Translations under genes and position numbers: made by a program
From: Clostridiales bacterium
GTDB lineage: Bacteria; Bacillota; Clostridia; Peptostreptococcales; Anaerovoracaceae
DNA length: 64,000 nt
Assembly (NCBI GenBank): GCA_015058275.1
Contig: SVCQ01000001.1
Span: forward strand, 109,270 to 173,269
Reading direction: 5' to 3'
Notes under the pieces: generated by a model
The model's input: only the letters and a program-made list of their open reading frames with translations
What the model was told of the DNA's origin: nothing
Databases searched by the model: none
Part shown: positions 1 through 64,000 of the stretch, piece after piece
Position numbering within the stretch: position 1 is the stretch's first letter
Layout: each line of letters starts with the position of its first letter

Positions 1-3000
1 ATCCGTAGCCTTTCCGTCTGCTGTTTCGTGTGCGAGGTCGCCTACCTTAAAGTAGCCGTCCAGATCTGACTTCGTCGCGCGATAAGCGCCGCCGCTGCCT
101 GACTCACCTGCAGATGCAGGAACAAAAATGTTTCCGCTGCCTGACGGTACCACCTTTTGCTTTGTATTATAGGTGATCGTTGCGGTAGTATCTCCCTCAG
201 GCTCTGTTATCGCATTGCCGTTTTCAGATGTTCTGACTATAGAACCCGGAAGGTTGGAGAAGTAGAAGCTGAAGCTGTCACCGCTGCTGAACTCCCTGCC
301 ATCTATATGCTTAATTATATGAGCATTTATCTTCGCGCTTGCGTCGTAACTGTTGACAAACGTAGGAGTATCATTCTTCCACACAAGTCCGCTACCTGAA
401 GGCGACGGATCCCAGGATATACTGGTGCTAACTCTTCCTCCTGTATTTGTGGCGACGACCCTGACAATGCTTGTCTTGGCCCTCCACACAGAAGCATCCG
501 GATCCTGTGCAGCATATGTGATTCCCTTATCATCCTTTTGTTTGACAGGTTGAGCGTTCGCATCTCCTGTTTTTACCTCGTATATCTTATAATAATATGT
601 CTTTGGCTCTTCTTGCTGTATCGAGCTTGCAGGTATAGATATAGGCGCAAATGACACAAGGCGTCCGCGGGCTGAGGCCGACGTATTATTATTGGTCGCT
701 GTTCCTATCTGAGTAAATGCACTGCCGTTGTATGGAAGCGGAACCTGTGCTTTATCTCCAGCTTCACTTTCCGTAAAGTCAACAGCCTTTCCAGTGTTAT
801 CCACGCCTTTGATCGGCTCTATCTTGAAGTAGAAGGCGTCGCTGTTATTCCAGTTGCGGCCCTCAAGAACCTTGATCACGTTTATATTCGCGGTACCGTC
901 AGAAACATTTTTATTGGTATTTGCAACGCTGAGGCCGTCGCTGCTGTAATCCGCCTCATAGCGTGTGTCTGTCGCGCTTCCGCTCGAATTCGTCTCATAG
1001 ACCCTATAGATATATTCTTTGCCGTTCAGATCATATTTCGGCAGATTCTCAAATACATATGACTCTTCGTCGCCCGGCGCCGCATCTTCATAGGTGAAGA
1101 CGGACGATACAAAGAGATGGCTCGCGCCGCTGACAGGCTTCCAGCCCTCGATAAGCTCGCTGCCGGATCCATACGGAGACCATGTATTGATCGTTTTGCC
1201 AGTGTCGATCGAGCTCTGAACCTCTTTGATCGCAGTCTGCGAGCTGTCTGTCTGTGCTACCGTAGTACGGTAAAGCTGGAATCTCACATTGGCATTCGCG
1301 CCCTTTATCCAGTATTTGGTCGCAGTAATATCAAGGAGCTGGACATTGTTGACTCTGATAGTCGCCGAAGTCGTCTCCTTTTTATTGTCATCATATGTGC
1401 GTTTTATATCAGAGGAATTTACACTTGCAGTGTCTGACGCATCGCCTGAAGAACCATTTGTTTTCGTATATGACACCGAATATGAATCCGTATACTTTGA
1501 CGGCACAGTCTCGCCCAGTCTGTATGTGACAGGCGATCCGTTCTCGTATGCCGGAAGATCGGTGAAAACAGCATTCCATGTGTTGTCATCAGTCTTCTCA
1601 GTCTCTCTGTTCTTCGCATCGCCTTCATCCGCTGTGCCGTTAAGAGGCAAATCTGCTATTCTCGACTCGATACCATTGACTGATTTATATAAAGATACCG
1701 TTACTGATCCCGGTCGTTTGCTGTCATGGTTGCTGTTGTCATCCCAGATCTTTTGCGCGTTAATTGTGATCTTCTGAGGATCATGTGTATTCGTTACCTG
1801 GACAGTCTGGTCGCGCTTTGTAGCCGAGCTGCCGTCGGCAGACACGGTCGCAAGACTGAATGTAGTTTTGTCGTATGAAGGGGTATATATCCCATCTGTG
1901 ATGATATCACCTGTTTCCTTCAGGCGATATGAAACAAGCTTGCCGCCTCTGAAAGCCGGCAGATCATTCCATGTATACGCGCTGTTATCAGATGATATAT
2001 ATCCTCCGTTATAACTTACCCTGACACTTGCCGTTGTCCCCTCACCGGAGCCCGCCGAAGCAGGGATGATCATATCTGTCCAATCTGTATCCTGAGCGCT
2101 TGATGGATCAGCTACTGTAGTCCACTGCAGCGTAACTTCAGGCAGATTGGCTGTATCTGTCGGGCGCTTCGCATCCTGGTTATTATTATCGGCCCATATC
2201 TTGCTTACAAGGACGCCGGCCGTCAAAGGTTCATCCTTTACCGAAAGTGTTTTTGCATCTTTGTTCCAGCCCTTTGATGCATCGGAATTTGTGCCGAATA
2301 TTAGGTCGAAAAGGATCTGCCACCATTTAGTGCTGTGGCCGTCGTCGGCATTCTTTAATTCGATCTTATTGAGTTCGGGATCGATCTTGAATTCGTAAAC
2401 AGTACTGTTGTCCTTGTATCCGACCGGGGCCTTAGACTCTTTGATCCAGTATGTTCCGGCTTCATTAAAAGTGACATCAGCCCCACCACTCTCATTTGTA
2501 GTTACGGTATTTGACACTACCTTTCCTTTGCCGGTAGCGGAATTCTGCGACGCTTTGGTCGTGCAGCCTGAATCCGTATACACCGAAAAATCCGCGCCTA
2601 CAAGCGTCTCGTTTGTATTCGTATCAGTCTTTGTTATGCTGAGGCTTACCGGATTGTAATTCTCTTCTGTGATCGCCTTGTTTGTGAATGACTTACTGTA
2701 TCCAACAAGATCGCCGGAAGTGTTATACACGTTAGTAAGCTCTGTCTGTGTGGTGGACCATCCTTCTAGAGAGTTTTCACTTACCGTATATGTAACAGCT
2801 TTTGCGTTGTTTATAGTCGGGAGATCTTTGAATACCGCCTTATACTCATAATCATTTACCCTATATGTGTTGTCTGTGGTACTATCTGCTGTATCACTCT
2901 CCGTGTTTTTGATCGTCAGAGTAAGATCTTTTCCATCTTCTTCTCCGTTGAGATCCACTGTTGCGCCATCCGAGTTCACAGCGCTCAGCGTAAATGTAAC

Positions 3001-5229
3001 ATCCGGCCTGCTATAAGAATTCTTATCCGCAGGCGTCTTTTCTTTAATATCTTTATCATCCCATATTTTTGTCACTTCAACATATACAGTCTGCGGCACA
3101 TGCTCGTTTTTGACGCTGACAGTCTGATATTTAAGGGCCTTATCTTTGGTGTCCGCATTAACAAGGTCGAAGCTGTCTCTGCTGTATTGAGCATTCTTAT
3201 ACAGTGCAAGGCCCGGATCGGGATCCTCGACTAGCTTGTAGAGAATCGATCTTGAGACCTTTCCGGAATCGTCATATGTATAAACAGGCAGATATTCCCA
3301 TGTATAAGGATGATTTGATGTCCCGTTCTGGATATAGTAAATGCCGTCTTTATACGAAGATTGAGTATCCTGGCCTGTCGGAACTGGCTGCTCTGAGATG
3401 CCTGTGACATTCTGCCATGTCGTGCCTCCGTCTACAGAGCGCTGCAGTTTTACCTTAGGCATCGATGATGCGTTTTTACGAAGCCTGTCCGCGTCATCAT
3501 TATCCTTCCATTCTTTTGAAACATACAGATCCGCTGTCGTAGCCTCCCAGGTGACAGCTATATCTTCATCCGCTAGCGCATGAGGCAGCACGAGTGAATA
3601 TGTGCCGTCATCCTTGTATTGTAAAGTCGCTGTCTTTCCCGCGGCCGTTGTTACAGTCAGCGAATCTCCCTTCTTCATCTTGCTGACAGCTTCACCATTG
3701 AATTTCACCTCAGTGCCATTGAGGCTAAGCTTTGACAGCTTGTAGCCGGTCTCAGGTGTCATCGTATAGGAGACAGTCTTGCCTTCTGTGATTACATAAG
3801 CGCCCGGACCCAGAACGGTTCCGCCGTCTGTCAGTGTAGCTCCATAATTGCCTTCACTTGTCGTCTGTATCGTTCCGTGAGGGCCCGTGCTTGATGTATA
3901 GCGGTACCATATCTGCACGCTGTTAAAGGCAGGTGTATTCATCGCGCTGTTGCTCGCGGCATGTCCCGTCGCGGTCACCTTGATACCGGCACCGGCATCA
4001 GCAAGCGTTACAAAACCGCTCGAATAGCTGTCATCGCTGCCCCCATACGAAGGGCTCCCAGACGAGTTTCCCACATATTTATTTGAAATAAACTTTATAG
4101 CGCCATTGCTAGCTGAGACACTTGGATAGAAGTATGCATTGTTAGTACCTGAAGTTTTCGGATTGTCAGGTATACCGTTGTCATTGGATCTGACATATAC
4201 GTTCTTCGACACTTTGCCGCTGTTTATACTCATCGCTTCTGAGAAGAAACTGAATTCTGGACTATTTGCATATGAATACCAGAGAGGCTTGCCTACATTG
4301 TTCTGATTAAGACAGCCCGGGTCTCTGTCGAGATTGATACCTGCCATCGCGAAGACGAAGCTACCATTGACAGGCGATTCGTTATCATCGACTATCTGAT
4401 AAGTAGCATCCAGACTGTGACCCTCTACAGGATAAGGTGCGTTGATGTTGGAAAAAGACGATCCATAATTTCTTGCTACATCATTAATTAAACTCTGTGC
4501 ATTATTTCTGTACGAGACATTCATAAAATTTGTGTTGTCGGTACTGCCGTACGAAAAAGCCGATCCGTTCGCAAGATAGACTGCGCCGTTAAATTTCTGC
4601 TGTCCCTGCGGAGCAGCCAGATAACGCTGATCTACGTATATCTTTGCATTCGAATAAGTTATCTTGAGATTAGCTCTCGATCCGTCAGGGAGGATCGCAG
4701 CGTCCTTAAAGATATATGAAAACAGATTGCCCTTAAGCTCATTGACCTCTCCTGGCACCAGCTGTTTTAAGCCTGATGCGGCAGTAGGATCATATCCTAC
4801 GACATTGCCGTTTACTTTTTTGATACCGGCAAGGATATTAGGATCTGTGGTCTCCACCTTAAAAGTTCCCTTATTCATTCCTACCTTGTCCTGATCAATG
4901 AATATGGTCCCTAGAGGAAGTCCCGCAGCAAATGTAGTTGCGGAGGTAGTACTGCCTGATTGTATGACTCCGGATACTGTATAAGGACCATAACCCGGGC
5001 CATATTGAGCAGTTATATCCTTTTCGCCAATATATGTAGTTATATTTGTCTTATAGTTTTCATCAGACGGTACGGTGTTTGTCAGATCATCCGCAAACGC
5101 CGGCGATACACTGCCAAAAGCCATTGCGACACAAACCACGGCCGCTGCTATCACCGCCGCTATGCCGCGCTTCCCCTGCTTCTTCGAAATGTTTTTACCC
5201 TTACTCTTTTGATAAATGTTCTTATCCAT
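1..5229 (-). CDS. Large multi-domain surface protein (signal peptide, N-terminal adhesin-like region, then Cna_B / SpaA / FctA-like repeats); C-terminus lies outside the window
   Basis: Read by reverse-complementing: starts MDKNIYQKSKGKNISKKQGKRGIAAVIAAAVVCVAMAFGSVSPAFADD (secretion signal); stays open to position 1; repeated modules such as VSKEWKDNDDADRLRK..PKVKLQRS, VTKIWDDKD..RPDVTFTLSA, VSKIWADNNNQDAKRP..PEVTLQW, AQKIWDDNSNHDSKRPGSVTVSLYKS, INVIKVLEGRNWNNSDAFYFKIEP. Absent from the ORF track because it runs off the edge. An in-frame ATG at 5247 is an alternative start. Confidence 0.9.
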   Translation of the reverse strand, partial: MDKNIYQKSKGKNISKKQGKRGIAAVIAAAVVCVAMAFGSVSPAFADDLTNTVPSDENYKTNITTYIGEKDITAQYGPGYGPYTVSGVIQSGSTTSATTFAAGLPLGTIFIDQDKVGMNKGTFKVETTDPNILAGIKKVNGNVVGYDPTAASGLKQLVPGEVNELKGNLFSYIFKDAAILPDGSRANLKITYSNAKIYVDQRYLAAPQGQQKFNGAVYLANGSAFSYGSTDNTNFMNVSYRNNAQSLINDVARNYGSSFSNINAPYPVEGHSLDATYQIVDDNESPVNGSFVFAMAGINLDRDPGCLNQNNVGKPLWYSYANSPEFSFFSEAMSINSGKVSKNVYVRSNDNGIPDNPKTSGTNNAYFYPSVSASNGAIKFISNKYVGNSSGSPSYGGSDDSYSSGFVTLADAGAGIKVTATGHAASNSAMNTPAFNSVQIWYRYTSSTGPHGTIQTTSEGNYGATLTDGGTVLGPGAYVITEGKTVSYTMTPETGYKLSKLSLNGTEVKFNGEAVSKMKKGDSLTVTTAAGKTATLQYKDDGTYSLVLPHALADEDIAVTWEATTADLYVSKEWKDNDDADRLRKNASSMPKVKLQRSVDGGTTWQNVTGISEQPVPTGQDTQSSYKDGIYYIQNGTSNHPYTWEYLPVYTYDDSGKVSRSILYKLVEDPDPGLALYKNAQYSRDSFDLVNADTKDKALKYQTVSVKNEHVPQTVYVEVTKIWDDKDIKEKTPADKNSYSRPDVTFTLSAVNSDGATVDLNGEEDGKDLTLTIKNTESDTADSTTDNTYRVNDYEYKAVFKDLPTINNAKAVTYTVSENSLEGWSTTQTELTNVYNTSGDLVGYSKSFTNKAITEENYNPVSLSITKTDTNTNETLVGADFSVYTDSGCTTKASQNSATGKGKVVSNTVTTNESGGADVTFNEAGTYWIKESKAPVGYKDNSTVYEFKIDPELNKIELKNADDGHSTKWWQILFDLIFGTNSDASKGWNKDAKTLSVKDEPLTAGVLVSKIWADNNNQDAKRPTDTANLPEVTLQWTTVADPSSAQDTDWTDMIIPASAGSGEGTTASVRVSYNGGYISSDNSAYTWNDLPAFRGGKLVSYRLKETGDIITDGIYTPSYDKTTFSLATVSADGSSATKRDQTVQVTNTHDPQKITINAQKIWDDNSNHDSKRPGSVTVSLYKSVNGIESRIADLPLNGTADEGDAKNRETEKTDDNTWNAVFTDLPAYENGSPVTYRLGETVPSKYTDSYSVSYTKTNGSSGDASDTASVNSSDIKRTYDDNKKETTSATIRVNNVQLLDITATKYWIKGANANVRFQLYRTTVAQTDSSQTAIKEVQSSIDTGKTINTWSPYGSGSELIEGWKPVSGASHLFVSSVFTYEDAAPGDEESYVFENLPKYDLNGKEYIYRVYETNSSGSATDTRYEADYSSDGLSVANTNKNVSDGTANINVIKVLEGRNWNNSDAFYFKIEPIKGVDNTGKAVDFTESEAGDKAQVPLPYNGSAFTQIGTATNNNTSASARGRLVSFAPISIPASSIQQEEPKTYYYKIYEVKTGDANAQPVKQKDDKGITYAAQDPDASVWRAKTSIVRVVATNTGGRVSTSISWDPSPSGSGLVWKNDTPTFVNSYDASAKINAHIIKHIDGREFSSGDSFSFYFSNLPGSIVRTSENGNAITEPEGDTTATITYNTKQKVVPSGSGNIFVPASAGESGSGGAYRATKSDLDGYFKVGDLAHETADGKATD

Positions 5230-5425
5230 TGCGTCTCTGTCCTTCATCTAAAAAAAGACATATTTATACACACTTATGGTAGCACAAAGGACCTTGGAAT
5301 TTCAACGTTTCTAAATTTGATCTGTGAGAGCAATATTGTTTTTATGCAGACCGCTTTGATACAATCCAGGTGTAAAGGATATCGCTATTTGGGATGGCGA
5401 TCATAAAGATTTAAGGGAGACGTTC

Positions 5426-7042
5426 ATGTTAAATGAGTTAAGAAATGTGATTTCAAACAAGGATATAGATCTTGTATTCCATCTTGAAAAAGCCATCGAC
5501 AACAATGAATTCGAGATCTACTACCAGCCGATAATCCACACCATCTCCGGTTCTCTGTGCGGATTTGAGGCTCTGGTGCGCTGGCACCACCCCAGCCTGG
5601 GCTTCCTTACCCCGGGACAATTCCTGACTCCGCTTGAAGAGACAAGACAGCTGTATCACCTGGATATATATGTTATCGAGAGAGTATGCCAGTGGTATGC
5701 GGAGCAGGTAAAGGACGGCAAGCCTGTAGTTCCGGTTTCGGTTAATCTCTCGCGTATAGACTTCGAGAGCACGGATATATTCCGCATTATAGAGGCTCTT
5801 ACGGCCAAGTACCACATGCCTCACAGCATGCTTAATATTGAGATAACAGAGAGCGCCATCAGTGAGAATGCCCAGCACATGCATGCGACTATAGAGCGCT
5901 TCCGCAACGCGGGCTATCAGGTTTGGATGGACGATTTCGGCAGCGGATATTCGTCGCTCAACACTCTCAAGGAATTCGAGTTCGATCAGATCAAGATAGA
6001 CATGGTCTTCCTCTCGGATATGAGTGAGAGATCAAAGCAGATAATCCGTGCGATGATCTCCATGGCCAAGGATATCAGCATGATCACTCTTGTGGAGGGA
6101 GTCGAGACGCGCGAGCAGGTCGAGTTCCTCAAATCCATCGGCTGCGACCGTATGCAGGGCTTCTACTTCTCAAAGCCTCTTCCGTACAATATGCTCGTGC
6201 CGCTGCTTACAGAGAAAGGCATCACATTTGAGACGGATGAGGACAGGCAGTATTACCACAGGATCAACAGGATCAACCTCCTAAGTCCATCACCTTTCTC
6301 ATTCGTAGATAAGGATATACGGCATATGGACAAGGGCATCCCTCTCGCTATGCTCGAGTACCGGGAGAGAGACGATGAATATGTATTGATCTATCAGGAT
6401 GATGAATTCAGGCAGCTTATGAGTACTCTCGGCGCGTCCGACGCGACTGATGCCATACAAAAGCTGATCCACTTCGGCATCCTGACCCGTGAGGAGATAG
6501 ATGATTTCTTTGCGCAGACCATCAGCAGCGGTGAGCACGAGATCAACTTCAAGACCAACGGCGATCTGTGCAGCGCAAGAGCGATGCTCGTGTCCTCAAA
6601 GCAAGGACACAAGGCTATGCTGCTTTCGATCAACAACATAACTCAGCGCATGAATATAAACCACGAGCAGCTGATCGACCAGAGCCTGATGAACATCTAC
6701 AAGATGTATCTCAGAGTATCGATCATGAGGCCCGAAAAGAACGAGCTTATAACTGTCTTCTCGCAGGATCATCACGACATCTCTGTGGATGTCGTCCATA
6801 AGATGGACACACTGCTTGAGGATTACGCAAATACTTCCGTACAGGAATCGGACCGCAGGAAGTATATGAACTTCCTGGATCCGGCGACTCTCGAGCAGCG
6901 TATACTCGAGAGCGGACGCGGCTTTATCAACATAAAGATAAAGACACTGGATGAAGACGGCGGTTACAGTAACAAGATGTATCTTGCGGTATCGACAGGC
7001 AACCACGAGGTGGTCCTGCTCGTAAGATATGCAAATCTCTGA
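5426..7042 (+). CDS. EAL-domain (c-di-GMP phosphodiesterase) protein with a ~280-aa C-terminal extension
   Basis: FEALVRW, NIEITES, DDFGSGYSSL, IKID, LVEGVET motifs of an intact EAL domain; no GGDEF. Confidence 0.9.
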   Translation: MLNELRNVISNKDIDLVFHLEKAIDNNEFEIYYQPIIHTISGSLCGFEALVRWHHPSLGFLTPGQFLTPLEETRQLYHLDIYVIERVCQWYAEQVKDGKPVVPVSVNLSRIDFESTDIFRIIEALTAKYHMPHSMLNIEITESAISENAQHMHATIERFRNAGYQVWMDDFGSGYSSLNTLKEFEFDQIKIDMVFLSDMSERSKQIIRAMISMAKDISMITLVEGVETREQVEFLKSIGCDRMQGFYFSKPLPYNMLVPLLTEKGITFETDEDRQYYHRINRINLLSPSPFSFVDKDIRHMDKGIPLAMLEYRERDDEYVLIYQDDEFRQLMSTLGASDATDAIQKLIHFGILTREEIDDFFAQTISSGEHEINFKTNGDLCSARAMLVSSKQGHKAMLLSINNITQRMNINHEQLIDQSLMNIYKMYLRVSIMRPEKNELITVFSQDHHDISVDVVHKMDTLLEDYANTSVQESDRRKYMNFLDPATLEQRILESGRGFINIKIKTLDEDGGYSNKMYLAVSTGNHEVVLLVRYANL

Positions 7043-7057
7043 TAACGGAGGATCATA

Positions 7058-8485
7058 ATGGCAGGCATCAAATGGGATCAGGCAATGATCGATAATGTAG
7101 TGAGCGAACAGCAGCTTTTCTTCAGGACGAACACCACGCTCGATGTAGACTGGCGCATAGAGCAGCTTAAGGCTCTTAAGAGCTCGGTAAAAAGGCACGA
7201 AAAGGATATACTGACTGCGCTCAGGCACGACCTCGGCAGGCACCCTCTCGAGGCCTACTTTTGTGATGTCGGCACTGTGATACTCGAGATAAACGAGATG
7301 ATCAGAGGAGTAAAGCGCTGGGCAAAGCCGGAGACTCACCTCAGCGGGATACTTAACTTCCCAAGCCTTATTACAAAAGTACATAAGATGCCGTACGGCA
7401 CTGTCCTCATAATAAGCCCGTTCAACTTCCCTTTCACCCTGTCACTTGGCGTGCTGGCAGCCGCCATCGCAGGCGGCAACACCGCGGTCATAAAGGCGAG
7501 CTCCAAATCTCCGGAGTGCACCCGCGTGCTGAGAGAGCTGATAGACGACGCCTTCCCTGCTGACTACATCACCGTAATTGACGGAGGCCACGATGTGGCG
7601 GATATGTGCCTTGAGGCAAGATTCGACAAGATATTCTATACGGGCTCTCCGCGTGTTGCCCGCCATGTCATGGAACGCGCGTCCGTAAATCTTACCCCTG
7701 TCGCCCTTGAGCTCGGAGGTGAGACGGGCAACTGGGCAGTCGTAAGAAGCGATGCGGATATAGACGATGCGGCCCGTAAGATAGCCTTCTTTAAGATGTG
7801 CAACAGCGGGCAGATATGTATAAATGTAAATCAGGTGGCAGTTGCCGAGGATGTGGCCGAGACTTTTGTAGATAAACTTAAAAGCGAGATCACTCGCCGC
7901 GTCGGCGAGCACACGAGCCAGAGCCCTGAGTACCCTTGCCTCATAACAGATGCCGCGTATAGGAAGTGCGCCGATGAGGCAGAGCTATACAGAGATCGTA
8001 TTGTATTCGGCGGCTCCGGCATAGAAGCCGAGCGCAAATACGATGCGACGATAATCTATCCTGTATCGATAGACGAAGATATTGTAATGCACGAGCTCTT
8101 CTGCCCTATCCTGCCTGTAGTGCCGTTTAAGGACAGCGAGGTCGACGATCTCATGGATACGATAGCCGGCCGCGAGCACGGCCTCTCGCTCTATGTGTTC
8201 ACATCAGACAAAAAATGGGCAGACAGGGTCATGACTACCCAGCAGTATGGAGGCGGATGTGTAAATGAGGTCTGCATGCATATGATGGTAAAAGGCGTAC
8301 CTTTTGGGGGCACCGGTCACTCCGGCATGGGCGCCTATCATGGGATCTGGGGCTTCAGAGAATTCACTCACCCTCAGACCGTGCTATACGGCAAGACTAA
8401 ATTGAACCTGCCGCTCAGAGAGCATCCGTATGGAGGCATCAAAAATGCGTACAAGGACAAGCTCGTACGCATATTTGAACGCTAG
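7058..8485 (+). CDS. Aldehyde dehydrogenase family protein (ALDH3-like)
   Basis: ISPFNFPFTLSLGVLAAAIAGGNTAVIKAS, FTGSPRV-like, LELGG, NSGQICINVNQV; ends CTKxxLPxREHPYGG.. Confidence 0.9.
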   Translation: MAGIKWDQAMIDNVVSEQQLFFRTNTTLDVDWRIEQLKALKSSVKRHEKDILTALRHDLGRHPLEAYFCDVGTVILEINEMIRGVKRWAKPETHLSGILNFPSLITKVHKMPYGTVLIISPFNFPFTLSLGVLAAAIAGGNTAVIKASSKSPECTRVLRELIDDAFPADYITVIDGGHDVADMCLEARFDKIFYTGSPRVARHVMERASVNLTPVALELGGETGNWAVVRSDADIDDAARKIAFFKMCNSGQICINVNQVAVAEDVAETFVDKLKSEITRRVGEHTSQSPEYPCLITDAAYRKCADEAELYRDRIVFGGSGIEAERKYDATIIYPVSIDEDIVMHELFCPILPVVPFKDSEVDDLMDTIAGREHGLSLYVFTSDKKWADRVMTTQQYGGGCVNEVCMHMMVKGVPFGGTGHSGMGAYHGIWGFREFTHPQTVLYGKTKLNLPLREHPYGGIKNAYKDKLVRIFER

Positions 8486-9090
8486 TGTTCTACATGCAGC
8501 ATCCAGGCTCCGTCCTCTTCCGTATAGCCCATCTTTTGGAGATATTCCTTGTGGGAATCCGAGAGAACGCCTCTGAACCTGACTCTGTTGATCCCTGACT
8601 CAGGCAGCCTTGAGTAGAGATATTTTGCGACCGACAGGTCTCTGTAAGCTGCCTTTGAGTAATCGAGATCGATATCGAGTATCTTGCCTTCCCTCCTGCC
8701 GAGGAGCATGCCCACGGTGTCACCCTCGCACATGACGGCATATACATCATCGTCCTTGGCCTTCTCGATATCAAAGCCCGGGAAGAATGACAGGATATCA
8801 TCTCTGTTGTAATCCAGGAAATACCTTACGAGGCTGTCGTCTGTGCTGCAGACTGCCATATCGTAGGGTTTTTTACTTTTTGTAAGCTTGTACAGATTGT
8901 ACAGGTTAATGATGATGAGGCAGGCGTTCATCAGAGCGAGCGGCATGGCTCCGACTATGAGTGCGTAGCAGCACGATATAATGCTTCCGAATGTGTTGAT
9001 GATCCTCAGCCTCAGTATCGACGACATCAGCATCGATACGACCACAAGCGCGGATCCTATATAACCTATAATTTCTATGATCATGGTCAT
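8482..9090 (-). CDS. YgjV-like small membrane protein fused to a GNAT-like C-terminal domain
   Basis: N-terminus IEIIGYIGSALVVVSMLMSSILRLRIINTFGSIISCCYALIVGAMPLALMNACLIIINLYNLYKL; C-terminus has acetyltransferase-like AAYRDLSVAKYLYSRL..HKEYLQKMGYTEEDGAWMLH. Confidence 0.65.
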   Translation of the reverse strand: MTMIIEIIGYIGSALVVVSMLMSSILRLRIINTFGSIISCCYALIVGAMPLALMNACLIIINLYNLYKLTKSKKPYDMAVCSTDDSLVRYFLDYNRDDILSFFPGFDIEKAKDDDVYAVMCEGDTVGMLLGRREGKILDIDLDYSKAAYRDLSVAKYLYSRLPESGINRVRFRGVLSDSHKEYLQKMGYTEEDGAWMLHVEH

Positions 9091-9225
9091 ACCCTCCTGT
9101 GTTCGTCTAATTATAACTAACGGACGTTATAAATGCACCTTAATATATTAAAAGCCCATTAGTGTGCTATACTTACGGATAGTATTTGGAGATAGTGTTT
9201 TGGATTTGATCAGCAGAACGGATAT

Positions 9226-10878
9226 ATGCAAAAGATAAAGACCTTTGATCTTAATACGAAATCGATAAGCGAAGCCGCGATCTTTGTGCAGGACAGCCTG
9301 AGTGAGTACGGCCTTGAGCCTAAGGCGCTGATAAAGAGCACGCTGGCGGCTGAGGAAGCGATAGGCAGCCTTGTATCGCATGCCGCCGGGGACGGCAAGC
9401 TGAGAGTAAACGTGAGGAAGTTCCTCGGGAATATCACCGTTGAGCTCAGCGCGCCGGGAGACAACTATTCACTGAGCGAAGAGATGTCTGCCGCAAGGCT
9501 TGATATCGATGATGAGGTAGGACCGAATGTACAGGATACTATCAGGAACATCCTGCTTCGTTCGGTAAGAGGCGATTTAGATTACGCCCACAAAAATGGC
9601 TATAACCGCATCCGGATCACTATAGAGAAAAACGGTCGTCTGTTCCTGTATCTGACCTTGGCAGCCATGCTGGCCGGAGCCGTCATTGGGCTTCTCTTGT
9701 CATCTGTGGCGCCCGAATCTGTAAACAGCGCGATCGACGGATATATTCTTACGCCTGTAAAGACCATGTATCTCAATGCTCTCAAGACAGTAGTCGCACC
9801 CGTAGTCTTCCTGTCCATAATCACATGCATTTCGGGTTTTACAGACCTAAGTGAGCTTGGCAGGATAGGCGGCAGGATATTTGCTCTTTATATGTCCACA
9901 ACTGTGATAGCGGTCTGTGTCGGCATGGGCACATACTTTTTATTTAAACCCGGCAGTGCGGGTCTTGCGGCCGCAGCCGCCGGTATGGGCAGTGCTGCCG
10001 GCTCAGCCGATACCGAGATCTCGCTCATGAATACATTAATTAATATTGTCCCGTCAAATTTCGTTGCTCCCTTCCTTGAGAGCAATATGTCTCAGCTGAT
10101 ATTCCTCGCGATAATCTGCGGCATAGGAGTTGGCATGATCGGACAATACTCTCAGATACTAAGGCCGTTCTTTACGGCTCTGTATGAGCTCTTCATGAAG
10201 ATCACCATAATGATAATCCGTCTGATGCCGATCGCTGTTTTTTGCTCTACCGCTTCCATGCTGATCCAGCTTGGCATAAAGACCCTGGTATCAGTACTTG
10301 GGATGTTTGCCACCTTCCTGGTCGCTCTTCTGTTTATGATCGCAATATACTCTCTGATGATGCTTCTCATCGGAAGGCTTAGTCCTATACCGTTTCTGAA
10401 GAAATATTCTCCTGTCATGCTGCAGGTATTCTCGCTTGCATCGAGCAACGCGTCCATACCGGTTAACATGGAGGCCTGTGATAAGAAACTCGGTGTGAGC
10501 AGCAAGGTTTACAGCCTTTCGATACCTCTTGGCGCCACGATAAACATGGACGGTACCTGTGTCTTGCTTGCTGTCTTCGCGCTCTCTCTTGCCAAGATAT
10601 ACGGTGTAGCGCTGTCGCCTCATACCTTACTTATGACAGCGGTGACCATAATCATCCTTTCGGTGGGCGCTCCGGGGATCCCGGGAGCAGGTATCATCTG
10701 CCTCTCTGTACTGATAGTCCAGCTCGGCGTACCGGTTGACGCCATGGGGCTTGTCATGGGGATAGCCCCGCTTGTAGGAATGTTCCTGACCACGACCAAC
10801 TGCGCCGGAGATGTGGCAGTATCCACTATAGTCGCCAAAAATACCGGAGAGCTCGATCTGGAGAAGTACAACGCTTAA
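9226..10878 (+). CDS. Dicarboxylate/amino acid:cation symporter (SDF/DAACS family) with N-terminal histidine-kinase-ATPase-like domain
   Basis: C-terminal ~400 aa: SLASSNASIPVNMEACDKKLGVSSKVYSLSIPLGATINMDGTCVLLAVFALSLAKIYG, PGAGIICLSVLIVQLGVP, NCAGDVAVSTIVAK; N-terminal ~130 aa is soluble and resembles HATPase_c_2/RsbW-type domains. Confidence 0.88.
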   Translation: MQKIKTFDLNTKSISEAAIFVQDSLSEYGLEPKALIKSTLAAEEAIGSLVSHAAGDGKLRVNVRKFLGNITVELSAPGDNYSLSEEMSAARLDIDDEVGPNVQDTIRNILLRSVRGDLDYAHKNGYNRIRITIEKNGRLFLYLTLAAMLAGAVIGLLLSSVAPESVNSAIDGYILTPVKTMYLNALKTVVAPVVFLSIITCISGFTDLSELGRIGGRIFALYMSTTVIAVCVGMGTYFLFKPGSAGLAAAAAGMGSAAGSADTEISLMNTLINIVPSNFVAPFLESNMSQLIFLAIICGIGVGMIGQYSQILRPFFTALYELFMKITIMIIRLMPIAVFCSTASMLIQLGIKTLVSVLGMFATFLVALLFMIAIYSLMMLLIGRLSPIPFLKKYSPVMLQVFSLASSNASIPVNMEACDKKLGVSSKVYSLSIPLGATINMDGTCVLLAVFALSLAKIYGVALSPHTLLMTAVTIIILSVGAPGIPGAGIICLSVLIVQLGVPVDAMGLVMGIAPLVGMFLTTTNCAGDVAVSTIVAKNTGELDLEKYNA

Positions 10879-10884
10879 GGCTCT

Positions 10885-10999
10885 GCTTTTAATTGCTCAC
10901 CCGCTCGAGAAGGCAGATGCTTTCCACATGCCCGGAAACGTCATTATGAATGCCAACGGTATGCGGAAAAATATCAGCGATTACGCTTGCCTGACCGGC
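10885..10999 (-). pseudogene. Possible C-terminal relic of a RumA/RlmD-like SAM-dependent methyltransferase
   Basis: Minus-strand reading GQASVIADIFPHTVGIHNDVSGHVESICLLERVSN*; HVESxCLL before a stop is typical of RumA-type C-termini; no start codon or catalytic domain. Confidence 0.5.
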
Positions 11000-11226
11000 T
11001 ATTCTATGCCCTTATTTTTGAGATACTCGAGTATGTCACCGACAGTTTTCATTTGCATTATTTCTTCATCCGCTATTTCTATGTCAAAAATATCCTCAAA
11101 GTCGCCGACCATGGACACGACATCAAGAGATGTGAGCATCAGGTCTTGTGTTAGGGATACGTCTTCTGTAATACTCTCCGCCTCAGTATACTTGCTTAAG
11201 ATTTCTTTCACCTTGTCAAACATCAT
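10999..11226 (-). CDS. Acyl/peptidyl carrier protein
   Basis: 75 aa, four-helix ACP pattern with LMLTSLDVVSMV phosphopantetheine Ser site. Confidence 0.85.
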   Translation of the reverse strand: MMFDKVKEILSKYTEAESITEDVSLTQDLMLTSLDVVSMVGDFEDIFDIEIADEEIMQMKTVGDILEYLKNKGIE

Positions 11227-12473
11227 TACTCCTCCATTACTTTATCTGCTATTTCTTTTACCTTCTGTTTGTCATCACGTATCCCTTCGATCAGGATCGC
11301 AGCAGATTCCTTCACCAGCCGCTCTGCCTTCCGGTCCGGATATTTCACGTTGTATTCGAGCTGCAGTATGATTCGGTCATCTCCACTGTCAATGATCTTC
11401 AACAGCATGACCGGCCCCATAACAGGCTGCTGATACTGCTCAATCCTCGCCTCAATATCCCCATCAAACGACGCCGTCTGATAACTGATCCACAGGTCAT
11501 ATGGTTCTTTGCCATTTGCATAATAACTCATACCTGCCTTCTGGTGTCTGTAACTGGACAGCCTGGAAAGGCTCACGGCGTTTATGCCGGCTTCAAAGCT
11601 TTGCTCCGCTTTTATGCAGATCCTGTTCGCCACTCCCAGTGCAAATGCACCGACCGTATTCTTTTCTCTGATGCCCGCACGATTCATCGCAGTGATTCCC
11701 ACATAAAAATCCTCTCTCCCCAACATTCTGCTCATCCAGATACAGACCGCTGTTGAAAAAAGATTGGCTTCCGCAACTTTGTGCGTCAATGCATAATCCC
11801 TGACGAATGCGACCTCGTTCTCCGACAGCTCATACGCTCTCATGTGTTTCTCGAGGGAAACAACAGGCTCCGTTGACAGATGCGTACGCACAGGCAGGGT
11901 CTTTTCCTGCTCCGCAAAGAATGCAAGGTCTTTTTTGAAACGGGATGACTGCTTGTATTGTATCGCATTCTCGACGAAATCTCTGAACGGATAGGTCTTA
12001 ACGTCCTCTCCATTCAGGATCTTAATGAACTGACTGCATATCAGGAATAATGTCCATGCATCCGATATGATGTGATGAACTCTTATAAGCGCTCCATAAG
12101 AGTCCGGCAGCATAACGATCTGCATATCAAACAACTCATTGTCAGGTCCGAAATCGAGCGGCACAGCGGCCCACTCTTCCCTTCCGAATTTGTTCAATTC
12201 CTCTATGCTGCCAAATTCCTTCACTTTGAAATTGCGCTCTTCAAAAGGAGCGACGAATTGCACCGGTTCTCCGTTTTCATCGGTGGTCACTCTGACCCGG
12301 ATGCCTTCATTGATCCGTATGACTTCGTTTGCGGCATACTGCAGTTTTTCAATGCTTTGTGAACCTTTAAAAACAGCGCTCCCACTCAGGGTCAGCGCCA
12401 TGCCAAACCCCCTGATCTGTTCGTCATACATATATCTTTGTTCATCGGTCAGTGGATATGATTCTATCTTCAT
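11226..12473 (-). CDS. Stand-alone NRPS condensation-domain protein
   Basis: IRVHHIISDAWTLFLI matches the HHxxxDxW-type condensation active site; 415 aa single domain. Confidence 0.85.
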   Translation of the reverse strand: MKIESYPLTDEQRYMYDEQIRGFGMALTLSGSAVFKGSQSIEKLQYAANEVIRINEGIRVRVTTDENGEPVQFVAPFEERNFKVKEFGSIEELNKFGREEWAAVPLDFGPDNELFDMQIVMLPDSYGALIRVHHIISDAWTLFLICSQFIKILNGEDVKTYPFRDFVENAIQYKQSSRFKKDLAFFAEQEKTLPVRTHLSTEPVVSLEKHMRAYELSENEVAFVRDYALTHKVAEANLFSTAVCIWMSRMLGREDFYVGITAMNRAGIREKNTVGAFALGVANRICIKAEQSFEAGINAVSLSRLSSYRHQKAGMSYYANGKEPYDLWISYQTASFDGDIEARIEQYQQPVMGPVMLLKIIDSGDDRIILQLEYNVKYPDRKAERLVKESAAILIEGIRDDKQKVKEIADKVMEE

Positions 12474-12498
12474 TACATCTCCTCCTGTGCAATCAAGC

Positions 12499-14136
12499 TT
12501 ATCCCTGTTTCAGAAGATAACGTTTTATCTTCATTGTTGTCGTTTTTTCAAACGGTATATCGCGGATCTTCACTCCGCTTATGTTCTTTTGCATCGGCAT
12601 TGTGCGATTGAATATACCGATATCTTCTTCAAGCCGGCTGCGCGCATCTGAGAAATGCTCCTCGTCCAGATAGAACTCCGCGGTTATGCTTCCCTTCTCC
12701 TCGTAACAAACTACATCAACTACATATTCCAATCTCCCAAGCTTCATCTCCAGTTCTTCCGGCATCACATTTTCCCCGTTCGCCAGAATAATGAGATTCT
12801 TTTTGCGCCCGGTTATAAAAAGAAATCCATCCTCATCTATCCTGCCGTAGTCACCGGTCCTGAACCATTCACCGTCAAAGGCCGCCTCTGTCGCTTCAGG
12901 ATCTTTGTAATAACCAAGCATCACATTGCTGCCTGCCACCATGATCTCTCCGACCCCGTTTTCGTCAGGATCATCTATCTTTATTCTGTTGCACGGAAGC
13001 GGCAAACCGACGCTTCCGAATTTATAATGATGATTACGGTTTACCGAAACAATCGGAGAGCATTCCGTGATCCCATAGCCGTTCAGTACTTGTATGCCAA
13101 GATCATACAGGCCCTTTTCTGTTTCGGGATCAAGCGCGGCGCCCCCGCATATTATGAGCGCAAGCCTGCCCCCGAAATTCTCATGCACTTCCCGGAAAAG
13201 ACTGCGTCTTCTGTCAATACCGAACTTCATCAGAAACCTGCTGAGCCTTATCCCTCTCTTCAGCCTTCTGTCACTGCCGCTCCTTTTCGCCGTATCCCAT
13301 ACGCCTTTATACAGCATATCTACCATCATCGGCACCGCCGCCACATTTTGTGGACAATTCCGTTGAAAATCCCTTAGAATGTGCTTCAGATTCCCGCTTA
13401 TATGCAGATCTTTTATGTAGATAAAGGCTGCCAGCATCTGCGATGACCATGCAAATGTATGGTGTAGCGGAAGCAGGAGTTGTGCATTTTCAGCTTCTGC
13501 GTTCCTGCAGGCGCCCACAGTGTCGCTTGTGAGATTGCCGTGTGAAAGCATCACTCCTTTCATTCTGCCGGAAGTGCCGGATGTATAAACAATGCTCGCA
13601 AGAGTATCTCTGCCTATGGTCTCTCCCACATCCTCAAACTGTGTATTTCCCTCATCAAGCAATCGCGCTCCGTCTGCCACGTATGCATCAAATTCCGAAA
13701 GGGGCATATACATTATATCTATGTATGGTTTCCCGAGATCCTGAAGAAATTCCATCGTTCTCCTGCACTTTTCGGAATACAGAATTGCTCTGCAGTCGCT
13801 GTGAAGTACGAGTTCGGCCAGATCTTCATTTGGCAGTCCTCTGTCAATAGGAACAGCTGTGTTGCCGCTGTTTGTAACTGCCAGAAAACTCAGCACCCAT
13901 TCCGTTGAGTTCTCTCCGATTATTGCTATGTGATCAGAATGCAGACCCAGTGAAAGCAGATATGTCCCCAATCTTTCAACAATTCGGCTGCAGTCACCGA
14001 ACGTAATGGGCTCATCATTGTGCCTGCCTCTGTAAAAAGCCGTTACGAACTCGCCTTTTTCTCTGCCGTTATCTACAAGCTCCCTCAGTGTACACACATC
14101 GGGTATTTCATATAATGGATAAGGTTTGTTATTCAT
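12499..14136 (-). CDS. AMP-dependent ligase (acyl-CoA/acyl-ACP synthetase or adenylation enzyme)
   Basis: VYTSGTSGRMKGVMLSHGNL, GYGITECSPIVSVN, FRTGDYGRIDEDGFLFITGRKKNLIILANGENVMPEELE; ORF track start 14145, alternative start MNNKPYPLYE at 14136 overlaps the rlmD stop region. Confidence 0.88.
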   Translation of the reverse strand: MNNKPYPLYEIPDVCTLRELVDNGREKGEFVTAFYRGRHNDEPITFGDCSRIVERLGTYLLSLGLHSDHIAIIGENSTEWVLSFLAVTNSGNTAVPIDRGLPNEDLAELVLHSDCRAILYSEKCRRTMEFLQDLGKPYIDIMYMPLSEFDAYVADGARLLDEGNTQFEDVGETIGRDTLASIVYTSGTSGRMKGVMLSHGNLTSDTVGACRNAEAENAQLLLPLHHTFAWSSQMLAAFIYIKDLHISGNLKHILRDFQRNCPQNVAAVPMMVDMLYKGVWDTAKRSGSDRRLKRGIRLSRFLMKFGIDRRRSLFREVHENFGGRLALIICGGAALDPETEKGLYDLGIQVLNGYGITECSPIVSVNRNHHYKFGSVGLPLPCNRIKIDDPDENGVGEIMVAGSNVMLGYYKDPEATEAAFDGEWFRTGDYGRIDEDGFLFITGRKKNLIILANGENVMPEELEMKLGRLEYVVDVVCYEEKGSITAEFYLDEEHFSDARSRLEEDIGIFNRTMPMQKNISGVKIRDIPFEKTTTMKIKRYLLKQG

Positions 14137-15337
14137 TGTTTTCATTCGTCATCAATACTACCGTCTCAACATGCTTGGTCATCGGGAAATTGTCGTATGA
14201 TCTGATCTGTCTGATCTCGTATCCGCCTGCGCGGAAGCTGTCAAGATTGATGCAGAGAGTCTTAGGGTTGCAGGAGACATATACGATCTCGTCTATGCCG
14301 TATCTGCACAGCATGGCGACCGCCTTGTCGTGTATGCCAACGCGCGGCGGATCGACTACTATAACGTCCGGCTTCTCCGGTATCTCATCGAGCTTCTCCT
14401 TAACGTCACCGCAGATATAGTGGCAGTTCGTTATCCCGTTCAGTTCGGTATTGGCTCTGGCGGCGGTGATCGAATCCTCAACTATATCGATGCCGTAGAC
14501 AGCCTTAGCCTTTGACGCCATCAGCTGGGATATCGTACCCGTACCGCAATATAGGTCATACACCGTTTTACCACTCACGTCAGGCACCACCTCAAGCACA
14601 TCCTTGTACAGCCTCTCGACCGCATCGATATTGGTCTGAAAGAATGCGAACGCATTGACCTTGAACTTCAGCCCGAGTATCTCCTCGTTGTAATAGTCCC
14701 TTCCATATAGGGTCTTATGTGATTCGTCAATGACAGCATCGGCCACGCGGTCATTGAAGGTGCGCATTATACCTACGATCTCCATCTGAGTGTCTAGTCC
14801 CAGCATCGCATCCCTGAAGCCCTCTTCATCAAATGTACCGGAGAGCTCTCCGTCACTGGCTGTAACTATATTGATCAGGATCTCATTTGTCCTGACGCCG
14901 CATCTTACGACCAAATTGCGCAGTATCCCCTCGTGAGTCTTGCGGTGATACGGCCTGTAGCCCTTATCTCTGCAAAAATCCAGAGCAGCCCTCAGGACCT
15001 TGTTGAAGTCAGGAGGTACCAGCTGGCATTCATCTGTAGTCATGATGGACATCCAGCGCCCTCTGTAATGCATGCCAAGCTCGAGCTCGCCGCCCTTCTC
15101 GAGATCACCGAAGGTATACTCCATTTTGTTCCTGTATCTGCCTGTACAGATCGCAGGCTCCATCCCGAGATATATAGACTCGTCTATATCATGAGCATCG
15201 AGCAGCTTCCTGACAGACTTGTCCTTGGAGGCAAGCTGTTTGTCATAGCTGACTCCCTGATAAATACAGCCGCCGCAGTGCTCGGCATGCGGGCATATCT
15301 GATCTGTGTATTTTGTTATTGTCTTCTCTATATCCAT
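14129..15337 (-). CDS. rlmD: 23S rRNA (uracil-5-)-methyltransferase, RlmD/RumA family
   Basis: CPHAEHCGGCIYQG, VYDLYCGTGTISQLMA, VIVVDPPRVGI, IVYVSCNPKTL, HVETVVLM; start set at MDIEK (15337). Confidence 0.88.
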   Translation of the reverse strand: MDIEKTITKYTDQICPHAEHCGGCIYQGVSYDKQLASKDKSVRKLLDAHDIDESIYLGMEPAICTGRYRNKMEYTFGDLEKGGELELGMHYRGRWMSIMTTDECQLVPPDFNKVLRAALDFCRDKGYRPYHRKTHEGILRNLVVRCGVRTNEILINIVTASDGELSGTFDEEGFRDAMLGLDTQMEIVGIMRTFNDRVADAVIDESHKTLYGRDYYNEEILGLKFKVNAFAFFQTNIDAVERLYKDVLEVVPDVSGKTVYDLYCGTGTISQLMASKAKAVYGIDIVEDSITAARANTELNGITNCHYICGDVKEKLDEIPEKPDVIVVDPPRVGIHDKAVAMLCRYGIDEIVYVSCNPKTLCINLDSFRAGGYEIRQIRSYDNFPMTKHVETVVLMTNENNE

Positions 15338-15338
15338 C

Positions 15339-17614
<2,276 letters not shown>

Positions 17615-17621
17615 AATCCTT

Positions 17622-18680
17622 TTATAACTCCAGGCGGAGCTGTTCACTCTCCGCATCTGCATCGCTTGCGTCTGCCTGAGGCTCCTGATAGAAGCCGAGC
17701 AGGCCGAGATGTTCGTAGGCGGCCCTTGAAGCCATCCTGCCCTTTTGCGTCCTGTAGAGCATGCCCGCCTGTATGAGATATGGCTCGTTGGCATCCTCTA
17801 TAGTCACTCTCTCCTCGCCTATTGCCGAGGCTATGGTCTCGATACCGACAGGACCACCGTTGAAGCCCTTGATGATGGTCTCAAGAATATCTCTGTCGAG
17901 CTTCTCAAGTCCGATCTCGTCCACTCCCAGAGCATCGAGAGCCTTCATGGTGATCTCTTTGTCGATCCTGCCGTCAGCTATCACTGACGAGAAGTCCCTT
18001 ACTCTCTTGAGAAGTCTGTTGCCGATGCGAGGCGTGCCTCTTGATCTCCTGGATATCTCTGTAAGTGACTCATCATCTATAGGAGTACCCAGCACATTGG
18101 CGGTGCGCCTGAGTATCTCTCTGATCTCGTCAGGAGTATAGAATTCGAACTTCTCTACGATGCCGAACCTGTCTCTGAGAGGTCCCGACAAAGAGCCCGC
18201 GCGCGTCGTAGCACCCACAAGGGTGAACCTGGCTATATCTATCCTGAGAGATCTCGCGGCAGGTCCCTTGCCTATGATTATATCCAGGGCGTAATCCTCC
18301 ATAGCGGAGTACAGGACCTCCTCCACCGAACGGTTGAGCCTGTGTATCTCGTCTATAAAGAGTACGTCATTGTCGTTGAGATTTGTAAGTATCGCCGCAA
18401 GGTCTCCTGCTCTTCCTATGGCAGGGCCGGAGGTGATCTTGATATCCACCCCGAGCTCGTTGGCGATTATACCTGCGAGCGTGGTCTTACCAAGGCCCGG
18501 AGGCCCGTAGAAGAGCACGTGATCGAGAGGCTCCCCTCTCATCTTGGCAGCTTCGATATATATCGACAGATTGTCCTTTGTGGCCGACTGGCCGCAATAT
18601 TCACTGAGATATTGCGGTCTCAGTGTCATTTCGCCGGCGAGTTCCGACGGTACCGCTTTTGTCTGTGTAACTCTATCCAT
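17622..18680 (-). CDS. ruvB: Holliday junction DNA helicase RuvB
   Basis: [51 protein letters not shown]. Confidence 0.97.
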
Positions 18681-18696
18681 TATTATTTCAAATCCT

Positions 18697-19302
18697 CTAA
18701 AGCAGGAACTTAAGTGATTTCCTTACATACTCCTCGGCAGTCAGGTCATCATCTGTGACCGATGCGACTGCAGTCTCGGCTTCCTTTTTGCTGTATCCGA
18801 GAGTGGTAAGCGCTATAACAGCCTCACCTCTCTCTCCGCTTCCTGCAGCGGCAGCAGGCGCAAATCCTTCGGTAAGATCTACTCCCTCGATCGGCAGCGC
18901 GCTCACCTTGTCCTTGAGCTCGAGTATGACTCTCTCCGCGGTCTTCTTGCCTATGCCCTGAGCCATAGCTATGGATGAAGCATCGCCTCCGGATATGACT
19001 CCCTTGATCTGATTTGGGGTACCGAGGCTCATGATGGCAAGACCGGCCTTAGGGCCGACGCCCTTGACAGTTATGAGCTGTTCAAAGAGCGCGAGTGACT
19101 CGGTGTCGGCAAATCCGTACAGAGCCATTCCGTCCTCCTTGACCTGCATGTATGTGTATACGCTTACCTCGTCACCCTCCCTGGCAGTCAGCAGGCTGCT
19201 GGTGTCCGAGATGTTGACACGGAAGCCTATGCCGCTCTCGGTGAGAATGACTATGGCTCCCGATTCGTAATATAGATATTCGCCTTTAAGGTATCTGATC
19301 AT
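18697..19302 (-). CDS. ruvA: Holliday junction DNA helicase RuvA
   Basis: [47 protein letters not shown]. Confidence 0.96.
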
Positions 19303-19312
19303 TTATCCTCCT

Positions 19313-19394
19313 ATGCGAGATCCTTCGATGCGAGATCCTTCGATGTGAGATCCTTCGCTTCGCTCAGGATGACAGTACAATTTCAGGATGACAG
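19313..19394. repeat. 15-bp tandem repeat (ATGYGAGATCCTTCG x3) followed by GCTCAGGATGACAG hairpin-type repeat, between ruvA and ruvC
   Basis: Direct reading: ATGCGAGATCCTTCG ATGCGAGATCCTTCG ATGTGAGATCCTTCG CTTCGCTCAGGATGACAG..TTTCAGGATGACAG. Confidence 0.85.
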
Positions 19395-19396
19395 AA

Positions 19397-19885
19397 TCAT
19401 CTGCGTGGCATGCGGCCGCCTGCGTGATGCGCGTGGCAGATAGCAGCCGCAAGCGCGTCGGCCGTGTCGTCAGGCTTAGGGACTTCTCTGAGGCCCAGTA
19501 TCATCTTTACCATGGCCTGCACCTGTTTTTTGTCGGCCCTGCCGTAACCGGTAAGTGACGATTTGATCTGTAGCGGCGTGTACTCGGATATCTTTATACC
19601 CGCCTTTGCACACGCGAGTAGCGCCGTGCCCCTGGCCTCGCCGACCATTATAGCGGTAGTCGCATTCGTATTGTAGAAGAGCTCCTCTACGGAAGCCTCC
19701 TCCGGTCCGTACTCCTCTATGATACGGCTCAGCTCGTCATAGAGTATCATGAGGCGCTCCTCGTTTGGAGTATGGGCCTCCGTGGTGATAGAGCCGTATT
19801 CGACCGGTGTGAACTTACTTCCCTTGTAGTCAACGATCCCGTATCCCATAATGGCGTAGCCCGGGTCGATGCCTATTATCCTCAT
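19397..19885 (-). CDS. ruvC: Crossover junction endodeoxyribonuclease RuvC
   Basis: [57 protein letters not shown]; start overlaps the recN stop (ATGA). Confidence 0.95.
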
Positions 19886-21525
19886 ACGGCATCCCTCCTG
19901 CATTCATCTATGAGATCGCGAGCGGCCTGAAGGGCGTTCTCACTGTCGGATGATCCGCTGAAGAGCGTAGCTATCATACGTACCTTGCCCTCCGTATCGA
20001 GATGTCCGATATCCGTATATGATTTGTCGGATTCTATCGACTTGCTGATAAGATAGTTATCGTCACCATAGGCCGCTATCTGCGGCAGATGTGTTACGGA
20101 TATTATCTGTCTGTGCTTTGCTATCTCGGAGAGCTTCCTGCCGACCACCAGTGCGGTATGACCGCTTATACCCGTATCGATCTCGTCGAATATCATGGTC
20201 TCCACGCTGTCAGACTCGCCTATTATATGCTTGAACGCGAGCATTATCCTGGATATCTCTCCTCCGGACGCTATTCGTGTAAGCGGCATCAGCGGCTCTC
20301 CCGGATTTGTCGATATAAGGAATTCCACTCTGTCGTATCCGTACGGACCTATATCATCAAGCTTTTGTATATCTATTTTGAATTCGGAATTTGCGAATTT
20401 CAGATCTCCGAGTTCCTTTATCATCGCGGACTCAAGCCTGGATGCTATTATATGCCTGATCTCGCTCACATGAGCCGCCTGATCCTCAAGCTCTCTTCTC
20501 TTCCTGTGCGCAGCCTCCGCAAGTCTTGACTTCTCATGGTCGAAGTTCTCTATCATGCTGAGTTTGGATGCAAGCTCCGCCTGATAAGCGATTATGCCGT
20601 CCACATCCTTTTTGTATTTGCGTTTGGCGTCTTCTATAACAGCGAGACGCTCTGATACCTCGTCCATATCGGCTTCCGAAAAGCTGAGTGAATCAAGGAC
20701 TTCTCTGAGGCCGGATGCCACATCATCGAGTGCATAGTACGCATCGGATGCCTGAGTCGAAAGCTCAGCTATCCTGTCGCTGTAGCTGCTCACTTCACTG
20801 AGTTCGGATGTGACATTGCCGAGAGTTCCGAGCAGCGATGACGCGCCGTCGTAATCAGATCCGTATAACGAATCGTACGAAGACCTTACAGACTGATATA
20901 TCCTGGCGCTGTTCTTCATCATAATGAGGCGTTCTCTCAGCTCCTCATCCTCTCCGGAGTGAAGTCCAAGTCCGTCAATATAGCTGAACTCATATCTGTA
21001 GTAATCCTGCTGCTGTGTCGCGCTGGCCTCTGCCCTGAGCAGATCATCATACTCCTTTTGTGCCGATCTGTACTCGCTGTACATGATCTGCAGCTTGTCG
21101 AGTTCAGTCGCGATCGCCTCAGAATGGAATCGGTCTGTTATATGGATGTGATTGTCCGGATCGAGTATCTGCTGATTGTCATATTGTCCGTGGATATCCA
21201 CCCAGTCCTTGCAGAACTCCCTGATCTGGCCGAGAGTGACCATCTCTCCGTTCAGCTTGGATATGGACTTGCCGCCGGCAAGTATCTCACGTGAGATGAT
21301 GACATCCTCTCCGTCCCTTGTACCGGCTATCTGTATGAAGGCCCTGTCGGCTCCGGTCCTGACCATGGATGTGTCGGCCCTGTCTCCCAGCACTATGCTG
21401 ACTGCAGTTACCAGGACGGACTTGCCTGCTCCTGTCTCACCTGTGATCACGTTAAAACCGCTGCCAAGATCGAATGACAGATGTTCTATAGTCGCAAAAT
21501 TGTCTATTACTATACGGTCGATCAT
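19882..21525 (-). CDS. recN: DNA repair protein RecN
   Basis: [67 protein letters not shown]. Confidence 0.96.
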
Positions 21526-21530
21526 GGTGA

Positions 21531-21989
21531 TTACTCGTCGGAATTGAGTATCCTGTCAAACTGCTCTGTGATATACGGTACGTTCTCCTCTTTGTCCACT
21601 ACAACAAGAAGAGTATTGTCGCCGGAGATGGATCCGGCTATATGCTCAAGGCTCAGGCAGTCTATAGCCTCACACGCGGCTCCGGAGCATCCCGAGAGAG
21701 TCTTGACTACTATAAGGTTTTGGGCTACGGCATATGACAGAGTCGTCTCTCTGAAGATCTTGATGAATCTGTCGGAGATAGGCCTGTTGTCGTAATTGCC
21801 GGAGATGTATTTGTATCTGCCGTCTTTGGTCTGACCTTTGATGAGCTGGAGCTCACGTATATCTCTCGATACAGTAGCCTGCGTCACAGTATAGCCGGCA
21901 TCCCTCAGAAGTGTGAGCAGCTGGTCCTGAGTCTCGACTTCATTGGTCTTGATTATTTCGAGTATTTTGTTTTGTCTGGATAGTCTCAT
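21531..21989 (-). CDS. argR: Arginine repressor
   Basis: QDQLLTLLRDAGYTVTQATVSRDIRELQLIK; C-terminal GSISGDNTLLVVV. Confidence 0.94.
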   Translation of the reverse strand: MRLSRQNKILEIIKTNEVETQDQLLTLLRDAGYTVTQATVSRDIRELQLIKGQTKDGRYKYISGNYDNRPISDRFIKIFRETTLSYAVAQNLIVVKTLSGCSGAACEAIDCLSLEHIAGSISGDNTLLVVVDKEENVPYITEQFDRILNSDE

Positions 21990-24187
21990 GACTCCCCTCC
22001 GTTCTCGTTAACTTCGTTGCCTCTGACACTCTCGCCCTCCTGTTCGAGCTCATTGTAATAATCAAGTACGCTCTTTACCTCATCGATAGAATCCATGAAG
22101 GCCTCGACGCACTTAGGATCAAAGTGTGTCCCGGCATCTTCCTGTATGATGCTCACTGCCTTCTCAAACGGAATAGGAGGCTTATATATTCGCCTTGATG
22201 ATACGGCATCGAATACATCGGCTATAGCCATTATCCTGGCTGAAAGAGGTATATCCTCTCCCGAAAGACCTTCAGGATAGCCTTTGCCGTTCCATTTTTC
22301 GTGATGGTAGGCGGCCAGATTGCGTCCCTCCTCGAGATAGCTCTCGCCCTCAACAGACTCGATGACCCTGTCGAGCAGCTTCTTGCCCTCCGTAGTATGG
22401 GTCTTCATTATCTCGAACTCCTCATCCGTGAGCTTGCCCGGCTTATTGAGTATCACATCGGAAATGGCTATCTTGCCTATGTCATGAAGCGGAGCAGAAC
22501 GCTCTACATCGTAGATGAACTTATCCGTCAGCTGATCGCTGTAGTAGCCCTTGCGCCTGAGTCCCTCCATTATGATCCTGCAGTAGGCAGCGGTCTTGCG
22601 GACGTGGTTACCTGTATCGGAGTCCCTGCCTTCGACCATATCGGCCATGCTCATGATAAGGCCGTTCTGGAGCCTGAGTATGGATTCATTCTGAGCCTTT
22701 ATGTCCTTCATGTAGCTGACAGTATCCTCTGTCATCCTGCAGAATGCATTGTAGAGAGCTTCTATCTCATCATCGGTAGTGATCTTAAGATCGAGTACAC
22801 GTGAGAGGTTCCTTTCCATCTCAACTTCATCATCGACATCGTCACTGAACGCGAAGTCGCCCGCTGCCTTGGCCATGCTGTTGACAGGCAATACCAGCCT
22901 GTACTTGGTGATCCAAATGACCGTCACAAGTATGAGGATGAAGAATCCTACGAAGAGCAGGATGACCTTTATCGCAAATTCCTTTTCGTAAGCTGTAATA
23001 TCGTCAACTTTGACGTCGGCGCAGGCATAGCATACGCATTCGCCGGCAGAGTTCTTTACTGGCTCATAAGCCGTGAGCAGCCATCCGTAAGTATCGTTTG
23101 TCTCTATCGGCTCAATGCGCTCTCCTTTGAGAAGAGCCGGTATGTATTGAGTAAAGGATTCATCAAACGGTATGATCTCACCCGGAGGGGATCCTTCCAC
23201 ATCCTCGGTATCAAGATCGAAGACTACATGACATCCGTCCTCTTCTATCCTGTACACGTACAGATACTCGATGTCCGGTGTACTGTCTCTTATCCTTGTA
23301 AGCTGCTCTTTGGTCTCTTTATACCCTTCGGTGTCTTCACCATTTTTGAGATAAGCATCAACCATTTCCGGATCTACGCAGCTGCCTGCAAGCATAGCGA
23401 TGCCGTCAGCAGTCTTCATATGCTGTTCTTTTGAATAGTTGCGGAAGAGCGAAGAGCTGACACCGGTCACGGCAAGCGCAATGGCCAGCGATGCGATCAC
23501 GAGTATAAGTCCTATCCTGAAATTAAGAGAATTCCCTTTGAACTTCCAGGCCTCGGAGTTCAGTTCTTCCTCATCGAACGGTGTCTGCTCCCATCCGCTC
23601 AGCCAGAGTCTCGGCCTGATGTAATCTGGCACGAGCTTAACTATTATAAGAGCCGCAAAAACGCTTAACCCCTTATCTATGAAGTCGAGTGCATAGTTTG
23701 ATATGAGATGCGACATGAAGGTGCCTGTATGCAGGTTTGTCCTGCACCACTCTAACCAGACAAAAGATGTTCCCTCTGTCGACGGGCCATATACGGACCA
23801 TGTTATGACACCTCCATAGACTCCTCCGAAGAATGCAAGTATCGCTATATAGAGCAGCAGGAAACCCGGTGTCTTCAGCTTGTCTTTTCGATGCAGATAT
23901 ACGGTCACAAGCGCTATAAGAGCACTCACGGAAGCATAATAGATGGATGATTTGTCAAAGAAGATGAAATTGATGATATTGTTGATGACACCGGTGATGA
24001 TACCCGGCAGATAGCCGCCGAGTATGGACGCAGCTATGGTGCCGATATTATCAAGATAAAGCGGCAGTCCAAGCGCGCTGACAATATAAGATCCGCCGTA
24101 ATTCAGCAGCACACCGGCCAGAATAGGCAGCAGAGCTAAAGTACTGTTGTACGATGTCTTCATGTCTTTGAGCTGATTGTCCATCAT
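21986..24187 (-). CDS. HD-GYP domain protein with ECF S-component-like membrane N-terminus, extracytoplasmic sensor and HAMP-like linker
   Basis: HDIGKIAISDVILNKPGKL, THTTEGKKLLD, YHHEKWNGKGYPEGL, IMAIADVFDAVSS; multi-TM N-terminus. Confidence 0.88.
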   Translation of the reverse strand: MMDNQLKDMKTSYNSTLALLPILAGVLLNYGGSYIVSALGLPLYLDNIGTIAASILGGYLPGIITGVINNIINFIFFDKSSIYYASVSALIALVTVYLHRKDKLKTPGFLLLYIAILAFFGGVYGGVITWSVYGPSTEGTSFVWLEWCRTNLHTGTFMSHLISNYALDFIDKGLSVFAALIIVKLVPDYIRPRLWLSGWEQTPFDEEELNSEAWKFKGNSLNFRIGLILVIASLAIALAVTGVSSSLFRNYSKEQHMKTADGIAMLAGSCVDPEMVDAYLKNGEDTEGYKETKEQLTRIRDSTPDIEYLYVYRIEEDGCHVVFDLDTEDVEGSPPGEIIPFDESFTQYIPALLKGERIEPIETNDTYGWLLTAYEPVKNSAGECVCYACADVKVDDITAYEKEFAIKVILLFVGFFILILVTVIWITKYRLVLPVNSMAKAAGDFAFSDDVDDEVEMERNLSRVLDLKITTDDEIEALYNAFCRMTEDTVSYMKDIKAQNESILRLQNGLIMSMADMVEGRDSDTGNHVRKTAAYCRIIMEGLRRKGYYSDQLTDKFIYDVERSAPLHDIGKIAISDVILNKPGKLTDEEFEIMKTHTTEGKKLLDRVIESVEGESYLEEGRNLAAYHHEKWNGKGYPEGLSGEDIPLSARIMAIADVFDAVSSRRIYKPPIPFEKAVSIIQEDAGTHFDPKCVEAFMDSIDEVKSVLDYYNELEQEGESVRGNEVNENGGES

Positions 24188-24199
24188 ATTACCTCATGA

Positions 24200-25225
24200 T
24201 CACGGGCAGGCGGATATTGCGACAAGTTCCAGCGCTGTATCCTTATCTATGTCGCCTCTTTTGATGTCCCTGTCTGTATTGTAAAGATCCGTAAGGATCC
24301 TTTTGATGCGCTTCCTGTGATAACGACCCGCTGCGCTGTAGGCTCTTTTGAAGCGGAATTCGTTGACTCCTGTCCTCCTGGCCATCGCAGAGAGGCTGTA
24401 GCCTCTGTCAGAGAGCTCCAGCGAGTCGTACATGATCTCAAACTGCTTTGTTAATAGAGCCAGCACGGCCATAGCGCCGTCGTCATCACGAATGATGGCC
24501 TCAGCTATTGCAAGAGCCTTGCCGCGGTCGCCTGCCATAAGAGCGTCTACCAGATTGAACACAAAGCGGTCGCTGTCTCCTATGAATATCTCCTCAATAA
24601 GAGAAGCAGATATATCCTCGCCTTCGCAGGCTTTTACCGTCTTGGATATGTCTTTGTCGAGCTGAGACAGATCATAGGCGCTCCCTTTGTTGTAATAGCC
24701 TGTCACGTCGATCATGTGATCGAGCTCGCGCCTTGATATCAGCTTGCCGGCCGAATGGACACGCTTGGTGATGAATGCCTTGAGATCGGCTCTCTCAAGC
24801 CTTGCGAACTCGTAGGCGCCGCAGGCTTTGATCATCTTGCGGCCGTAGGCACTGATATCATCAGAGTATCTGCTCTCGATTCTGAATATGACTATTGATG
24901 AGTCCTGCCTCTGTGAAGCAAACTCAAGGAGCTCATCGGCTCCGGGATCGACTGTCTTCCTGTAAAGCGGCAGGTAGTTCCTGACCACGACTACACGCTT
25001 TGGCGAGAACATCGAATACGCTCTGGCCTCTGCCATTATGTCGTATGCGCCCACCTGATCGCCTTCAAGCACCCTGACATCAAGGTCACGGCTCTCCTCG
25101 TCGACATTGTCCTCTATGAGCCTGGCTACTGCCCAGTCCATAAGGTAATCCTCTGCTCCGTAAAACATCAGGACATCCTTTAATATGCCCTTTTTTCTGT
25201 CATTTACAAAGTCCTTATAGGCCAT
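24200..25225 (-). CDS. holA: DNA polymerase III subunit delta
   Basis: LMFYGAEDYLMDWAVARL..KRVVVVRNYLPL; ends in LTDLYNTDRDIKRGDIDKDTALELV. Confidence 0.9.
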   Translation of the reverse strand: MAYKDFVNDRKKGILKDVLMFYGAEDYLMDWAVARLIEDNVDEESRDLDVRVLEGDQVGAYDIMAEARAYSMFSPKRVVVVRNYLPLYRKTVDPGADELLEFASQRQDSSIVIFRIESRYSDDISAYGRKMIKACGAYEFARLERADLKAFITKRVHSAGKLISRRELDHMIDVTGYYNKGSAYDLSQLDKDISKTVKACEGEDISASLIEEIFIGDSDRFVFNLVDALMAGDRGKALAIAEAIIRDDDGAMAVLALLTKQFEIMYDSLELSDRGYSLSAMARRTGVNEFRFKRAYSAAGRYHRKRIKRILTDLYNTDRDIKRGDIDKDTALELVAISACP

Positions 25226-27557
25226 CAGCTCTCCCCGGTCTGAAGGTATCGACCTTCAGTCTGTCTTTACGTATATCTATACCCACGGCACCGCTAAGGT
25301 CTGTCCTGTAGATGAGTATGCCTCTGGCCTCGAGACGCTCTATCGTCTGCGCGTGAGGATGTCCGTAAAAGTTGCCTGTACCGACCTGTATCACAGCGAT
25401 CTCAGGGGCTGCCGCATCCAGAAAAGCCTCGGATGAACTCGATTTACTGCCGTGGTGCGCGACCTTTAAAATGTCGCATTTAAGTACGTCCGTACCATCG
25501 TAGTATTTTAACATATCAGCTTCATCACTCTCAAGAAGATCGCCTGTTATCATGAGCCTGACACCCTTGTAATTTATGACGTACACATTGTTGTGTTCGT
25601 TTGGATCATCGGCGCTTACAGGTGATGAAGCTTCTCTCACCGGCCATATAGAATCTATGTAAACATCTTCTGTCAGTCTGATGCGGCAAAACGGCTCTAT
25701 GTAGTATGCCTTCTCTATCACCTCGCCCCCGCCACGGTAATCCGAAGGGATACCTATCCTGCCTATAGGGAAGTCCTCTGCCAGCTCAGTGATGCCTTTA
25801 TAATGGTCCATATGAAGGTGTGTGACCAAAGCCATGTCCAGAGCATCGGTTCCGCCGTGTAGGAGGTAAGGCGTCAGTATGCGCTCTCCCACATTGAAAT
25901 CCTGTTTGCCTCCGCCGTCTATCAGCAGGTGATGACCGCCCGCTCTTATGTGAGTGCAGTCGCCCTGACCTACGGATACGAAGACTACTTCATCGTCAGC
26001 AAAGCTGTCATACAGGCAGGCTCCCAGCATCATCACTGGCATCATCAGTAGAGCAGCGCTTCTGGAGATATCCCTGCCTTCCTTCCTTAATATTTTTATC
26101 CTGGTCCATTCTGTTGACAGACCGAATACCGTAATATAAATAGCGAGCGTGAGTGCCGCTCCAAGTCCTGCCACCCTGTACGAAAAGGACCCGTCCATCA
26201 TCAGCAGATTATTGACCTTCATCACCGCGTATGCCAGGAGCTCAGCGATCCATATGCCGGGTCCGGGGAACTGCCCTGTTACAACAGCTATCATCAGCAT
26301 CAGTATGCATACAGGCACCAGCAGCGATGAGATCAGTATCACAGGTATATTTATGAATACAGCAAGCGGGTTTATCCTGTAGAACGTATAGGCAGTCAGC
26401 GGTATGGTTCCGAGTTGCACTGAGATAAGAACGCCCATGGCCTCACCTGTAAATGATGATACCGGTCTTGTCAGAAACGCTATCCCGCTCATCGCAAGAA
26501 ACGAAAGCTCGAAGCCCGTATCTAAAAGCTGATACGGCTGCCATATCAATATGATAAGAGCCGCAAGGCTTACCGATGTGAGCAGATCAAAAGGCCTTTT
26601 GAAATGTATGGCTAGTATGCTTATGCTCATGACTATGCAGGCTCTTATGGTAGCCGGGCTCCACAGTGTCATCTCGCCGTACATGATCATCACTGCTATT
26701 ATCCCGAGAGCTGCTGTTTTTGTCCTCCTGCGGCCCGACAGCATACGAAGGAGTGCATACAGGAATCCCATATGAAGTCCGCTTACAGCAAGGATATGGC
26801 CCGTAGAATTGATATTGAATTCTTCTTTGAGCTCACTGCTTATATCCCTCTTGTCGCCAAACACAACTCCTCTGATAAAGCCTGCGGTCTCATCATCAAA
26901 GCTGTCTATAAAAGCCTCTCTCGTCCTGAAGAGATACCTCCGGAATCTCTCTGCTGGGCTGTTTCCTTCCTGGACGACATCTATCCCGCCGGCTTTGAAC
27001 CAGACTGCAACTCCCCTTGCTCTCAAGTACCTCTTGTAGTCAAAGCATCCGGGATTATCGGCGGATAGTACCTGTCTGTACTCACCCCCGGCCTCGATAA
27101 GCGCTCCGGTAAGCTCGTAAGCCTCGTCATATACTATATCTCCCGTCATATCCGTTGCGGGATGAGTGTCATAGTCATATAAGGCCAGCTGCATCAGACG
27201 CGGACCGCCGTATCTGCGTCCGCATCTTACGATAAGGCTTATCCTCTCGTCGTTCTCCGAGGCCGAGACCACTTTACATCTGATCCTGGCTTCGACCCCC
27301 TCATACTTTGAGGCTTCGTACTCATAAAGCGTATATCTTACGGCAAATGAGAGGAAGCCGCATATCATTACGGCTATCATTATCAGCTTGGCTCTGCGCA
27401 TTCGGTTAATATCCCCGCCTGCAAACAGAACAGCTATGGACAGCGCAATCATAAAGCCGATCGCTTCTGCTGTCCTGAGGCTCTCCAACATAAAAAAGCC
27501 GGCGGCGATACCGGCTGTGTACATTATTGTGAATGATGTCAGCTTCCTTCTGAGCAT
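25215..27557 (-). CDS. comEC: DNA internalization-related competence protein ComEC/Rec2
   Basis: Competence domain SGLHMGFLYALLRML, many TM segments, C-terminal MBL fold VSVGQGDCTHIRAGGHHLLIDGG..VTHLHMDHYKG; preferred start MLRRKL at 27557 behind AGGAGA (ORF track 27578). Confidence 0.94.
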   Translation of the reverse strand: MLRRKLTSFTIMYTAGIAAGFFMLESLRTAEAIGFMIALSIAVLFAGGDINRMRRAKLIMIAVMICGFLSFAVRYTLYEYEASKYEGVEARIRCKVVSASENDERISLIVRCGRRYGGPRLMQLALYDYDTHPATDMTGDIVYDEAYELTGALIEAGGEYRQVLSADNPGCFDYKRYLRARGVAVWFKAGGIDVVQEGNSPAERFRRYLFRTREAFIDSFDDETAGFIRGVVFGDKRDISSELKEEFNINSTGHILAVSGLHMGFLYALLRMLSGRRRTKTAALGIIAVMIMYGEMTLWSPATIRACIVMSISILAIHFKRPFDLLTSVSLAALIILIWQPYQLLDTGFELSFLAMSGIAFLTRPVSSFTGEAMGVLISVQLGTIPLTAYTFYRINPLAVFINIPVILISSLLVPVCILMLMIAVVTGQFPGPGIWIAELLAYAVMKVNNLLMMDGSFSYRVAGLGAALTLAIYITVFGLSTEWTRIKILRKEGRDISRSAALLMMPVMMLGACLYDSFADDEVVFVSVGQGDCTHIRAGGHHLLIDGGGKQDFNVGERILTPYLLHGGTDALDMALVTHLHMDHYKGITELAEDFPIGRIGIPSDYRGGGEVIEKAYYIEPFCRIRLTEDVYIDSIWPVREASSPVSADDPNEHNNVYVINYKGVRLMITGDLLESDEADMLKYYDGTDVLKCDILKVAHHGSKSSSSEAFLDAAAPEIAVIQVGTGNFYGHPHAQTIERLEARGILIYRTDLSGAVGIDIRKDRLKVDTFRPGRADGL

Positions 27558-27602
27558 GGCAGGTATCTCCTGCCACAATTTTACTTATCCGTGGCCTTCG
27601 AT

Positions 27603-27655
27603 ACTGTACAAGTATGGCCATTAAAATTTTGTCGGATCCCGGGCATTTTTTGCAG
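27603..27655 (-). promoter_or_regulatory. Conserved upstream element, copy 1 (46 nt before the comEC start)
   Basis: ACTGTACAAGTATGGCCATTAAAATTTTGTCGGATCCCGGGCATTTTTTGCAG (+ strand) aligns without gaps to 63465-63517, 42/53 identical. Confidence 0.6.
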
Positions 27656-27693
27656 GAGGAACATATCAGGCGCCGTGATCACGGGGAACGGCG

Positions 27694-28338
27694 TTATCCA
27701 CATATGCCTTTTATCTCTGCGTCCCTGTCAGGTGCCCTGAATACAGCAGAGCCGGCTACGATGATATCGACACCGGCATCTCTTACAAGATGAGCATTGA
27801 CGGAGCCTATGCCTCCGTCAACTTCGATCTCATAACTCAGACCGAGGTCATCGCGTTTGTCACGGTAGTACTCTATCTTTGGGAGAGACGAATCCATGAA
27901 CTTCTGTCCTCCGAATCCGGGCTCCACGGACATCACAAGTATGAGGTCTATATCAGCAAGGTAATCTTCGAGCACCTCAGGAGAAGTACCCGGCTTGACA
28001 GATACACCGGCTTTGACCCCATGCTCCTTGATGATCCTTACAGTAGCGGCAAGATCGCTGCAGGCCTCATAATGCACGGTTATGAATTCTGTATTATCGG
28101 TAACGAATCTGTCGATATATCTTACCGGCTCAGTTACCATCAGATGCACGTCAAACGGTACCGATGCATCCTCTTTGATGCTCTTCATAACATCAGGTCC
28201 GAAGCTGATATTAGGGACAAACATACCGTCCATGACATCAATATGCAGGTAATCTATGCCTCTTGAGCATACGTCCCTGACGTCTTCTCCCAGTCTTGAA
28301 AAGTCAGCTGCAAGTATCGATGGTGCTATCTTTGCCAT
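27694..28338 (-). CDS. rpe: Ribulose-phosphate 3-epimerase
   Basis: APSILAADFSRLGEDV, LHIDVMDGMFVPNISFGP, VMSVEPGFGGQKF, EVDGGIG. Confidence 0.96.
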   Translation of the reverse strand: MAKIAPSILAADFSRLGEDVRDVCSRGIDYLHIDVMDGMFVPNISFGPDVMKSIKEDASVPFDVHLMVTEPVRYIDRFVTDNTEFITVHYEACSDLAATVRIIKEHGVKAGVSVKPGTSPEVLEDYLADIDLILVMSVEPGFGGQKFMDSSLPKIEYYRDKRDDLGLSYEIEVDGGIGSVNAHLVRDAGVDIIVAGSAVFRAPDRDAEIKGICG

Positions 28339-29213
28339 TGTTTTACCTCTTCTGTGATCATGATGTATGAATCGTATCTGCTCTTTGAGATATTTCCTTT
28401 CGCAAGAGCCTCCTTGACCCTGCAGTCGGGCTCATTGATGTGCATGCAGTCGGCATATCTGCAGTCAGTCTGATACTCTCTGAATTCAGGAAAGAGATCT
28501 CTTACCTCCCTGACGTCGATCTTTGGCATATCGAGTGAAGTGAAGCCCGGAGTGTCGTACAGCATAGTGCCGTCGCTCAGCGGGAATATCTCCACATGAC
28601 GAGTAGTATGCCTGCCCCTTCCGGTCCTGGAGCTGATATCCCCGGTCTCGGCCAGCGCATCCTGTACATCCGAATCCCCGCGAAGGAGATTTGTGATCGT
28701 AGACTTGCCTACTCCTGACGGCCCCGCAAGCGCTGTCCTGCGCCCCCTGATAAGGCCGCGCAGATCATCCGTCCCCTCTCCTGTGATGCCGTTGACGCAT
28801 ACTGCCGGATATACCCGTCCGTATAGATCACGGGCCTCAGCAAGAGCTTCCGGAGATGCAAGGTCAGTCTTTGATATGCATATCACGGGACTTATGCCCG
28901 CAAGCTCACACCCTGCGATAAGCTTGTCTATCACCGGATAGTTTACCTCAGGCTTGACTAACGAAAACACGACTACCAGTACATCCAGATTGGATACCGG
29001 CGGTCGTGTCAGGTAGTTCCTGCGTTCGATCACTCTGTTGATGACGCACTCGTCATCCTTGTCGTTGACATCGATCTCAAAATCCACGACATCACCGACA
29101 TAGATGAGTTCTTTATTACGTTTGAGGTTCCCGCGGGCTTTGCCCATGACAGTGATATTGCCGTCATGGACAAAGTAGAAACCTCCGATTCCCTTAACTA
29201 CGGTACCTGTCAT
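28326..29213 (-). CDS. rsgA: Ribosome small subunit-dependent GTPase A
   Basis: ALAGPSGVGKSTITNLL, DTPGFTSLDM, C-x-C-x-H zinc motif DCRYADCMHINEPDC. Confidence 0.95.
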   Translation of the reverse strand: MTGTVVKGIGGFYFVHDGNITVMGKARGNLKRNKELIYVGDVVDFEIDVNDKDDECVINRVIERRNYLTRPPVSNLDVLVVVFSLVKPEVNYPVIDKLIAGCELAGISPVICISKTDLASPEALAEARDLYGRVYPAVCVNGITGEGTDDLRGLIRGRRTALAGPSGVGKSTITNLLRGDSDVQDALAETGDISSRTGRGRHTTRHVEIFPLSDGTMLYDTPGFTSLDMPKIDVREVRDLFPEFREYQTDCRYADCMHINEPDCRVKEALAKGNISKSRYDSYIMITEEVKQWQR

Positions 29214-29227
29214 ATATCACCGGCCCG

Positions 29228-30943
29228 TCAGTTGGTGCCTTCGGCTGGCTGGCCTTCGGCAGGCGTTTCAGGTGTCTCAGGCTTTGGCTCCGGACCGGAG
29301 CTGACCTCGAGGTCAATGGTGGAGCCCTTTTCGAGCTGCATGCCCGCCTGCCACTGCTGATATGTGACATAGCCCTTGCCTATCGAGTCGTCCCAGTCAT
29401 ATGAGATGTTGCCGACCTTGAATCCTGCGGACTTGATGGCCTTTTCGGCATCTTCGAGGCTCATCCTCGTTACAGAAGGAACGGAAGCTTTCTCAACGCC
29501 CTTACCGTCGGAGACAACGATATTGATCTTGCTCTCCTTGTCAAGGGATGTACCTGCGACAGGGTCCTGTTCGAGGACAAGTCCGGCATCCTCAGGCGAA
29601 GTGATTATCTTTTTATTGCCGAGCTTGTAGCCGTGGCTCTCAAGGAATGCCTCGACATCATCTGCCTGCATTCCTACTACGTTAGGTACGAGGCCTTCTT
29701 TGCTGCCCTTGGACAGATTGATGGTGATAGTGCCTTCCTTTGGAGTCTCCGTACCCGGCTCAGGATCCTGGAGAGCGACCCTGCCCTCGGCGTAATCCGA
29801 AGAGTAGATGTCCTTGCCCTGCTTGATCTTGAAGCCCTCCTCCTCAGCCTTTGCTGTGGCCTCCTCAAGAGTCATGTCAAGGAGATCAGGAGCTGCCTTG
29901 GTATCTGAGAATACGCCCATCTTCCAGGCGGCAAAGAGTCCGACGCAGAGCAGCAGAGCTGCGATCACTCCGGCGATGATGGCGATCTTCTTTTTGTTTT
30001 GTTTTTTCCTCTCGCGTTCCCTCTCTTCGACCTTTTGTTCGACGTTCTTTTCGAAGTCTTCTTTGCGTTTATTGCGCTTTTCGATGACCTCTGTGGACTC
30101 GAAGATCGAAGGTCCGGCAACGTTAGTTACGAAGGAGATGTTTTCGAGCTCCTGAATGAGCTCATCGGCACTTGCGTACCTGTTGGTCTGGTACTTGCTG
30201 GTCGCCTTCATGACGCATCTGTCAAGTGCAGGCGGGATGCCCGGCTCGAGTTCGATAGGCGGAACTATCTCTTCGTTGATATGCTTGAGAGCGACTGTGA
30301 CAGGATTGTCTCCGTCGAACGGAACCTTGCCTGTGAGCATCTCGTACATAACGATTCCGAGAGAATAAATATCCGAGCGCTCATCGACGTAATTGCCTCT
30401 GGCCTGCTCAGGCGAGAAGTAATGGACGGATCCGACGATCTTGCTGCCCGTCGAAAGCGTCGCGTCATTGACCGCTCTTGCTATACCGAAGTCTGCCAGC
30501 TTGGCGACTCCGTCCTCTGTGATCATGATGTTGTGAGGCTTGACGTCTCTGTGGATGATCTTATTTTTGTGGGCGACTCTGAGGGCTGCGGCCACCTGCT
30601 TGGAGATATCGATTACCTTGCGGTAGTCCATCGGAGCCTCGCGCTCGATGATCTTATTGAGGGTATCGCCCTCGATAAGCTCCATGACGATGTAGTTGAT
30701 ATTGCCCTCGCGGCCTACGTCATATACGCCTACGATATTAGGATGGGAAAGCCCGGCTGCAGCCTGCGACTCTCTCTTGAAATTCTCAACAAAAGTAGCA
30801 TCCTTGGTAAATTCAGGCCTAAGGATCTTGACGGCGATGAATCTGTTAAGGAGTTTGTCTTTGCCTTTATATACGACAGCCATACCGCCGTCGCCGATCT
30901 TCTCAAGAAGCTCGTATCGTCCGGAAAGTACTCTGCTAGCCAT
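29228..30943 (-). CDS. prkC: PASTA-domain Ser/Thr protein kinase
   Basis: GDGGMAVVYKGKD, IIHRDVKPHNIMIT, ADFGIARAV, TM segment, three PASTA repeats. Confidence 0.95.
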   Translation of the reverse strand: MASRVLSGRYELLEKIGDGGMAVVYKGKDKLLNRFIAVKILRPEFTKDATFVENFKRESQAAAGLSHPNIVGVYDVGREGNINYIVMELIEGDTLNKIIEREAPMDYRKVIDISKQVAAALRVAHKNKIIHRDVKPHNIMITEDGVAKLADFGIARAVNDATLSTGSKIVGSVHYFSPEQARGNYVDERSDIYSLGIVMYEMLTGKVPFDGDNPVTVALKHINEEIVPPIELEPGIPPALDRCVMKATSKYQTNRYASADELIQELENISFVTNVAGPSIFESTEVIEKRNKRKEDFEKNVEQKVEERERERKKQNKKKIAIIAGVIAALLLCVGLFAAWKMGVFSDTKAAPDLLDMTLEEATAKAEEEGFKIKQGKDIYSSDYAEGRVALQDPEPGTETPKEGTITINLSKGSKEGLVPNVVGMQADDVEAFLESHGYKLGNKKIITSPEDAGLVLEQDPVAGTSLDKESKINIVVSDGKGVEKASVPSVTRMSLEDAEKAIKSAGFKVGNISYDWDDSIGKGYVTYQQWQAGMQLEKGSTIDLEVSSGPEPKPETPETPAEGQPAEGTN

Positions 30944-30946
30944 GCT

Positions 30947-31678
30947 TTAACCCTCCAAGTCTACGCAAATGACGGAGATATTGTCGTTGCCGCCATTTTC
31001 GTTGGCCATTTTGACAAGGTCCTCGGCGCATCTGGACATGTCCGAAGCCCTGACAACTGTACTCAGGATGGTCTCATCGTCTACCTCGTCATAAAGACCG
31101 TCACTGCAGAGGAGGATGCGGTCGCCGCTCTCGAGCGGTACGCAGAAGCAGTCCGGCTCGTTGTTGGCATTGGCGCCTATGGCTCTTGTGATCACGTTTT
31201 TGCGCGCGTGAACATGAGCCTCCTCTTTGCTGATGGCTCCCATCTTGACCAGGTCGTTGACGTAAGTATGATCATCTGTGATCTGCTGGATGACATCGTC
31301 ATGCATGAGGTAGACTCTGCTGTCTCCTACATTGGCGACGTACATTTCAGTGTCCTTGATATATGCGAATGCAAGTGTCGTAGCCATGCCTGCGTACTGA
31401 GGCTTGGCCTCGGACAGTTTGATGATGAACTGGTTGACGTAATTGACAGCTGCCCTGAAGTATCTGAAAACCTCATCACGCGAACCCAGCCATTCAGGCG
31501 GATTGTGGCGGACGAATTTCTCAAGCGCATCCAGTGCAGACTGGCTTGCGATCTCGCCGGAGCGATTGCCTCCGACACCGTCAGCAAGCATAAAGAAACG
31601 GAGATCCTCGCAGGCTCTTACCGAGTCTTCGTTAGTAGGTCTCCTCCTGCCTCTGTCTGTCATGTAACCTGTCTTCAT
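30947..31678 (-). CDS. PP2C-family protein phosphatase (Stp/PrpC)
   Basis: TDRGRRRPTNEDSVRA, MLADGVGGNRSGEIAS, VGDSRVYLMHD, LLCSDGLYDEV, GGNDNISVI. Confidence 0.95.
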   Translation of the reverse strand: MKTGYMTDRGRRRPTNEDSVRACEDLRFFMLADGVGGNRSGEIASQSALDALEKFVRHNPPEWLGSRDEVFRYFRAAVNYVNQFIIKLSEAKPQYAGMATTLAFAYIKDTEMYVANVGDSRVYLMHDDVIQQITDDHTYVNDLVKMGAISKEEAHVHARKNVITRAIGANANNEPDCFCVPLESGDRILLCSDGLYDEVDDETILSTVVRASDMSRCAEDLVKMANENGGNDNISVICVDLEG

Positions 31679-31699
31679 ACTGATACTGTCTCCAAACTG

Positions 31700-32965
31700 T
31701 TAATTCGCATTCTTCTCTATCGTACAATAGAAAAATCCTACTTCGCCATTATATGGCAAAATGGTACGCATTTCAATGATTACAAGGGAACTGCCGTACT
31801 GGCTTAATATTTGTTTAACAACGTTTTCGTTCTCATTTTTGTTGAGTGTGCAGGTCGAATATTCCACCCTACCGCCGGGTCTTACATAGCGTATCGCATT
31901 GCCGAGTATCGCCTTTTGTACAGCGCTCAGCTCATCGTACTTCGAAGGATCAGTCGTGAGCCTTATCTCGGGTTTTGCGGCCATGACGCCGAGTCCCGAG
32001 CACGGCACATCCGCAAGGACCCTGTCATAGCGGCCTTCAAGTTCAGGATCAAACACAGTGCCGTCCATGACCCTGGTCTTGGTGATACTCACGCCGGTTC
32101 TCTTCATCGCAGCTTCTATGAGCTCAAGCCTGTGCGGATATACGTCGCAGGCAGTGATATGCCCCTTATTGTCCATGAGCTCTGCCATGTATCCTGTCTT
32201 GCCTCCCGGAGCTGCACACATGTCCAGGACAGTCTCTCCCGGCTTAGGGTCAAGCGCTCTTACCGCATTCATCGACGAGAGGCTCTGCACCGAATATAGT
32301 CCCTCTCTGTACAGATCTGAAGATACAGCCCCGCTTCCCTTTGCGAGTATGGCATCCTGTGACCCCTCCGCCGGAGAAGCATCTATGCCCTCTGCTGCAA
32401 GCTTTTGTATCAGTTCATCCCTGCCTGTCCTGAGTGTATTTGTGCGAAGATAAAGCCCCGCAGGCTCTCCCAGTGCTTCGGCTATGCTGCTGGCCTCGTC
32501 CCCGTATTGATCTGCAAGCAGGCCGAACACCTCCTTGCTGACAGAAAGTCTTACGTGAGCCGGTAATTTATCGTCGCTGAATTCATCCCTTCGCCTGAGA
32601 TATGACCTTAACATGCCGTTTACGAAGCGGTCGCTTCCCTTTGCGACCGACTTGGCAAGAGCCACCGCTTCGTTGACAGCCGCATGATCAGGCACGCTGT
32701 CAAGGGATCCGATGGCGTAAAGCCCCATGCGTATTACTATGAGAGGCCTGGTTTTGATGCTCTTTATACCCTTGTCCGCGAGGCTGTCTGCTATGTGATC
32801 CAGCCTGATGCTGTCCCTTATCACGCCTTTGGCAAACATACGAACGAAGCTCTCCCTGCAGCCTTTGTGGCGCGAGACAGCTTCGTTGACTGACATATTC
32901 GAAAATGCTCCGTCGGAATATACGCCCCTCAGGGCCTCAAACACCGCGAGCCAGTCTTTGTTCAT
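31700..32965 (-). CDS. rsmB: 16S rRNA (cytosine-967-C5)-methyltransferase
   Basis: VLDMCAAPGGKTGYMAELM, VLADVPCSGLGVMAAKPEIR, VEYSTCTLNKNEN. Confidence 0.94.
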   Translation of the reverse strand: MNKDWLAVFEALRGVYSDGAFSNMSVNEAVSRHKGCRESFVRMFAKGVIRDSIRLDHIADSLADKGIKSIKTRPLIVIRMGLYAIGSLDSVPDHAAVNEAVALAKSVAKGSDRFVNGMLRSYLRRRDEFSDDKLPAHVRLSVSKEVFGLLADQYGDEASSIAEALGEPAGLYLRTNTLRTGRDELIQKLAAEGIDASPAEGSQDAILAKGSGAVSSDLYREGLYSVQSLSSMNAVRALDPKPGETVLDMCAAPGGKTGYMAELMDNKGHITACDVYPHRLELIEAAMKRTGVSITKTRVMDGTVFDPELEGRYDRVLADVPCSGLGVMAAKPEIRLTTDPSKYDELSAVQKAILGNAIRYVRPGGRVEYSTCTLNKNENENVVKQILSQYGSSLVIIEMRTILPYNGEVGFFYCTIEKNAN

Positions 32966-32974
32966 CCGGACTCC

Positions 32975-33682
32975 TTAATTCCTCCTGCCGCCGGCAAGAA
33001 TAAGCACTCTGAGAAGGCTGGCCACGGCTGTAGCGAGTGCCGCTACATATGTCATGGCTGCAGCTCTGAGGACAGTCCTTGATCCGACGTAATCCTCTTC
33101 GTTGACAAGACCGAGCTCTCTGAGATTCATGAGAGCCCTGTTTGATGCGTTGAATTCAACAGGAAGCGTTACAAGGTGGAAGACTATTACCACCAGGAAG
33201 CAGAGGACTCCGATATCGAACATAAGGCTTCCGTAAGGCGACATCGAAGAAGCGATGAGGCCGAAGAAAATCAGCGGCCAGGATACCATCTGAGTAAGGT
33301 TGACCACAGGCACGATGCCGTTGCGGAATGCGAGCGGCGCGTAGTGCGTGGCATCCTGTATGGCGTGTCCGACCTCGTGGCATGCTATGCATACCGAAGC
33401 TACCGAAGTCGAGCCGTATACTTCCCTTGAGAGATTGAGGCTCTTTGTCCTCGGATCATAGAAATTGGTCAGGGAATTGCCTCCGTTGAGTACATTGATG
33501 GCAACACCGCTGAGTCCGTTGGCGTCCATCATCGCCCTCGCGGCCTGGGCGCCTGTAATGCCGCGGCTGCACGGGACCTGTGAGTAGGTCCTGTAAGCGC
33601 TGTTGATCCTGGACTGGCATATGAATGTGAAGATCATCGCCGGTATCAGGACAAACCAGGAATAATCGTAGTAGTAATACAT
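32975..33682 (-). CDS. Zinc metallopeptidase, YugP family
   Basis: SVACHEVGHAIQDATHYAPLAFRNGIVPVVNL; membrane protein upstream of fmt. Confidence 0.9.
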   Translation of the reverse strand: MYYYYDYSWFVLIPAMIFTFICQSRINSAYRTYSQVPCSRGITGAQAARAMMDANGLSGVAINVLNGGNSLTNFYDPRTKSLNLSREVYGSTSVASVCIACHEVGHAIQDATHYAPLAFRNGIVPVVNLTQMVSWPLIFFGLIASSMSPYGSLMFDIGVLCFLVVIVFHLVTLPVEFNASNRALMNLRELGLVNEEDYVGSRTVLRAAAMTYVAALATAVASLLRVLILAGGRRN

Positions 33683-33683
33683 T

Positions 33684-34622
33684 TTATACCTCCTCTGAGC
33701 CGAAGATGTCTCCTGCAGAGAGCTTGTGTCCTCTCATGAAATCTCCGGCGTTCATTCTCTTTTTGCCCTGAAGCTGCTGTTCGAGCACTCTGAGCATGCC
33801 TTCGCTGCAGTTGATCGTGTAGCTGGTCTTGTCAGTGCTGCTGACAGTACCCGGGGCTCCGTCAGGCTCACTGTCTACGACTTCAGCACTGTAGAACTTG
33901 ATCTGCTGTCCGTCTAGATAGCTGTAGCATGCCGGCCATTCGGCAAAGGCTCTTATCTTGCGCTCTATCATACAGGCAGGCTCGTTGAAGTCAGTGAATC
34001 CGTCGGACTTGCTGATCATACCTGCGTAGCTGGCCTTGCTCTCATCCTGGGCTTCGTATATCGCGGTCCCATCGGCTATGGAAGGGATCGTGCGTGCCAG
34101 AAGCTCAGCCCCGGCATCAGCGAGCACCTTTGAGACCTCGATGATATCCATGCCTTTGATATCGCAGCTGACCTTTGAGATCATGTCTCCGGTATCCAGG
34201 CTCTCGGCCATCTTCATGATGGTAACTCCGGACTCGTCCTTGCCCTGAAGTATGGCAGCCTGCATCGGGGATGCTCCCCTGAGCTCCGGAAGAAGCGAGC
34301 CGTGTACGTTGATGCATCCGAGCCTCGGTATATCGAGCACTGACCTTGGCAGTATCTGGCCGAAAGCCGCGACGACTATCATGTCGGGTGCGATCCCGGC
34401 AAGTCTATCTATCAGCTCAGGATCCTTTTTGATCCTGACAGGCTGCGCGGTCTCGATGCCGTGAACAAGAGCGAGCTGTTTGACCTCGGAGAGTATCATC
34501 TTATTGCGGTTGCCTCTCCTGTCCGGCTGTGTCACTACAAGCGGTATCTCATAGCCCTCATCTATTAGCTTTTGAAGTGAGCTCGCCGCGAATGCCGGCG
34601 TGCCCATGAATACTATCTTCAT
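33684..34622 (-). CDS. fmt: Methionyl-tRNA formyltransferase
   Basis: MKIVFMGTPAFAASSLQKL, VVVAAFGQILP, CINVHGSLLPELRGASPMQAAIL. Confidence 0.96.
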   Translation of the reverse strand: MKIVFMGTPAFAASSLQKLIDEGYEIPLVVTQPDRRGNRNKMILSEVKQLALVHGIETAQPVRIKKDPELIDRLAGIAPDMIVVAAFGQILPRSVLDIPRLGCINVHGSLLPELRGASPMQAAILQGKDESGVTIMKMAESLDTGDMISKVSCDIKGMDIIEVSKVLADAGAELLARTIPSIADGTAIYEAQDESKASYAGMISKSDGFTDFNEPACMIERKIRAFAEWPACYSYLDGQQIKFYSAEVVDSEPDGAPGTVSSTDKTSYTINCSEGMLRVLEQQLQGKKRMNAGDFMRGHKLSAGDIFGSEEV

Positions 34623-34630
34623 TATGTCTC

Positions 34631-35206
34631 TTATCCGTTCTTCCTGGCTTCCCAGATCTCATTTATATCACCAGGTTCATCATCTGAGTGGAGGTCCTTG
34701 AGCTCCTCGAGTCTCTCAGAATACTCCTCAACAGTCATCATGTCCTTGGCTATATCAGAGTAAAGCACACCCTCGAGGTGGTCGTACTCATGGCAGAATA
34801 CGGTAGCTTCGAAGCCTTCGAATTCGTATTCGTGCTCCTCGCCGTCGAGATCTGTAGCCTTTATCCTTATCTTTTGAGGCCTGTCCACAAGGCCCATGTA
34901 TCCCGGTACCGAAAGGCATCCCTCGGATGACTCCTGGCTGCCCTCCCTGTATGTGATCTCGGGATTGATCATGTAGTAGATCTTGTCCCTTGTCTCCTCA
35001 TCCTCGGCATCCACATGAGGCATGGCTATGAAGAATCTCTTCATGATGCCTATCTGAGGTGCGGCTATGCCGACTCCGTCGGCTTCCTTCATGGTGTCCA
35101 CCATGTCTGCGCACGCCTCTTTGATGCGCGGAGTGATCTCCTTTACCGGTTTGCATTTCCTGGCGAGTATCTCATCGCCCTTTACTGTGATATTCCTTAG
35201 TGCCAT
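34631..35206 (-). CDS. def: Peptide deformylase
   Basis: GVGIAAPQIG, EGCLSVPG, CHEYDHLEGVLY. Confidence 0.96.
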   Translation of the reverse strand: MALRNITVKGDEILARKCKPVKEITPRIKEACADMVDTMKEADGVGIAAPQIGIMKRFFIAMPHVDAEDEETRDKIYYMINPEITYREGSQESSEGCLSVPGYMGLVDRPQKIRIKATDLDGEEHEYEFEGFEATVFCHEYDHLEGVLYSDIAKDMMTVEEYSERLEELKDLHSDDEPGDINEIWEARKNG

Positions 35207-35225
35207 TACAACTTCCTCAAATTAC

Positions 35226-37211
35226 TTAGTATGGGTTTACGTCGATGTCGATGAATGCCGGAGCCTTCATCTCTATCATGCGGTCCCTGAATCTCATGTA
35301 TTCGCTTATGTATCCTGCACGGCTTCCCTGCGGAGCCTTGATCAGGAATACCGCCCTCGGCCTGCCGTCGGATCTTCGCTCTTCGAGACGCGCTTTGAGT
35401 ATCTCGGCGCCCTCGGGAGCCGATCTCAGCTCGAGCAGTCTCCTGCGGAAGGTCTCGGCATACGCCATTGCATCCTCTTCGCTGTCCGCACTTACCCCGA
35501 CTGAAATTATATCAGAGAAAGGCGGGTAATTCATAATGCTTCTGTGAAGCAGTTCGGATTCGTAGAATCCCTCGTAATCCCCGGACTCAGCCTCTCTGAT
35601 GACATCGCTGTCCGGATCGTATGTCTGTATAAGGACGCGGCTTGCTCCGCCCGTCCTGCCTGCACGGCCCGCCACCTGAGTGATCAGCTGGAAGGTGCGC
35701 TCAGACGACCTGTAGTCCGGTATGTTGAGGCTGATATCTGCATTAATGATACCGACAAGCCCGACATTCCGAAAGTCCAGTCCTTTGGCGAGTATCTGCG
35801 TGCCGACGAGTATGTCTGTCTTACCCTTCTGGAAGCCGGATATGACCCTCGATGCCGCAGATGCTGACGAAGCAGTATCTATATCGAATCTCGCTACTCC
35901 CGCATCCGGCCAGAGGCGTCTGACCTCCTCCTCGACTTTTTCGGTGCCGGCTCCTGCATATTTGATGAAGCGGCTGCCGCAGTCGGGACATGCCCCAGGC
36001 AGAGGGAATTTGCGCCCGCAGTAGTGGCATACGGCTGCGTTTGACGACTTGTGGTATGTAAGCGTTATATTGCAGTCCGGGCATGTCATCCTGAATCCGC
36101 AGTCAGGACATAATATCTGTGTAGAGAACCCCCTCCTGTTGAGGAAGAGTATGACCTGCTCTCCCGAAGCCAGGGTGCGGTCTATGCTGCCTGCAAGCTC
36201 TCTTGAGAGCACGCTCGTATTGCCCGATCTGATCTCCCGTCTCATGTCGACCGTCTCAAGGCGCGGCATCTCGCTGCCTCCTATGCGGTCCTTCATCTCT
36301 ATGAGCTCGTACAATCCGGTTTTGGCTCTGTAGTACGATACTACGCCCGGAGTAGCACTGCCGAGCACAAGAGCAGCTCCTGAATTCCTCGCCCTTTTGA
36401 ATGCAACGTCCACAGTCTCGTATTTGGGATTGTGATCGGACTTGTAAGTGCCCTCGTGCTCTTCGTCAATGATGATGACTCCGATATTATCAAGAGGGGC
36501 AAAGACGGAAGTCCTCGGTCCGACTACTATGCGGGCCTCGCCCCGTCTTATCCTGAGCCACTCGCCGAGGCGTTCCGATGTCCTGAGCCCGCTGTGGAGA
36601 GTAGCTACAGCATCCCTGCCGAACCTCGCAGCGAACCTCTCGGCCACCTGCATTGCAAGAGCGATCTCAGGCAGCAGCACTATGGCAGTCCTGCCTGTAT
36701 CGAGAGCCTTTTGGACAGCTCTCATATAGACTTCGGTCTTGCCGCTGTTGGTCACTCCCTTGATGAGGAATGCCTTGCCGCTCCTTTCCTCTACCGCTCT
36801 GCATATCCGCTCCGCGGCGTTCATCTGAGCGGAAGTGAGCTCATAATCAGGAGCGATGATATCATCACCGCCCCTGCTCCTGCGTTCGGGTTCTTTCTTG
36901 CCGCCTGCCGCAAACATTTTGAGACCGTCGATATACTTGGTCCCGTATCTGCGTCGCATCCACATGGCAGTCTCAACCATCTCAGCGCTGAGCGACCTGG
37001 CCGTGTCTACCGAGCTTATCTCCCTGACCTTTGATACATCGAACGACGGAGTTACGCCGGTGCTTACGCAGTAAGCGTCCACAGCCTTGTGGCGGCCGGC
37101 AAACGGCACCGTCAGCCTGGCTCCCACTTCTACATCGTCGGGAGCGCTGTAGGTGAAGAAAGTATCCGTATATGCGCTTTTATTGTCTATTACTACATCG
37201 ATATACTGCAT
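35226..37211 (-). CDS. priA: Primosomal protein N' (replication restart helicase)
   Basis: GVTNSGKTEVYMRAV, IIIDEEHEGTYKSDHNPKY, CPDCGFRMTCPDC zinc motifs, RAGRTG-type helicase motifs. Confidence 0.96.
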   Translation of the reverse strand: MQYIDVVIDNKSAYTDTFFTYSAPDDVEVGARLTVPFAGRHKAVDAYCVSTGVTPSFDVSKVREISSVDTARSLSAEMVETAMWMRRRYGTKYIDGLKMFAAGGKKEPERRSRGGDDIIAPDYELTSAQMNAAERICRAVEERSGKAFLIKGVTNSGKTEVYMRAVQKALDTGRTAIVLLPEIALAMQVAERFAARFGRDAVATLHSGLRTSERLGEWLRIRRGEARIVVGPRTSVFAPLDNIGVIIIDEEHEGTYKSDHNPKYETVDVAFKRARNSGAALVLGSATPGVVSYYRAKTGLYELIEMKDRIGGSEMPRLETVDMRREIRSGNTSVLSRELAGSIDRTLASGEQVILFLNRRGFSTQILCPDCGFRMTCPDCNITLTYHKSSNAAVCHYCGRKFPLPGACPDCGSRFIKYAGAGTEKVEEEVRRLWPDAGVARFDIDTASSASAASRVISGFQKGKTDILVGTQILAKGLDFRNVGLVGIINADISLNIPDYRSSERTFQLITQVAGRAGRTGGASRVLIQTYDPDSDVIREAESGDYEGFYESELLHRSIMNYPPFSDIISVGVSADSEEDAMAYAETFRRRLLELRSAPEGAEILKARLEERRSDGRPRAVFLIKAPQGSRAGYISEYMRFRDRMIEMKAPAFIDIDVNPY

Positions 37212-38222
37212 CTAGAGTAAGAATATATTGTGCTTTGCGCACTCTTCGTACATATCCTCAGGCCAGACGGATACCTGTACCTCGCCTATGTGGGCTTTTT
37301 TGAGGAAGAACATGCACAGACGGCTCTGTCCGATACCTCCGCCTATAGTGAGCGGCAGTCTGTTGTTGATGATGTCCTGATGGAATTTGAGTTCCTTTCT
37401 GTCGTTCTTGCCGTCGATATCGAGCTGTCTCACCATTGACTCAGCATCCACACGGATGCCCATCGAGGAGATCTCGAATGCGTCCTCAAGGACCGGGTTC
37501 CACAGTATGATATCTCCGTTGAGCTCCCAGTCATCGTAGTCCGGGGCTCTTCCGTCGTGAGGCTTGCCCGACCTGAGGGCTCCGCCTATCCTCTTGATGA
37601 ATATTGCGCCGTATTCCTCAGCAGCATAGCGCTCTCTCTCCTTAGGAGTGCTGTCCGGATACTGATCCTCGAGATCCTGAGAGTCGATGAATTTGATGTT
37701 CTTTGGCATTTCGATCGAAAGATCAGGATAAAGATCCCATACATACTCCTCGAGATCGAGCAGGCATCTGTAAATGATCCTTACAGTGTGAATGAGGAAT
37801 TCTTCGTTCCTCTGCTCGGCTGTGATGACCTTCTCCCAGTCCCACTGGTCCACATATATGGAGTGAAGGTTGTCGAGCTCCTCATCACGCCTGATCGCGT
37901 TCATGTCTGTGTACAGACCTCTGCCCGGCCTTACCATGTATCTGCCGAGAGCCATGCGCTTCCACTTGGCCAGAGACTGTACGACCTCCACCTGTCTCTC
38001 ATCCAGATCCTTGATGGTGAAGTCTACCCGTCTCTCATAACCGTTAAGATTATCGTTGAGTCCCGACTCCGGGAATACGAACAGAGGCGCACTGACTCTG
38101 CCGAGATTGAGATTGTAGGCCAGTTCCTTCTGGAAATGATCCTTGATCCTCTTGATGGCTCTCTGTGTCTCTGTCTGATCGAGAACCGGCTTGTAGTCTT
38201 TTGGGATAATCAACTTACTCAT
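37212..38222 (-). CDS. asnA: Aspartate--ammonia ligase
   Basis: MSKLIIPKDYKPVLDQTETQRAIKRIKDHFQKEL, RVDFTIKDLDER, GGGIGQSRLCMFFLKKAHIGEVQVSVWP; start corrected from 38426. Confidence 0.96.
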   Translation of the reverse strand: MSKLIIPKDYKPVLDQTETQRAIKRIKDHFQKELAYNLNLGRVSAPLFVFPESGLNDNLNGYERRVDFTIKDLDERQVEVVQSLAKWKRMALGRYMVRPGRGLYTDMNAIRRDEELDNLHSIYVDQWDWEKVITAEQRNEEFLIHTVRIIYRCLLDLEEYVWDLYPDLSIEMPKNIKFIDSQDLEDQYPDSTPKERERYAAEEYGAIFIKRIGGALRSGKPHDGRAPDYDDWELNGDIILWNPVLEDAFEISSMGIRVDAESMVRQLDIDGKNDRKELKFHQDIINNRLPLTIGGGIGQSRLCMFFLKKAHIGEVQVSVWPEDMYEECAKHNIFLL

Positions 38223-38259
38223 AACGTTCCTTCCTTTGTCCATCTTACCAATAACCTTT

Positions 38260-38925
38260 TTATTTGAGATCCTGCATGGCTGCTCTTGCGAATTCGCAGC
38301 CGCAGAAATTCTGCCTGTATAATCCGTACTCCTTAGACATCTCGACGCTTCGTCCGAAGCCGTTCTTCTTTTTGAAGTCGATATCAAGGAATCTGACACC
38401 GGCCTCAGCCTCAAGATCCATGCCAAGTGCCCTGATCTTGTCGTAGTTTTTGTGCGGGCTCACAGACATCGTTGTCGTGAAGTAATCAAAGTCCATCTCA
38501 GCCGCCATGCGTGCTGTCTCGGCAAGTCTCATCGCGAAGCATATGTCGCAGCGCCTGCCTCCCTCCGGCTCATCTGCAAGAGGAAGAGCCCTGTCGAGAT
38601 ATACCTCGGGCTCGTAGGCTCCCTCGAGATAGCCCACAGTGTAGAGATCTTTGTGTCTCTCGTTGAAGGCATTGATGAACTGAAGCAGCGTATCGCGCCT
38701 TAAGTAGTACTCTTCTCTGTCTGTAATGTTTGGATTATAATAATAAACGGTCAGAGCATAGTCATCTGCGAGCCTCTCGACACACGAGGTCGAGCAAGGG
38801 CCGCAGCATGCATGCAGGAGGAGACGCGGTCTGGAATTCATCAGTCCGAGCTGAGAAATATCCTCAGCCTCGATCATCATTTCTTCGCCCATCACAAACG
38901 GAGCATAAGCTGACGTCTTGTCCAT
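38260..38925 (-). CDS. queH: Epoxyqueuosine reductase QueH
   Basis: LLLHACCGPCSTSCVERL, YYNPNITDREEYYLRRD, GGRRCDICFAMRLAETA. Confidence 0.92.
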   Translation of the reverse strand: MDKTSAYAPFVMGEEMMIEAEDISQLGLMNSRPRLLLHACCGPCSTSCVERLADDYALTVYYYNPNITDREEYYLRRDTLLQFINAFNERHKDLYTVGYLEGAYEPEVYLDRALPLADEPEGGRRCDICFAMRLAETARMAAEMDFDYFTTTMSVSPHKNYDKIRALGMDLEAEAGVRFLDIDFKKKNGFGRSVEMSKEYGLYRQNFCGCEFARAAMQDLK

Positions 38926-38952
38926 GCGATCCTCCTTTCGAAAAAAATCTTT

Positions 38953-39906
38953 TTGATTATAACACATACGGAGGGCCTTTGGCATATGCAGGGCGGCGAA
39001 AGATACAATTCCATAAGCGACCATCTCAAAAAAGAGTTCGGACGCAAGACAGTCAAGCTCAGCATTGACGCCGGCTTCACCTGCCCAAACCGTGACGGAA
39101 CACTATCTTACGGGGGATGCGCATTCTGCTCCGAAGGAGGATCGGGCGAACTGGCCGCACACACCGGAGAGACCGCCGACATGCATGAGTCGATCAGCAT
39201 GCAGATAGACAGGCTTTCCGAAAAGTGGCCTGACGCGGTCTATCTCGCCTACTTCCAGGCGTTCACAAATACTTACGCACCTGTTGAAGTATTGAGATCA
39301 AGATATTATGCGGCTCTTGACGATCCACGTATAAGCGGCATTGTCATAGCCACAAGGCCTGACTGCATTCCGGATGATGTCCTCGATCTGCTGAGCGAGA
39401 TAAATCGCGATCATTATATGTGGGTCGAACTCGGCCTGCAGACCATACACAGGGCCACATCGGAAGCCATGAATATCGGCTATGATGTGAGCGCTTATGA
39501 CCGGGCTTTTGAGAGACTATCATCACGCGGCATACGCGTGGTGACCCATCTTATACTGGGCCTTCCGGGCGAGACAAAGGAGATGATGCTCGGATCCCTG
39601 AGACATGTATGCGCGCATCCTCCCTTTGGGATCAAGCTGCACCTCATGAACATAGTCAGGAATTCCGCTCTGTATAGCATGATGCCGGATTATGTGCCCT
39701 TTGAGACTATGGATGAGTATATAAGTCTTGTAACAGACTGCCTTGAGATCATACCGCCTGAAGTCACCATCCACAGGCTGACAGGAGATGTTCCCCGCAG
39801 ATATCTCGTCTCCCCTGAGTGGAGCTACCAGAAGCGCACGATATTAAACGGCATCAACCGCAGGCTCAAAGATCTGGACATTCGTCAGGGAGACAAATAC
39901 ATGTAA
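38953..39906 (+). CDS. TIGR01212-type radical SAM protein (YhcC-like)
   Basis: DAGFTCPNRDGTLSYGGCAFCSEGGSGE, WVELGLQTIHRATSEAMNIG, THLILGLPGE; start could be 38986. Confidence 0.92.
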   Translation: MIITHTEGLWHMQGGERYNSISDHLKKEFGRKTVKLSIDAGFTCPNRDGTLSYGGCAFCSEGGSGELAAHTGETADMHESISMQIDRLSEKWPDAVYLAYFQAFTNTYAPVEVLRSRYYAALDDPRISGIVIATRPDCIPDDVLDLLSEINRDHYMWVELGLQTIHRATSEAMNIGYDVSAYDRAFERLSSRGIRVVTHLILGLPGETKEMMLGSLRHVCAHPPFGIKLHLMNIVRNSALYSMMPDYVPFETMDEYISLVTDCLEIIPPEVTIHRLTGDVPRRYLVSPEWSYQKRTILNGINRRLKDLDIRQGDKYM

Positions 39907-39940
39907 AAACCGCTTCCCCTTGACCGGGAAGCGGTTTTTG
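39905..39940. terminator. Rho-independent terminator between convergent genes, usable from both sides
   Basis: AAAAACCGCTTCCCCTTGACCGGGAAGCGGTTTTT. Confidence 0.85.
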
Positions 39941-39955
39941 CAGATGTCAGTATCT

Positions 39956-41464
39956 CTACGGGAGCTTTGTCTTTGAAGGCATCCCTGTATAGATCGGTAT
40001 TTCGAATACCAGAGGCTGTGAGAGTATACCGTACTTCTGATACGAAGTCTTGGTATTGTAGCTTTCGTTGTACGGAGCGTGGATATTTGTCATGTACTGA
40101 TGTGTACCCATGCTTCCGCTGCCGTTTCTTGCGTTGAATCTCTGATAGTATATGGTGTGCTGGCCTTTGCTGATGTAGTACTTTGACAGCTCGGCTGCTC
40201 CTCCGCTGACAGCCGCCGCAGGTGTAGTCCATCCTGCCGCGTAAGCATACAGCAGACCCTGATACAGCGGGTTCGTGCCTCCGAAGGCTCCGATATTGAA
40301 CGGATTATATACCTTCTTGCCGAGTATGGTGCTGCCGTTTATGGCATCACTTCCTCCGCCTACCTCCTGTCTGGCTCTTGATGCCAGGAATACAGGGCTT
40401 ACATTGTTGGCCGCCCCTGCATCAACGAATATATTAGGTGTAAATCCGTATGTCGGAAGCTTTGTCGGCTGAAGTATGGTCGAAACCACCGATGCTGTAT
40501 GATATGCAGGCTTGTATGTCAGATCCTCGAACATCATCACCCTGTCTTCTGTAAGGAAGTTCCTCGGATCAAGATAGTAAGCCACCACTGTGCTGTTGGC
40601 ATTGTACCATCCCGGTTCTACCTGCTTGCTGCCCGATCTGTAACCCGAGCCGTAGCTGCTGTGTACCAGCGATACTCCGCTTCTTGTCTCCTTTGACAGT
40701 GCAGTCGACCAGCTGATATTCGTATGATATGCGATGAATCCCCAGTTGCGGTGAGCCTTGTGGAGTTCTCTCAGCTTCTTCTTGTATGAATCCGGGAATC
40801 CCTGCTGTGTCATATATACCTCGAAGTCAGCATCAGAGAGATTGCCTCCCGCGGCATTGCTCGGTCCGAGTATGGAGCCGGTCCTTACAGTCGGGCCTGT
40901 GCCTGCCTCAGGAGGGACATCCGCTGTCAGCTTGACCTTGTTTGAGCAGACATAATAGTAATTTGATCCCGCCTTTACTCTGTACCAGGTCCAGCTCGAT
41001 CCTCTTGTGGATCCCACCGGTTTTGCCTTCAGGCATACGGATATGTTGGCACCCTTTTTGAACTTGCCGACCTTCTTCATCTTTGTTCCGGCACCCTTCC
41101 TGTATGCTACAGAGGATTTGACATTTCCGTTGACTGTATCAAAGGCAATATTGTCGACCCTGTTGACCCTGACATAACCTTTCTTGCCGTTAGCGGTGAC
41201 ATGATACCATCTGTTCTTTGATCCGGTCCCCGTTTTGCTCTTGAAGACCTCTTTATGTATGGTGACATATGTGCCCGGGCTGAGCTTTGTGACCTTTTTG
41301 GAGCTGGTGCTTGCTGATTTACGAAGCACCACGCTTGCGTTGATCGTGCCTGAAGCCTCTGGAGCAGACACGGCAAAGCTTGCCGTCGCAGCCAGCATTA
41401 TGAATGCAGCCGCGACAAGCAGTATTATCACCGGATTGATCCTGATAGCTGTTTGTCTTTGCAT
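39956..41464 (-). CDS. Secreted SH3-domain N-acetylglucosaminidase (cell wall hydrolase)
   Basis: Signal anchor, two SH3-like repeats (VVLRKSASTSSKKVTKL, VAYRKGAGTKMKKVGKF), glucosaminidase-type region ASRARQEVGGGSDAINGS..YNPFNIGAFGGTNPLYQGLLYA. Confidence 0.88.
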   Translation of the reverse strand: MQRQTAIRINPVIILLVAAAFIMLAATASFAVSAPEASGTINASVVLRKSASTSSKKVTKLSPGTYVTIHKEVFKSKTGTGSKNRWYHVTANGKKGYVRVNRVDNIAFDTVNGNVKSSVAYRKGAGTKMKKVGKFKKGANISVCLKAKPVGSTRGSSWTWYRVKAGSNYYYVCSNKVKLTADVPPEAGTGPTVRTGSILGPSNAAGGNLSDADFEVYMTQQGFPDSYKKKLRELHKAHRNWGFIAYHTNISWSTALSKETRSGVSLVHSSYGSGYRSGSKQVEPGWYNANSTVVAYYLDPRNFLTEDRVMMFEDLTYKPAYHTASVVSTILQPTKLPTYGFTPNIFVDAGAANNVSPVFLASRARQEVGGGSDAINGSTILGKKVYNPFNIGAFGGTNPLYQGLLYAYAAGWTTPAAAVSGGAAELSKYYISKGQHTIYYQRFNARNGSGSMGTHQYMTNIHAPYNESYNTKTSYQKYGILSQPLVFEIPIYTGMPSKTKLP

Positions 41465-41594
41465 TGTTCTAATAATCCTTATCGGTAAATTAAATAATGC
41501 GGATTCAGCATTATTACTCTAGCTTCCTCCGCATTTTACATCCATATATTTTGTAGGTCTTTGAATATTACTAATTGTTTACATTAATAATCCT

Positions 41595-41798
41595 TTATCT
41601 GAAGCGATTCTCGTGGATGAATATCTCCTCTATCGGCATCTCCAGGAGATCGGCTATATCAAAGGCAAGCTCAAGAGACGGCGTACATCTGCCGTTCTCA
41701 ATGGAACTTATCGACTGTCTTGATACTCCGAGCTGATCGACAAGATATCCCTGTCCGATCTTCTTTTCTTTTCTGATCTCTCTGAGTCTGTTCTCCAT
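41595..41798 (-). CDS. Small XRE-family HTH transcriptional regulator
   Basis: MENRLREIRKEKKIGQGYLVDQLGVSRQSISSIENGRCTPSLELAFDIADLLEMPIEEIF; start corrected from 41873. Confidence 0.9.
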   Translation of the reverse strand: MENRLREIRKEKKIGQGYLVDQLGVSRQSISSIENGRCTPSLELAFDIADLLEMPIEEIFIHENRFR

Positions 41799-41921
41799 CG
41801 TTACCCCACCGGATCCGATATCCGTCACAGCTTTAACTTGAGTACATTTTAGCATCTGATGAAGTAATGTCAAGTCCGCTTTACGTTTATTTATATATCG
41901 TCAATTTACGCTCCTGAGTAT

Positions 41922-41950
41922 AAAAAAAGAGTCCTGAGCTGATCTCAGGA
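41922..41950 (-). terminator. Terminator of the tRNA array
   Basis: Minus strand TCCTGAGATCAGCTCAGGA followed by CTCTTTTTTT. Confidence 0.75.
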
Positions 41951-41956
41951 TCTCTG

Positions 41957-42032
41957 TGGTGCCCAGACCCGGAATTGAACCAGGGACACGTAGATTTTCA
42001 GTCTACTGCTCTACCAACTGAGCTATCTGGGC
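41957..42032 (-). tRNA. tRNA-Phe (GAA)
   Basis: GCCCAGATAGCTCAGTTGGTAGAGCAGTAGACTGAAAATCTACGTGTCCCTGGTTCAATTCCGGGTCTGGGCACCA. Confidence 0.95.
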
Positions 42033-42036
42033 TTAT

Positions 42037-42113
42037 TGGTCGGGGTGGCAGGATTTGAACCCGCGGCCCACTGGTCCCAAACCAGTTGCGCTACCAAACT
42101 GCGCTACACCCCG
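42037..42113 (-). tRNA. tRNA-Pro (TGG), copy 2
   Basis: CGGGGTGTAGCGCAGTTTGGTAGCGCAACTGGTTTGGGACCAGTGGGCCGCGGGTTCAAATCCTGCCACCCCGACCA. Confidence 0.95.
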
Positions 42114-42119
42114 ATTAAC

Positions 42120-42195
42120 TGGTGGGCCATCTTGGGTTCGAACCAAGGACCGACCGGTTATGAGCCGGTTGCTCTAACCACTGAGCTAATGGCCC
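42120..42195 (-). tRNA. tRNA with CAT anticodon (Met-type)
   Basis: GGGCCATTAGCTCAGTGGTTAGAGCAACCGGCTCATAACCGGTCGGTCCTTGGTTCGAACCCAAGATGGCCCACCA; elongator Met versus Ile2 not distinguished. Confidence 0.88.
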
Positions 42196-42208
42196 AAGTA
42201 TTAAATTT

Positions 42209-42285
42209 TGGTCGGGGTGGCAGGATTTGAACCCGCGGCCCACTGGTCCCAAACCAGTTGCGCTACCAAACTGCGCTACACCCCG
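42209..42285 (-). tRNA. tRNA-Pro (TGG), copy 1
   Basis: Same 77-nt sequence as 42037-42113. Confidence 0.95.
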
Positions 42286-42289
42286 ATAT

Positions 42290-42365
42290 TGGCAGGGGCA
42301 GTAGGACTTGAACCCACGGCACGCGGTTTTGGAGACCGCTGCTCTACCAACTGAGCTATACCCCT
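42290..42365 (-). tRNA. tRNA-Trp (CCA)
   Basis: AGGGGTATAGCTCAGTTGGTAGAGCAGCGGTCTCCAAAACCGCGTGCCGTGGGTTCAAGTCCTACTGCCCCTGCCA. Confidence 0.95.
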
Positions 42366-42513
42366 ATGTCTTGCTCGTCTATTTGCGCGCCTGCTTCGTT
42401 GCTGCGCTCTCGCTCGTCGTTCGCATACAGGGAGTATTACTCTCTCCGCTCTCGATCGCGCGCCTCGCATTCATCGCAAATATACTTCGCACTACATCTT
42501 GCCTTAAGAAAGG

Positions 42514-42605
42514 TGGCGGAGAAGATGGGATTCGAACCCATGCGGCCCTATACGAACCCTAACGGTTTAGCAAACCGTCCTCTTCAGCCTCTTGAGTACT
42601 TCTCC
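42514..42605 (-). tRNA. tRNA-Ser (GCT)
   Basis: GGAGAAGTACTCAAGAGGCTGAAGAGGACGGTTTGCTAAACCGTTAGGG...CTTCTCCGCCA, long variable arm. Confidence 0.94.
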
Positions 42606-42618
42606 AAGTAAGGCTTCT

Positions 42619-42707
<89 letters not shown>

Positions 42708-42732
42708 GTATCCTTAGCGGGATAAGGTGTGT

Positions 42733-42808
42733 TGGTGACCCATCGGAGATTCGAACTCCGGACACCTTGATTAAAAGTCAAGTGCTCTGCCGACTGAGCT
42801 AATGGGTC
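42733..42808 (-). tRNA. tRNA-Lys (TTT)
   Basis: GACCCATTAGCTCAGTCGGCAGAGCACTTGACTTTTAATCAAGGTGTCCGGAGTTCGAATCTCCGATGGGTCACCA. Confidence 0.95.
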
Positions 42809-42813
42809 GCAAT

Positions 42814-42888
42814 TGGCTGGGGTAGCAGGACTCGAACCTACGAATGACAGAGTCAAAGTCTGTTGCCTTACCGCTTGGCTATACCCCA
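42814..42888 (-). tRNA. tRNA-Gln (TTG)
   Basis: TGGGGTATAGCCAAGCGGTAAGGCAACAGACTTTGACTCTGTCATTCGTAGGTTCGAGTCCTGCTACCCCAGCCA. Confidence 0.95.
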
Positions 42889-42921
42889 AAAGCACTAAAG
42901 CCGGCAAGTCGTAAAAAAAAT

Positions 42922-42998
42922 TGGTGAGCCCACAGGGATTCGAACCCCGGACACACGGCTTAGAAGGCCGTTGCTCTATCCAACTGAGCTATGGACCC
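42922..42998 (-). tRNA. tRNA-Arg (TCT)
   Basis: GGGTCCATAGCTCAGTTGGATAGAGCAACGGCCTTCTAAGCCGTGTGTCCGGGGTTCGAATCCCTGTGGGCTCACCA. Confidence 0.94.
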
Positions 42999-43029
42999 AC
43001 GATTGCCCAACATTGCCTTTACAAAAAAT

Positions 43030-43103
43030 TGGAGCGGATGATGAGAATCGAACTCACGCTATCAGCTTGGAAGGCTGAAGTTCTACCATTGAACTACATC
43101 CGC
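43030..43103 (-). tRNA. tRNA-Gly (TCC)
   Basis: GCGGATGTAGTTCAATGGTAGAACTTCAGCCTTCCAAGCTGATAGCGTGAGTTCGATTCTCATCATCCGCTCCA. Confidence 0.95.
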
Positions 43104-43108
43104 AAAAG

Positions 43109-43183
43109 TGGAGCGGAAGACGAGATTCGAACTCGCGACCCTCGCCTTGGCAAGGCGATGCTCTACCCCTGAGCCACTTCCGC
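43109..43183 (-). tRNA. tRNA-Gly (GCC)
   Basis: GCGGAAGTGGCTCAGGGGTAGAGCATCGCCTTGCCAAGGCGAGGGTCGCGAGTTCGAATCTCGTCTTCCGCTCCA. Confidence 0.95.
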
Positions 43184-43204
43184 ATATCTGAACTTTATAA
43201 ATCT

Positions 43205-43289
43205 TGGTCGAGGGGGATGGATTCGAACCATCGAAAGCAGTGCTAACGGATTTACAGTCCGCCCCCTTTGGCCACTCGGGAACCCCTCG
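43205..43289 (-). tRNA. tRNA-Tyr (GTA)
   Basis: CGAGGGGTTCCCGAGTGGCCAAAGGGGGCGGACTGTAAATCCGTTAGCACTGCTTTCGATGGTTCGAATCCATCCCCCTCGACCA. Confidence 0.95.
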
Positions 43290-43297
43290 ATAAATCT

Positions 43298-43372
43298 TGG
43301 AGCTGATGGAGGGAATCGAACCCCCAACCTGCTGATTACAAATCAGCTGCTCTACCGTTGAGCCACATCAGC
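43298..43372 (-). tRNA. tRNA-Thr (TGT)
   Basis: GCTGATGTGGCTCAACGGTAGAGCAGCTGATTTGTAATCAGCAGGTTGGGGGTTCGATTCCCTCCATCAGCTCCA. Confidence 0.95.
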
Positions 43373-43376
43373 ATAT

Positions 43377-43453
43377 TGGCGACCGGGAACGGGCTCGAAC
43401 CGTCGACCTCCAGCGTGACAGGCTGGCATTCTAACCAGCTGAACTACCCGGCC
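43377..43453 (-). tRNA. tRNA-Asp (GTC)
   Basis: GGCCGGGTAGTTCAGCTGGTTAGAATGCCAGCCTGTCACGCTGGAGGTCGACGGTTCGAGCCCGTTCCCGGTCGCCA. Confidence 0.95.
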
Positions 43454-43472
43454 ATGATATGTAAAGGTGCTA

Positions 43473-43548
43473 TGGTGGGCGCAATAGGGCTCGAACCTAT
43501 GACCCCCTGCTTGTAAGGCAGGTGCTCTCCCAGCTGAGCTATGCGCCC
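43473..43548 (-). tRNA. tRNA-Val (TAC)
   Basis: GGGCGCATAGCTCAGCTGGGAGAGCACCTGCCTTACAAGCAGGGGGTCATAGGTTCGAGCCCTATTGCGCCCACCA. Confidence 0.95.
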
Positions 43549-43648
43549 GTCATTTTTGACGCTTGATTATATTAGCACGATATAATTGCTGTGTCAAACA
43601 AAATTTCAACTTATTTTTACTATGATGTTTGTTTTTTAGGACAAAGCG

Positions 43649-44290
43649 TCAAATGCACGGATATTTGGCAAGATCCGCCCTCTCATCTTTGAGTACTGCC
43701 CTGCCTCCCGTGAGGTCTGCTATGAGGGATTTGACCCTGTCCCCTTCTTCGGACGGACATTTGATAAGTGCGCTGACCACATCGGTATATGTGATGTCCG
43801 CAATATCAAAGCCGCCTTCAGCGGACAAGTTCCGGAGCTTGCTCAGATATGTATAGTCAAGCGAGTATTCGAGGATCGCACTGTCTCTCACCTCGCATGT
43901 GCCGGCTGCGTCAAGGGCAAGCCCGGCCGCATGCGTGTAGGCCCTGGCAAGACCGCCTGTACCGAGCTTTATGCCCCCGAAGTATCTCGTGACCACCACG
44001 ACGACATTTGTAAGCTCTCTGCTGCTTATTAGCCTGAGTACGGGCATGCCCGAAGTCCCGGCGGGCTCTCCGTCATCGCTCGCCCACTGATGCTCCATGC
44101 CGGCTCCGCATACAAAGGCAGGCACATTGTGTGTCGCGTCTTTATATTTCTCCTTGATCTGTGATACGAAAAGTCTCGCCTCTTCCGGCGATCCCGCCGG
44201 AGAGGCATGCGCTATGAAGCGGGAGCGTTCGATAACGTACTCCGCTTCGGCATATTCAAGTATCGATTTATATAGATACATATACGCCAT
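43649..44290 (-). CDS. YigZ/IMPACT family protein
   Basis: EYVIERSRFIAHASP, DGEPAGTSGMPVLRLI, VVVTRYFGGIKLGTGGLARAY. Confidence 0.92.
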   Translation of the reverse strand: MAYMYLYKSILEYAEAEYVIERSRFIAHASPAGSPEEARLFVSQIKEKYKDATHNVPAFVCGAGMEHQWASDDGEPAGTSGMPVLRLISSRELTNVVVVVTRYFGGIKLGTGGLARAYTHAAGLALDAAGTCEVRDSAILEYSLDYTYLSKLRNLSAEGGFDIADITYTDVVSALIKCPSEEGDRVKSLIADLTGGRAVLKDERADLAKYPCI

Positions 44291-44319
44291 TTATCGCCCC
44301 TGTGAGGGGACAAACTGCA

Positions 44320-45747
44320 TCAGAGGATATATTTATCGACGTCGACTTCCTTGATCTTCTCACCGAGTTTTTCGAGCACGTATTCCCTGTCGATGACAAA
44401 GTCTGCAGCGTCCGGATCCGGGAGGTTGAACGAGATGTCCTCAAGTAGGATCTCGAGTATGGTGTGAAGTCTCCTGGCTCCGATGTTCTCGGTCTCCTCA
44501 TTCATGAGGTATGCGAGATTTGCGATCTCATCTATCGCATCGTCTGTGAAGTCAATCTTGACGCCCTCTGTCTCAAGGAGAGCCTTCTGCTGCTTTGTTA
44601 CGGCGTTCTCCGGAACCGTAAGGATCTTTTTGAAGTCCTCCCTGTCGAGGTTCTGAAGCTCTACGTTGATCGGGAACCTTCCCTGCAGCTCAGGGATCAG
44701 GTCGCTCGGCTTGGATACATGGAACGCACCTGCTCCGATGAAGAGCATGTGGTCCGTCTTGACCGGTCCGTACTTGGTATTGACGACGCTGCCCTCGACT
44801 ATAGGCAGGATGTCTCTCTGGACGCCCTCTCTTGATACGTCGGCTCCGGATCTCATGCTGCTGCCGGAAGCGATCTTGTCTATCTCGTCGATAAAGATGA
44901 TGCCGTTCTGCTCTGCATTCTGCAGGGCCTCGTCAGTCACCTGGTCCATGTCGATCATCTTCTGTGCTTCCTGCTCTCTGAGGATGCGCCTTGCATCGCT
45001 GACCTTGCATTTCTTGCGCTTGGTCTTCTTAGGAAGCATGCTGTCAAAGATATTGCCGATGGCTATCATGCTTTCGTTCTGATTATCGAGCTGATTTGTC
45101 TTAGGCACATCGTCGACTTCGATCTCGACGATCTGATCCTCGAGAAGTCCGGCCTTGAGCTGCTCTCTCACCTGGTCTCTCGCCATCCTGATGTCTGCAT
45201 ACTCCTTGCTGGTCTCGAATTCCTTTTGTCTGCTTTCTTCGTACTCCTGCTTTTGAGTCTTGTAGCCGAGGTTGCCGAAGATATTGCCGAGCTGCACTCC
45301 GCTCTGCTGGTCGTTCTGAGGACCAGGGATGATGGACTTGACGATGATATCCTCTGCGATGACGTTAGCCATTTCGGCGTTCTCGTCCATTCTCTTTTGC
45401 TTGCTCAGTCTCATCGATGCCTCCACGAGGTCTCTGATCATGGAATCGACATCGCGGCCGACATAACCCACCTCAGTGAATTTGGTGGCCTCGACCTTGA
45501 CAAAAGGCGCGTCCATGAGACGCGCAAGTCTCCTTGCGATCTCTGTCTTACCGACACCTGTAGGTCCCATCATGAGGATGTTCTTGGGAGAGATCTCCTC
45601 TCTCATTTCCTCACTCAGCTGACTTCTCCTGTAGCGGTTACGAAGGGCTATGGCCACGTACTTTTTGGCCTCGTCCTGTCCGATTATGTATTTGTCGAGC
45701 TCCGCAACGATCTGTTTCGGAGTCATGTTCTTGATATTGTCTGCCAT
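44320..45747 (-). CDS. hslU: ATP-dependent protease ATPase subunit HslU
   Basis: MTPKQIVAELDKYIIGQDEAKK, MMGPTGVGKTEIARRLA, GIIFIDEIDKIA, ILEDISFN-type C-terminus. Confidence 0.96.
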   Translation of the reverse strand: MADNIKNMTPKQIVAELDKYIIGQDEAKKYVAIALRNRYRRSQLSEEMREEISPKNILMMGPTGVGKTEIARRLARLMDAPFVKVEATKFTEVGYVGRDVDSMIRDLVEASMRLSKQKRMDENAEMANVIAEDIIVKSIIPGPQNDQQSGVQLGNIFGNLGYKTQKQEYEESRQKEFETSKEYADIRMARDQVREQLKAGLLEDQIVEIEVDDVPKTNQLDNQNESMIAIGNIFDSMLPKKTKRKKCKVSDARRILREQEAQKMIDMDQVTDEALQNAEQNGIIFIDEIDKIASGSSMRSGADVSREGVQRDILPIVEGSVVNTKYGPVKTDHMLFIGAGAFHVSKPSDLIPELQGRFPINVELQNLDREDFKKILTVPENAVTKQQKALLETEGVKIDFTDDAIDEIANLAYLMNEETENIGARRLHTILEILLEDISFNLPDPDAADFVIDREYVLEKLGEKIKEVDVDKYIL

Positions 45748-45765
45748 TTCCGATCTCCAGTACTG

Positions 45766-46305
45766 TTAAAGCTTTTCTATGCTGATATTGCCGTTAGTGT
45801 AAACGCATATATTGGAAGCGATCTCAAGCGACTTCCTGACGATGGTCTCTGCGTCAAGGTCGGTGTTTTCGTACAGTGCGACAGCCGCCGAATAAGCGTA
45901 ATTGCCGCCGGAGCCGATAGCCACCACGTCCTTGTCAGGCGAGATGACCTCACCGTTGCCGCTTATGACAAGGAGGTCTTGCTCGTCGGCTACGATCATG
46001 AGAGCCTCGAGGTTCCTCATCGCCTTGTCGGATCTCCAGTACTGCGCAAGGTCGACAGCGGCTCTCTTGAGATTGCCGGCGTGCTCGCCGAGCTTGTTCT
46101 CGAACTTCTCAGTCAGTGAGAATGCGTCGGCTACAGAGCCCGCAAACCCGGTCAGCACCTTGTCCTTGTAGATCTTTTTGACCTTTTTGGCGCCGTTCTT
46201 CATGATGGTAGTCTCGCCCATCGTCACCTGGCCGTCTCCGCCTATGGCGATATCGCCGTTCGGCCTTCTCACAGCGCATATTGTGGTTGCATGGAACTTT
46301 ATCAT
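45766..46305 (-). CDS. hslV: ATP-dependent protease subunit HslV
   Basis: [58 protein letters not shown]. Confidence 0.96.
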
Positions 46306-48392
46306 TTCTTTTTCTCCTTGTATTTGCACTCAGGATTGGAACACTTCACAGTTCCGTTCCTGCCCTTTGTCCTTACCAGCATGGATCCGCAGTCCGGGCA
46401 CATCTCTCCCGTCGGCATGTCCCAGTACGAGACATCGCATGCAGGATAGCCGCTGCAGCCGTAGAATACCTTGCCGGACTTGCGACCTCTCTTCTCGATG
46501 ATGTCCTTGCCGCACTTAGGGCATTTGACCCCGGTGGACTTGACGATAGGCTTGGTGTTCTTGCACTCAGGATAGCCTGTGCATGCGAGGAACCTTCCGA
46601 ATCTGCCCTCCTTGATCGCCATAGGCTTGCCGCAGATATCGCAGACCTCGTCGGAGAGCACGACTTCCTTTTCGATGCGCTCTACCTCGCGCTCTGCGAC
46701 CTTGAGTTCTTCGCTGAAGCCCTTGTAGAAGTCGGCTATGACGCTGCGCCATTCCTTATTGCCGAGTTCGATTCCGTCGAGATTGTCCTCCATCTCTCCT
46801 GTGAAGTCCACATCGACTATGTCTGCGAAGTATACCTGGAGTATGCCGATGACATCGAAGCCGAGCTTGGTAGGCTCAAGGCTCTTTTTGACCCTCTTGA
46901 CGTACTTCCTGTTGACCAGCACGGATATGATGGATGCGTAGGTACTAGGCCTTCCGATGTTCTTCTCTTCCATCTCCTTGACGAGGCCTGCCTCAGTGTA
47001 TCTTGCAGGAGGCTGGGTGAACTTCTGCTCCTTGATGAGCTTTTCAAGATCGAGGACCTCGCCCTCGCTGAGCTTCGGCACATTGACCTCCCCCTCGGGA
47101 TTCGAGGTCTTGTATACCTTGCGCCAGCCTTCGAAGGTCATGTGAGCTCCGTTGGCCTTGAATTCGTATCTGCCGTTCTTGATAAGGACCTGCATGGTTT
47201 CATACTTTGCGGCTGCCATGCGGGATGCAACGAACCTCTTCCAGATGAGATCGTAGAGCTTGTACTGATCAGGAGTAAGTGAATCCCTGATGAGTTCAGG
47301 CTCCAGATTGACATCCGACGGCCTGATGGCCTCGTGAGCGTCCTGCATGGCCTTGTTCCTGTTTGTGAATACGTTATTTCCGACGTACTCGTCTCCGAAT
47401 TTCTCCTTTATGTAAGCAGCGCCTGCCGCGGCAGCCTGTGCGGATACTCTGACAGAGTCTGTCCTTATGTATGTGACAAGACCTCTGGCTCCGATGCCCT
47501 TGAGGCTGACACCCTCGTAGAGCTGCTGTGCGATCTGCATCGTCTTGCTCGTCTGAAATCCCAGCTTGATGGATGCATCCTGCTGCATGCTCGATGTGGT
47601 GAACGGAGCATAAGGCTTGGTCTGTCTCTTGCCGGCTTTGATCGAATCAACCGTGTAGCTTCCGCTGCTTAGCTCATCAGCGATGCTGTCGGCCTGCTCG
47701 CCGGACTTTACAGAAGCCTTTTTGCCGTCGATCTTGTTGAGGTCGGCAACAAAGCCGTCGCCGAAGTCGGCAGCGATGTACCAGTACTCCTCAGGTACGA
47801 AGTCCTGTATCTCACGCTCCCTGTCGCAGATGAGCTTGAGTGCTGCAGACTGTACTCTGCCTGCGCTGAGGCCCCAGGAGACTTTCTTCCACAGGAGCGG
47901 GCTAATCTGATAACCCACGAGTCTGTCGAGGACTCTCCTTGCCTGCTGTGCGTCTACAAGTCCGTTGTCTATAGTGCGCGGCTCCTTGATGGCCGCCTGG
48001 ACCGTGTCCTTGTTGATCTCATTGAACATGACGCGGCACTTGTCCTCAGGATCCATGTCCAGGATATGTGTCAGATGCCATGAGATTGCCTCTCCCTCGC
48101 GGTCAGGGTCCGTTGCGAGCAGGACCTTGTCTGCAGCCTTGGCTTCCTTTTTGATCTCCTTGATGGTATCTCCCTTGCCGCGGATGTTGATGTACTCCGG
48201 CTCGAAGTTGTTGTCCACATCGACTCCGAGTCTGCTCTTTGGCAGGTCGCGTACATGTCCGACTGAGGCGATGACCTTATACTTTGAACCTAGGTACTTC
48301 CCTATTATCTTGGCCTTTGACGGCGACTCCACAACCAGCAGAGTCTTGCCCGCCGAAGATGGTTTTTTTGCTGTTTTCTTTGCAGCTGCCAT
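46302..48392 (-). CDS. topA: DNA topoisomerase I
   Basis: [44 protein letters not shown], three C-terminal zinc ribbons. Confidence 0.96.
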
Positions 48393-48481
48393 TAACGTCT
48401 CCTTGTTTTATTTAATATATAATGTAGATAGATTTCAATTTGAAACTTTAGCACAAGCGGACAGACATATACAAGTCTTTT

Positions 48482-49363
48482 CTATCTGGACAGATAGATT
48501 CTGCCCGCATACGATTCAACAAGTCCCTTTATCTCCATTACAGTGATCAGGGAGTTCACAAGGGACGCACTGAGTCCCGTATCCCATATTATCTCATCAC
48601 AGGTCGCTCCGTTATTGCGGACTACCGACTCGTATATCGCAAGCTCGTCTCCTTCAAGATCGGGAGTTCCTGTATTCATCCTGCCGGAGGCGGCGCCTAT
48701 ATCTCTGAGCAGGTCATCGATTATCACAAGCGGTACTGCGCCGTCTCTTATGAGGAGGTTGCAGCCTATGCTCGACCCGCTGTTGATATTGCCCGGCACG
48801 GCGTATACTGTGCGTCCCTGCTCGGATGCAAACTTAGCCGTTATAAGCGAGCCGCTCTCCATCCCCGCCTCCACGACCACAAGGGCCTCTGATAATCCGC
48901 TGATGATCCTGTTCCTCTGGGGGAATGTCCCTTTGTTGGCATCCTGATACGGAGGATATTCACTCACGACAAGCCCGCCCGCCTTAAGACCTCTGTTCAT
49001 AAGTCCGCGGTTCCTCTCAGGCCCCATCCTTTCTATGCCGCTCCCGAGCACTCCGATGATCTTCCCCTCACCCTCAAGCGCACCCTCGTGAGAGAAGGCA
49101 TCGATGCCAAGAGCCAGCCCTGAGATCACAGGCACGCCCGCCTCGGCAAGCCTCCTGCCCGTCATGAGCGCAACGTTTTTGCCGTACAGGGTATATCTCC
49201 TTGATCCCACTACCCCGACAGACGGTTCAAGCAGGAGAGAGATGTCCCCCGTACAGTAAAGCTGCTTCGGAGGATTATGTATATTCCTCAGCTTGTCCGG
49301 GTATTCGGCAGATGCTATGTCTATCTTTTCTGTCCTGTACATGGTCTTCCTCTCAGATGTCAT
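48482..49363 (-). CDS. dprA: DNA-processing protein DprA
   Basis: VGVVGSRRYTLYGKNVA, VISGLALGIDAFSHEGAL, FPQRNRIISGLSEALVVVEAG, AVPGNINSGSSIGCNLLI; start could be 49342 or 49363. Confidence 0.94.
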   Translation of the reverse strand: MTSERKTMYRTEKIDIASAEYPDKLRNIHNPPKQLYCTGDISLLLEPSVGVVGSRRYTLYGKNVALMTGRRLAEAGVPVISGLALGIDAFSHEGALEGEGKIIGVLGSGIERMGPERNRGLMNRGLKAGGLVVSEYPPYQDANKGTFPQRNRIISGLSEALVVVEAGMESGSLITAKFASEQGRTVYAVPGNINSGSSIGCNLLIRDGAVPLVIIDDLLRDIGAASGRMNTGTPDLEGDELAIYESVVRNNGATCDEIIWDTGLSASLVNSLITVMEIKGLVESYAGRIYLSR

Positions 49364-50858
49364 ATTCAAATCTGTAGCCGAGAGCCTCGGCAAGATGTTC
49401 TGTATTAATGGATGCTCTCGCATCAAGATCCGCTATGGTGCGTGCCACTTTGAGTGTCCTGGCGTAGGCTCTGGGTGACATGTTGAACTTATCATAGGCT
49501 GAATTCATGAATCCGGTCTCTTTGCTGCCGAGTCTGCAGTGTATCTCCGTATCGCGGGCTGTGAGCTCCGAATTATAGCCGGACCTTCCCTGTGATGCCG
49601 CGAACGCCCCTGCCGCTTCGACCTGAGTTCTCATCGTCAAAGTATCAAGTCCGCTTCTGGCTCCGGTCAGCTCCCCGTAAGTGACCTTCTCCATGGAGAT
49701 GCACATGTCGATACGGTCCATGATAGGTCCGCTCAGGCGTCTTTTGTACCTCTCTATATCCGCCTGGGAGCAGCTGCACTCCCTGTCTCTGTCTCCCAGG
49801 AATCCGCAGGGACACGGATTGGCCGCCATCATAAGCTGAAAGTTACACGGGAACCTGTAAGTCTCGCCCTTTCTTGTATGTGAGATCGCCTTGTCCTCGA
49901 GAGGCTGTCTGAGGCCCTCTATAGTCCTCCTGTCAAATTCGCAGACTTCGTCAAGGAAGAGCACTCCGTTGTGAGCCATGGTTATCTCTCCTGGGACAGG
50001 ATGCAGACCACCGCCTATGAGCCCCGCCCGGCCGATGGAATGATGAGGCGCTCTGAAAGGTCTTACACGGCAGAGTTCCGTCTCCTCTCCGCTGTGTCCG
50101 TCCACAGACCTTATGATGGCAGTCTCGAGCATCTCCCTTTCGCTCATCCCCGGCATTATCCCCGGCATGCGTCGTGCGAGCATGGTCTTGCCGCAGCCCG
50201 GGCTTCCCTTCAGGAGAATCCCGTGTCTTCCGGCAGCAGCCACGACAAGTGCCCTCTTGGCATTCTCCTGCCCGGCTATGTCCGCAAAGTCTGCAGTTTC
50301 CGGTGCTTTCTTTGTTCCTTCTATACCGGGGTCAAGCATAGCTTCCTTTGGCCTTCGCTTCAGTATGTCCACGCATTCTGCAAGACTCGATGCCGTATGG
50401 ATATTGCCTCCTGCTATTACCGCTTCGCTCCGGTTGGCTTCAGGGACCACTATCCCTTCAAGACCCGTGTCCACCATGTGGAGCATCATCGGAAGAGCTC
50501 CGTCCACGCCGAGGACTCTCCCGTCCAGAGAGAGCTCTCCTATCATGCCCCACCCCCTGCACATATGTCCGCTGAAATACCCGCTGCAGCAAAGTATCCC
50601 TACAGCCATCGGCAAATCCAGGCAGCTTCCGTTCTTGCGCAGGCTTGCAGGTGTCAGATTGACCGTTATCCTGCCGCGCGGGAAGTCAAAGCCTGAATTG
50701 ATGACTGCGCTTTTGATCCTCTCTCTTGCTTCCATTACCATGGTCGACGGCAGACCGACTATATTGATGCCCGGCAGGCCTCTTGCGATATCCGTCTCAA
50801 CATATACGCTCATGCCTTCGATGCCGAAGCATACGGATGAATTGATCCTGCTGTACAT
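49353..50858 (-). CDS. comM: YifB family Mg-chelatase-like AAA ATPase (ComM)
   Basis: LLKGSPGCGKTMLARRMPGIMP, FRAPHHSIGRAGLIGGG, GVLFLDEVCEFDRRTIEGLRQPLED, NPCPCGFLGD. Confidence 0.95.
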   Translation of the reverse strand: MYSRINSSVCFGIEGMSVYVETDIARGLPGINIVGLPSTMVMEARERIKSAVINSGFDFPRGRITVNLTPASLRKNGSCLDLPMAVGILCCSGYFSGHMCRGWGMIGELSLDGRVLGVDGALPMMLHMVDTGLEGIVVPEANRSEAVIAGGNIHTASSLAECVDILKRRPKEAMLDPGIEGTKKAPETADFADIAGQENAKRALVVAAAGRHGILLKGSPGCGKTMLARRMPGIMPGMSEREMLETAIIRSVDGHSGEETELCRVRPFRAPHHSIGRAGLIGGGLHPVPGEITMAHNGVLFLDEVCEFDRRTIEGLRQPLEDKAISHTRKGETYRFPCNFQLMMAANPCPCGFLGDRDRECSCSQADIERYKRRLSGPIMDRIDMCISMEKVTYGELTGARSGLDTLTMRTQVEAAGAFAASQGRSGYNSELTARDTEIHCRLGSKETGFMNSAYDKFNMSPRAYARTLKVARTIADLDARASINTEHLAEALGYRFEYDI

Positions 50859-50869
50859 CAGATCACCTC

Positions 50870-51202
50870 CTACATGCAGTCCTCGATAAGATCAGTCATG
50901 ATCTCATAGACATCGAAGGATATGCTCTTCCACTGGAGCCTCCGGTTGGACAGATATGACTTTGCGGCCTTTCGTATCCTGTCCTGCTTGATCTTTGTGA
51001 CCGAATCTGAAGGATAGCCGTACTGAGAGCCCGTCCTCGTCTTTACCTCAATGAAATGCATGACCCCGTCCTTGAGAGCGATAATGTCTATCTCTCCCTG
51101 CTTTGTCGCAAAATTCCTCGCTATTATCCTGAATCCCGAATTCTCCAGAAGCTTGGCTGCGAAATCCTCTCCTATGTCTCCTACGTTCTTCCTGTATCTC
51201 AT
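50870..51202 (-). CDS. YraN family protein (UPF0102)
   Basis: GEDFAAKLLENSGFRIIARNFATKQGEIDIIALKDGVMHFIEVKTRTG. Confidence 0.94.
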   Translation of the reverse strand: MRYRKNVGDIGEDFAAKLLENSGFRIIARNFATKQGEIDIIALKDGVMHFIEVKTRTGSQYGYPSDSVTKIKQDRIRKAAKSYLSNRRLQWKSISFDVYEIMTDLIEDCM

Positions 51203-51248
51203 GTAGTCGTTCTCCTTTCCCTGTGTTATGTCAAAAATCGTATCAACA

Positions 51249-51288
51249 GGGCGCTTTTTTGTCGAACAACCAGGGCACTTATTCCAAC
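51249..51288 (-). promoter_or_regulatory. Weaker, possibly related upstream element ahead of yraN-comM-dprA
   Basis: Minus strand TTGGAATAAGTGCCCTGGTTGTTCGACAAAAAAGCGCCC resembles CTGCAAAAAATGCCCGGGATCCGACAAAATTTTAATGG (comEC) if a short gap is allowed. Confidence 0.3.
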
Positions 51289-51314
51289 AAAAAAAGCCCT
51301 TTTTCAGGGCTTAT
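51286..51314 (-). terminator. Terminator after the HAD hydrolase gene
   Basis: Minus strand AAGCCCTGAAAAAGGGCTTTTTTTG. Confidence 0.8.
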
Positions 51315-51340
51315 CGCTTGAATATTGAGAAGAATAACAA

Positions 51341-52201
51341 TTATTTGTTAAGTACGAACTTATTGATGGCCATCGCGACTCCGTCGTCATCATTTGACCC
51401 CGTGATATAGTCTGCATGATCCTTGAGACCTCCCCATGCATTGCCGACAGCAACTCCTATGCCTGCCAGTTCTATCATGGCTATGTCATTAGGAGCGTCT
51501 CCGCAGCACATGAGTTCATCCGGCTCAAGTCCAAGCTCAGCGAGAAGCCATGTGAGAGCTGATTTCTTGCTGGTATGCGGGCCGCCGACCTCGAGATTGT
51601 TAGGGAAAGACGAAGTGATGGTCGCATCCGGAATAGCACTGACAAGAGGCCTTGCATCTTCGAGCTTGTCAAGCGTCTCGTAAATGAAATTGACGTTCTC
51701 GATCTCGGATGAATGCTCAAGCATCAGAGCCGTTACATCAGGCACAGGTCTCCTGCTCCAAAGTACGTACTCTGCATTCCTGTAGTCACAGCCGTGCTCC
51801 TTCACTTCATCGTAATATACCTGATCCACATAGGCTCTTCCGTCTATGAATACCTCGATATAAGCGCCCGTGACCTCCTTGAGCCTTGCGACCTCCCTCA
51901 CCGCCTGAGGATCGAGGAAGTCGCTGTATATCTGCTCTCCTGTCTGCATCCTGTTGACGTGGGCTCCGTTTGATGTAATGGCGAATTCGATGCCTCTCAC
52001 TGACTTGATCTGATCCGGAAGCGAAGCGTACGATCTGCCTGAAGCCACAACTATGTGTATACCCGCATCAGCAGCTTCCTCAAGCGCTTTTGCATTGACT
52101 TCAGACAGATCACCGGCGCTGTTGAAGGTAGTGCCGTCCAGATCAAGTGCAACCATTTTGATATTCCTGCTCAGCAGTTCTGTTTCGTTCTTTAATGCCA
52201 T
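51341..52201 (-). CDS. Cof-type HAD-IIB family hydrolase
   Basis: MVALDLDGTTFNSAGDLSEVN, VASGRSYASL, CCGDAPNDIAMIELAGIGVAVGNA. Confidence 0.92.
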   Translation of the reverse strand: MALKNETELLSRNIKMVALDLDGTTFNSAGDLSEVNAKALEEAADAGIHIVVASGRSYASLPDQIKSVRGIEFAITSNGAHVNRMQTGEQIYSDFLDPQAVREVARLKEVTGAYIEVFIDGRAYVDQVYYDEVKEHGCDYRNAEYVLWSRRPVPDVTALMLEHSSEIENVNFIYETLDKLEDARPLVSAIPDATITSSFPNNLEVGGPHTSKKSALTWLLAELGLEPDELMCCGDAPNDIAMIELAGIGVAVGNAWGGLKDHADYITGSNDDDGVAMAINKFVLNK

Positions 52202-52295
52202 CTGACTTCTCCGATAATGTTCCGGCACCTGACGTGCTCATTCAAAGAGCCGCATCTTGCGATGCGGCCCGTATGGTCTTGTCTCAGACTGCGGA

Positions 52296-54425
52296 TTACT
52301 CCTCGTCCTTGAGGATCTCCTTGACAGCCTCTGCCGACTCCTCGATGGATTCCTTGGCATCCTCGACAGCTTCCTCTACTGCTTCCTTGACGGACTCAGC
52401 AGCTTCCTCTGCCTTTGCCTTGACTTCCTCGGCCTTCTCCTTTACGGAGTCTGCAGCCTCCTCAGCAGGAGCAGTCTCCTCATCGGCAGCTTCCTCCTCA
52501 GGGAGTGTAGCCTTGATGCTCAGGCTGATCCTTCTCTTGTCAGGGTCGATCTCCATGATCTTGACGTTGACTGTCTCGCCTACCTTGAGCTCGTCGAAGA
52601 CGTTCTCAACCCTCTTGTTGGCAATCTCGGAAATGTGTACGAGTCCGTCGAGTCCGGCTTCGAGCTCTACGAATGCGCCGTACTCCTTGATCTGTACAAC
52701 CTTACCCTCGAGCACATCGCCTACCTGGTACTTATCTCCTACGAGAGTCCATGGCTCAGGCTGTGTCTGCTTGAGTCCGAGGCTGATCTTGCCCTTCTCT
52801 TCGTTGAGGGACAGGATCTTGACGTTGATGATATCTCCGATCTTGAGAACTTCCTCAGGGTGTTTGAGCTTGCCCCAGGAGATCTCGGAGATGTGGAGAA
52901 GTCCGTCAACTCCGCCTATGTCTACGAATGCGCCGTAGTCTGTGAATCTCATGACCTTACCTTCGACGATGTCGCCTACGTTAAGGTTCTCCCAGATCTC
53001 TGCTACAGCCTTGCGCTTTTCATCAACCAGAATGGCCTTCCTTGAGAATACCGCTCTGTTACGCTTTGTATCTACTCTGATGACTCTTACATCGAATGTC
53101 TGGCCGATGAACTCGTCAGCATTCTCTACGTATCTGTCGGAGAGCTGGCTCATAGGGATGAAGCCTGTGATCTCCTTGTAAGCAGCAATGACACCGCCGT
53201 TGACAGCTCTTGTAACTGTAACTGTGATGACGTCCTTGTTCTCCATTGCCTCTTCGAGCTCTGCGTAGTTCTCAACAGCTACGAGTCTCTTGGTGGAGAG
53301 CATGATGCCGCCCTCTCCGTCATCGGACTTGATAACCTTAGCCTTGATTTCGTCTCCTACCTTGAAGAGATCTGCCAGTGTCTGGCCCTCTTCCATTGCA
53401 ACTTCGTCGGACCTGAGGATGCCGTCCTTTTTGCATCCCATGTTGACGATGACTGCATCACCCATAACCTGATCAATCTTACCGTCAACTATGTCTCCCG
53501 GCTTAGGTAAACGTAAAGATTTCTCAATGTCATCCATGAAATCCATCATTGGATTCTGTTCCATATTCTTGTTGACATTTTCGCTCATTCCAGAAATAAC
53601 CTCCTTGATAATCCATTCGGGCGTGGAAGCGCCCGCTATACAGCCAATTTTAGTATATTTTGTTAACCTATTCAACAAATTTTTATCAGCATTTTCGATA
53701 AAATAGCTGTTTATATTGTTTTTTTTGGCAATCTCATAGAGTTTGCGTGAATTGGAGCTGTGGCTGTCGCCTATGACGACCATCGCATCGACCCTTCTGG
53801 CGAGTTCGGCGCAGCTTTCCTGCCTGTCCCTAGTCGCATTGCAGATGGTGTTATGGATATCATAGGTTATACCTGCATTATCAAAGACGTCCAGGATCTC
53901 TTTGAGGAGCTCCTGTTTGATCGTGGTCTGGCAGACTATCATCGGTTCGCTTCCCTTAAGACCGGCCGCAGCCTCCTCCGCCTCAGCGGCGCTGCCAATG
54001 AGAACGGCCCTGTATCCGCACCAGCCGTTTGTGGCTTTGACCTCCTGATGATCCCTGTCGCCTATCATGACGACCGGTATGCCCTTCTCATCCGCGGCGG
54101 CGACAAGCTGGTGTATCTTTTTGACGAAGACGCATGTGGTATCCACCAGCTTTATGCCCCTGGCATCGGCCTCTTCGTAGAACTCACGCGGTTCACCATG
54201 GGATCTTACTATGACCGTATCGCCCTCGGATGCCTCGCTGAGCGAGCTTATCATGCCGACCCCCATGCTCTCGAGGCGATCTACTACCGCCTTGTTGTGT
54301 ATGAGATGTCCGCAGGTATAAAGCCTGCCTGTCCTGTCCTTTATCTCTGCCTCGCTGAAGGCCATGCCTATGGCCCTGTCAACGCCAAAACAGAATCCCG
54401 AATGCTCTGCCCTGATAATTTCCAA
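52296..54425 (-). CDS. ispH: Bifunctional IspH (HMBPP reductase) / S1 RNA-binding domain protein
   Basis: AEHSGFCFGVDRAIGMA, DTTCVFVKKIHQL, GIIAGASTPEW-like IGCIAGASTPEWIIKEV; then four S1 repeats (e.g. GDIVEGKVMRFTDYGAFVDIGGVDGLLHISEI) and an Ala/Glu-rich tail. Confidence 0.93.
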   Translation of the reverse strand: MEIIRAEHSGFCFGVDRAIGMAFSEAEIKDRTGRLYTCGHLIHNKAVVDRLESMGVGMISSLSEASEGDTVIVRSHGEPREFYEEADARGIKLVDTTCVFVKKIHQLVAAADEKGIPVVMIGDRDHQEVKATNGWCGYRAVLIGSAAEAEEAAAGLKGSEPMIVCQTTIKQELLKEILDVFDNAGITYDIHNTICNATRDRQESCAELARRVDAMVVIGDSHSSNSRKLYEIAKKNNINSYFIENADKNLLNRLTKYTKIGCIAGASTPEWIIKEVISGMSENVNKNMEQNPMMDFMDDIEKSLRLPKPGDIVDGKIDQVMGDAVIVNMGCKKDGILRSDEVAMEEGQTLADLFKVGDEIKAKVIKSDDGEGGIMLSTKRLVAVENYAELEEAMENKDVITVTVTRAVNGGVIAAYKEITGFIPMSQLSDRYVENADEFIGQTFDVRVIRVDTKRNRAVFSRKAILVDEKRKAVAEIWENLNVGDIVEGKVMRFTDYGAFVDIGGVDGLLHISEISWGKLKHPEEVLKIGDIINVKILSLNEEKGKISLGLKQTQPEPWTLVGDKYQVGDVLEGKVVQIKEYGAFVELEAGLDGLVHISEIANKRVENVFDELKVGETVNVKIMEIDPDKRRISLSIKATLPEEEAADEETAPAEEAADSVKEKAEEVKAKAEEAAESVKEAVEEAVEDAKESIEESAEAVKEILKDEE

Positions 54426-54496
54426 TACTATTCCTCCCGAAACAGAGCCGGCGGACTGAGCCGCCGGCCTTTTTGTCTGTGTCCGGTCAAGTCCGT

Positions 54497-55516
54497 CTAG
54501 AACTTGCCTGCAGTCGCAGCCTCCTCAACTGAAACCGCAACGGATACTGTCATGCCTACCATAGGGTTATTGCCTGCACCGATGAGACCCATCATCTCTA
54601 CGTGAGCAGGTACAGAGGATGATCCTGCGAACTGAGCGTCGGAGTGCATGCGCCCCATGGTATCTGTCATGCCGTAGGAAGCAGGACCCGCAGCCATGTT
54701 GTCAGGATGGAGTGTACGGCCTGTGCCGCCGCCCGAAGCTACCGAGAAGTACTTCTTGCCGGCCTCGAGCCTCTCCTTTTTGTATGTGCCTGCTACAGGA
54801 TGCTGGAATCTTGTAGGATTTGTAGAGTTACCGGTGATGGATACGTCTACGTTCTCCTTCCAGAGGATGGCAACGCCCTCCTGTACATCGTTGGCGCCGT
54901 AGCAGTTGACCTTTGCTCTTGGGCTCTCAGGGTCCTTGGAGTAGCACTTGCGGAAGACTTCCTTGAGCTCTCCTGTGAAGTAGTCATACTCTGTCTCAAC
55001 ATAAGTGAAGCCGTTGATCCTGGAGATGATCTGAGCAGCGTCCTTGCCGAGTCCGTTCAGGATGACTCTCAGAGGTTTTTTGCGGACCTTGTTGGCCTTG
55101 GATGCGATGCCGATGGCTCCCTCTGCGGCAGCGAATGACTCGTGACCTGCGAGGAATGCGAAGCACTCAGTGTCCTCTTCGAGGAGCATCTTTCCGAGGT
55201 TGCCGTGGCCGAGACCTACCTTGCGGCGGTCAGCAACAGACCCCGGGATGCAGAAGGCCTGGAGGCCCTCGCCGATAGCAGCAGCTGCGTCGGCAGCCTT
55301 GCGGCAGTTCTTTTTGATGGCGATAGCAGCGCCTACTGTGTATGCCCACTTGGCATTCTCGAAGCAGATAGGCTGGATGTTCTCTATCATGTGATAAACA
55401 TCAAGTCCTGCGTCTTTTGTGATCTTCTCTGCTTCTTCTATAGATCCGATACCGTACTCAGCCAGCTTGGAAAGGATCTGTTTTTCTCTTCTTTCGTAAG
55501 ATTCAAATGTAATCAT
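54497..55516 (-). CDS. GGGtGRT family protein
   Basis: VASGGGTGRTLHPDNMAAGPASYGMTDTMGRMHSDAQFAGSSSVPAHVEMMGLIGAGNNPMVGMTVSVAV. Confidence 0.9.
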   Translation of the reverse strand: MITFESYERREKQILSKLAEYGIGSIEEAEKITKDAGLDVYHMIENIQPICFENAKWAYTVGAAIAIKKNCRKAADAAAAIGEGLQAFCIPGSVADRRKVGLGHGNLGKMLLEEDTECFAFLAGHESFAAAEGAIGIASKANKVRKKPLRVILNGLGKDAAQIISRINGFTYVETEYDYFTGELKEVFRKCYSKDPESPRAKVNCYGANDVQEGVAILWKENVDVSITGNSTNPTRFQHPVAGTYKKERLEAGKKYFSVASGGGTGRTLHPDNMAAGPASYGMTDTMGRMHSDAQFAGSSSVPAHVEMMGLIGAGNNPMVGMTVSVAVSVEEAATAGKF

Positions 55517-55534
55517 GTCGCTTTCCTCCCTGTA

Positions 55535-56227
55535 TTATTCCTTGCGCGGATCGATCAGTTTTGCGGCATCGTCAACACGTCCATACTGGCCGGATGCCTT
55601 CTCGACTGCTGTGGCAGCATCATCGCCTGCCTTGAGGAAATCCATCATCTTGCCGAAGTTGAGATACTTGTAGCCGATGATCTCGTCGTCCTCATCAAGC
55701 GCGAGCTGTGTGATGTATCCCTCTGTAAGGTCGAGATATCTCGGTCCCTTTTCGAGAGTGCCGTATGTGGTACCGACCATGGATCTGGTACCCTTGCCGA
55801 GGTCCTCGAGGCCGGCTCCGATCTGGAGTCCGCCCTCAGAGAAAGCGCTCTGCGAACGGCCGTATACGATCTGCAGGAAGATCTCTCTCATAGCAGTGTT
55901 GATCGCATCGCATACGAGGTCTGTGTTGAGTGCCTCAAGAATTGTGAGTCCCGGAAGGATCTCCGAAGCCATGGCTGCCGAATGAGTCATGCCGGAGCAG
56001 CCGATAGTCTCCACCAGAGCCTCCTGGATGATACCGTCCTTAACGTTGAGTGAAAGCTTGCAGGCTCCCTGCTGAGGTGCGCACCAGCCGATACCGTGAG
56101 TGTATCCGGAAATGTCCGATATCTGCTTTGGCTTGATCCATTTGCCTTCCTCAGGAATCGGAGCAGAACCGTGATGTACTCCCTGGTGTACCGGGCACAT
56201 GCCTTTCACTTCTGCCGAATAAATCAT
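55535..56227 (-). CDS. IscU/NifU-like iron-sulfur cluster assembly scaffold protein
   Basis: ETIGCSGMTHSAAMASEILPGLTILEALNTDLVCDAINTAMREIFLQIVYGR; start corrected from 56326. Confidence 0.82.
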   Translation of the reverse strand: MIYSAEVKGMCPVHQGVHHGSAPIPEEGKWIKPKQISDISGYTHGIGWCAPQQGACKLSLNVKDGIIQEALVETIGCSGMTHSAAMASEILPGLTILEALNTDLVCDAINTAMREIFLQIVYGRSQSAFSEGGLQIGAGLEDLGKGTRSMVGTTYGTLEKGPRYLDLTEGYITQLALDEDDEIIGYKYLNFGKMMDFLKAGDDAATAVEKASGQYGRVDDAAKLIDPRKE

Positions 56228-56325
56228 AATACTAACCTCCTGATAATCAGTGAATTGGTTTTGTCCATACAAAGTAATTGTATCGCATACAAGACAATAC
56301 AACAAGTGCTGAAATCTACCGTTCA

Positions 56326-56856
56326 TCAGGAGAAGTCTGACATCCTGTTTTCCATCCTCGAAATGCTCTTATCAAGGAATAGCTTTATCCTGTTGATGTC
56401 TCCCGGCTCGGCGGCCTCTCTGATGCGCCCTGCCATCTCACGCTCTTCCTTTATGTTCTTGTTCATTATCCTGTCCGCAAAGAGAACTATCTTGAACCTG
56501 AAATCAAGCTTTTTGATATCCGGATAATACATGAGCCTGATGCTTTCCGTATCGACTCTGCTGCCTCTTGAATAAACAAGCTCGGGTTCTATCAGATAGT
56601 CCTGTGCTTCAATAAGGTGATCAGATGTGTTCTCGCTCAGGAGTATGAGGTTCCTTATGAGAAGCAGCTTGTCATACAGCCTCAGGCCCTGTATATCCAG
56701 TCTGTCCAGACTGTCCTTCTTGTAGCGGAACGAATAATTACCGCTCTCCTTTACGATCGACATCCTCATGAAATTCGGGCAGTAATTCTGAGTGAGTATC
56801 TCCTCCACATATGCCGGCATCCTGTATCCGGCCATCTCCTGTCTTATCCTTTCCAT
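56326..56856 (-). CDS. Hypothetical protein at the end of the Tad locus (possibly DUF6382-like)
   Basis: 176 aa, closely spaced with the upstream pseudopilin gene; family assignment uncertain. Confidence 0.55.
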   Translation of the reverse strand: MERIRQEMAGYRMPAYVEEILTQNYCPNFMRMSIVKESGNYSFRYKKDSLDRLDIQGLRLYDKLLLIRNLILLSENTSDHLIEAQDYLIEPELVYSRGSRVDTESIRLMYYPDIKKLDFRFKIVLFADRIMNKNIKEEREMAGRIREAAEPGDINRIKLFLDKSISRMENRMSDFS

Positions 56857-56868
56857 GTCTGCTCCTTT

Positions 56869-57630
56869 CTATCCCCCGCACTTTGAGCAGGCCGTGTAGC
56901 CTCTCTCTATGGCAGTGGCCTTGTCGGTCTCTATGTAATTACGCTGAAGCGAAGAGCATCCCGGCAGGTGATAGTCCTCCCCTGTTGAAGGGAAATAGTA
57001 TATGAGAGTTCCGTGCGTTGCGTGTCCGCTTCTGCAAAGCGGGCAGGATTTATACTTCTTTTTGATCGATGCATTGAGAGTCCCCGATCTTGATGCCGCC
57101 TTCAGAAAGCCGCAGCCCTCCGAATGATACTTCTCTCCTCTCTTGGGAAATATGAATACCGGTATGGAGTCATTGTCCATGAAGTCATCTGCAGACATGC
57201 TGCCGGTGTCACGCTCCCTTCCCACATACGCCCTTGTGACAAGCGAGAGCTCATATCCGGCCTTTGCGTTTATCCCTATGGGATTTGGTGTCTCCAGCGT
57301 CATGTCATAGCTTACGGCAATAAGCTCATCCACTCCCCAGCGCTCCGTCCTTATCCCGGAGTCCGTGAGCCTCATCGAGGCTACTTTTGAATGTTTACCC
57401 TGTATCTCCCTTTTGAGCCTGTACGGCACGCTTATCGAAGTGTCTGCTATCGCGCACTCTGCAGCCCCTCTTCTCAGCTCATTGGCAGCAATAAAATTGC
57501 AGTCCTCGATGCACGCATACATCAGTATCACCGAGCTCATGACCATCACCGCGATGATGAACACCGGCAGCGAAATAGCTGATTCAAGCATGTAGCTTCC
57601 TCTCTTATTTGTACGCATCTTCAAATACAT
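56869..57630 (-). CDS. TadE-like pseudopilin with two C-terminal metal-binding (YHxxxC...CxxC) modules
   Basis: N-terminus KRGSYMLESAISLPVFIIAVMVMSSVILMYA; C-terminus KYHSEGCGFLKAASRSGTLNASIKKKYKSCPLC and DYHLPGCSSLQRNYIETDKATAIERGYTACSKC. Confidence 0.85.
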   Translation of the reverse strand: MYLKMRTNKRGSYMLESAISLPVFIIAVMVMSSVILMYACIEDCNFIAANELRRGAAECAIADTSISVPYRLKREIQGKHSKVASMRLTDSGIRTERWGVDELIAVSYDMTLETPNPIGINAKAGYELSLVTRAYVGRERDTGSMSADDFMDNDSIPVFIFPKRGEKYHSEGCGFLKAASRSGTLNASIKKKYKSCPLCRSGHATHGTLIYYFPSTGEDYHLPGCSSLQRNYIETDKATAIERGYTACSKCGG

Positions 57631-58924
57631 GACTCCTGCCGTTTACATCCAATGTGAATCTCGTCCCCGTGTAGTATTCCATGAGATTGAAGTCCCGGTA
57701 GTAGCGGTACTTCATGTTTATCTGTACAAGATCCATGACCCTGAGAAGCCTGGTGTTGCCGTTCATCGCAAGTATCATGATCATGAGATATTCATCGTAA
57801 TTGAGGCCTTCTTTTATCTGGGCAGTATTCCTTATACTACGGGATATGCCGTCTATCGCGCTTCTGTTCTCCCTGAGGTTCTCCTTTGATTCATCATCGA
57901 GCTTCTTCCTGACATTATCTGAATCAAGGACCGCTCCAAGTCCTGTCTTCCATTGTTCAGGCGTCTTGAGGACAGGAACCCTTCCGTCCGTATACAGATC
58001 CTGCAAATCGACCTCTGTCTCAAGCGCTGCCCAAGCCTCGGCTATAAGGACCTGCGTGAGGAGTCCAAGCGGGCCCGGTGTGATAAGCTCGGCAGCAGAT
58101 ATGACGGCTTCGACCTTTACGGGATCCTTGTACAGAGACACGAGATTAAGCGCGTTCCTGGCAAGGAACAGCCTCCTCCTGACCGACCTGTAATTGACCT
58201 CATCATCCGGGCTCCCCTTAATGATGTATTCCCACTCATTGACAAAGAAGTGATCCCTGTCGTCCGACGCAGTCACATGATTGTCAAAGCAGCGCTGTAT
58301 GAGGAGGAATTCAGCTCCCGCGCCCGTTATCCTGGCTCTCAGAGTATTCTCATCACCAAGAGACTTTGCATTCTCAGTGAGCGTATCTGCGCTTATACTG
58401 CCTCCGGCTCCTCCTGACGGAAGCGTATCGAGCACTACTCTGTCGTTTATGATGCGTCCCTCTTCATCGTAGCCCTCGCCGCTGTCAAGATCTCTGTAGC
58501 TGCGGCCTCTGCCGTTAATGAGTTCAGAGGCCGCGCTTGAGGTAAAGCCGAGCCTGAGGGCCTTCCTGAAATTATCCGGATCTCCCAGCTCGTAGCCGGT
58601 GAGATCCGCATTCGCTCCCGTGATAGCTGCATCGAGCTTGCCCCGGGCCGAGTACCTGAGATAATTATTGAGCTTGCTGCTTACATCAGAATCGTTTCCG
58701 AAGTATGCCATTATCGAGAAATCCTCCAGGAGATGGACGTCATACTCTGACAGTACGGCTTTGGTCCATACTCTCCCGAAGGCCTCGCACTCGCTGCTCA
58801 CCACGAGTCTTCTGGATACATTCACTGCAGCTGCAATACAAATCGCAAATGCCACGAACATCATCGCGGTCATCACCATTGATGATCCCTTCTTATTTAC
58901 TTTGATCCTAATCAAGTATCTCAC
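57605..58924 (-). CDS. DUF5702-like TadG-type membrane-anchored protein
   Basis: NKKGSSMVMTAMMFVAFAICIAAAVNVSRRLVVSSECEAFGRVWTKAVLSEYDVHLLEDFSIMAYFG. Confidence 0.72.
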   Translation of the reverse strand: MRYLIRIKVNKKGSSMVMTAMMFVAFAICIAAAVNVSRRLVVSSECEAFGRVWTKAVLSEYDVHLLEDFSIMAYFGNDSDVSSKLNNYLRYSARGKLDAAITGANADLTGYELGDPDNFRKALRLGFTSSAASELINGRGRSYRDLDSGEGYDEEGRIINDRVVLDTLPSGGAGGSISADTLTENAKSLGDENTLRARITGAGAEFLLIQRCFDNHVTASDDRDHFFVNEWEYIIKGSPDDEVNYRSVRRRLFLARNALNLVSLYKDPVKVEAVISAAELITPGPLGLLTQVLIAEAWAALETEVDLQDLYTDGRVPVLKTPEQWKTGLGAVLDSDNVRKKLDDESKENLRENRSAIDGISRSIRNTAQIKEGLNYDEYLMIMILAMNGNTRLLRVMDLVQINMKYRYYRDFNLMEYYTGTRFTLDVNGRSHVFEDAYK

Positions 58925-59264
58925 CGCTTCTCACCAGAAAATCTTCGTTTATCATGTATGCCTTTATCTCTATCCGCTTATGTACATCCATCGTCAGAAG
59001 TCCGCCTCTCAAAAGGCTCACTTTATCCTCATCTTTGTAGGTGCGTATCAGTACTCCCCGGTATGCATCCTGCTCCTGCATTACCTCCCTGTGTCTGGCG
59101 ATGCCTGATGTCAGTATCTCTATGTAGAAGACAAAGAGCCTCACAAGGAGCATTGCGGCCAGTATGACAAGAGGCAGCGATATTGCAGCCTCGACCATCT
59201 GCGAGCCTCGCTTATTGCCCGGCAGGATGCGGAGTCTTCTTATGTGCCTAGAAATTGGCAGCAT
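58908..59264 (-). CDS. TadE-like pseudopilin
   Basis: GNKRGSQMVEAAISLPLVILAAMLLVRLFVFYIEILTSGIARHREVMQ. Confidence 0.8.
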   Translation of the reverse strand: MLPISRHIRRLRILPGNKRGSQMVEAAISLPLVILAAMLLVRLFVFYIEILTSGIARHREVMQEQDAYRGVLIRTYKDEDKVSLLRGGLLTMDVHKRIEIKAYMINEDFLVRSGEILD

Positions 59265-59421
59265 CGAGATTGCCGAATATGCGGTTCACGAAATCAACGA
59301 TGGATGATTTGAATATGATCCCGACCGCTACTGCGATGGCCACTAGTATTGCTACCTGGACCATCTCCATTCCCTTCTTGTTCATGAGGGAATTCATCAA
59401 GAATAGTTTGATCTTCTTCAT
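59248..59421 (-). CDS. Flp-type (type IVb) pilin, 57 aa
   Basis: Below the ORF-track cutoff; reads MKKIKLFLMNSLMNKKGMEMVQVAILVAIAVAVGIIFKSSIVDFVNRIFGNLDAANF*. Confidence 0.85.
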   Translation of the reverse strand: MKKIKLFLMNSLMNKKGMEMVQVAILVAIAVAVGIIFKSSIVDFVNRIFGNLDAANF

Positions 59422-59472
59422 AATCTGTCTCCTTTCCCTTTGAATGATATGTATACTGCACGGCGCCTCCTG

Positions 59473-60489
59473 CTACATGCCCAGAAGCGCCGGTGCCATC
59501 GTTATTACTATCAGCAGTATCAGCAGAAGCCCCAGCGGATATGCCATCTTTGTGTCTATCATCTTGCCGCTCTCCCTGGCCACGATCTTCCTCTCGTCCC
59601 AGAGATATCTGCTCTCGCGCGCGAGGCTTTCTATGACATCGCTTCCCCTTCGCTCGTTCTCCGTGAGTATGCTTGCTATCCTGATCATCTCCTTGACGTC
59701 GTTGCGAAGTGCGTAATCCTTTATCACCTCCGCCGTGCTTATCCTGTGCCCGTCGGTAGCATCGCGCATGCTGGCAAGATCCCTTTCGAAGCTGCTGAGA
59801 TCATCCTCTTCGTATGAAACATAACTACCCGTTATGGTATCGAAGGCATCGCTTAGTATGAGCCCTGCGTTCATCATGAGGAAGAGCTGATTGCAGAACC
59901 TCGGCAGGCCTTTCAGTATGGACCTTCTCCTTTCCTCTGCCGATTTATCTCCGCGGCCTGATGAAGCTATCATCATCAGTATCAGCGCAGCGTATATGAC
60001 CGGTATGAGTATGAGAAGAGAATTGTCGCTCCTATCAGCTCCGAGCCACCTGATGGCTGTCCCGTCAGGAAGTGTGTGCGGCAGAGAGATTTTCCTTTCT
60101 TTTGAATACTCGATCTCGCTTATGATGCTGTCTATGCCGGCCTCTATCGAAGCCTGCCTGTCATCCTTGCTGCTTATCCTGATCCCCGTCCTGCCGTCAG
60201 ACTGAGGCTGCAGAGTCAGAGTGACCTCGCGTTTTGTGATCTCATCTCCGTCTCTAATCTCAAGATCAAGATCATATCGCTCGGTCTTCTGAAGGCTCCG
60301 CCTGCTGATGCCCACTATGGCTCCCGAGCCGTCTGCTATCAGCTTGCCGCTCTCCTCCGGCCCCCTTACCGCAAGAGCAAGTATGAGAAGCGCCGTGACC
60401 AGAGTGACCGCATATATACCCGACATCAGCCTGGTATCATTCCTCAGTGCTGCCGTCTTATTCCTTAATGTGACCATCAGATCATCCAT
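59473..60489 (-). CDS. TadC-like type II/IV secretion F-family membrane protein
   Basis: GLPRFCNQLFLMMNAGLILSDAFDTI, ARESRYLWDERKIVARESGKMIDTKMAYPLGLLLILLIVITMAPALL; start corrected from 60552. Confidence 0.85.
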   Translation of the reverse strand: MDDLMVTLRNKTAALRNDTRLMSGIYAVTLVTALLILALAVRGPEESGKLIADGSGAIVGISRRSLQKTERYDLDLEIRDGDEITKREVTLTLQPQSDGRTGIRISSKDDRQASIEAGIDSIISEIEYSKERKISLPHTLPDGTAIRWLGADRSDNSLLILIPVIYAALILMMIASSGRGDKSAEERRRSILKGLPRFCNQLFLMMNAGLILSDAFDTITGSYVSYEEDDLSSFERDLASMRDATDGHRISTAEVIKDYALRNDVKEMIRIASILTENERRGSDVIESLARESRYLWDERKIVARESGKMIDTKMAYPLGLLLILLIVITMAPALLGM

Positions 60490-60491
60490 GT

Positions 60492-61235
60492 CTATATCTC
60501 CACACTCACTATTTTTTGTATCATCGCGTATATCCCTATGATCGATGCGCATACAGAGGTCATGATCACCCTGCCTGCCACTGTCTCGTACAGCGGCGCT
60601 ATGTAGTCGGGCGCAGTCAGATTGAGGAAGAGTATTATAAGTACCGGCATCACGAATATGACCATGCCTTCGCTCTCCTTACGCCTGATGAGTTCCTCTA
60701 TCTCCCTGTCTATGCTCATCTTCTCCATGATCACGGAGGCGGCCTTGTTGAGAGCTGTTATCAGGCTCGCACCCGTCATCTTGCATATTGAATAGACCGT
60801 GACGAAGTCATGCACATCCTCAAGGCCGCTCAGCTCCGCCATGTCCCTCAGCACCGTTACATCGTTCTCTCCGCCCGTCTCCATGCGCTCATATGCCTTT
60901 TCGAGATCGCCCGCGAGTATCGAGCGCCGGCCGTGGATATTTCGCATGGACGGTATGGATTCTGCAATCGCATCCTTCATGGATCTACCCGCTCCTATGG
61001 CAGTGGAAGCCATGAAGAGGAAATCCTTGAACTCAGCCAGATACCTCTTGCGTCTGCGGCTTATAATGCTGTCTGTAACAAAACCCTTTATCTTCTTTGA
61101 GAACGGAAGTATCACAACAGCAAAGAATATATTCCTGTACAGAAGGTACGATACAGCCAGTCCAGCAAGCACAAGTCCCGCGTGATACAGTATCTCTTCC
61201 TTCCTGCTGAGCTTATATACTCTCAGATCAGTCAT
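60492..61235 (-). CDS. TadB-like type II/IV secretion F-family membrane protein
   Basis: RKRYLAEFKDFLFMASTAIGAGRSMKDAIAES, VTVYSICKMTGASLITALNKAASVIMEKMSIDREIEELIRRKESEG. Confidence 0.87.
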   Translation of the reverse strand: MTDLRVYKLSRKEEILYHAGLVLAGLAVSYLLYRNIFFAVVILPFSKKIKGFVTDSIISRRRKRYLAEFKDFLFMASTAIGAGRSMKDAIAESIPSMRNIHGRRSILAGDLEKAYERMETGGENDVTVLRDMAELSGLEDVHDFVTVYSICKMTGASLITALNKAASVIMEKMSIDREIEELIRRKESEGMVIFVMPVLIILFLNLTAPDYIAPLYETVAGRVIMTSVCASIIGIYAMIQKIVSVEI

Positions 61236-62503
61236 GACGCTCTCCCTTCTCCGGATCCCGTGCTCCCCTGCATCATCTCTCCGTAGCCGAATCTTGTAAG
61301 TCTCTCCCTGTCAAGGAGTCCGTTGCCGGTCGGCATGAGGCTTCCCTCCCTGTCAACCTTGTACAGATAGTTGAGAATGTAGTCAGCACCGTCGAAACCC
61401 GCGATCTCGGCTACCTCTTCAACATGTCTTCGTCCCTTTGCATCTCTTTTAAGATGTACGAATATATCTATCGCATTTGCGATCTGGTTCCTGACAGATC
61501 CGACGGACACCTGCGAGTCCGACAGGTACATGGTCTCAAGGCGGTTTAACATGCCGCGTATCGAGTTGCCGTGCCCCGTGCTCATGCTGCCGTCATGGCC
61601 TGTATTCATCGCCTGTATCATGTCTATGACCTCGCGGCCTCTTACCTCTCCGACGATTATCCGGTCAGGCCTCATCCTGAGGCTCGTCCTTATGAGCTGG
61701 GTCATATTGACCTCTCCCTTGCCGATAGAATTGGCCGCCCTGCATTCCATCTGCACCTTGTTGTCTATATGGCTTATGACAAGCTCGGCCGAGTCCTCTA
61801 TCGTGATGACCCTCTCGCTCCTGCCTATGAAGGCGGTAAGAGCGTTAAGAAAGGTCGTCTTGCCGGATGAAGTCCCTCCGCTTATGAAGATGTTGTATCC
61901 GCTTCTCACAAGCACGGCGAGATCGACCGCGCAGTCGCTTGAGAGGCTTGCGCATCCCACGAGCTCCGCCATGTCTATCTCTGTCTCGCGGAACTTACGT
62001 ATGGTAAGGATCGGGCCGTTGAGAGCCACGGTCCTGAGTACCCCGTTTACCCTGTATCCGGAAGGGAGCCTTGCGTCCACTATCGGATTCGCCTCGTTTA
62101 TCTCCCTGTGGACATCGGATGCGAACATCCTGATGATCTCCTCAAGCTCCGCATATGATGTAAAGGCATCATCCACCCTGACAAGCCTTCTCTCCCTCTC
62201 CACGTATATCCTCTCAGGACCGTTCACCATGATCTCGTTGATATGAGGATCAGAGAGAAGCTCTTCGAGTATCCCGTAGCGGTTTATGAGCCTCACGTGC
62301 ATGCTGCCGAGGATGATCTCATTCTCCCTTGATGATGTCCTGTATGAGAGCTCCGATCCGAAGAACTCATCCTCGCATCTTGCAAGTATCTCATCGGCGG
62401 AGGGAGCCTCGCTCCTGTCTGTCATCCACTTCCTGATGCTCCTGATGAGATCTTCTATCTCAGTTCCGTATTTGCTTACTGTCGCTGCTCTTGTTATTGT
62501 CAT
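61232..62503 (-). CDS. TadA/CpaF family secretion ATPase
   Basis: EIMVNGPERIYVERERRLVRV, NIFISGGTSSGKTTFLNALTAFI, RMRPDRIIVGEVRGREVIDMIQAMNTGHDGSMSTGHGNS. Confidence 0.95.
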   Translation of the reverse strand: MTITRAATVSKYGTEIEDLIRSIRKWMTDRSEAPSADEILARCEDEFFGSELSYRTSSRENEIILGSMHVRLINRYGILEELLSDPHINEIMVNGPERIYVERERRLVRVDDAFTSYAELEEIIRMFASDVHREINEANPIVDARLPSGYRVNGVLRTVALNGPILTIRKFRETEIDMAELVGCASLSSDCAVDLAVLVRSGYNIFISGGTSSGKTTFLNALTAFIGRSERVITIEDSAELVISHIDNKVQMECRAANSIGKGEVNMTQLIRTSLRMRPDRIIVGEVRGREVIDMIQAMNTGHDGSMSTGHGNSIRGMLNRLETMYLSDSQVSVGSVRNQIANAIDIFVHLKRDAKGRRHVEEVAEIAGFDGADYILNYLYKVDREGSLMPTGNGLLDRERLTRFGYGEMMQGSTGSGEGRAS

Positions 62504-63419
62504 AGCCGTCCATTCCGTATATCTGCCTTATGCAGTCATCTATGGCAAGTGCCTCATCGCTGTCTCCGGTATGCCTGATGCTGATAACATCCCTGCCGGA
62601 CTCCCTTCCTATCATTTCGGAGAACCCAGGGATCCTCCTGCCGCTTTCAAAGCAGACTATGCTGCCTGCTTCCTTGATGACAGACAGGTTCTCATGTCTC
62701 AGGCATGTACCTGCATCCATTACCACAGCATCAAAACCGCCTGAAATCCCCGCTATCAAATCTCTCAGCTCATCCTCCTCAAGATATGCTGCAGGGTTCA
62801 GTCCCGGAGGAAGCATCAGAGAAGACACCCCGTAGCTGTCTGTATATGTGAAGCTGTCCCATGCGCTGCCGCGTCCCGTCCTGACAGCATACATGAGTCT
62901 TGCGAATCTGTTGATGCGCCCGCTCTCAGGCCTGCCGTAATCGTTTATAAAGCCGAGACTCAGCAGGAGGACTCTTCCGCCGCGCCTGTATATGATCTGT
63001 CTGGCAAGAGCCCTGCACTTGTCCGATACAAACGAATCCGAATCGCTCAGCACAGCTATTGTCTTTGAAGAGCATGTCCGCCTGACTCCCCCGCCGTGCC
63101 ACTCGCTGTATGCATTGACGAATTCCGACAGCAGGCTCTCAACGCCAGAGTATTTGAACACTCTCCTGTATGTATCGTTGTCAGGTGATGTATCCGCCTC
63201 ATCAGCTGAGCGTGACAGAAACACAGTCCGTACGGCTATACGCGAGAGTATCTGTTCGTCGAACTCCTCAGGTCCTATGTCTGTCAGTATCAGGCAGTCT
63301 GATGTGTCGCCTCCTGTCTCGCCTATAACATTTACGAATATATCATTATCGTAAGATGCAAGTTTATCGACCAGTGCCTTCCTGTATTCTGTATCCCTTA
63401 TCAGAATTCCAAGTCTCAT
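62460..63419 (-). CDS. TadZ/CpaE-like protein
   Basis: MRLGILIRDTEYRKALVDKLASYDNDIFVNVIGE receiver-like N-terminus, degenerate MinD-like C-terminal half; first gene of the Tad locus; start corrected from 63440 to the ATG behind AGGAGGG. Confidence 0.72.
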   Translation of the reverse strand: MRLGILIRDTEYRKALVDKLASYDNDIFVNVIGETGGDTSDCLILTDIGPEEFDEQILSRIAVRTVFLSRSADEADTSPDNDTYRRVFKYSGVESLLSEFVNAYSEWHGGGVRRTCSSKTIAVLSDSDSFVSDKCRALARQIIYRRGGRVLLLSLGFINDYGRPESGRINRFARLMYAVRTGRGSAWDSFTYTDSYGVSSLMLPPGLNPAAYLEEDELRDLIAGISGGFDAVVMDAGTCLRHENLSVIKEAGSIVCFESGRRIPGFSEMIGRESGRDVISIRHTGDSDEALAIDDCIRQIYGMDGYDNNKSSDSKQIRN

Positions 63420-63464
63420 TTCGCCCTCCTGTACGCTCAACTATACTGATCCGCGCAGCAAAAA

Positions 63465-63517
63465 ACTGTACACATATTGCCATCAGAATATTGTCGGATT
63501 GCGGTGATTTATTGCAG
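63465..63517 (-). promoter_or_regulatory. Conserved upstream element, copy 2 (46 nt before the tadZ-like start)
   Basis: ACTGTACACATATTGCCATCAGAATATTGTCGGATTGCGGTGATTTATTGCAG (+ strand), 42/53 identical to 27603-27655. Confidence 0.6.
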
Positions 63518-63530
63518 ATAAACAGGCAAT

Positions 63531-63566
63531 AAAAAAGAGCCTCAGCACATGTACTGATGGCTCAAA
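63531..63566 (-). terminator. Rho-independent terminator upstream of the Tad locus
   Basis: Minus strand GAGCCATCAGTACATGTGCTGAGGCTCTTTTTTATT. Confidence 0.75.
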
Positions 63567-63660
63567 ACATTGGAATTTCAATGATACCGGAGGTTACAGA
63601 TAAGTTATATGCAGATTATCCCGATCAATGCTCTTTTCCACAGTCTGCAGCCTTATCCAC

Positions 63661-63691
63661 ATAAAAAAAATGGACAGACGTCGTCTGTCCA
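63661..63691 (-). terminator. Terminator downstream of the tRNA-Leu fragment
   Basis: Minus strand GGACAGACGACGTCTGTCCATTTTTTTT. Confidence 0.75.
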
Positions 63692-63697
63692 ATATGA

Positions 63698-63736
63698 TGG
63701 TGCGGATGAAAGGACTCCGACGCGCGTAAGCGCTAG
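63698..63736 (-). pseudogene. 3' fragment of a tRNA-Leu gene with a deletion in the T arm
   Basis: Minus strand CTAGCGCTTACGCGCGTCGGAGTCCTTTCATCCGCACCA resembles tRNA-Leu variable arm/T arm/acceptor plus CCA, lacking the usual GGTTC. Confidence 0.6.
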
Positions 63737-63779
63737 TCCCCGGAGGGGGGAACCGTAGGTGAGATGCCTTTCATCGACA

Positions 63780-63848
63780 TAATCGAATAGGGTGGATTTT
63801 CTCCACCCTTTCACACCACCGTACGTGCCGTTCGGCATACGGCGGTTC
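63780..63848 (-). mobile_element. Group II intron 3' end (domains V and VI)
   Basis: Minus strand GAACCGCCGTATGCCGAACGGCACGTACGGTGGTGTG (domain V type) then AAGGGTGGAGAAAATCCACCCTATTCGAT (domain VI type). Confidence 0.75.
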
Positions 63849-63895
63849 AAATCAACTTCAACATGTGCCTTTCGGCATAATAATCGGACAGACTG

Positions 63896-63925
63896 ACTAG
63901 CCCCGCTTGGGCTAGTTTTTCTTTT
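63896..63925 (+). terminator. Rho-independent terminator-like hairpin
   Basis: ACTAGCCCCGCTTGGGCTAGTTTTTCTTTT. Confidence 0.65.
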
Positions 63926-64000
63926 GTAAATGTCAATTTAATTTTGTACAAAAAGTGGAAAATAATTTTGTACAATTTTCAGCTCTTCGCAGGCTGGTTT
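63925..64000. mobile_element. Probable insertion sequence end (IS21-like), continuing past the window
   Basis: TGTAAATGTCAATTTAATTTTGTACAAAAAGTGGAAAATAATTTTGTACAATTTTCA; two direct repeats AATTTTGTACAA at 63940 and 63964. Confidence 0.45.

What the first reader, a model, noticed from the sequence alone, without database searches (positions are those of the whole stretch)
27603..27655. A 53-bp motif sits exactly 46 nt upstream of both comEC and the Tad pilus locus
Intergenic + strand 27603-27655 and 63465-63517 align without gaps with 42/53 identities by my count. In both cases the gene-proximal edge is 46 nt from the best start codon (comEC ATG 27557; tadZ-like ATG 63419). The two downstream genes are not homologous, so conservation of sequence and spacing points to a shared promoter or regulator site. 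comEC is the DNA-uptake channel, so the Tad locus would be co-regulated with competence. I see no convincing TTGACA/TATAAT pair, so an alternative sigma factor or dedicated regulator is possible.
Basis: partly seen in the sequence, partly recalled or inferred. Interest (0 to 1): 0.85.

Follow-up and report, generated by a model that had tools for sequence, protein, structure and literature searches.

The report
Shared promoter of a competence regulon
In a genus of gut bacteria related to Mogibacterium, the same promoter-plus-repeat DNA signal sits in front of the genes for DNA import (comEC), the Tad pilus, and DNA recombination (recA, dprA), which suggests that an unknown regulator switches on a DNA-uptake programme in which the Tad pilus takes part.

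Summary
The two elements are 42/53 identical without gaps, are the only two such sites in the genome, and belong to a ~78-bp promoter. Each has tandem 21-bp direct repeats (CGACA-N6-GCAC-N3-ATC), a TGTACA(G) box, exactly 21 nt, then a -10 (TAAAAT at comEC, TATAGT at tad). In the genus the element lies upstream of nearly all readable comEC and tadZ orthologs. Box and repeats, but not spacer or -10, are more alike between comEC and tad of the same genome than between genomes (p = 3e-4 and 0.002), as expected if one trans-acting factor reads both.

21-bp arrays also precede recA and lie between obg and comEA. A profile trained only on recA promoters finds the yraN-comM-dprA operon as its top hit in the window (E = 2.6e-10) and at 10 of 12 such operons, with no other hit below E = 1e-3 in 364 kb. 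Its second hit in the window is the reported comEC element, on the other strand. The regulator is unidentified; LytTR is disfavoured. Several tad-bearing genomes have no PilB/ComGA, so Tad may be their DNA-uptake pilus. Nothing was tested experimentally.

The parts
27577..27654 (-). comEC promoter element (repeat array + TGTACA box + -10)
   Evidence: R1 profile 43.3 bits; orthologous in the genus
27605..27610 (-). TGTACA box, 21 nt upstream of the -10
   Evidence: sequence; TGT.C is invariant in 44 promoters
27578..27583 (-). -10 hexamer TAAAAT
   Evidence: sequence; TAGAAT/TAAAAT in comEC orthologs
27558..27574 (-). GGCAGG-AGATA-CCTGCC hairpin directly before the comEC start codon, covering the Shine-Dalgarno
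   Evidence: sequence; outer pair changes G-C to C-G or T-A in relatives
25215..27557 (-). comEC
   Evidence: PF03772 + PF00753, TIGR00361 just under cut-off
63439..63516 (-). tad promoter element (repeat array + TGTACA box + -10)
   Evidence: R1 profile 53.7 bits
63467..63472 (-). TGTACA box, 21 nt upstream of the -10
   Evidence: sequence
63440..63445 (-). -10 hexamer TATAGT
   Evidence: sequence; TATAGT/TATATT in tad orthologs
62460..63419 (-). tadZ-like first gene of the tad locus
   Evidence: synteny with tadA; no Pfam/NCBIfam hit; orthologs in 40 of 47 genomes
61232..62503 (-). tadA ATPase
   Evidence: PF00437, best NCBIfam match TadA family
59473..61235 (-). tadB/tadC-like platform genes
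   Evidence: PF00482 in the second ORF; first by synteny only
59248..59421 (-). Flp-pilin-like ORF (57 aa, G/MEMV processing-like motif)
   Evidence: sequence
51259..51310 (-). recA-type regulatory element upstream of yraN-comM-dprA (array + GTTCGACA)
   Evidence: top R2 hit in the window, 36.2 bits, E 2.6e-10; R2 trained on recA promoters only; conserved
48482..51202 (-). yraN-comM-dprA operon
   Evidence: YraN, PF01078/PF13541, PF02481, TIGR00732

Best explanation
The element is the promoter-operator of a genus-specific competence (DNA uptake and recombination) regulon. An unidentified DNA-binding activator sits on tandem 21-bp (two helical turns) direct repeats and recruits sigma-A RNA polymerase. 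At comEC and tad the promoters lack a -35: the repeats run into a TGTACA(G) box 21 nt upstream of the -10. At recA and yraN-comM-dprA the same kind of array lies in the opposite orientation upstream of a -35-like TTCGACA, 17-18 nt before a -10 at the sites measured. The result would be coordinated expression of the DNA channel (ComEC, probably ComEA), the Tad pilus and the recombination proteins (RecA, DprA, ComM). Shown: the sequences, positions, periodicity, conservation and within-genome co-adaptation. Inferred: activation rather than repression, sigma-A, the function in transformation, and Tad as the uptake pilus.
For: Gapless 79-nt conservation over 44 tad/comEC promoters. R1 finds only these two sites at full strength in the own genome; the three other hits at E<=10 are the obg-comEA gap, the cinA-recA gap and one at a surface-protein gene. 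Exact 21-bp periodicity upstream of tad, comEC, recA and obg-comEA (z = 9.4, 4.4, 13.5, 12.0 at lag 21, the top lag in each set). Within-genome tad-comEC similarity exceeds between-genome for box (0.714 vs 0.606, p 3e-4) and repeats (0.533 vs 0.486, p 0.002) but not for spacer (p 0.28) or -10 (p 0.89). R2, trained on recA only, finds yraN-comM-dprA first and comEC second in the window. All 10 of its hits below E 1e-3 in 364 kb are at yraN-comM-dprA, in 10 of 12 genomes. The two profiles find each other's promoters: R2 10 of 10 hits and R1 6 of 6 hits lie in the upstream regions, all on the opposite strand. G009, G017, G033, G035, G037 and G042 have no PF00437 ATPase above the cut-off except TadA.
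Against: No regulator identified. No expression, binding or transformation data exist for these rumen and gut MAGs. Repeats alone, without the TGTACA box, lie between obg and comEA before what looks like the obg terminator, so control of comEA is less certain. Some sites precede toxin-antitoxin, nuclease and surface-protein genes that are not classical competence genes. G034 and G035 show no clear site at yraN-comM-dprA. G000 itself has PilB/PilT genes without a site, so the Tad pilus is not its only candidate filament.
Confidence: 0.8

Rival explanations
1. The repeats are sites of a silencer or nucleoid protein (a Rok-like repressor) that keeps competence, surface and horizontally acquired genes off.
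For: Targets include toxin-antitoxin (DUF4160/DUF2442, BrnT, MNT), PDDEXK_2, CdiA_C-like and surface-protein genes; the array overlaps or abuts the promoter.
Against: Fixed 21-nt geometry to the -10 and the missing -35 at comEC/tad fit activation better. Very few sites per genome (5 at E<=10 in G000). Housekeeping recombination genes recA and dprA/comM carry the site.
Confidence: 0.12
2. A LytTR-family activator (ComE/HdrR-like) binds the direct repeats, as in streptococcal competence.
For: LytTR operators are direct repeats most often 12 bp apart (PMC6193735), about 21 bp per period; HdrR and BrsR of S. mutans act on competence and bacteriocins.
Against: No LytTR domain in G008 (97% complete), G022 or G039, although all three keep the comEC array and box, and G022 also keeps full sites at toxin-antitoxin genes. 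The conserved part of the unit is spread over most of the 21 bp, not about 9 bp.
Confidence: 0.1
3. A dedicated alternative sigma factor reads TGTACAG-N20-TATAGT.
For: No TTGACA at comEC/tad; the box is the best conserved part.
Against: The -10 is sigma-A-like and differs between comEC (TAGAAT) and tad (TATAGT). The repeats reach far upstream of any sigma footprint, and recA/dprA sites use a different -35-like box.
Confidence: 0.08
4. The copies are a mobile or recently duplicated promoter cassette and carry no common regulation.
For: High identity between two intergenic regions of one genome.
Against: Spacer identity between tad and comEC of one genome is near chance (0.28) while box and repeats are conserved. 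The same orthologous positions are kept across a divergent genus.
Confidence: 0.03

Closest known systems
Competence regulons of Bacillota (ComK in Bacillus; ComE/sigma-X in streptococci)
   Same: One cis-element unites DNA uptake (comEA, comEC) and recombination genes (recA, dprA).
   Different: Different cis-element (21-bp repeats + TGTACAG/TTCGACA), no com-box seen, Tad instead of a ComG pilus as the co-regulated filament.
Tad/Flp-pilus-dependent transformation of Micrococcus luteus (PMC4322843)
   Same: comEA/comEC plus Tad as the candidate uptake pilus; there tad deletions abolished transformation and no other T4P genes exist.
   Different: M. luteus is an actinobacterium; here a clostridial genus with a shared cis-element for tad and comEC. 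The functional link is inferred, not shown.
LytTR-type direct-repeat operators (PMC6193735)
   Same: Direct repeats with about 21-bp period just upstream of the promoter.
   Different: Unit conserved over most of 21 bp, used in both orientations; LytTR genes absent from some genomes that keep the sites.
AraC/XylS-type direct-repeat operators and 21-22-bp-spacer promoters such as those of ExsA (from memory; direct-repeat binding mostly by the AraC family per PMC9723621)
   Same: Bipartite non-palindromic repeat; unusual 21-nt box-to--10 spacing; sites used in either orientation.
   Different: Not tested; no candidate AraC-type gene was linked.

Membership tests
Competence regulon (functional kind) | Common cis-element at DNA-uptake genes | tested here: met
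   comEC and tad; obg-comEA partial
Competence regulon (functional kind) | Same element at transformation-recombination genes | tested here: met
   recA, yraN-comM-dprA
Competence regulon (functional kind) | Co-expression and transformability | not testable with these tools
   no expression or genetic data
sigma-A promoter with activator overlapping the -35 | -10 present, -35 absent, operator adjacent | tested here: met
   for comEC/tad; start sites unmapped
LytTR (ComE-like) operator | LytTR regulator present wherever the sites are kept | tested here: not met
   absent in G008, G022, G039; these keep sites
LytTR (ComE-like) operator | Direct repeats about 21 bp apart | tested here: met
ArgR boxes (18-bp palindromes in tandem; from memory) | Dyad symmetry of the unit | tested here: not met
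   best symmetry scores lie below the 95% null or at its margin and are not at consistent centres
AraC/XylS-type operator | Non-palindromic bipartite direct repeat | tested here: inconclusive
   searches agree with it; no regulator test
Streptococcal sigma-X com-box | Alternative-sigma box replacing the -10 | tested here: not met
   sigma-A-like -10 instead
LexA/SOS box | GAACN4GTTC | tested here: not met
   present at recA as a separate site, absent at comEC/tad
DNA uptake sequence (DUS/USS) | Hundreds of dispersed copies | tested here: not met
   only 5 matches at E<=10 in G000

The most novel reading that the evidence does not exclude
A competence regulator of undescribed type controls, through 21-bp direct repeats, a natural-transformation programme in a clostridial genus in which the Tad pilus replaces the ComG pilus as the DNA-uptake filament, and which has drawn toxin-antitoxin and nuclease modules into the same regulon.
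Probability: 0.4. Interest if true: 0.85.

Novelty: new variant of a known kind. Interest (0 to 1): 0.68.

Why it matters
I found no description of competence control in Clostridia in the papers searched, and Tad-dependent DNA uptake is documented for Micrococcus (PMC4322843) and reported for Liberibacter (PMC8513845, abstract only). A conserved cis-element that ties tad to comEC, recA and dprA makes 'Tad is the transformation pilus in Bacillota' a direct genetic question. It also supplies a bait (the 21-bp array) to fish out the regulator.

Tried and rejected
(1) Ferredoxin-domain hits CCGGCAAAAATTTGATGG (most of L004-L016) in the first pattern scan are coding sequence and coincidental. (2) LytTR regulator: absent from three genomes that keep the sites. 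(3) ArgR boxes: argR lies in the window and ArgR boxes are tandem (from memory), but the unit has no significant dyad symmetry. (4) R1 at family level: no genus but its own among 93 at E<=1e-3; a TGTACT-21-TATAAT remnant only in the sister-genus genome G078 among the 18 comEC starts read. (5) No HTH regulator other than ArgR and the DprA winged helix among the window proteins scanned. (6) R1 alone does not see the dprA operon; the recA-trained profile was needed. (7) Several partial R1 hits lie inside coding sequence and are chance (for example L274, L276, L299, L303, L312).

Full report
WHAT IS THERE. The reported segments 27603-27655 and 63465-63517 match at 42 of 53 positions without a gap; the next best 53-mer in the window reaches 28. 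A degenerate 23-mer core with up to 3 mismatches occurs twice in the window and twice in the 1.82-Mb genome. Both copies point towards their genes on the minus strand: comEC (PF03772 and PF00753) and the first gene of a tad locus (tadA with PF00437, T2SSF protein, a 57-aa Flp-like ORF with a G/MEMV motif, DUF5702).

WHOSE GENOME. The window is the end of contig C12 of a 1.8-Mb MAG. Named relatives found with the tadZ-like protein are mostly rumen and gut MAGs labelled uncultured Clostridiales and Mogibacterium sp.. The holding has 47 genomes of this genus.

CONSERVATION. tadZ-like orthologs were found in 40 and comEC in 43 of 47 genomes. In all 30 tadZ and 27 of 29 comEC upstream regions read, a TGT[AG]C box lies 39-78 nt (mostly 51-58) before the start. 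In 44 of them (23 tad, 21 comEC; divergent ones were left out) 79 nt align without gaps: repeats, then TGTACAG/TGTACTG/TGTACAAC, about 21 nt, then TATAGT/TATATT (tad) or TAGAAT (comEC). The profile R1 from this alignment has E<=1e-3 matches in no genus but its own among 93 genera of the family (251 genomes). The comEC start of sister-genus genome G078 keeps TGTACT-21 nt-TATAAT.

ONE TRANS-FACTOR. In 20 genomes with both promoters the box extension is more similar between tad and comEC of the same genome (0.714) than of different genomes (0.606; permutation p 3e-4), and so are the repeats (0.533 vs 0.486; p 0.002). The spacer (p 0.28) and the -10 (p 0.89) are not. Lineages with GTACAAC or GTACTGAA/GTACTAC boxes have them, in one form or another, at both genes. 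This is what co-evolution with a common DNA-binding factor predicts. The unconserved spacer argues against recent duplication.

REPEATS. Autocorrelation has its largest peak at lag 21 in four upstream sets: tad (z 9.4), comEC (4.4), recA (13.5), obg-comEA (12.0). The shuffles ignore relatedness, but the other lags share that bias and serve as control. The unit reads about CGACA-N6-GCAC-N3-ATC and has no significant dyad symmetry.

REGULON. Besides tad and comEC, R1 in the own genome has three weaker hits, with the repeat half only: the obg-comEA gap, the cinA-recA gap, and a gap at a surface-protein gene. In the recA upstream regions read (30 genomes) a related array lies in reverse orientation before GTTCGACA and TATAAT, ahead of a second promoter with an SOS box GAACN4GTTC. 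A profile R2 from 27 recA promoters was run over the window without filters. Its top match is 51259-51310, just upstream of yraN-comM-dprA (E 2.6e-10), the second is the comEC element on the other strand (E 0.007), and nothing else is below 0.3. Over 20 stretches next to tad (364 kb) R2 has 10 matches below 1e-3, all upstream of yraN-comM-dprA, in 10 of the 12 genomes where that operon was found. R2 on the tad/comEC loci gives 10 matches at E<=1 and R1 on the recA loci gives 6. All lie in the upstream regions and on the opposite strand. Further full sites precede toxin-antitoxin genes (DUF4160/DUF2442, BrnT, MNT nucleotidyltransferase), PDDEXK_2-type genes and a large secreted protein; partial arrays precede ruvC in two genomes, a CdiA_C-like ORF, a RelE-like gene and a recurring ~280-aa nuclease-like family.

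MECHANISM. At comEC and tad there is a -10 and no -35; at recA and dprA the GTTCGACA supplies a -35-like TCGACA 17-18 nt before TATAAT/TACGAT at the sites measured. The simplest reading is an activator on tandem repeats with sigma-A polymerase. Activation, sigma-A and the identity of the factor are inferred. LytTR proteins fit the period but are absent from G008 (97% complete), G022 and G039, which keep the comEC site. An AraC/XylS-type factor would explain non-palindromic bipartite repeats, the 21-nt spacing and use in both orientations, but this rests on memory and was not tested.

TAD AS UPTAKE PILUS. PilB-type ATPases, as full-length strong T2SSE matches, were found in only four genomes (G000, G019, G032, G041). 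G009, G017, G033, G035, G037 and G042 have no T2SSE-family ATPase above the cut-off except TadA. The G000 pilB region has no R1 site. In Micrococcus luteus tad genes are required for transformation and no other T4P genes were found (PMC4322843). That makes a Tad uptake pilus plausible here, not proven.

VERDICT. Observation confirmed. Interpretation supported and widened: a genus-specific competence regulon with an unidentified regulator. A known kind of system with a new cis-element and an unusual pilus partner.

Noticed in passing
27558-27574 and comEC orthologs L048-L077: A 6-bp hairpin GGCAGG-AGATA-CCTGCC ends at the comEC start codon and covers the Shine-Dalgarno; its outer pair is C-G in G040/G043 and T-A in G020, so comEC may also be controlled at translation.
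   Followed up: partly
L115, L116, L119 (G037, G016, G036): Full-strength sites precede genes for large secreted proteins with long acidic stretches; one of them (L116) has no Pfam family in the 204 residues scanned.
   Followed up: partly
L117, L118, L121, L122, L123, L120, L124, L129: Full sites precede toxin-antitoxin (DUF4160/DUF2442, BrnT, MNT) and PDDEXK_2-type genes in individual genomes.
   Followed up: partly
L282, L284, L290, L293, L308, L131, L128, L305: A recurring ~280-aa family, possibly PD-(D/E)XK-like at its C-terminus, carries a repeat array just upstream of its start in about eight genomes; a candidate competence-linked nuclease.
   Followed up: no
L281 (G037), L306 (G015): The argR-ruvC intergenic region holds a recA-type array directed at ruvC.
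   Followed up: no
63782-63847: A group II intron end (RF00029) lies at the contig end next to the tad locus; many tad loci in the genus also lie at contig ends, some next to a tRNA end.
   Followed up: partly
41957-43548: Cluster of 16 tRNA genes on the minus strand.
   Followed up: no
G008:C6, G034:C18, G040:C32, G043:C14: Genomes without a strong PilB match keep a second, PilT-sized T2SSE-family ATPase about 13 kb from comEC; it could serve pilus retraction.
   Followed up: no
The three genomes without any LytTR domain (G008, G022, G039) also lack the tadZ-like gene.
   Followed up: no

Follow-up and report, generated by a model that had tools for sequence, protein, structure and literature searches.

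Nine genes on the minus strand (56326-63440) of the window, by which we mean the whole 64,000-nt stretch of DNA analysed, form a tad locus. The first gene of the operon (62460-63419) is syntenic in 20 relatives, and the name TadZ, given in the first-pass annotation to its 326-aa form, rests on position and size, since no Pfam, NCBIfam or PHROG model recognises it and its protein lacks a normal Walker A motif. Its start is more likely ATG 63419, with the ribosome-binding site AGGAGG, than TTG 63440, where the longer reading frame begins, just as ATG 27557 is the likelier start of comEC; the TTG starts of both genes were rejected because they fall inside a conserved promoter. The annotated TadA, TadB, TadC, Flp, TadE-like and DUF5702 genes were all found. 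The pilus motor ATPase TadA (61232-62503, 423 aa) carries the Walker A motif GGTSSGKT, scores 168 bits with PF00437, has TIGR03819 as its best NCBIfam model (E 2.6e-83, yet under that model's cut-off), and is 65-81% identical across 20 relatives of the genus. Of the platform proteins, TadC (59473-60552) scores 25.6 bits with PF00482 (T2SSF; cut-off 25.2), while TadB (60492-61235), at 16.0 bits under the same cut-off, is assigned by position and conservation. The major pilin Flp (59248-59421, 57 aa; PF16982, Flp1_like, 35.4 bits, cut-off 33.5) has the processing site KKG/MEMVQ, which departs slightly from the classical G/xxxxEY. Prepilin-like N-termini and sub-threshold PF07811 scores mark the TadE/F-like proteins of the locus as putative pseudopilins, among them the first (58908-59264; 13.6 bits, KRG/SQMVE); the DUF5702 protein in the position of TadG (57605-58924; PF18960, 143 bits) begins with KKG/SSMVM. 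A gene previously listed as unknown (56869-57630, 253 aa) encodes a putative second pseudopilin, which has a TadE-like N-terminus and two C-terminal zinc modules. The last gene of the conserved locus, for a DUF6382 protein (56326-56856; PF19909, 31.3 bits), adjoins tad in relatives, is conserved in the genus and extends the locus past the end given earlier.

No prepilin peptidase was seen in the window, as had been noted, and a genome search placed both A24 peptidases that score over the cut-off elsewhere. The search for a tadV/comC peptidase that had been proposed found a TadV-type enzyme at C25:24647, with PF01478 only and without the N-terminal methylase domain. A TadA motor, two separate platform proteins, a short Flp pilin and this TadV-type peptidase together place the system among the Tad/Flp pili. 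Nearly all genomes of the genus have one A24 peptidase each, and two occur only in the four genomes with a type IVa pilus.

The window also contains comEC (25215-27557, minus strand, 780 aa), with the complete domain set of DUF4131 (PF13567, 34 bits), Competence (PF03772, 142 bits) and Lactamase_B (PF00753, 59 bits). Upstream of both tad and comEC lies the same promoter module, made of a core TGTACAG that is often part of the palindrome ACTGTACAGT, a -10 box exactly 19 nt after TGTACAGT, and 21-bp-periodic units upstream. At tad (63440-63520, minus strand) the 21-bp unit spans 63479-63499, the core TGTACAGT 63465-63472 and the -10 box TATAGT 63440-63445; at comEC (27578-27658, minus strand) the unit spans 27617-27637, the core TGTACAGT 27603-27610 and the -10 box TAAAAT 27578-27583, and at both genes a weaker copy of the unit lies directly upstream of it. 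The motif that the first-pass annotation had reported as common to tad and comEC is real, with exactly two sites of ATCCGACAAnATTnTnATGGC in the window, where chance would give 0.05. The two promoters match over about 60 bp, ungapped, and a 25-mer from this region has exactly two sites in the 1.82-Mb genome when up to three mismatches are allowed. A 67-bp weight matrix derived exclusively from relatives scores the tad site at 54.9 bits and the comEC site at 33.1, the next best in the window reaching 4.0. When the matrix is built solely from the comEC promoters of other genomes, the tad site is the top match of the window at 37.9 bits; when it is built solely from tad promoters, comEC takes second place, behind tad itself.

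Across the genus, the link is nearly exclusive to these two genes in the sequence examined. Of 23 exact matches to the core in 47 genomes, 22 fall in promoters of tad or comEC, and a genus-wide pattern search gave 52 sites, compared with 7 for the reversed pattern. The two promoters also co-vary: those of the same genome agree at 36.8 of 67 positions, against 32.7 +/- 0.8 in shuffled pairs (20 pairs; 0 of 10,000 permutations as extreme), with TGTGCTGA at both promoters in G171 and G306 and TGTACAAC at both in G261. The sister genera G032 and G060 have their own variant common to both promoters and are the only ones among 39 other family genera with the core at both; the remaining 37 show no common tad/comEC element, though nearly all have both genes. 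Over the genus and these two genera, the core, the -10 box and the 21-bp units are conserved, whereas the spacer from core to -10 box has diverged. On these patterns, tad and comEC very probably constitute a small dedicated regulon. The co-expression of dprA (48482-49426, minus strand; PF02481, 238 bits) with tad and comEC that had been anticipated has no support in the sequence, because the motif is absent upstream of dprA and at the comEA loci of 12 relatives; comEA was accordingly dropped as a regulon member. DprA takes part in transformation elsewhere. A few tad-less relatives keep comEC, G135 and G290 among them, in which tadA is not recognisable; the comEC of G135 retains the motif, and comEC is thus regulated in this way even without tad. 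As an exact word the 25-mer gave 25 matches in 23 of 298 family genomes, none beside comEC or tad outside this genome, and these were set aside as chance, the conserved part of the region being the core and the -10 box. Single one-mismatch sites in G318/G319, G248, G294 and G317/G323 lie within unrelated sequence and were likewise discarded.

The second pseudopilin, last in the row, ends in two H-x3-C ... C-x2-C modules that are predicted to bind zinc. Their HCCC residues are invariant in 48 aligned sequences, and the module is found in 39 of the 40 tad loci of the family. The modules weakly resemble the N-terminal zinc domain of the DNA-repair protein Ada (PF02805; 1ADN): they are alike in the spacing of the last Cys pair and in the AxxxGYxPCxxC end and differ in the first ligand, which is His here and Cys in Ada. 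Of 22 modules, 14 match PF02805, all below the cut-off (best E 0.0018), and a related module in L301 exceeds it with 34.2 bits. AlphaFold gave low confidence for the full-length pseudopilin and a better model of the C-terminal part (pLDDT 78.6), for which no PDB match was found at E <= 0.001; assignment of the zinc part to a known fold was dropped on this account. We regard the protein as a candidate DNA-binding component of the pilus, one that is concrete and purifiable.

A type IVa pilus is a usual DNA-uptake filament, and the genome of this uncultured gut bacterium, represented solely by a draft assembly that is 82.8% complete, encodes a full one on C30 (pilB/T/C/D/M/N/O and pilins). Tad is therefore not the only candidate filament here. 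The first-pass proposal of a Tad uptake machine is strengthened and partly supported; the regulatory link between tad and comEC is borne out as genus-wide, co-varying and near-exclusive, and is stronger than that annotation could show. The counter-case named there, another pilus operon that carries this motif as well, was not seen: neither the C30 pilus, which belongs to the same superfamily as Tad, nor the mini-operon with a PilT-type motor that many relatives carry has the motif. Tad and mini-operon occur together in about eight genomes that are at least 90% complete, and in two such genomes the mini-operon is present and tad absent. The motor of the mini-operon belongs to the PilT family of ATPases (retraction-type), and the ComGA equivalog cut-off of 300 bits is reached neither by it (123.5) nor by TadA (67) or the C30 PilT (128). 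In six genomes, each at least 90% complete (G248, G255, G198, G277, G240 and G272), no T2SSE motor other than TadA exceeds the cut-off, and all six retain ComEC, ComEA and one A24 peptidase.

The common promoter element suggests that the pilus catches DNA for transformation, and we consider Tad-driven DNA capture the likeliest function of the locus, at slightly better than an even chance. A single regulator, either an activator or a sigma factor that recognises an unusual -35 site, would read the TGTACAG core and the 21-bp-spaced upstream units and switch on the Tad pilus together with the channel ComEC. The TadV-type peptidase on C25 would mature the pilus, which TadA, as a single motor, could both assemble and retract in the competent state. 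The pilus would bind DNA outside the cell, the zinc-module pseudopilin perhaps making the contact, and draw it across the wall to ComEA and ComEC, after which DprA would load it for recombination.

The best-known role of Tad pili is adhesion, and it is conceivable, if unlikely, that this one is an adhesion or biofilm pilus induced in the same state as ComEC, with DNA being caught by the type IVa pilus here and by the mini-operon in relatives. The complete C30 pilus with its own PilD, the genomes that combine tad with the mini-operon or have the latter alone, and zinc modules that could bind something besides DNA would all fit such an arrangement. It accounts less readily for the lack of the motif at both other pilus loci, for the six near-complete genomes with comEC and comEA and no T2SSE motor besides TadA, and for a mini-operon motor of the PilT family in place of a ComGA equivalog. 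The lack of the motif at dprA and comEA puts the recombination step outside the regulon and would agree with Tad and ComEC importing DNA for nutrition or repair, recombination being incidental; with ComEC and DprA both intact, though sequence cannot tell these readings apart, we think this improbable.

Two further explanations concern the promoter itself, and both appear very improbable. That the element is a generic promoter of the genus, implying no shared function, would suit its promoter-like spacing from core to -10 box and four other promoters (L122, L129, L130 and L139), each in single genomes, that score above 30 bits; it is already largely contradicted by some 1.05 Mb from many loci (not a random sample) that yielded essentially tad and comEC alone above 12 bits, and by the two 25-mer sites in the whole genome. 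Recent copying of one region onto the other gene would explain the ungapped match in this genome, but the pair stands at both genes throughout this genus as well as in two sister genera, and its spacer has diverged. Counted against DNA capture were the C30 pilus, the mini-operon of relatives, comEC without tad, comEA and dprA outside the regulon, 37 of 39 genera without the element and the sub-threshold likeness to Ada.

DNA capture by Tad has precedents in the two lineages for which we found it in the literature. Micrococcus luteus requires Tad to be transformed (PMC4322843), Liberibacter crescens requires it to take up DNA (PMC8513845), and in Caulobacter the Tad motor powers extension as well as retraction (PMC11300603). 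As in M. luteus, the present system combines a single-motor Tad, complete ComEC, ComEA and DprA, and a TadV-type peptidase encoded away from tad. M. luteus has no other type IV filament, which holds here only for some relatives and not for this genome with its type IVa pilus; it is an actinobacterium with two tad loci, where our Clostridia system has one, and the accessible text mentions neither a tad-comEC promoter module nor a zinc-module pseudopilin. In L. crescens, as far as that report was accessible, a Tad motor mutant loses stable DNA uptake and ComEC is the channel, as proposed here, whereas its Tad is Gram-negative, with secretin and CpaB, and no co-regulation is described. The ComG pilus of Firmicutes likewise works with ComEA/ComEC to capture DNA in bacteria with a single membrane but is another filament class, and the T2SSE proteins tested in this genome all fall short of the ComGA equivalog cut-off. 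Other type IVa pili drive DNA uptake too, the C30 pilus differing from Tad in its PilB, PilT, PilD and PilM/N/O and in having no promoter module. Tad-dependent uptake as such is thus already known, and relative to the accessible text of these reports the promoter coupling to comEC and the zinc-module pseudopilin are new aspects; our literature search, with partial coverage of subscription papers, found no report of Tad-comEC co-regulation in Clostridia.

The regulon offers an independent, sequence-based hint of function across the genus, and its promoter module is a cis-element by which the regulator could be found. If Tad does take up DNA, the many gut Clostridia that lack ComG and possess ComEC and Tad would have to be counted as candidates for natural transformation. 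More tentatively, and with rather less than even confidence, we propose that this gut Clostridia clade may have a minimal competence regulon of Tad and ComEC under one regulator, with the zinc-module pseudopilin binding DNA, as a Firmicutes uptake pilus independent of ComG and type IVa pili and with its own regulatory code. Beyond the pilus, zinc modules are present on a secreted protein of nuclease type and on proteins with a lactamase fold, a distribution counted in favour of DNA capture, and a tblastn search of plasmids with the zinc part gave one weak match, to a hypothetical protein.

The upstream motif that the first-pass annotation described as common to the nine-gene tad locus and comEC is real: with as many as three mismatches allowed, its 25-mer has two genomic sites, one at comEC and one at tad. 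By comparing the upstream regions of both genes across relatives, we defined the conserved parts of this promoter module as a cTGTACAG core, frequently the palindrome ACTGTACAGT; a -10 box 19 nt after TGTACAGT, TATAGT-like at tad and TAGAAT-like at comEC; and, upstream of the core, a unit near aaATcCgaCATTtTTtgCAcg that repeats at 21 bp. The periodicity is significant, with a lag-21 match rate of 0.339 against a maximum of 0.302 in 200 shuffles (highest value over lags 15-29). The motif originally noted corresponds to the core plus the nearest 21-bp unit.

The module is almost exclusive to tad and comEC. In the 47 genomes of the genus, TGTACAGTTTTN16TANANT (at most one mismatch) has 52 sites, versus 7 for the reversed pattern used as control, and 22 of the 23 exact sites lie at comEC or tad, the remaining one (genome G319) preceding a large secreted protein. 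A 67-bp weight matrix, applied to 1.05 Mb that is not a random sample, found comEC and tad plus four other sites above 30 bits; by our own reading of the sequences, these precede the same secreted protein of G319 (locus L122) and, in a single genome each, an apparent Rpn-type nuclease (L129:2241), an apparent BrnT-type toxin (L130, minus strand, 618) and an XRE/DUF2442-like gene (L139:1232). In the sequence scanned, the matrix detected no module at the type IVa pilus locus on contig C30, the PilT mini-operon, comEA or dprA. When trained without the studied genome, it scored tad at 54.9, comEC at 33.1 and the next site in the window at 4.0. A matrix built from comEC promoters alone ranks tad first, and one from tad promoters alone ranks comEC second, after tad.

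Promoters of the two loci also co-vary. In the 20 genomes with both, the two promoters of one genome share 36.8 of 67 positions, compared with 32.7 +/- 0.8 for shuffled pairs, and no agreement as high arose in 10,000 permutations. Among the variants found at both promoters are TGTGCTGA in G171 and G306, TGTACAAC in G261, TGTACTGA in G298 and TGTACAGC in G319. Because related genomes are non-independent, this represents a few independent changes rather than twenty. The pair has its own common form in two sister genera (GTGTACTGAAGGGGAA in G032, TGTGCTGAAGGG in G060), and among 37 other genera no common segment was convincingly above control; thus, the regulon is confined to this clade and is not family-wide.

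Most likely, one regulator would switch on both tad and comEC. Beyond the shared promoter, we infer that the Tad pilus would extend and then bind DNA, that TadA would drive its retraction, and that the retracting pilus would pass DNA to ComEA and ComEC. The Caulobacter Tad motor is reported to power extension and retraction alike (PMC11300603). A Tad pilus in DNA uptake is already known, with precedents in M. luteus (PMC4322843) and L. crescens (PMC8513845); the literature searched yielded neither a conserved module shared by tad and comEC promoters in Clostridia nor a zinc-module Tad pseudopilin.

Contig C30 carries a complete type IVa pilus (PilB, PilT, PilC, PilD, PilM, PilN-like, PilO-like and two pilins). 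PilB occurs in only 4 of 47 genomes (G000, G309, G267 and G282), the only ones with two A24 prepilin peptidases over cut-off. Many other genomes have a mini-operon that encodes a PilT-family ATPase (TIGR01420, 393 bits; ComGA, 123.5 versus a cut-off of 300) together with a platform protein and four small proteins resembling pseudopilins, and that lies near comEC in the cases read (for example L087:4915-8788, L090 and L091). Genomes with the full type IVa pilus are without it, and the cassette is missing at the equivalent place of the window (37212-39906). In G082, a sigma-factor-like gene, possibly paired with an anti-sigma gene, adjoins the mini-operon (L091:2738-4016) and may be a candidate regulator. 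TadA is the sole T2SSE motor over cut-off in six genomes (G248, G255, G198, G277, G240 and G272), all at least 90% complete and each retaining comEC, comEA and a single peptidase gene; the comEC frame contains one TAG in G240 and one TGA in G198, which may be errors or decay. Two genomes, G135 and G290, keep comEC with no recognisable tadA, and in G135 comEC nevertheless retains the module.

The last pseudopilin, tadE2 (56869-57630, minus strand), ends in two C-terminal zinc modules of the pattern V-Y-x-F-P-x-x-G-x-x-Y-H-x3-C ... A-x-x-x-G-Y-T-P-C-x2-C, with four putative ligands invariant in each module across 48 sequences. Such modules, mostly two and sometimes one, occur in 39 of 40 family tad loci. 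Pfam Ada_Zn_binding matches 14 of 22 aligned modules, all below cut-off (best E 0.0018); Ada structures are among the top, non-significant PDB matches, and a fold search with the predicted structure, of moderate quality, gave no significant match. Because the Ada matches are sub-threshold and the fold search non-significant, DNA binding by these modules is only plausible. The module is widespread elsewhere in Clostridia, in an SNase protein (L278), lactamase-fold proteins (L276, L279, L284 and L301) and TadE-like proteins (L290, L292, L293 and L297), L301 being the only scanned module protein over the Ada_Zn_binding cut-off.

The tad genes, all on the minus strand, run tadZ-like, tadA, tadB, tadC, flp, tadE1, DUF5702, tadE2 and DUF6382, with overlaps or short gaps between neighbours; the first is named TadZ by position only. 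This set is kept together in relatives with a fully readable locus. Relatives that carry a name are gut assemblies (rumen, goat, sheep and horse) labelled Mogibacterium sp., Clostridiales or Candidatus Crickella. In several other genera (G060, G077, G048, G005 and G076), tadA and comEC share a contig, about 9-67 kb apart. The window forms the terminal part of contig C12 in a draft genome of 1.82 Mb, 36 contigs and 82.8% completeness. Near the contig end lies a group II intron end (63782-63847, minus strand; Rfam RF00029, 44.1 bits), followed at about 63690-63710 by the apparent 3' end of a tRNA-Leu; comparable group II intron-like sequence stands directly upstream of comEC in G240 (L049). In most relatives checked, tRNA-Glu and/or tRNA-Leu (UAG) lies immediately upstream of tad.
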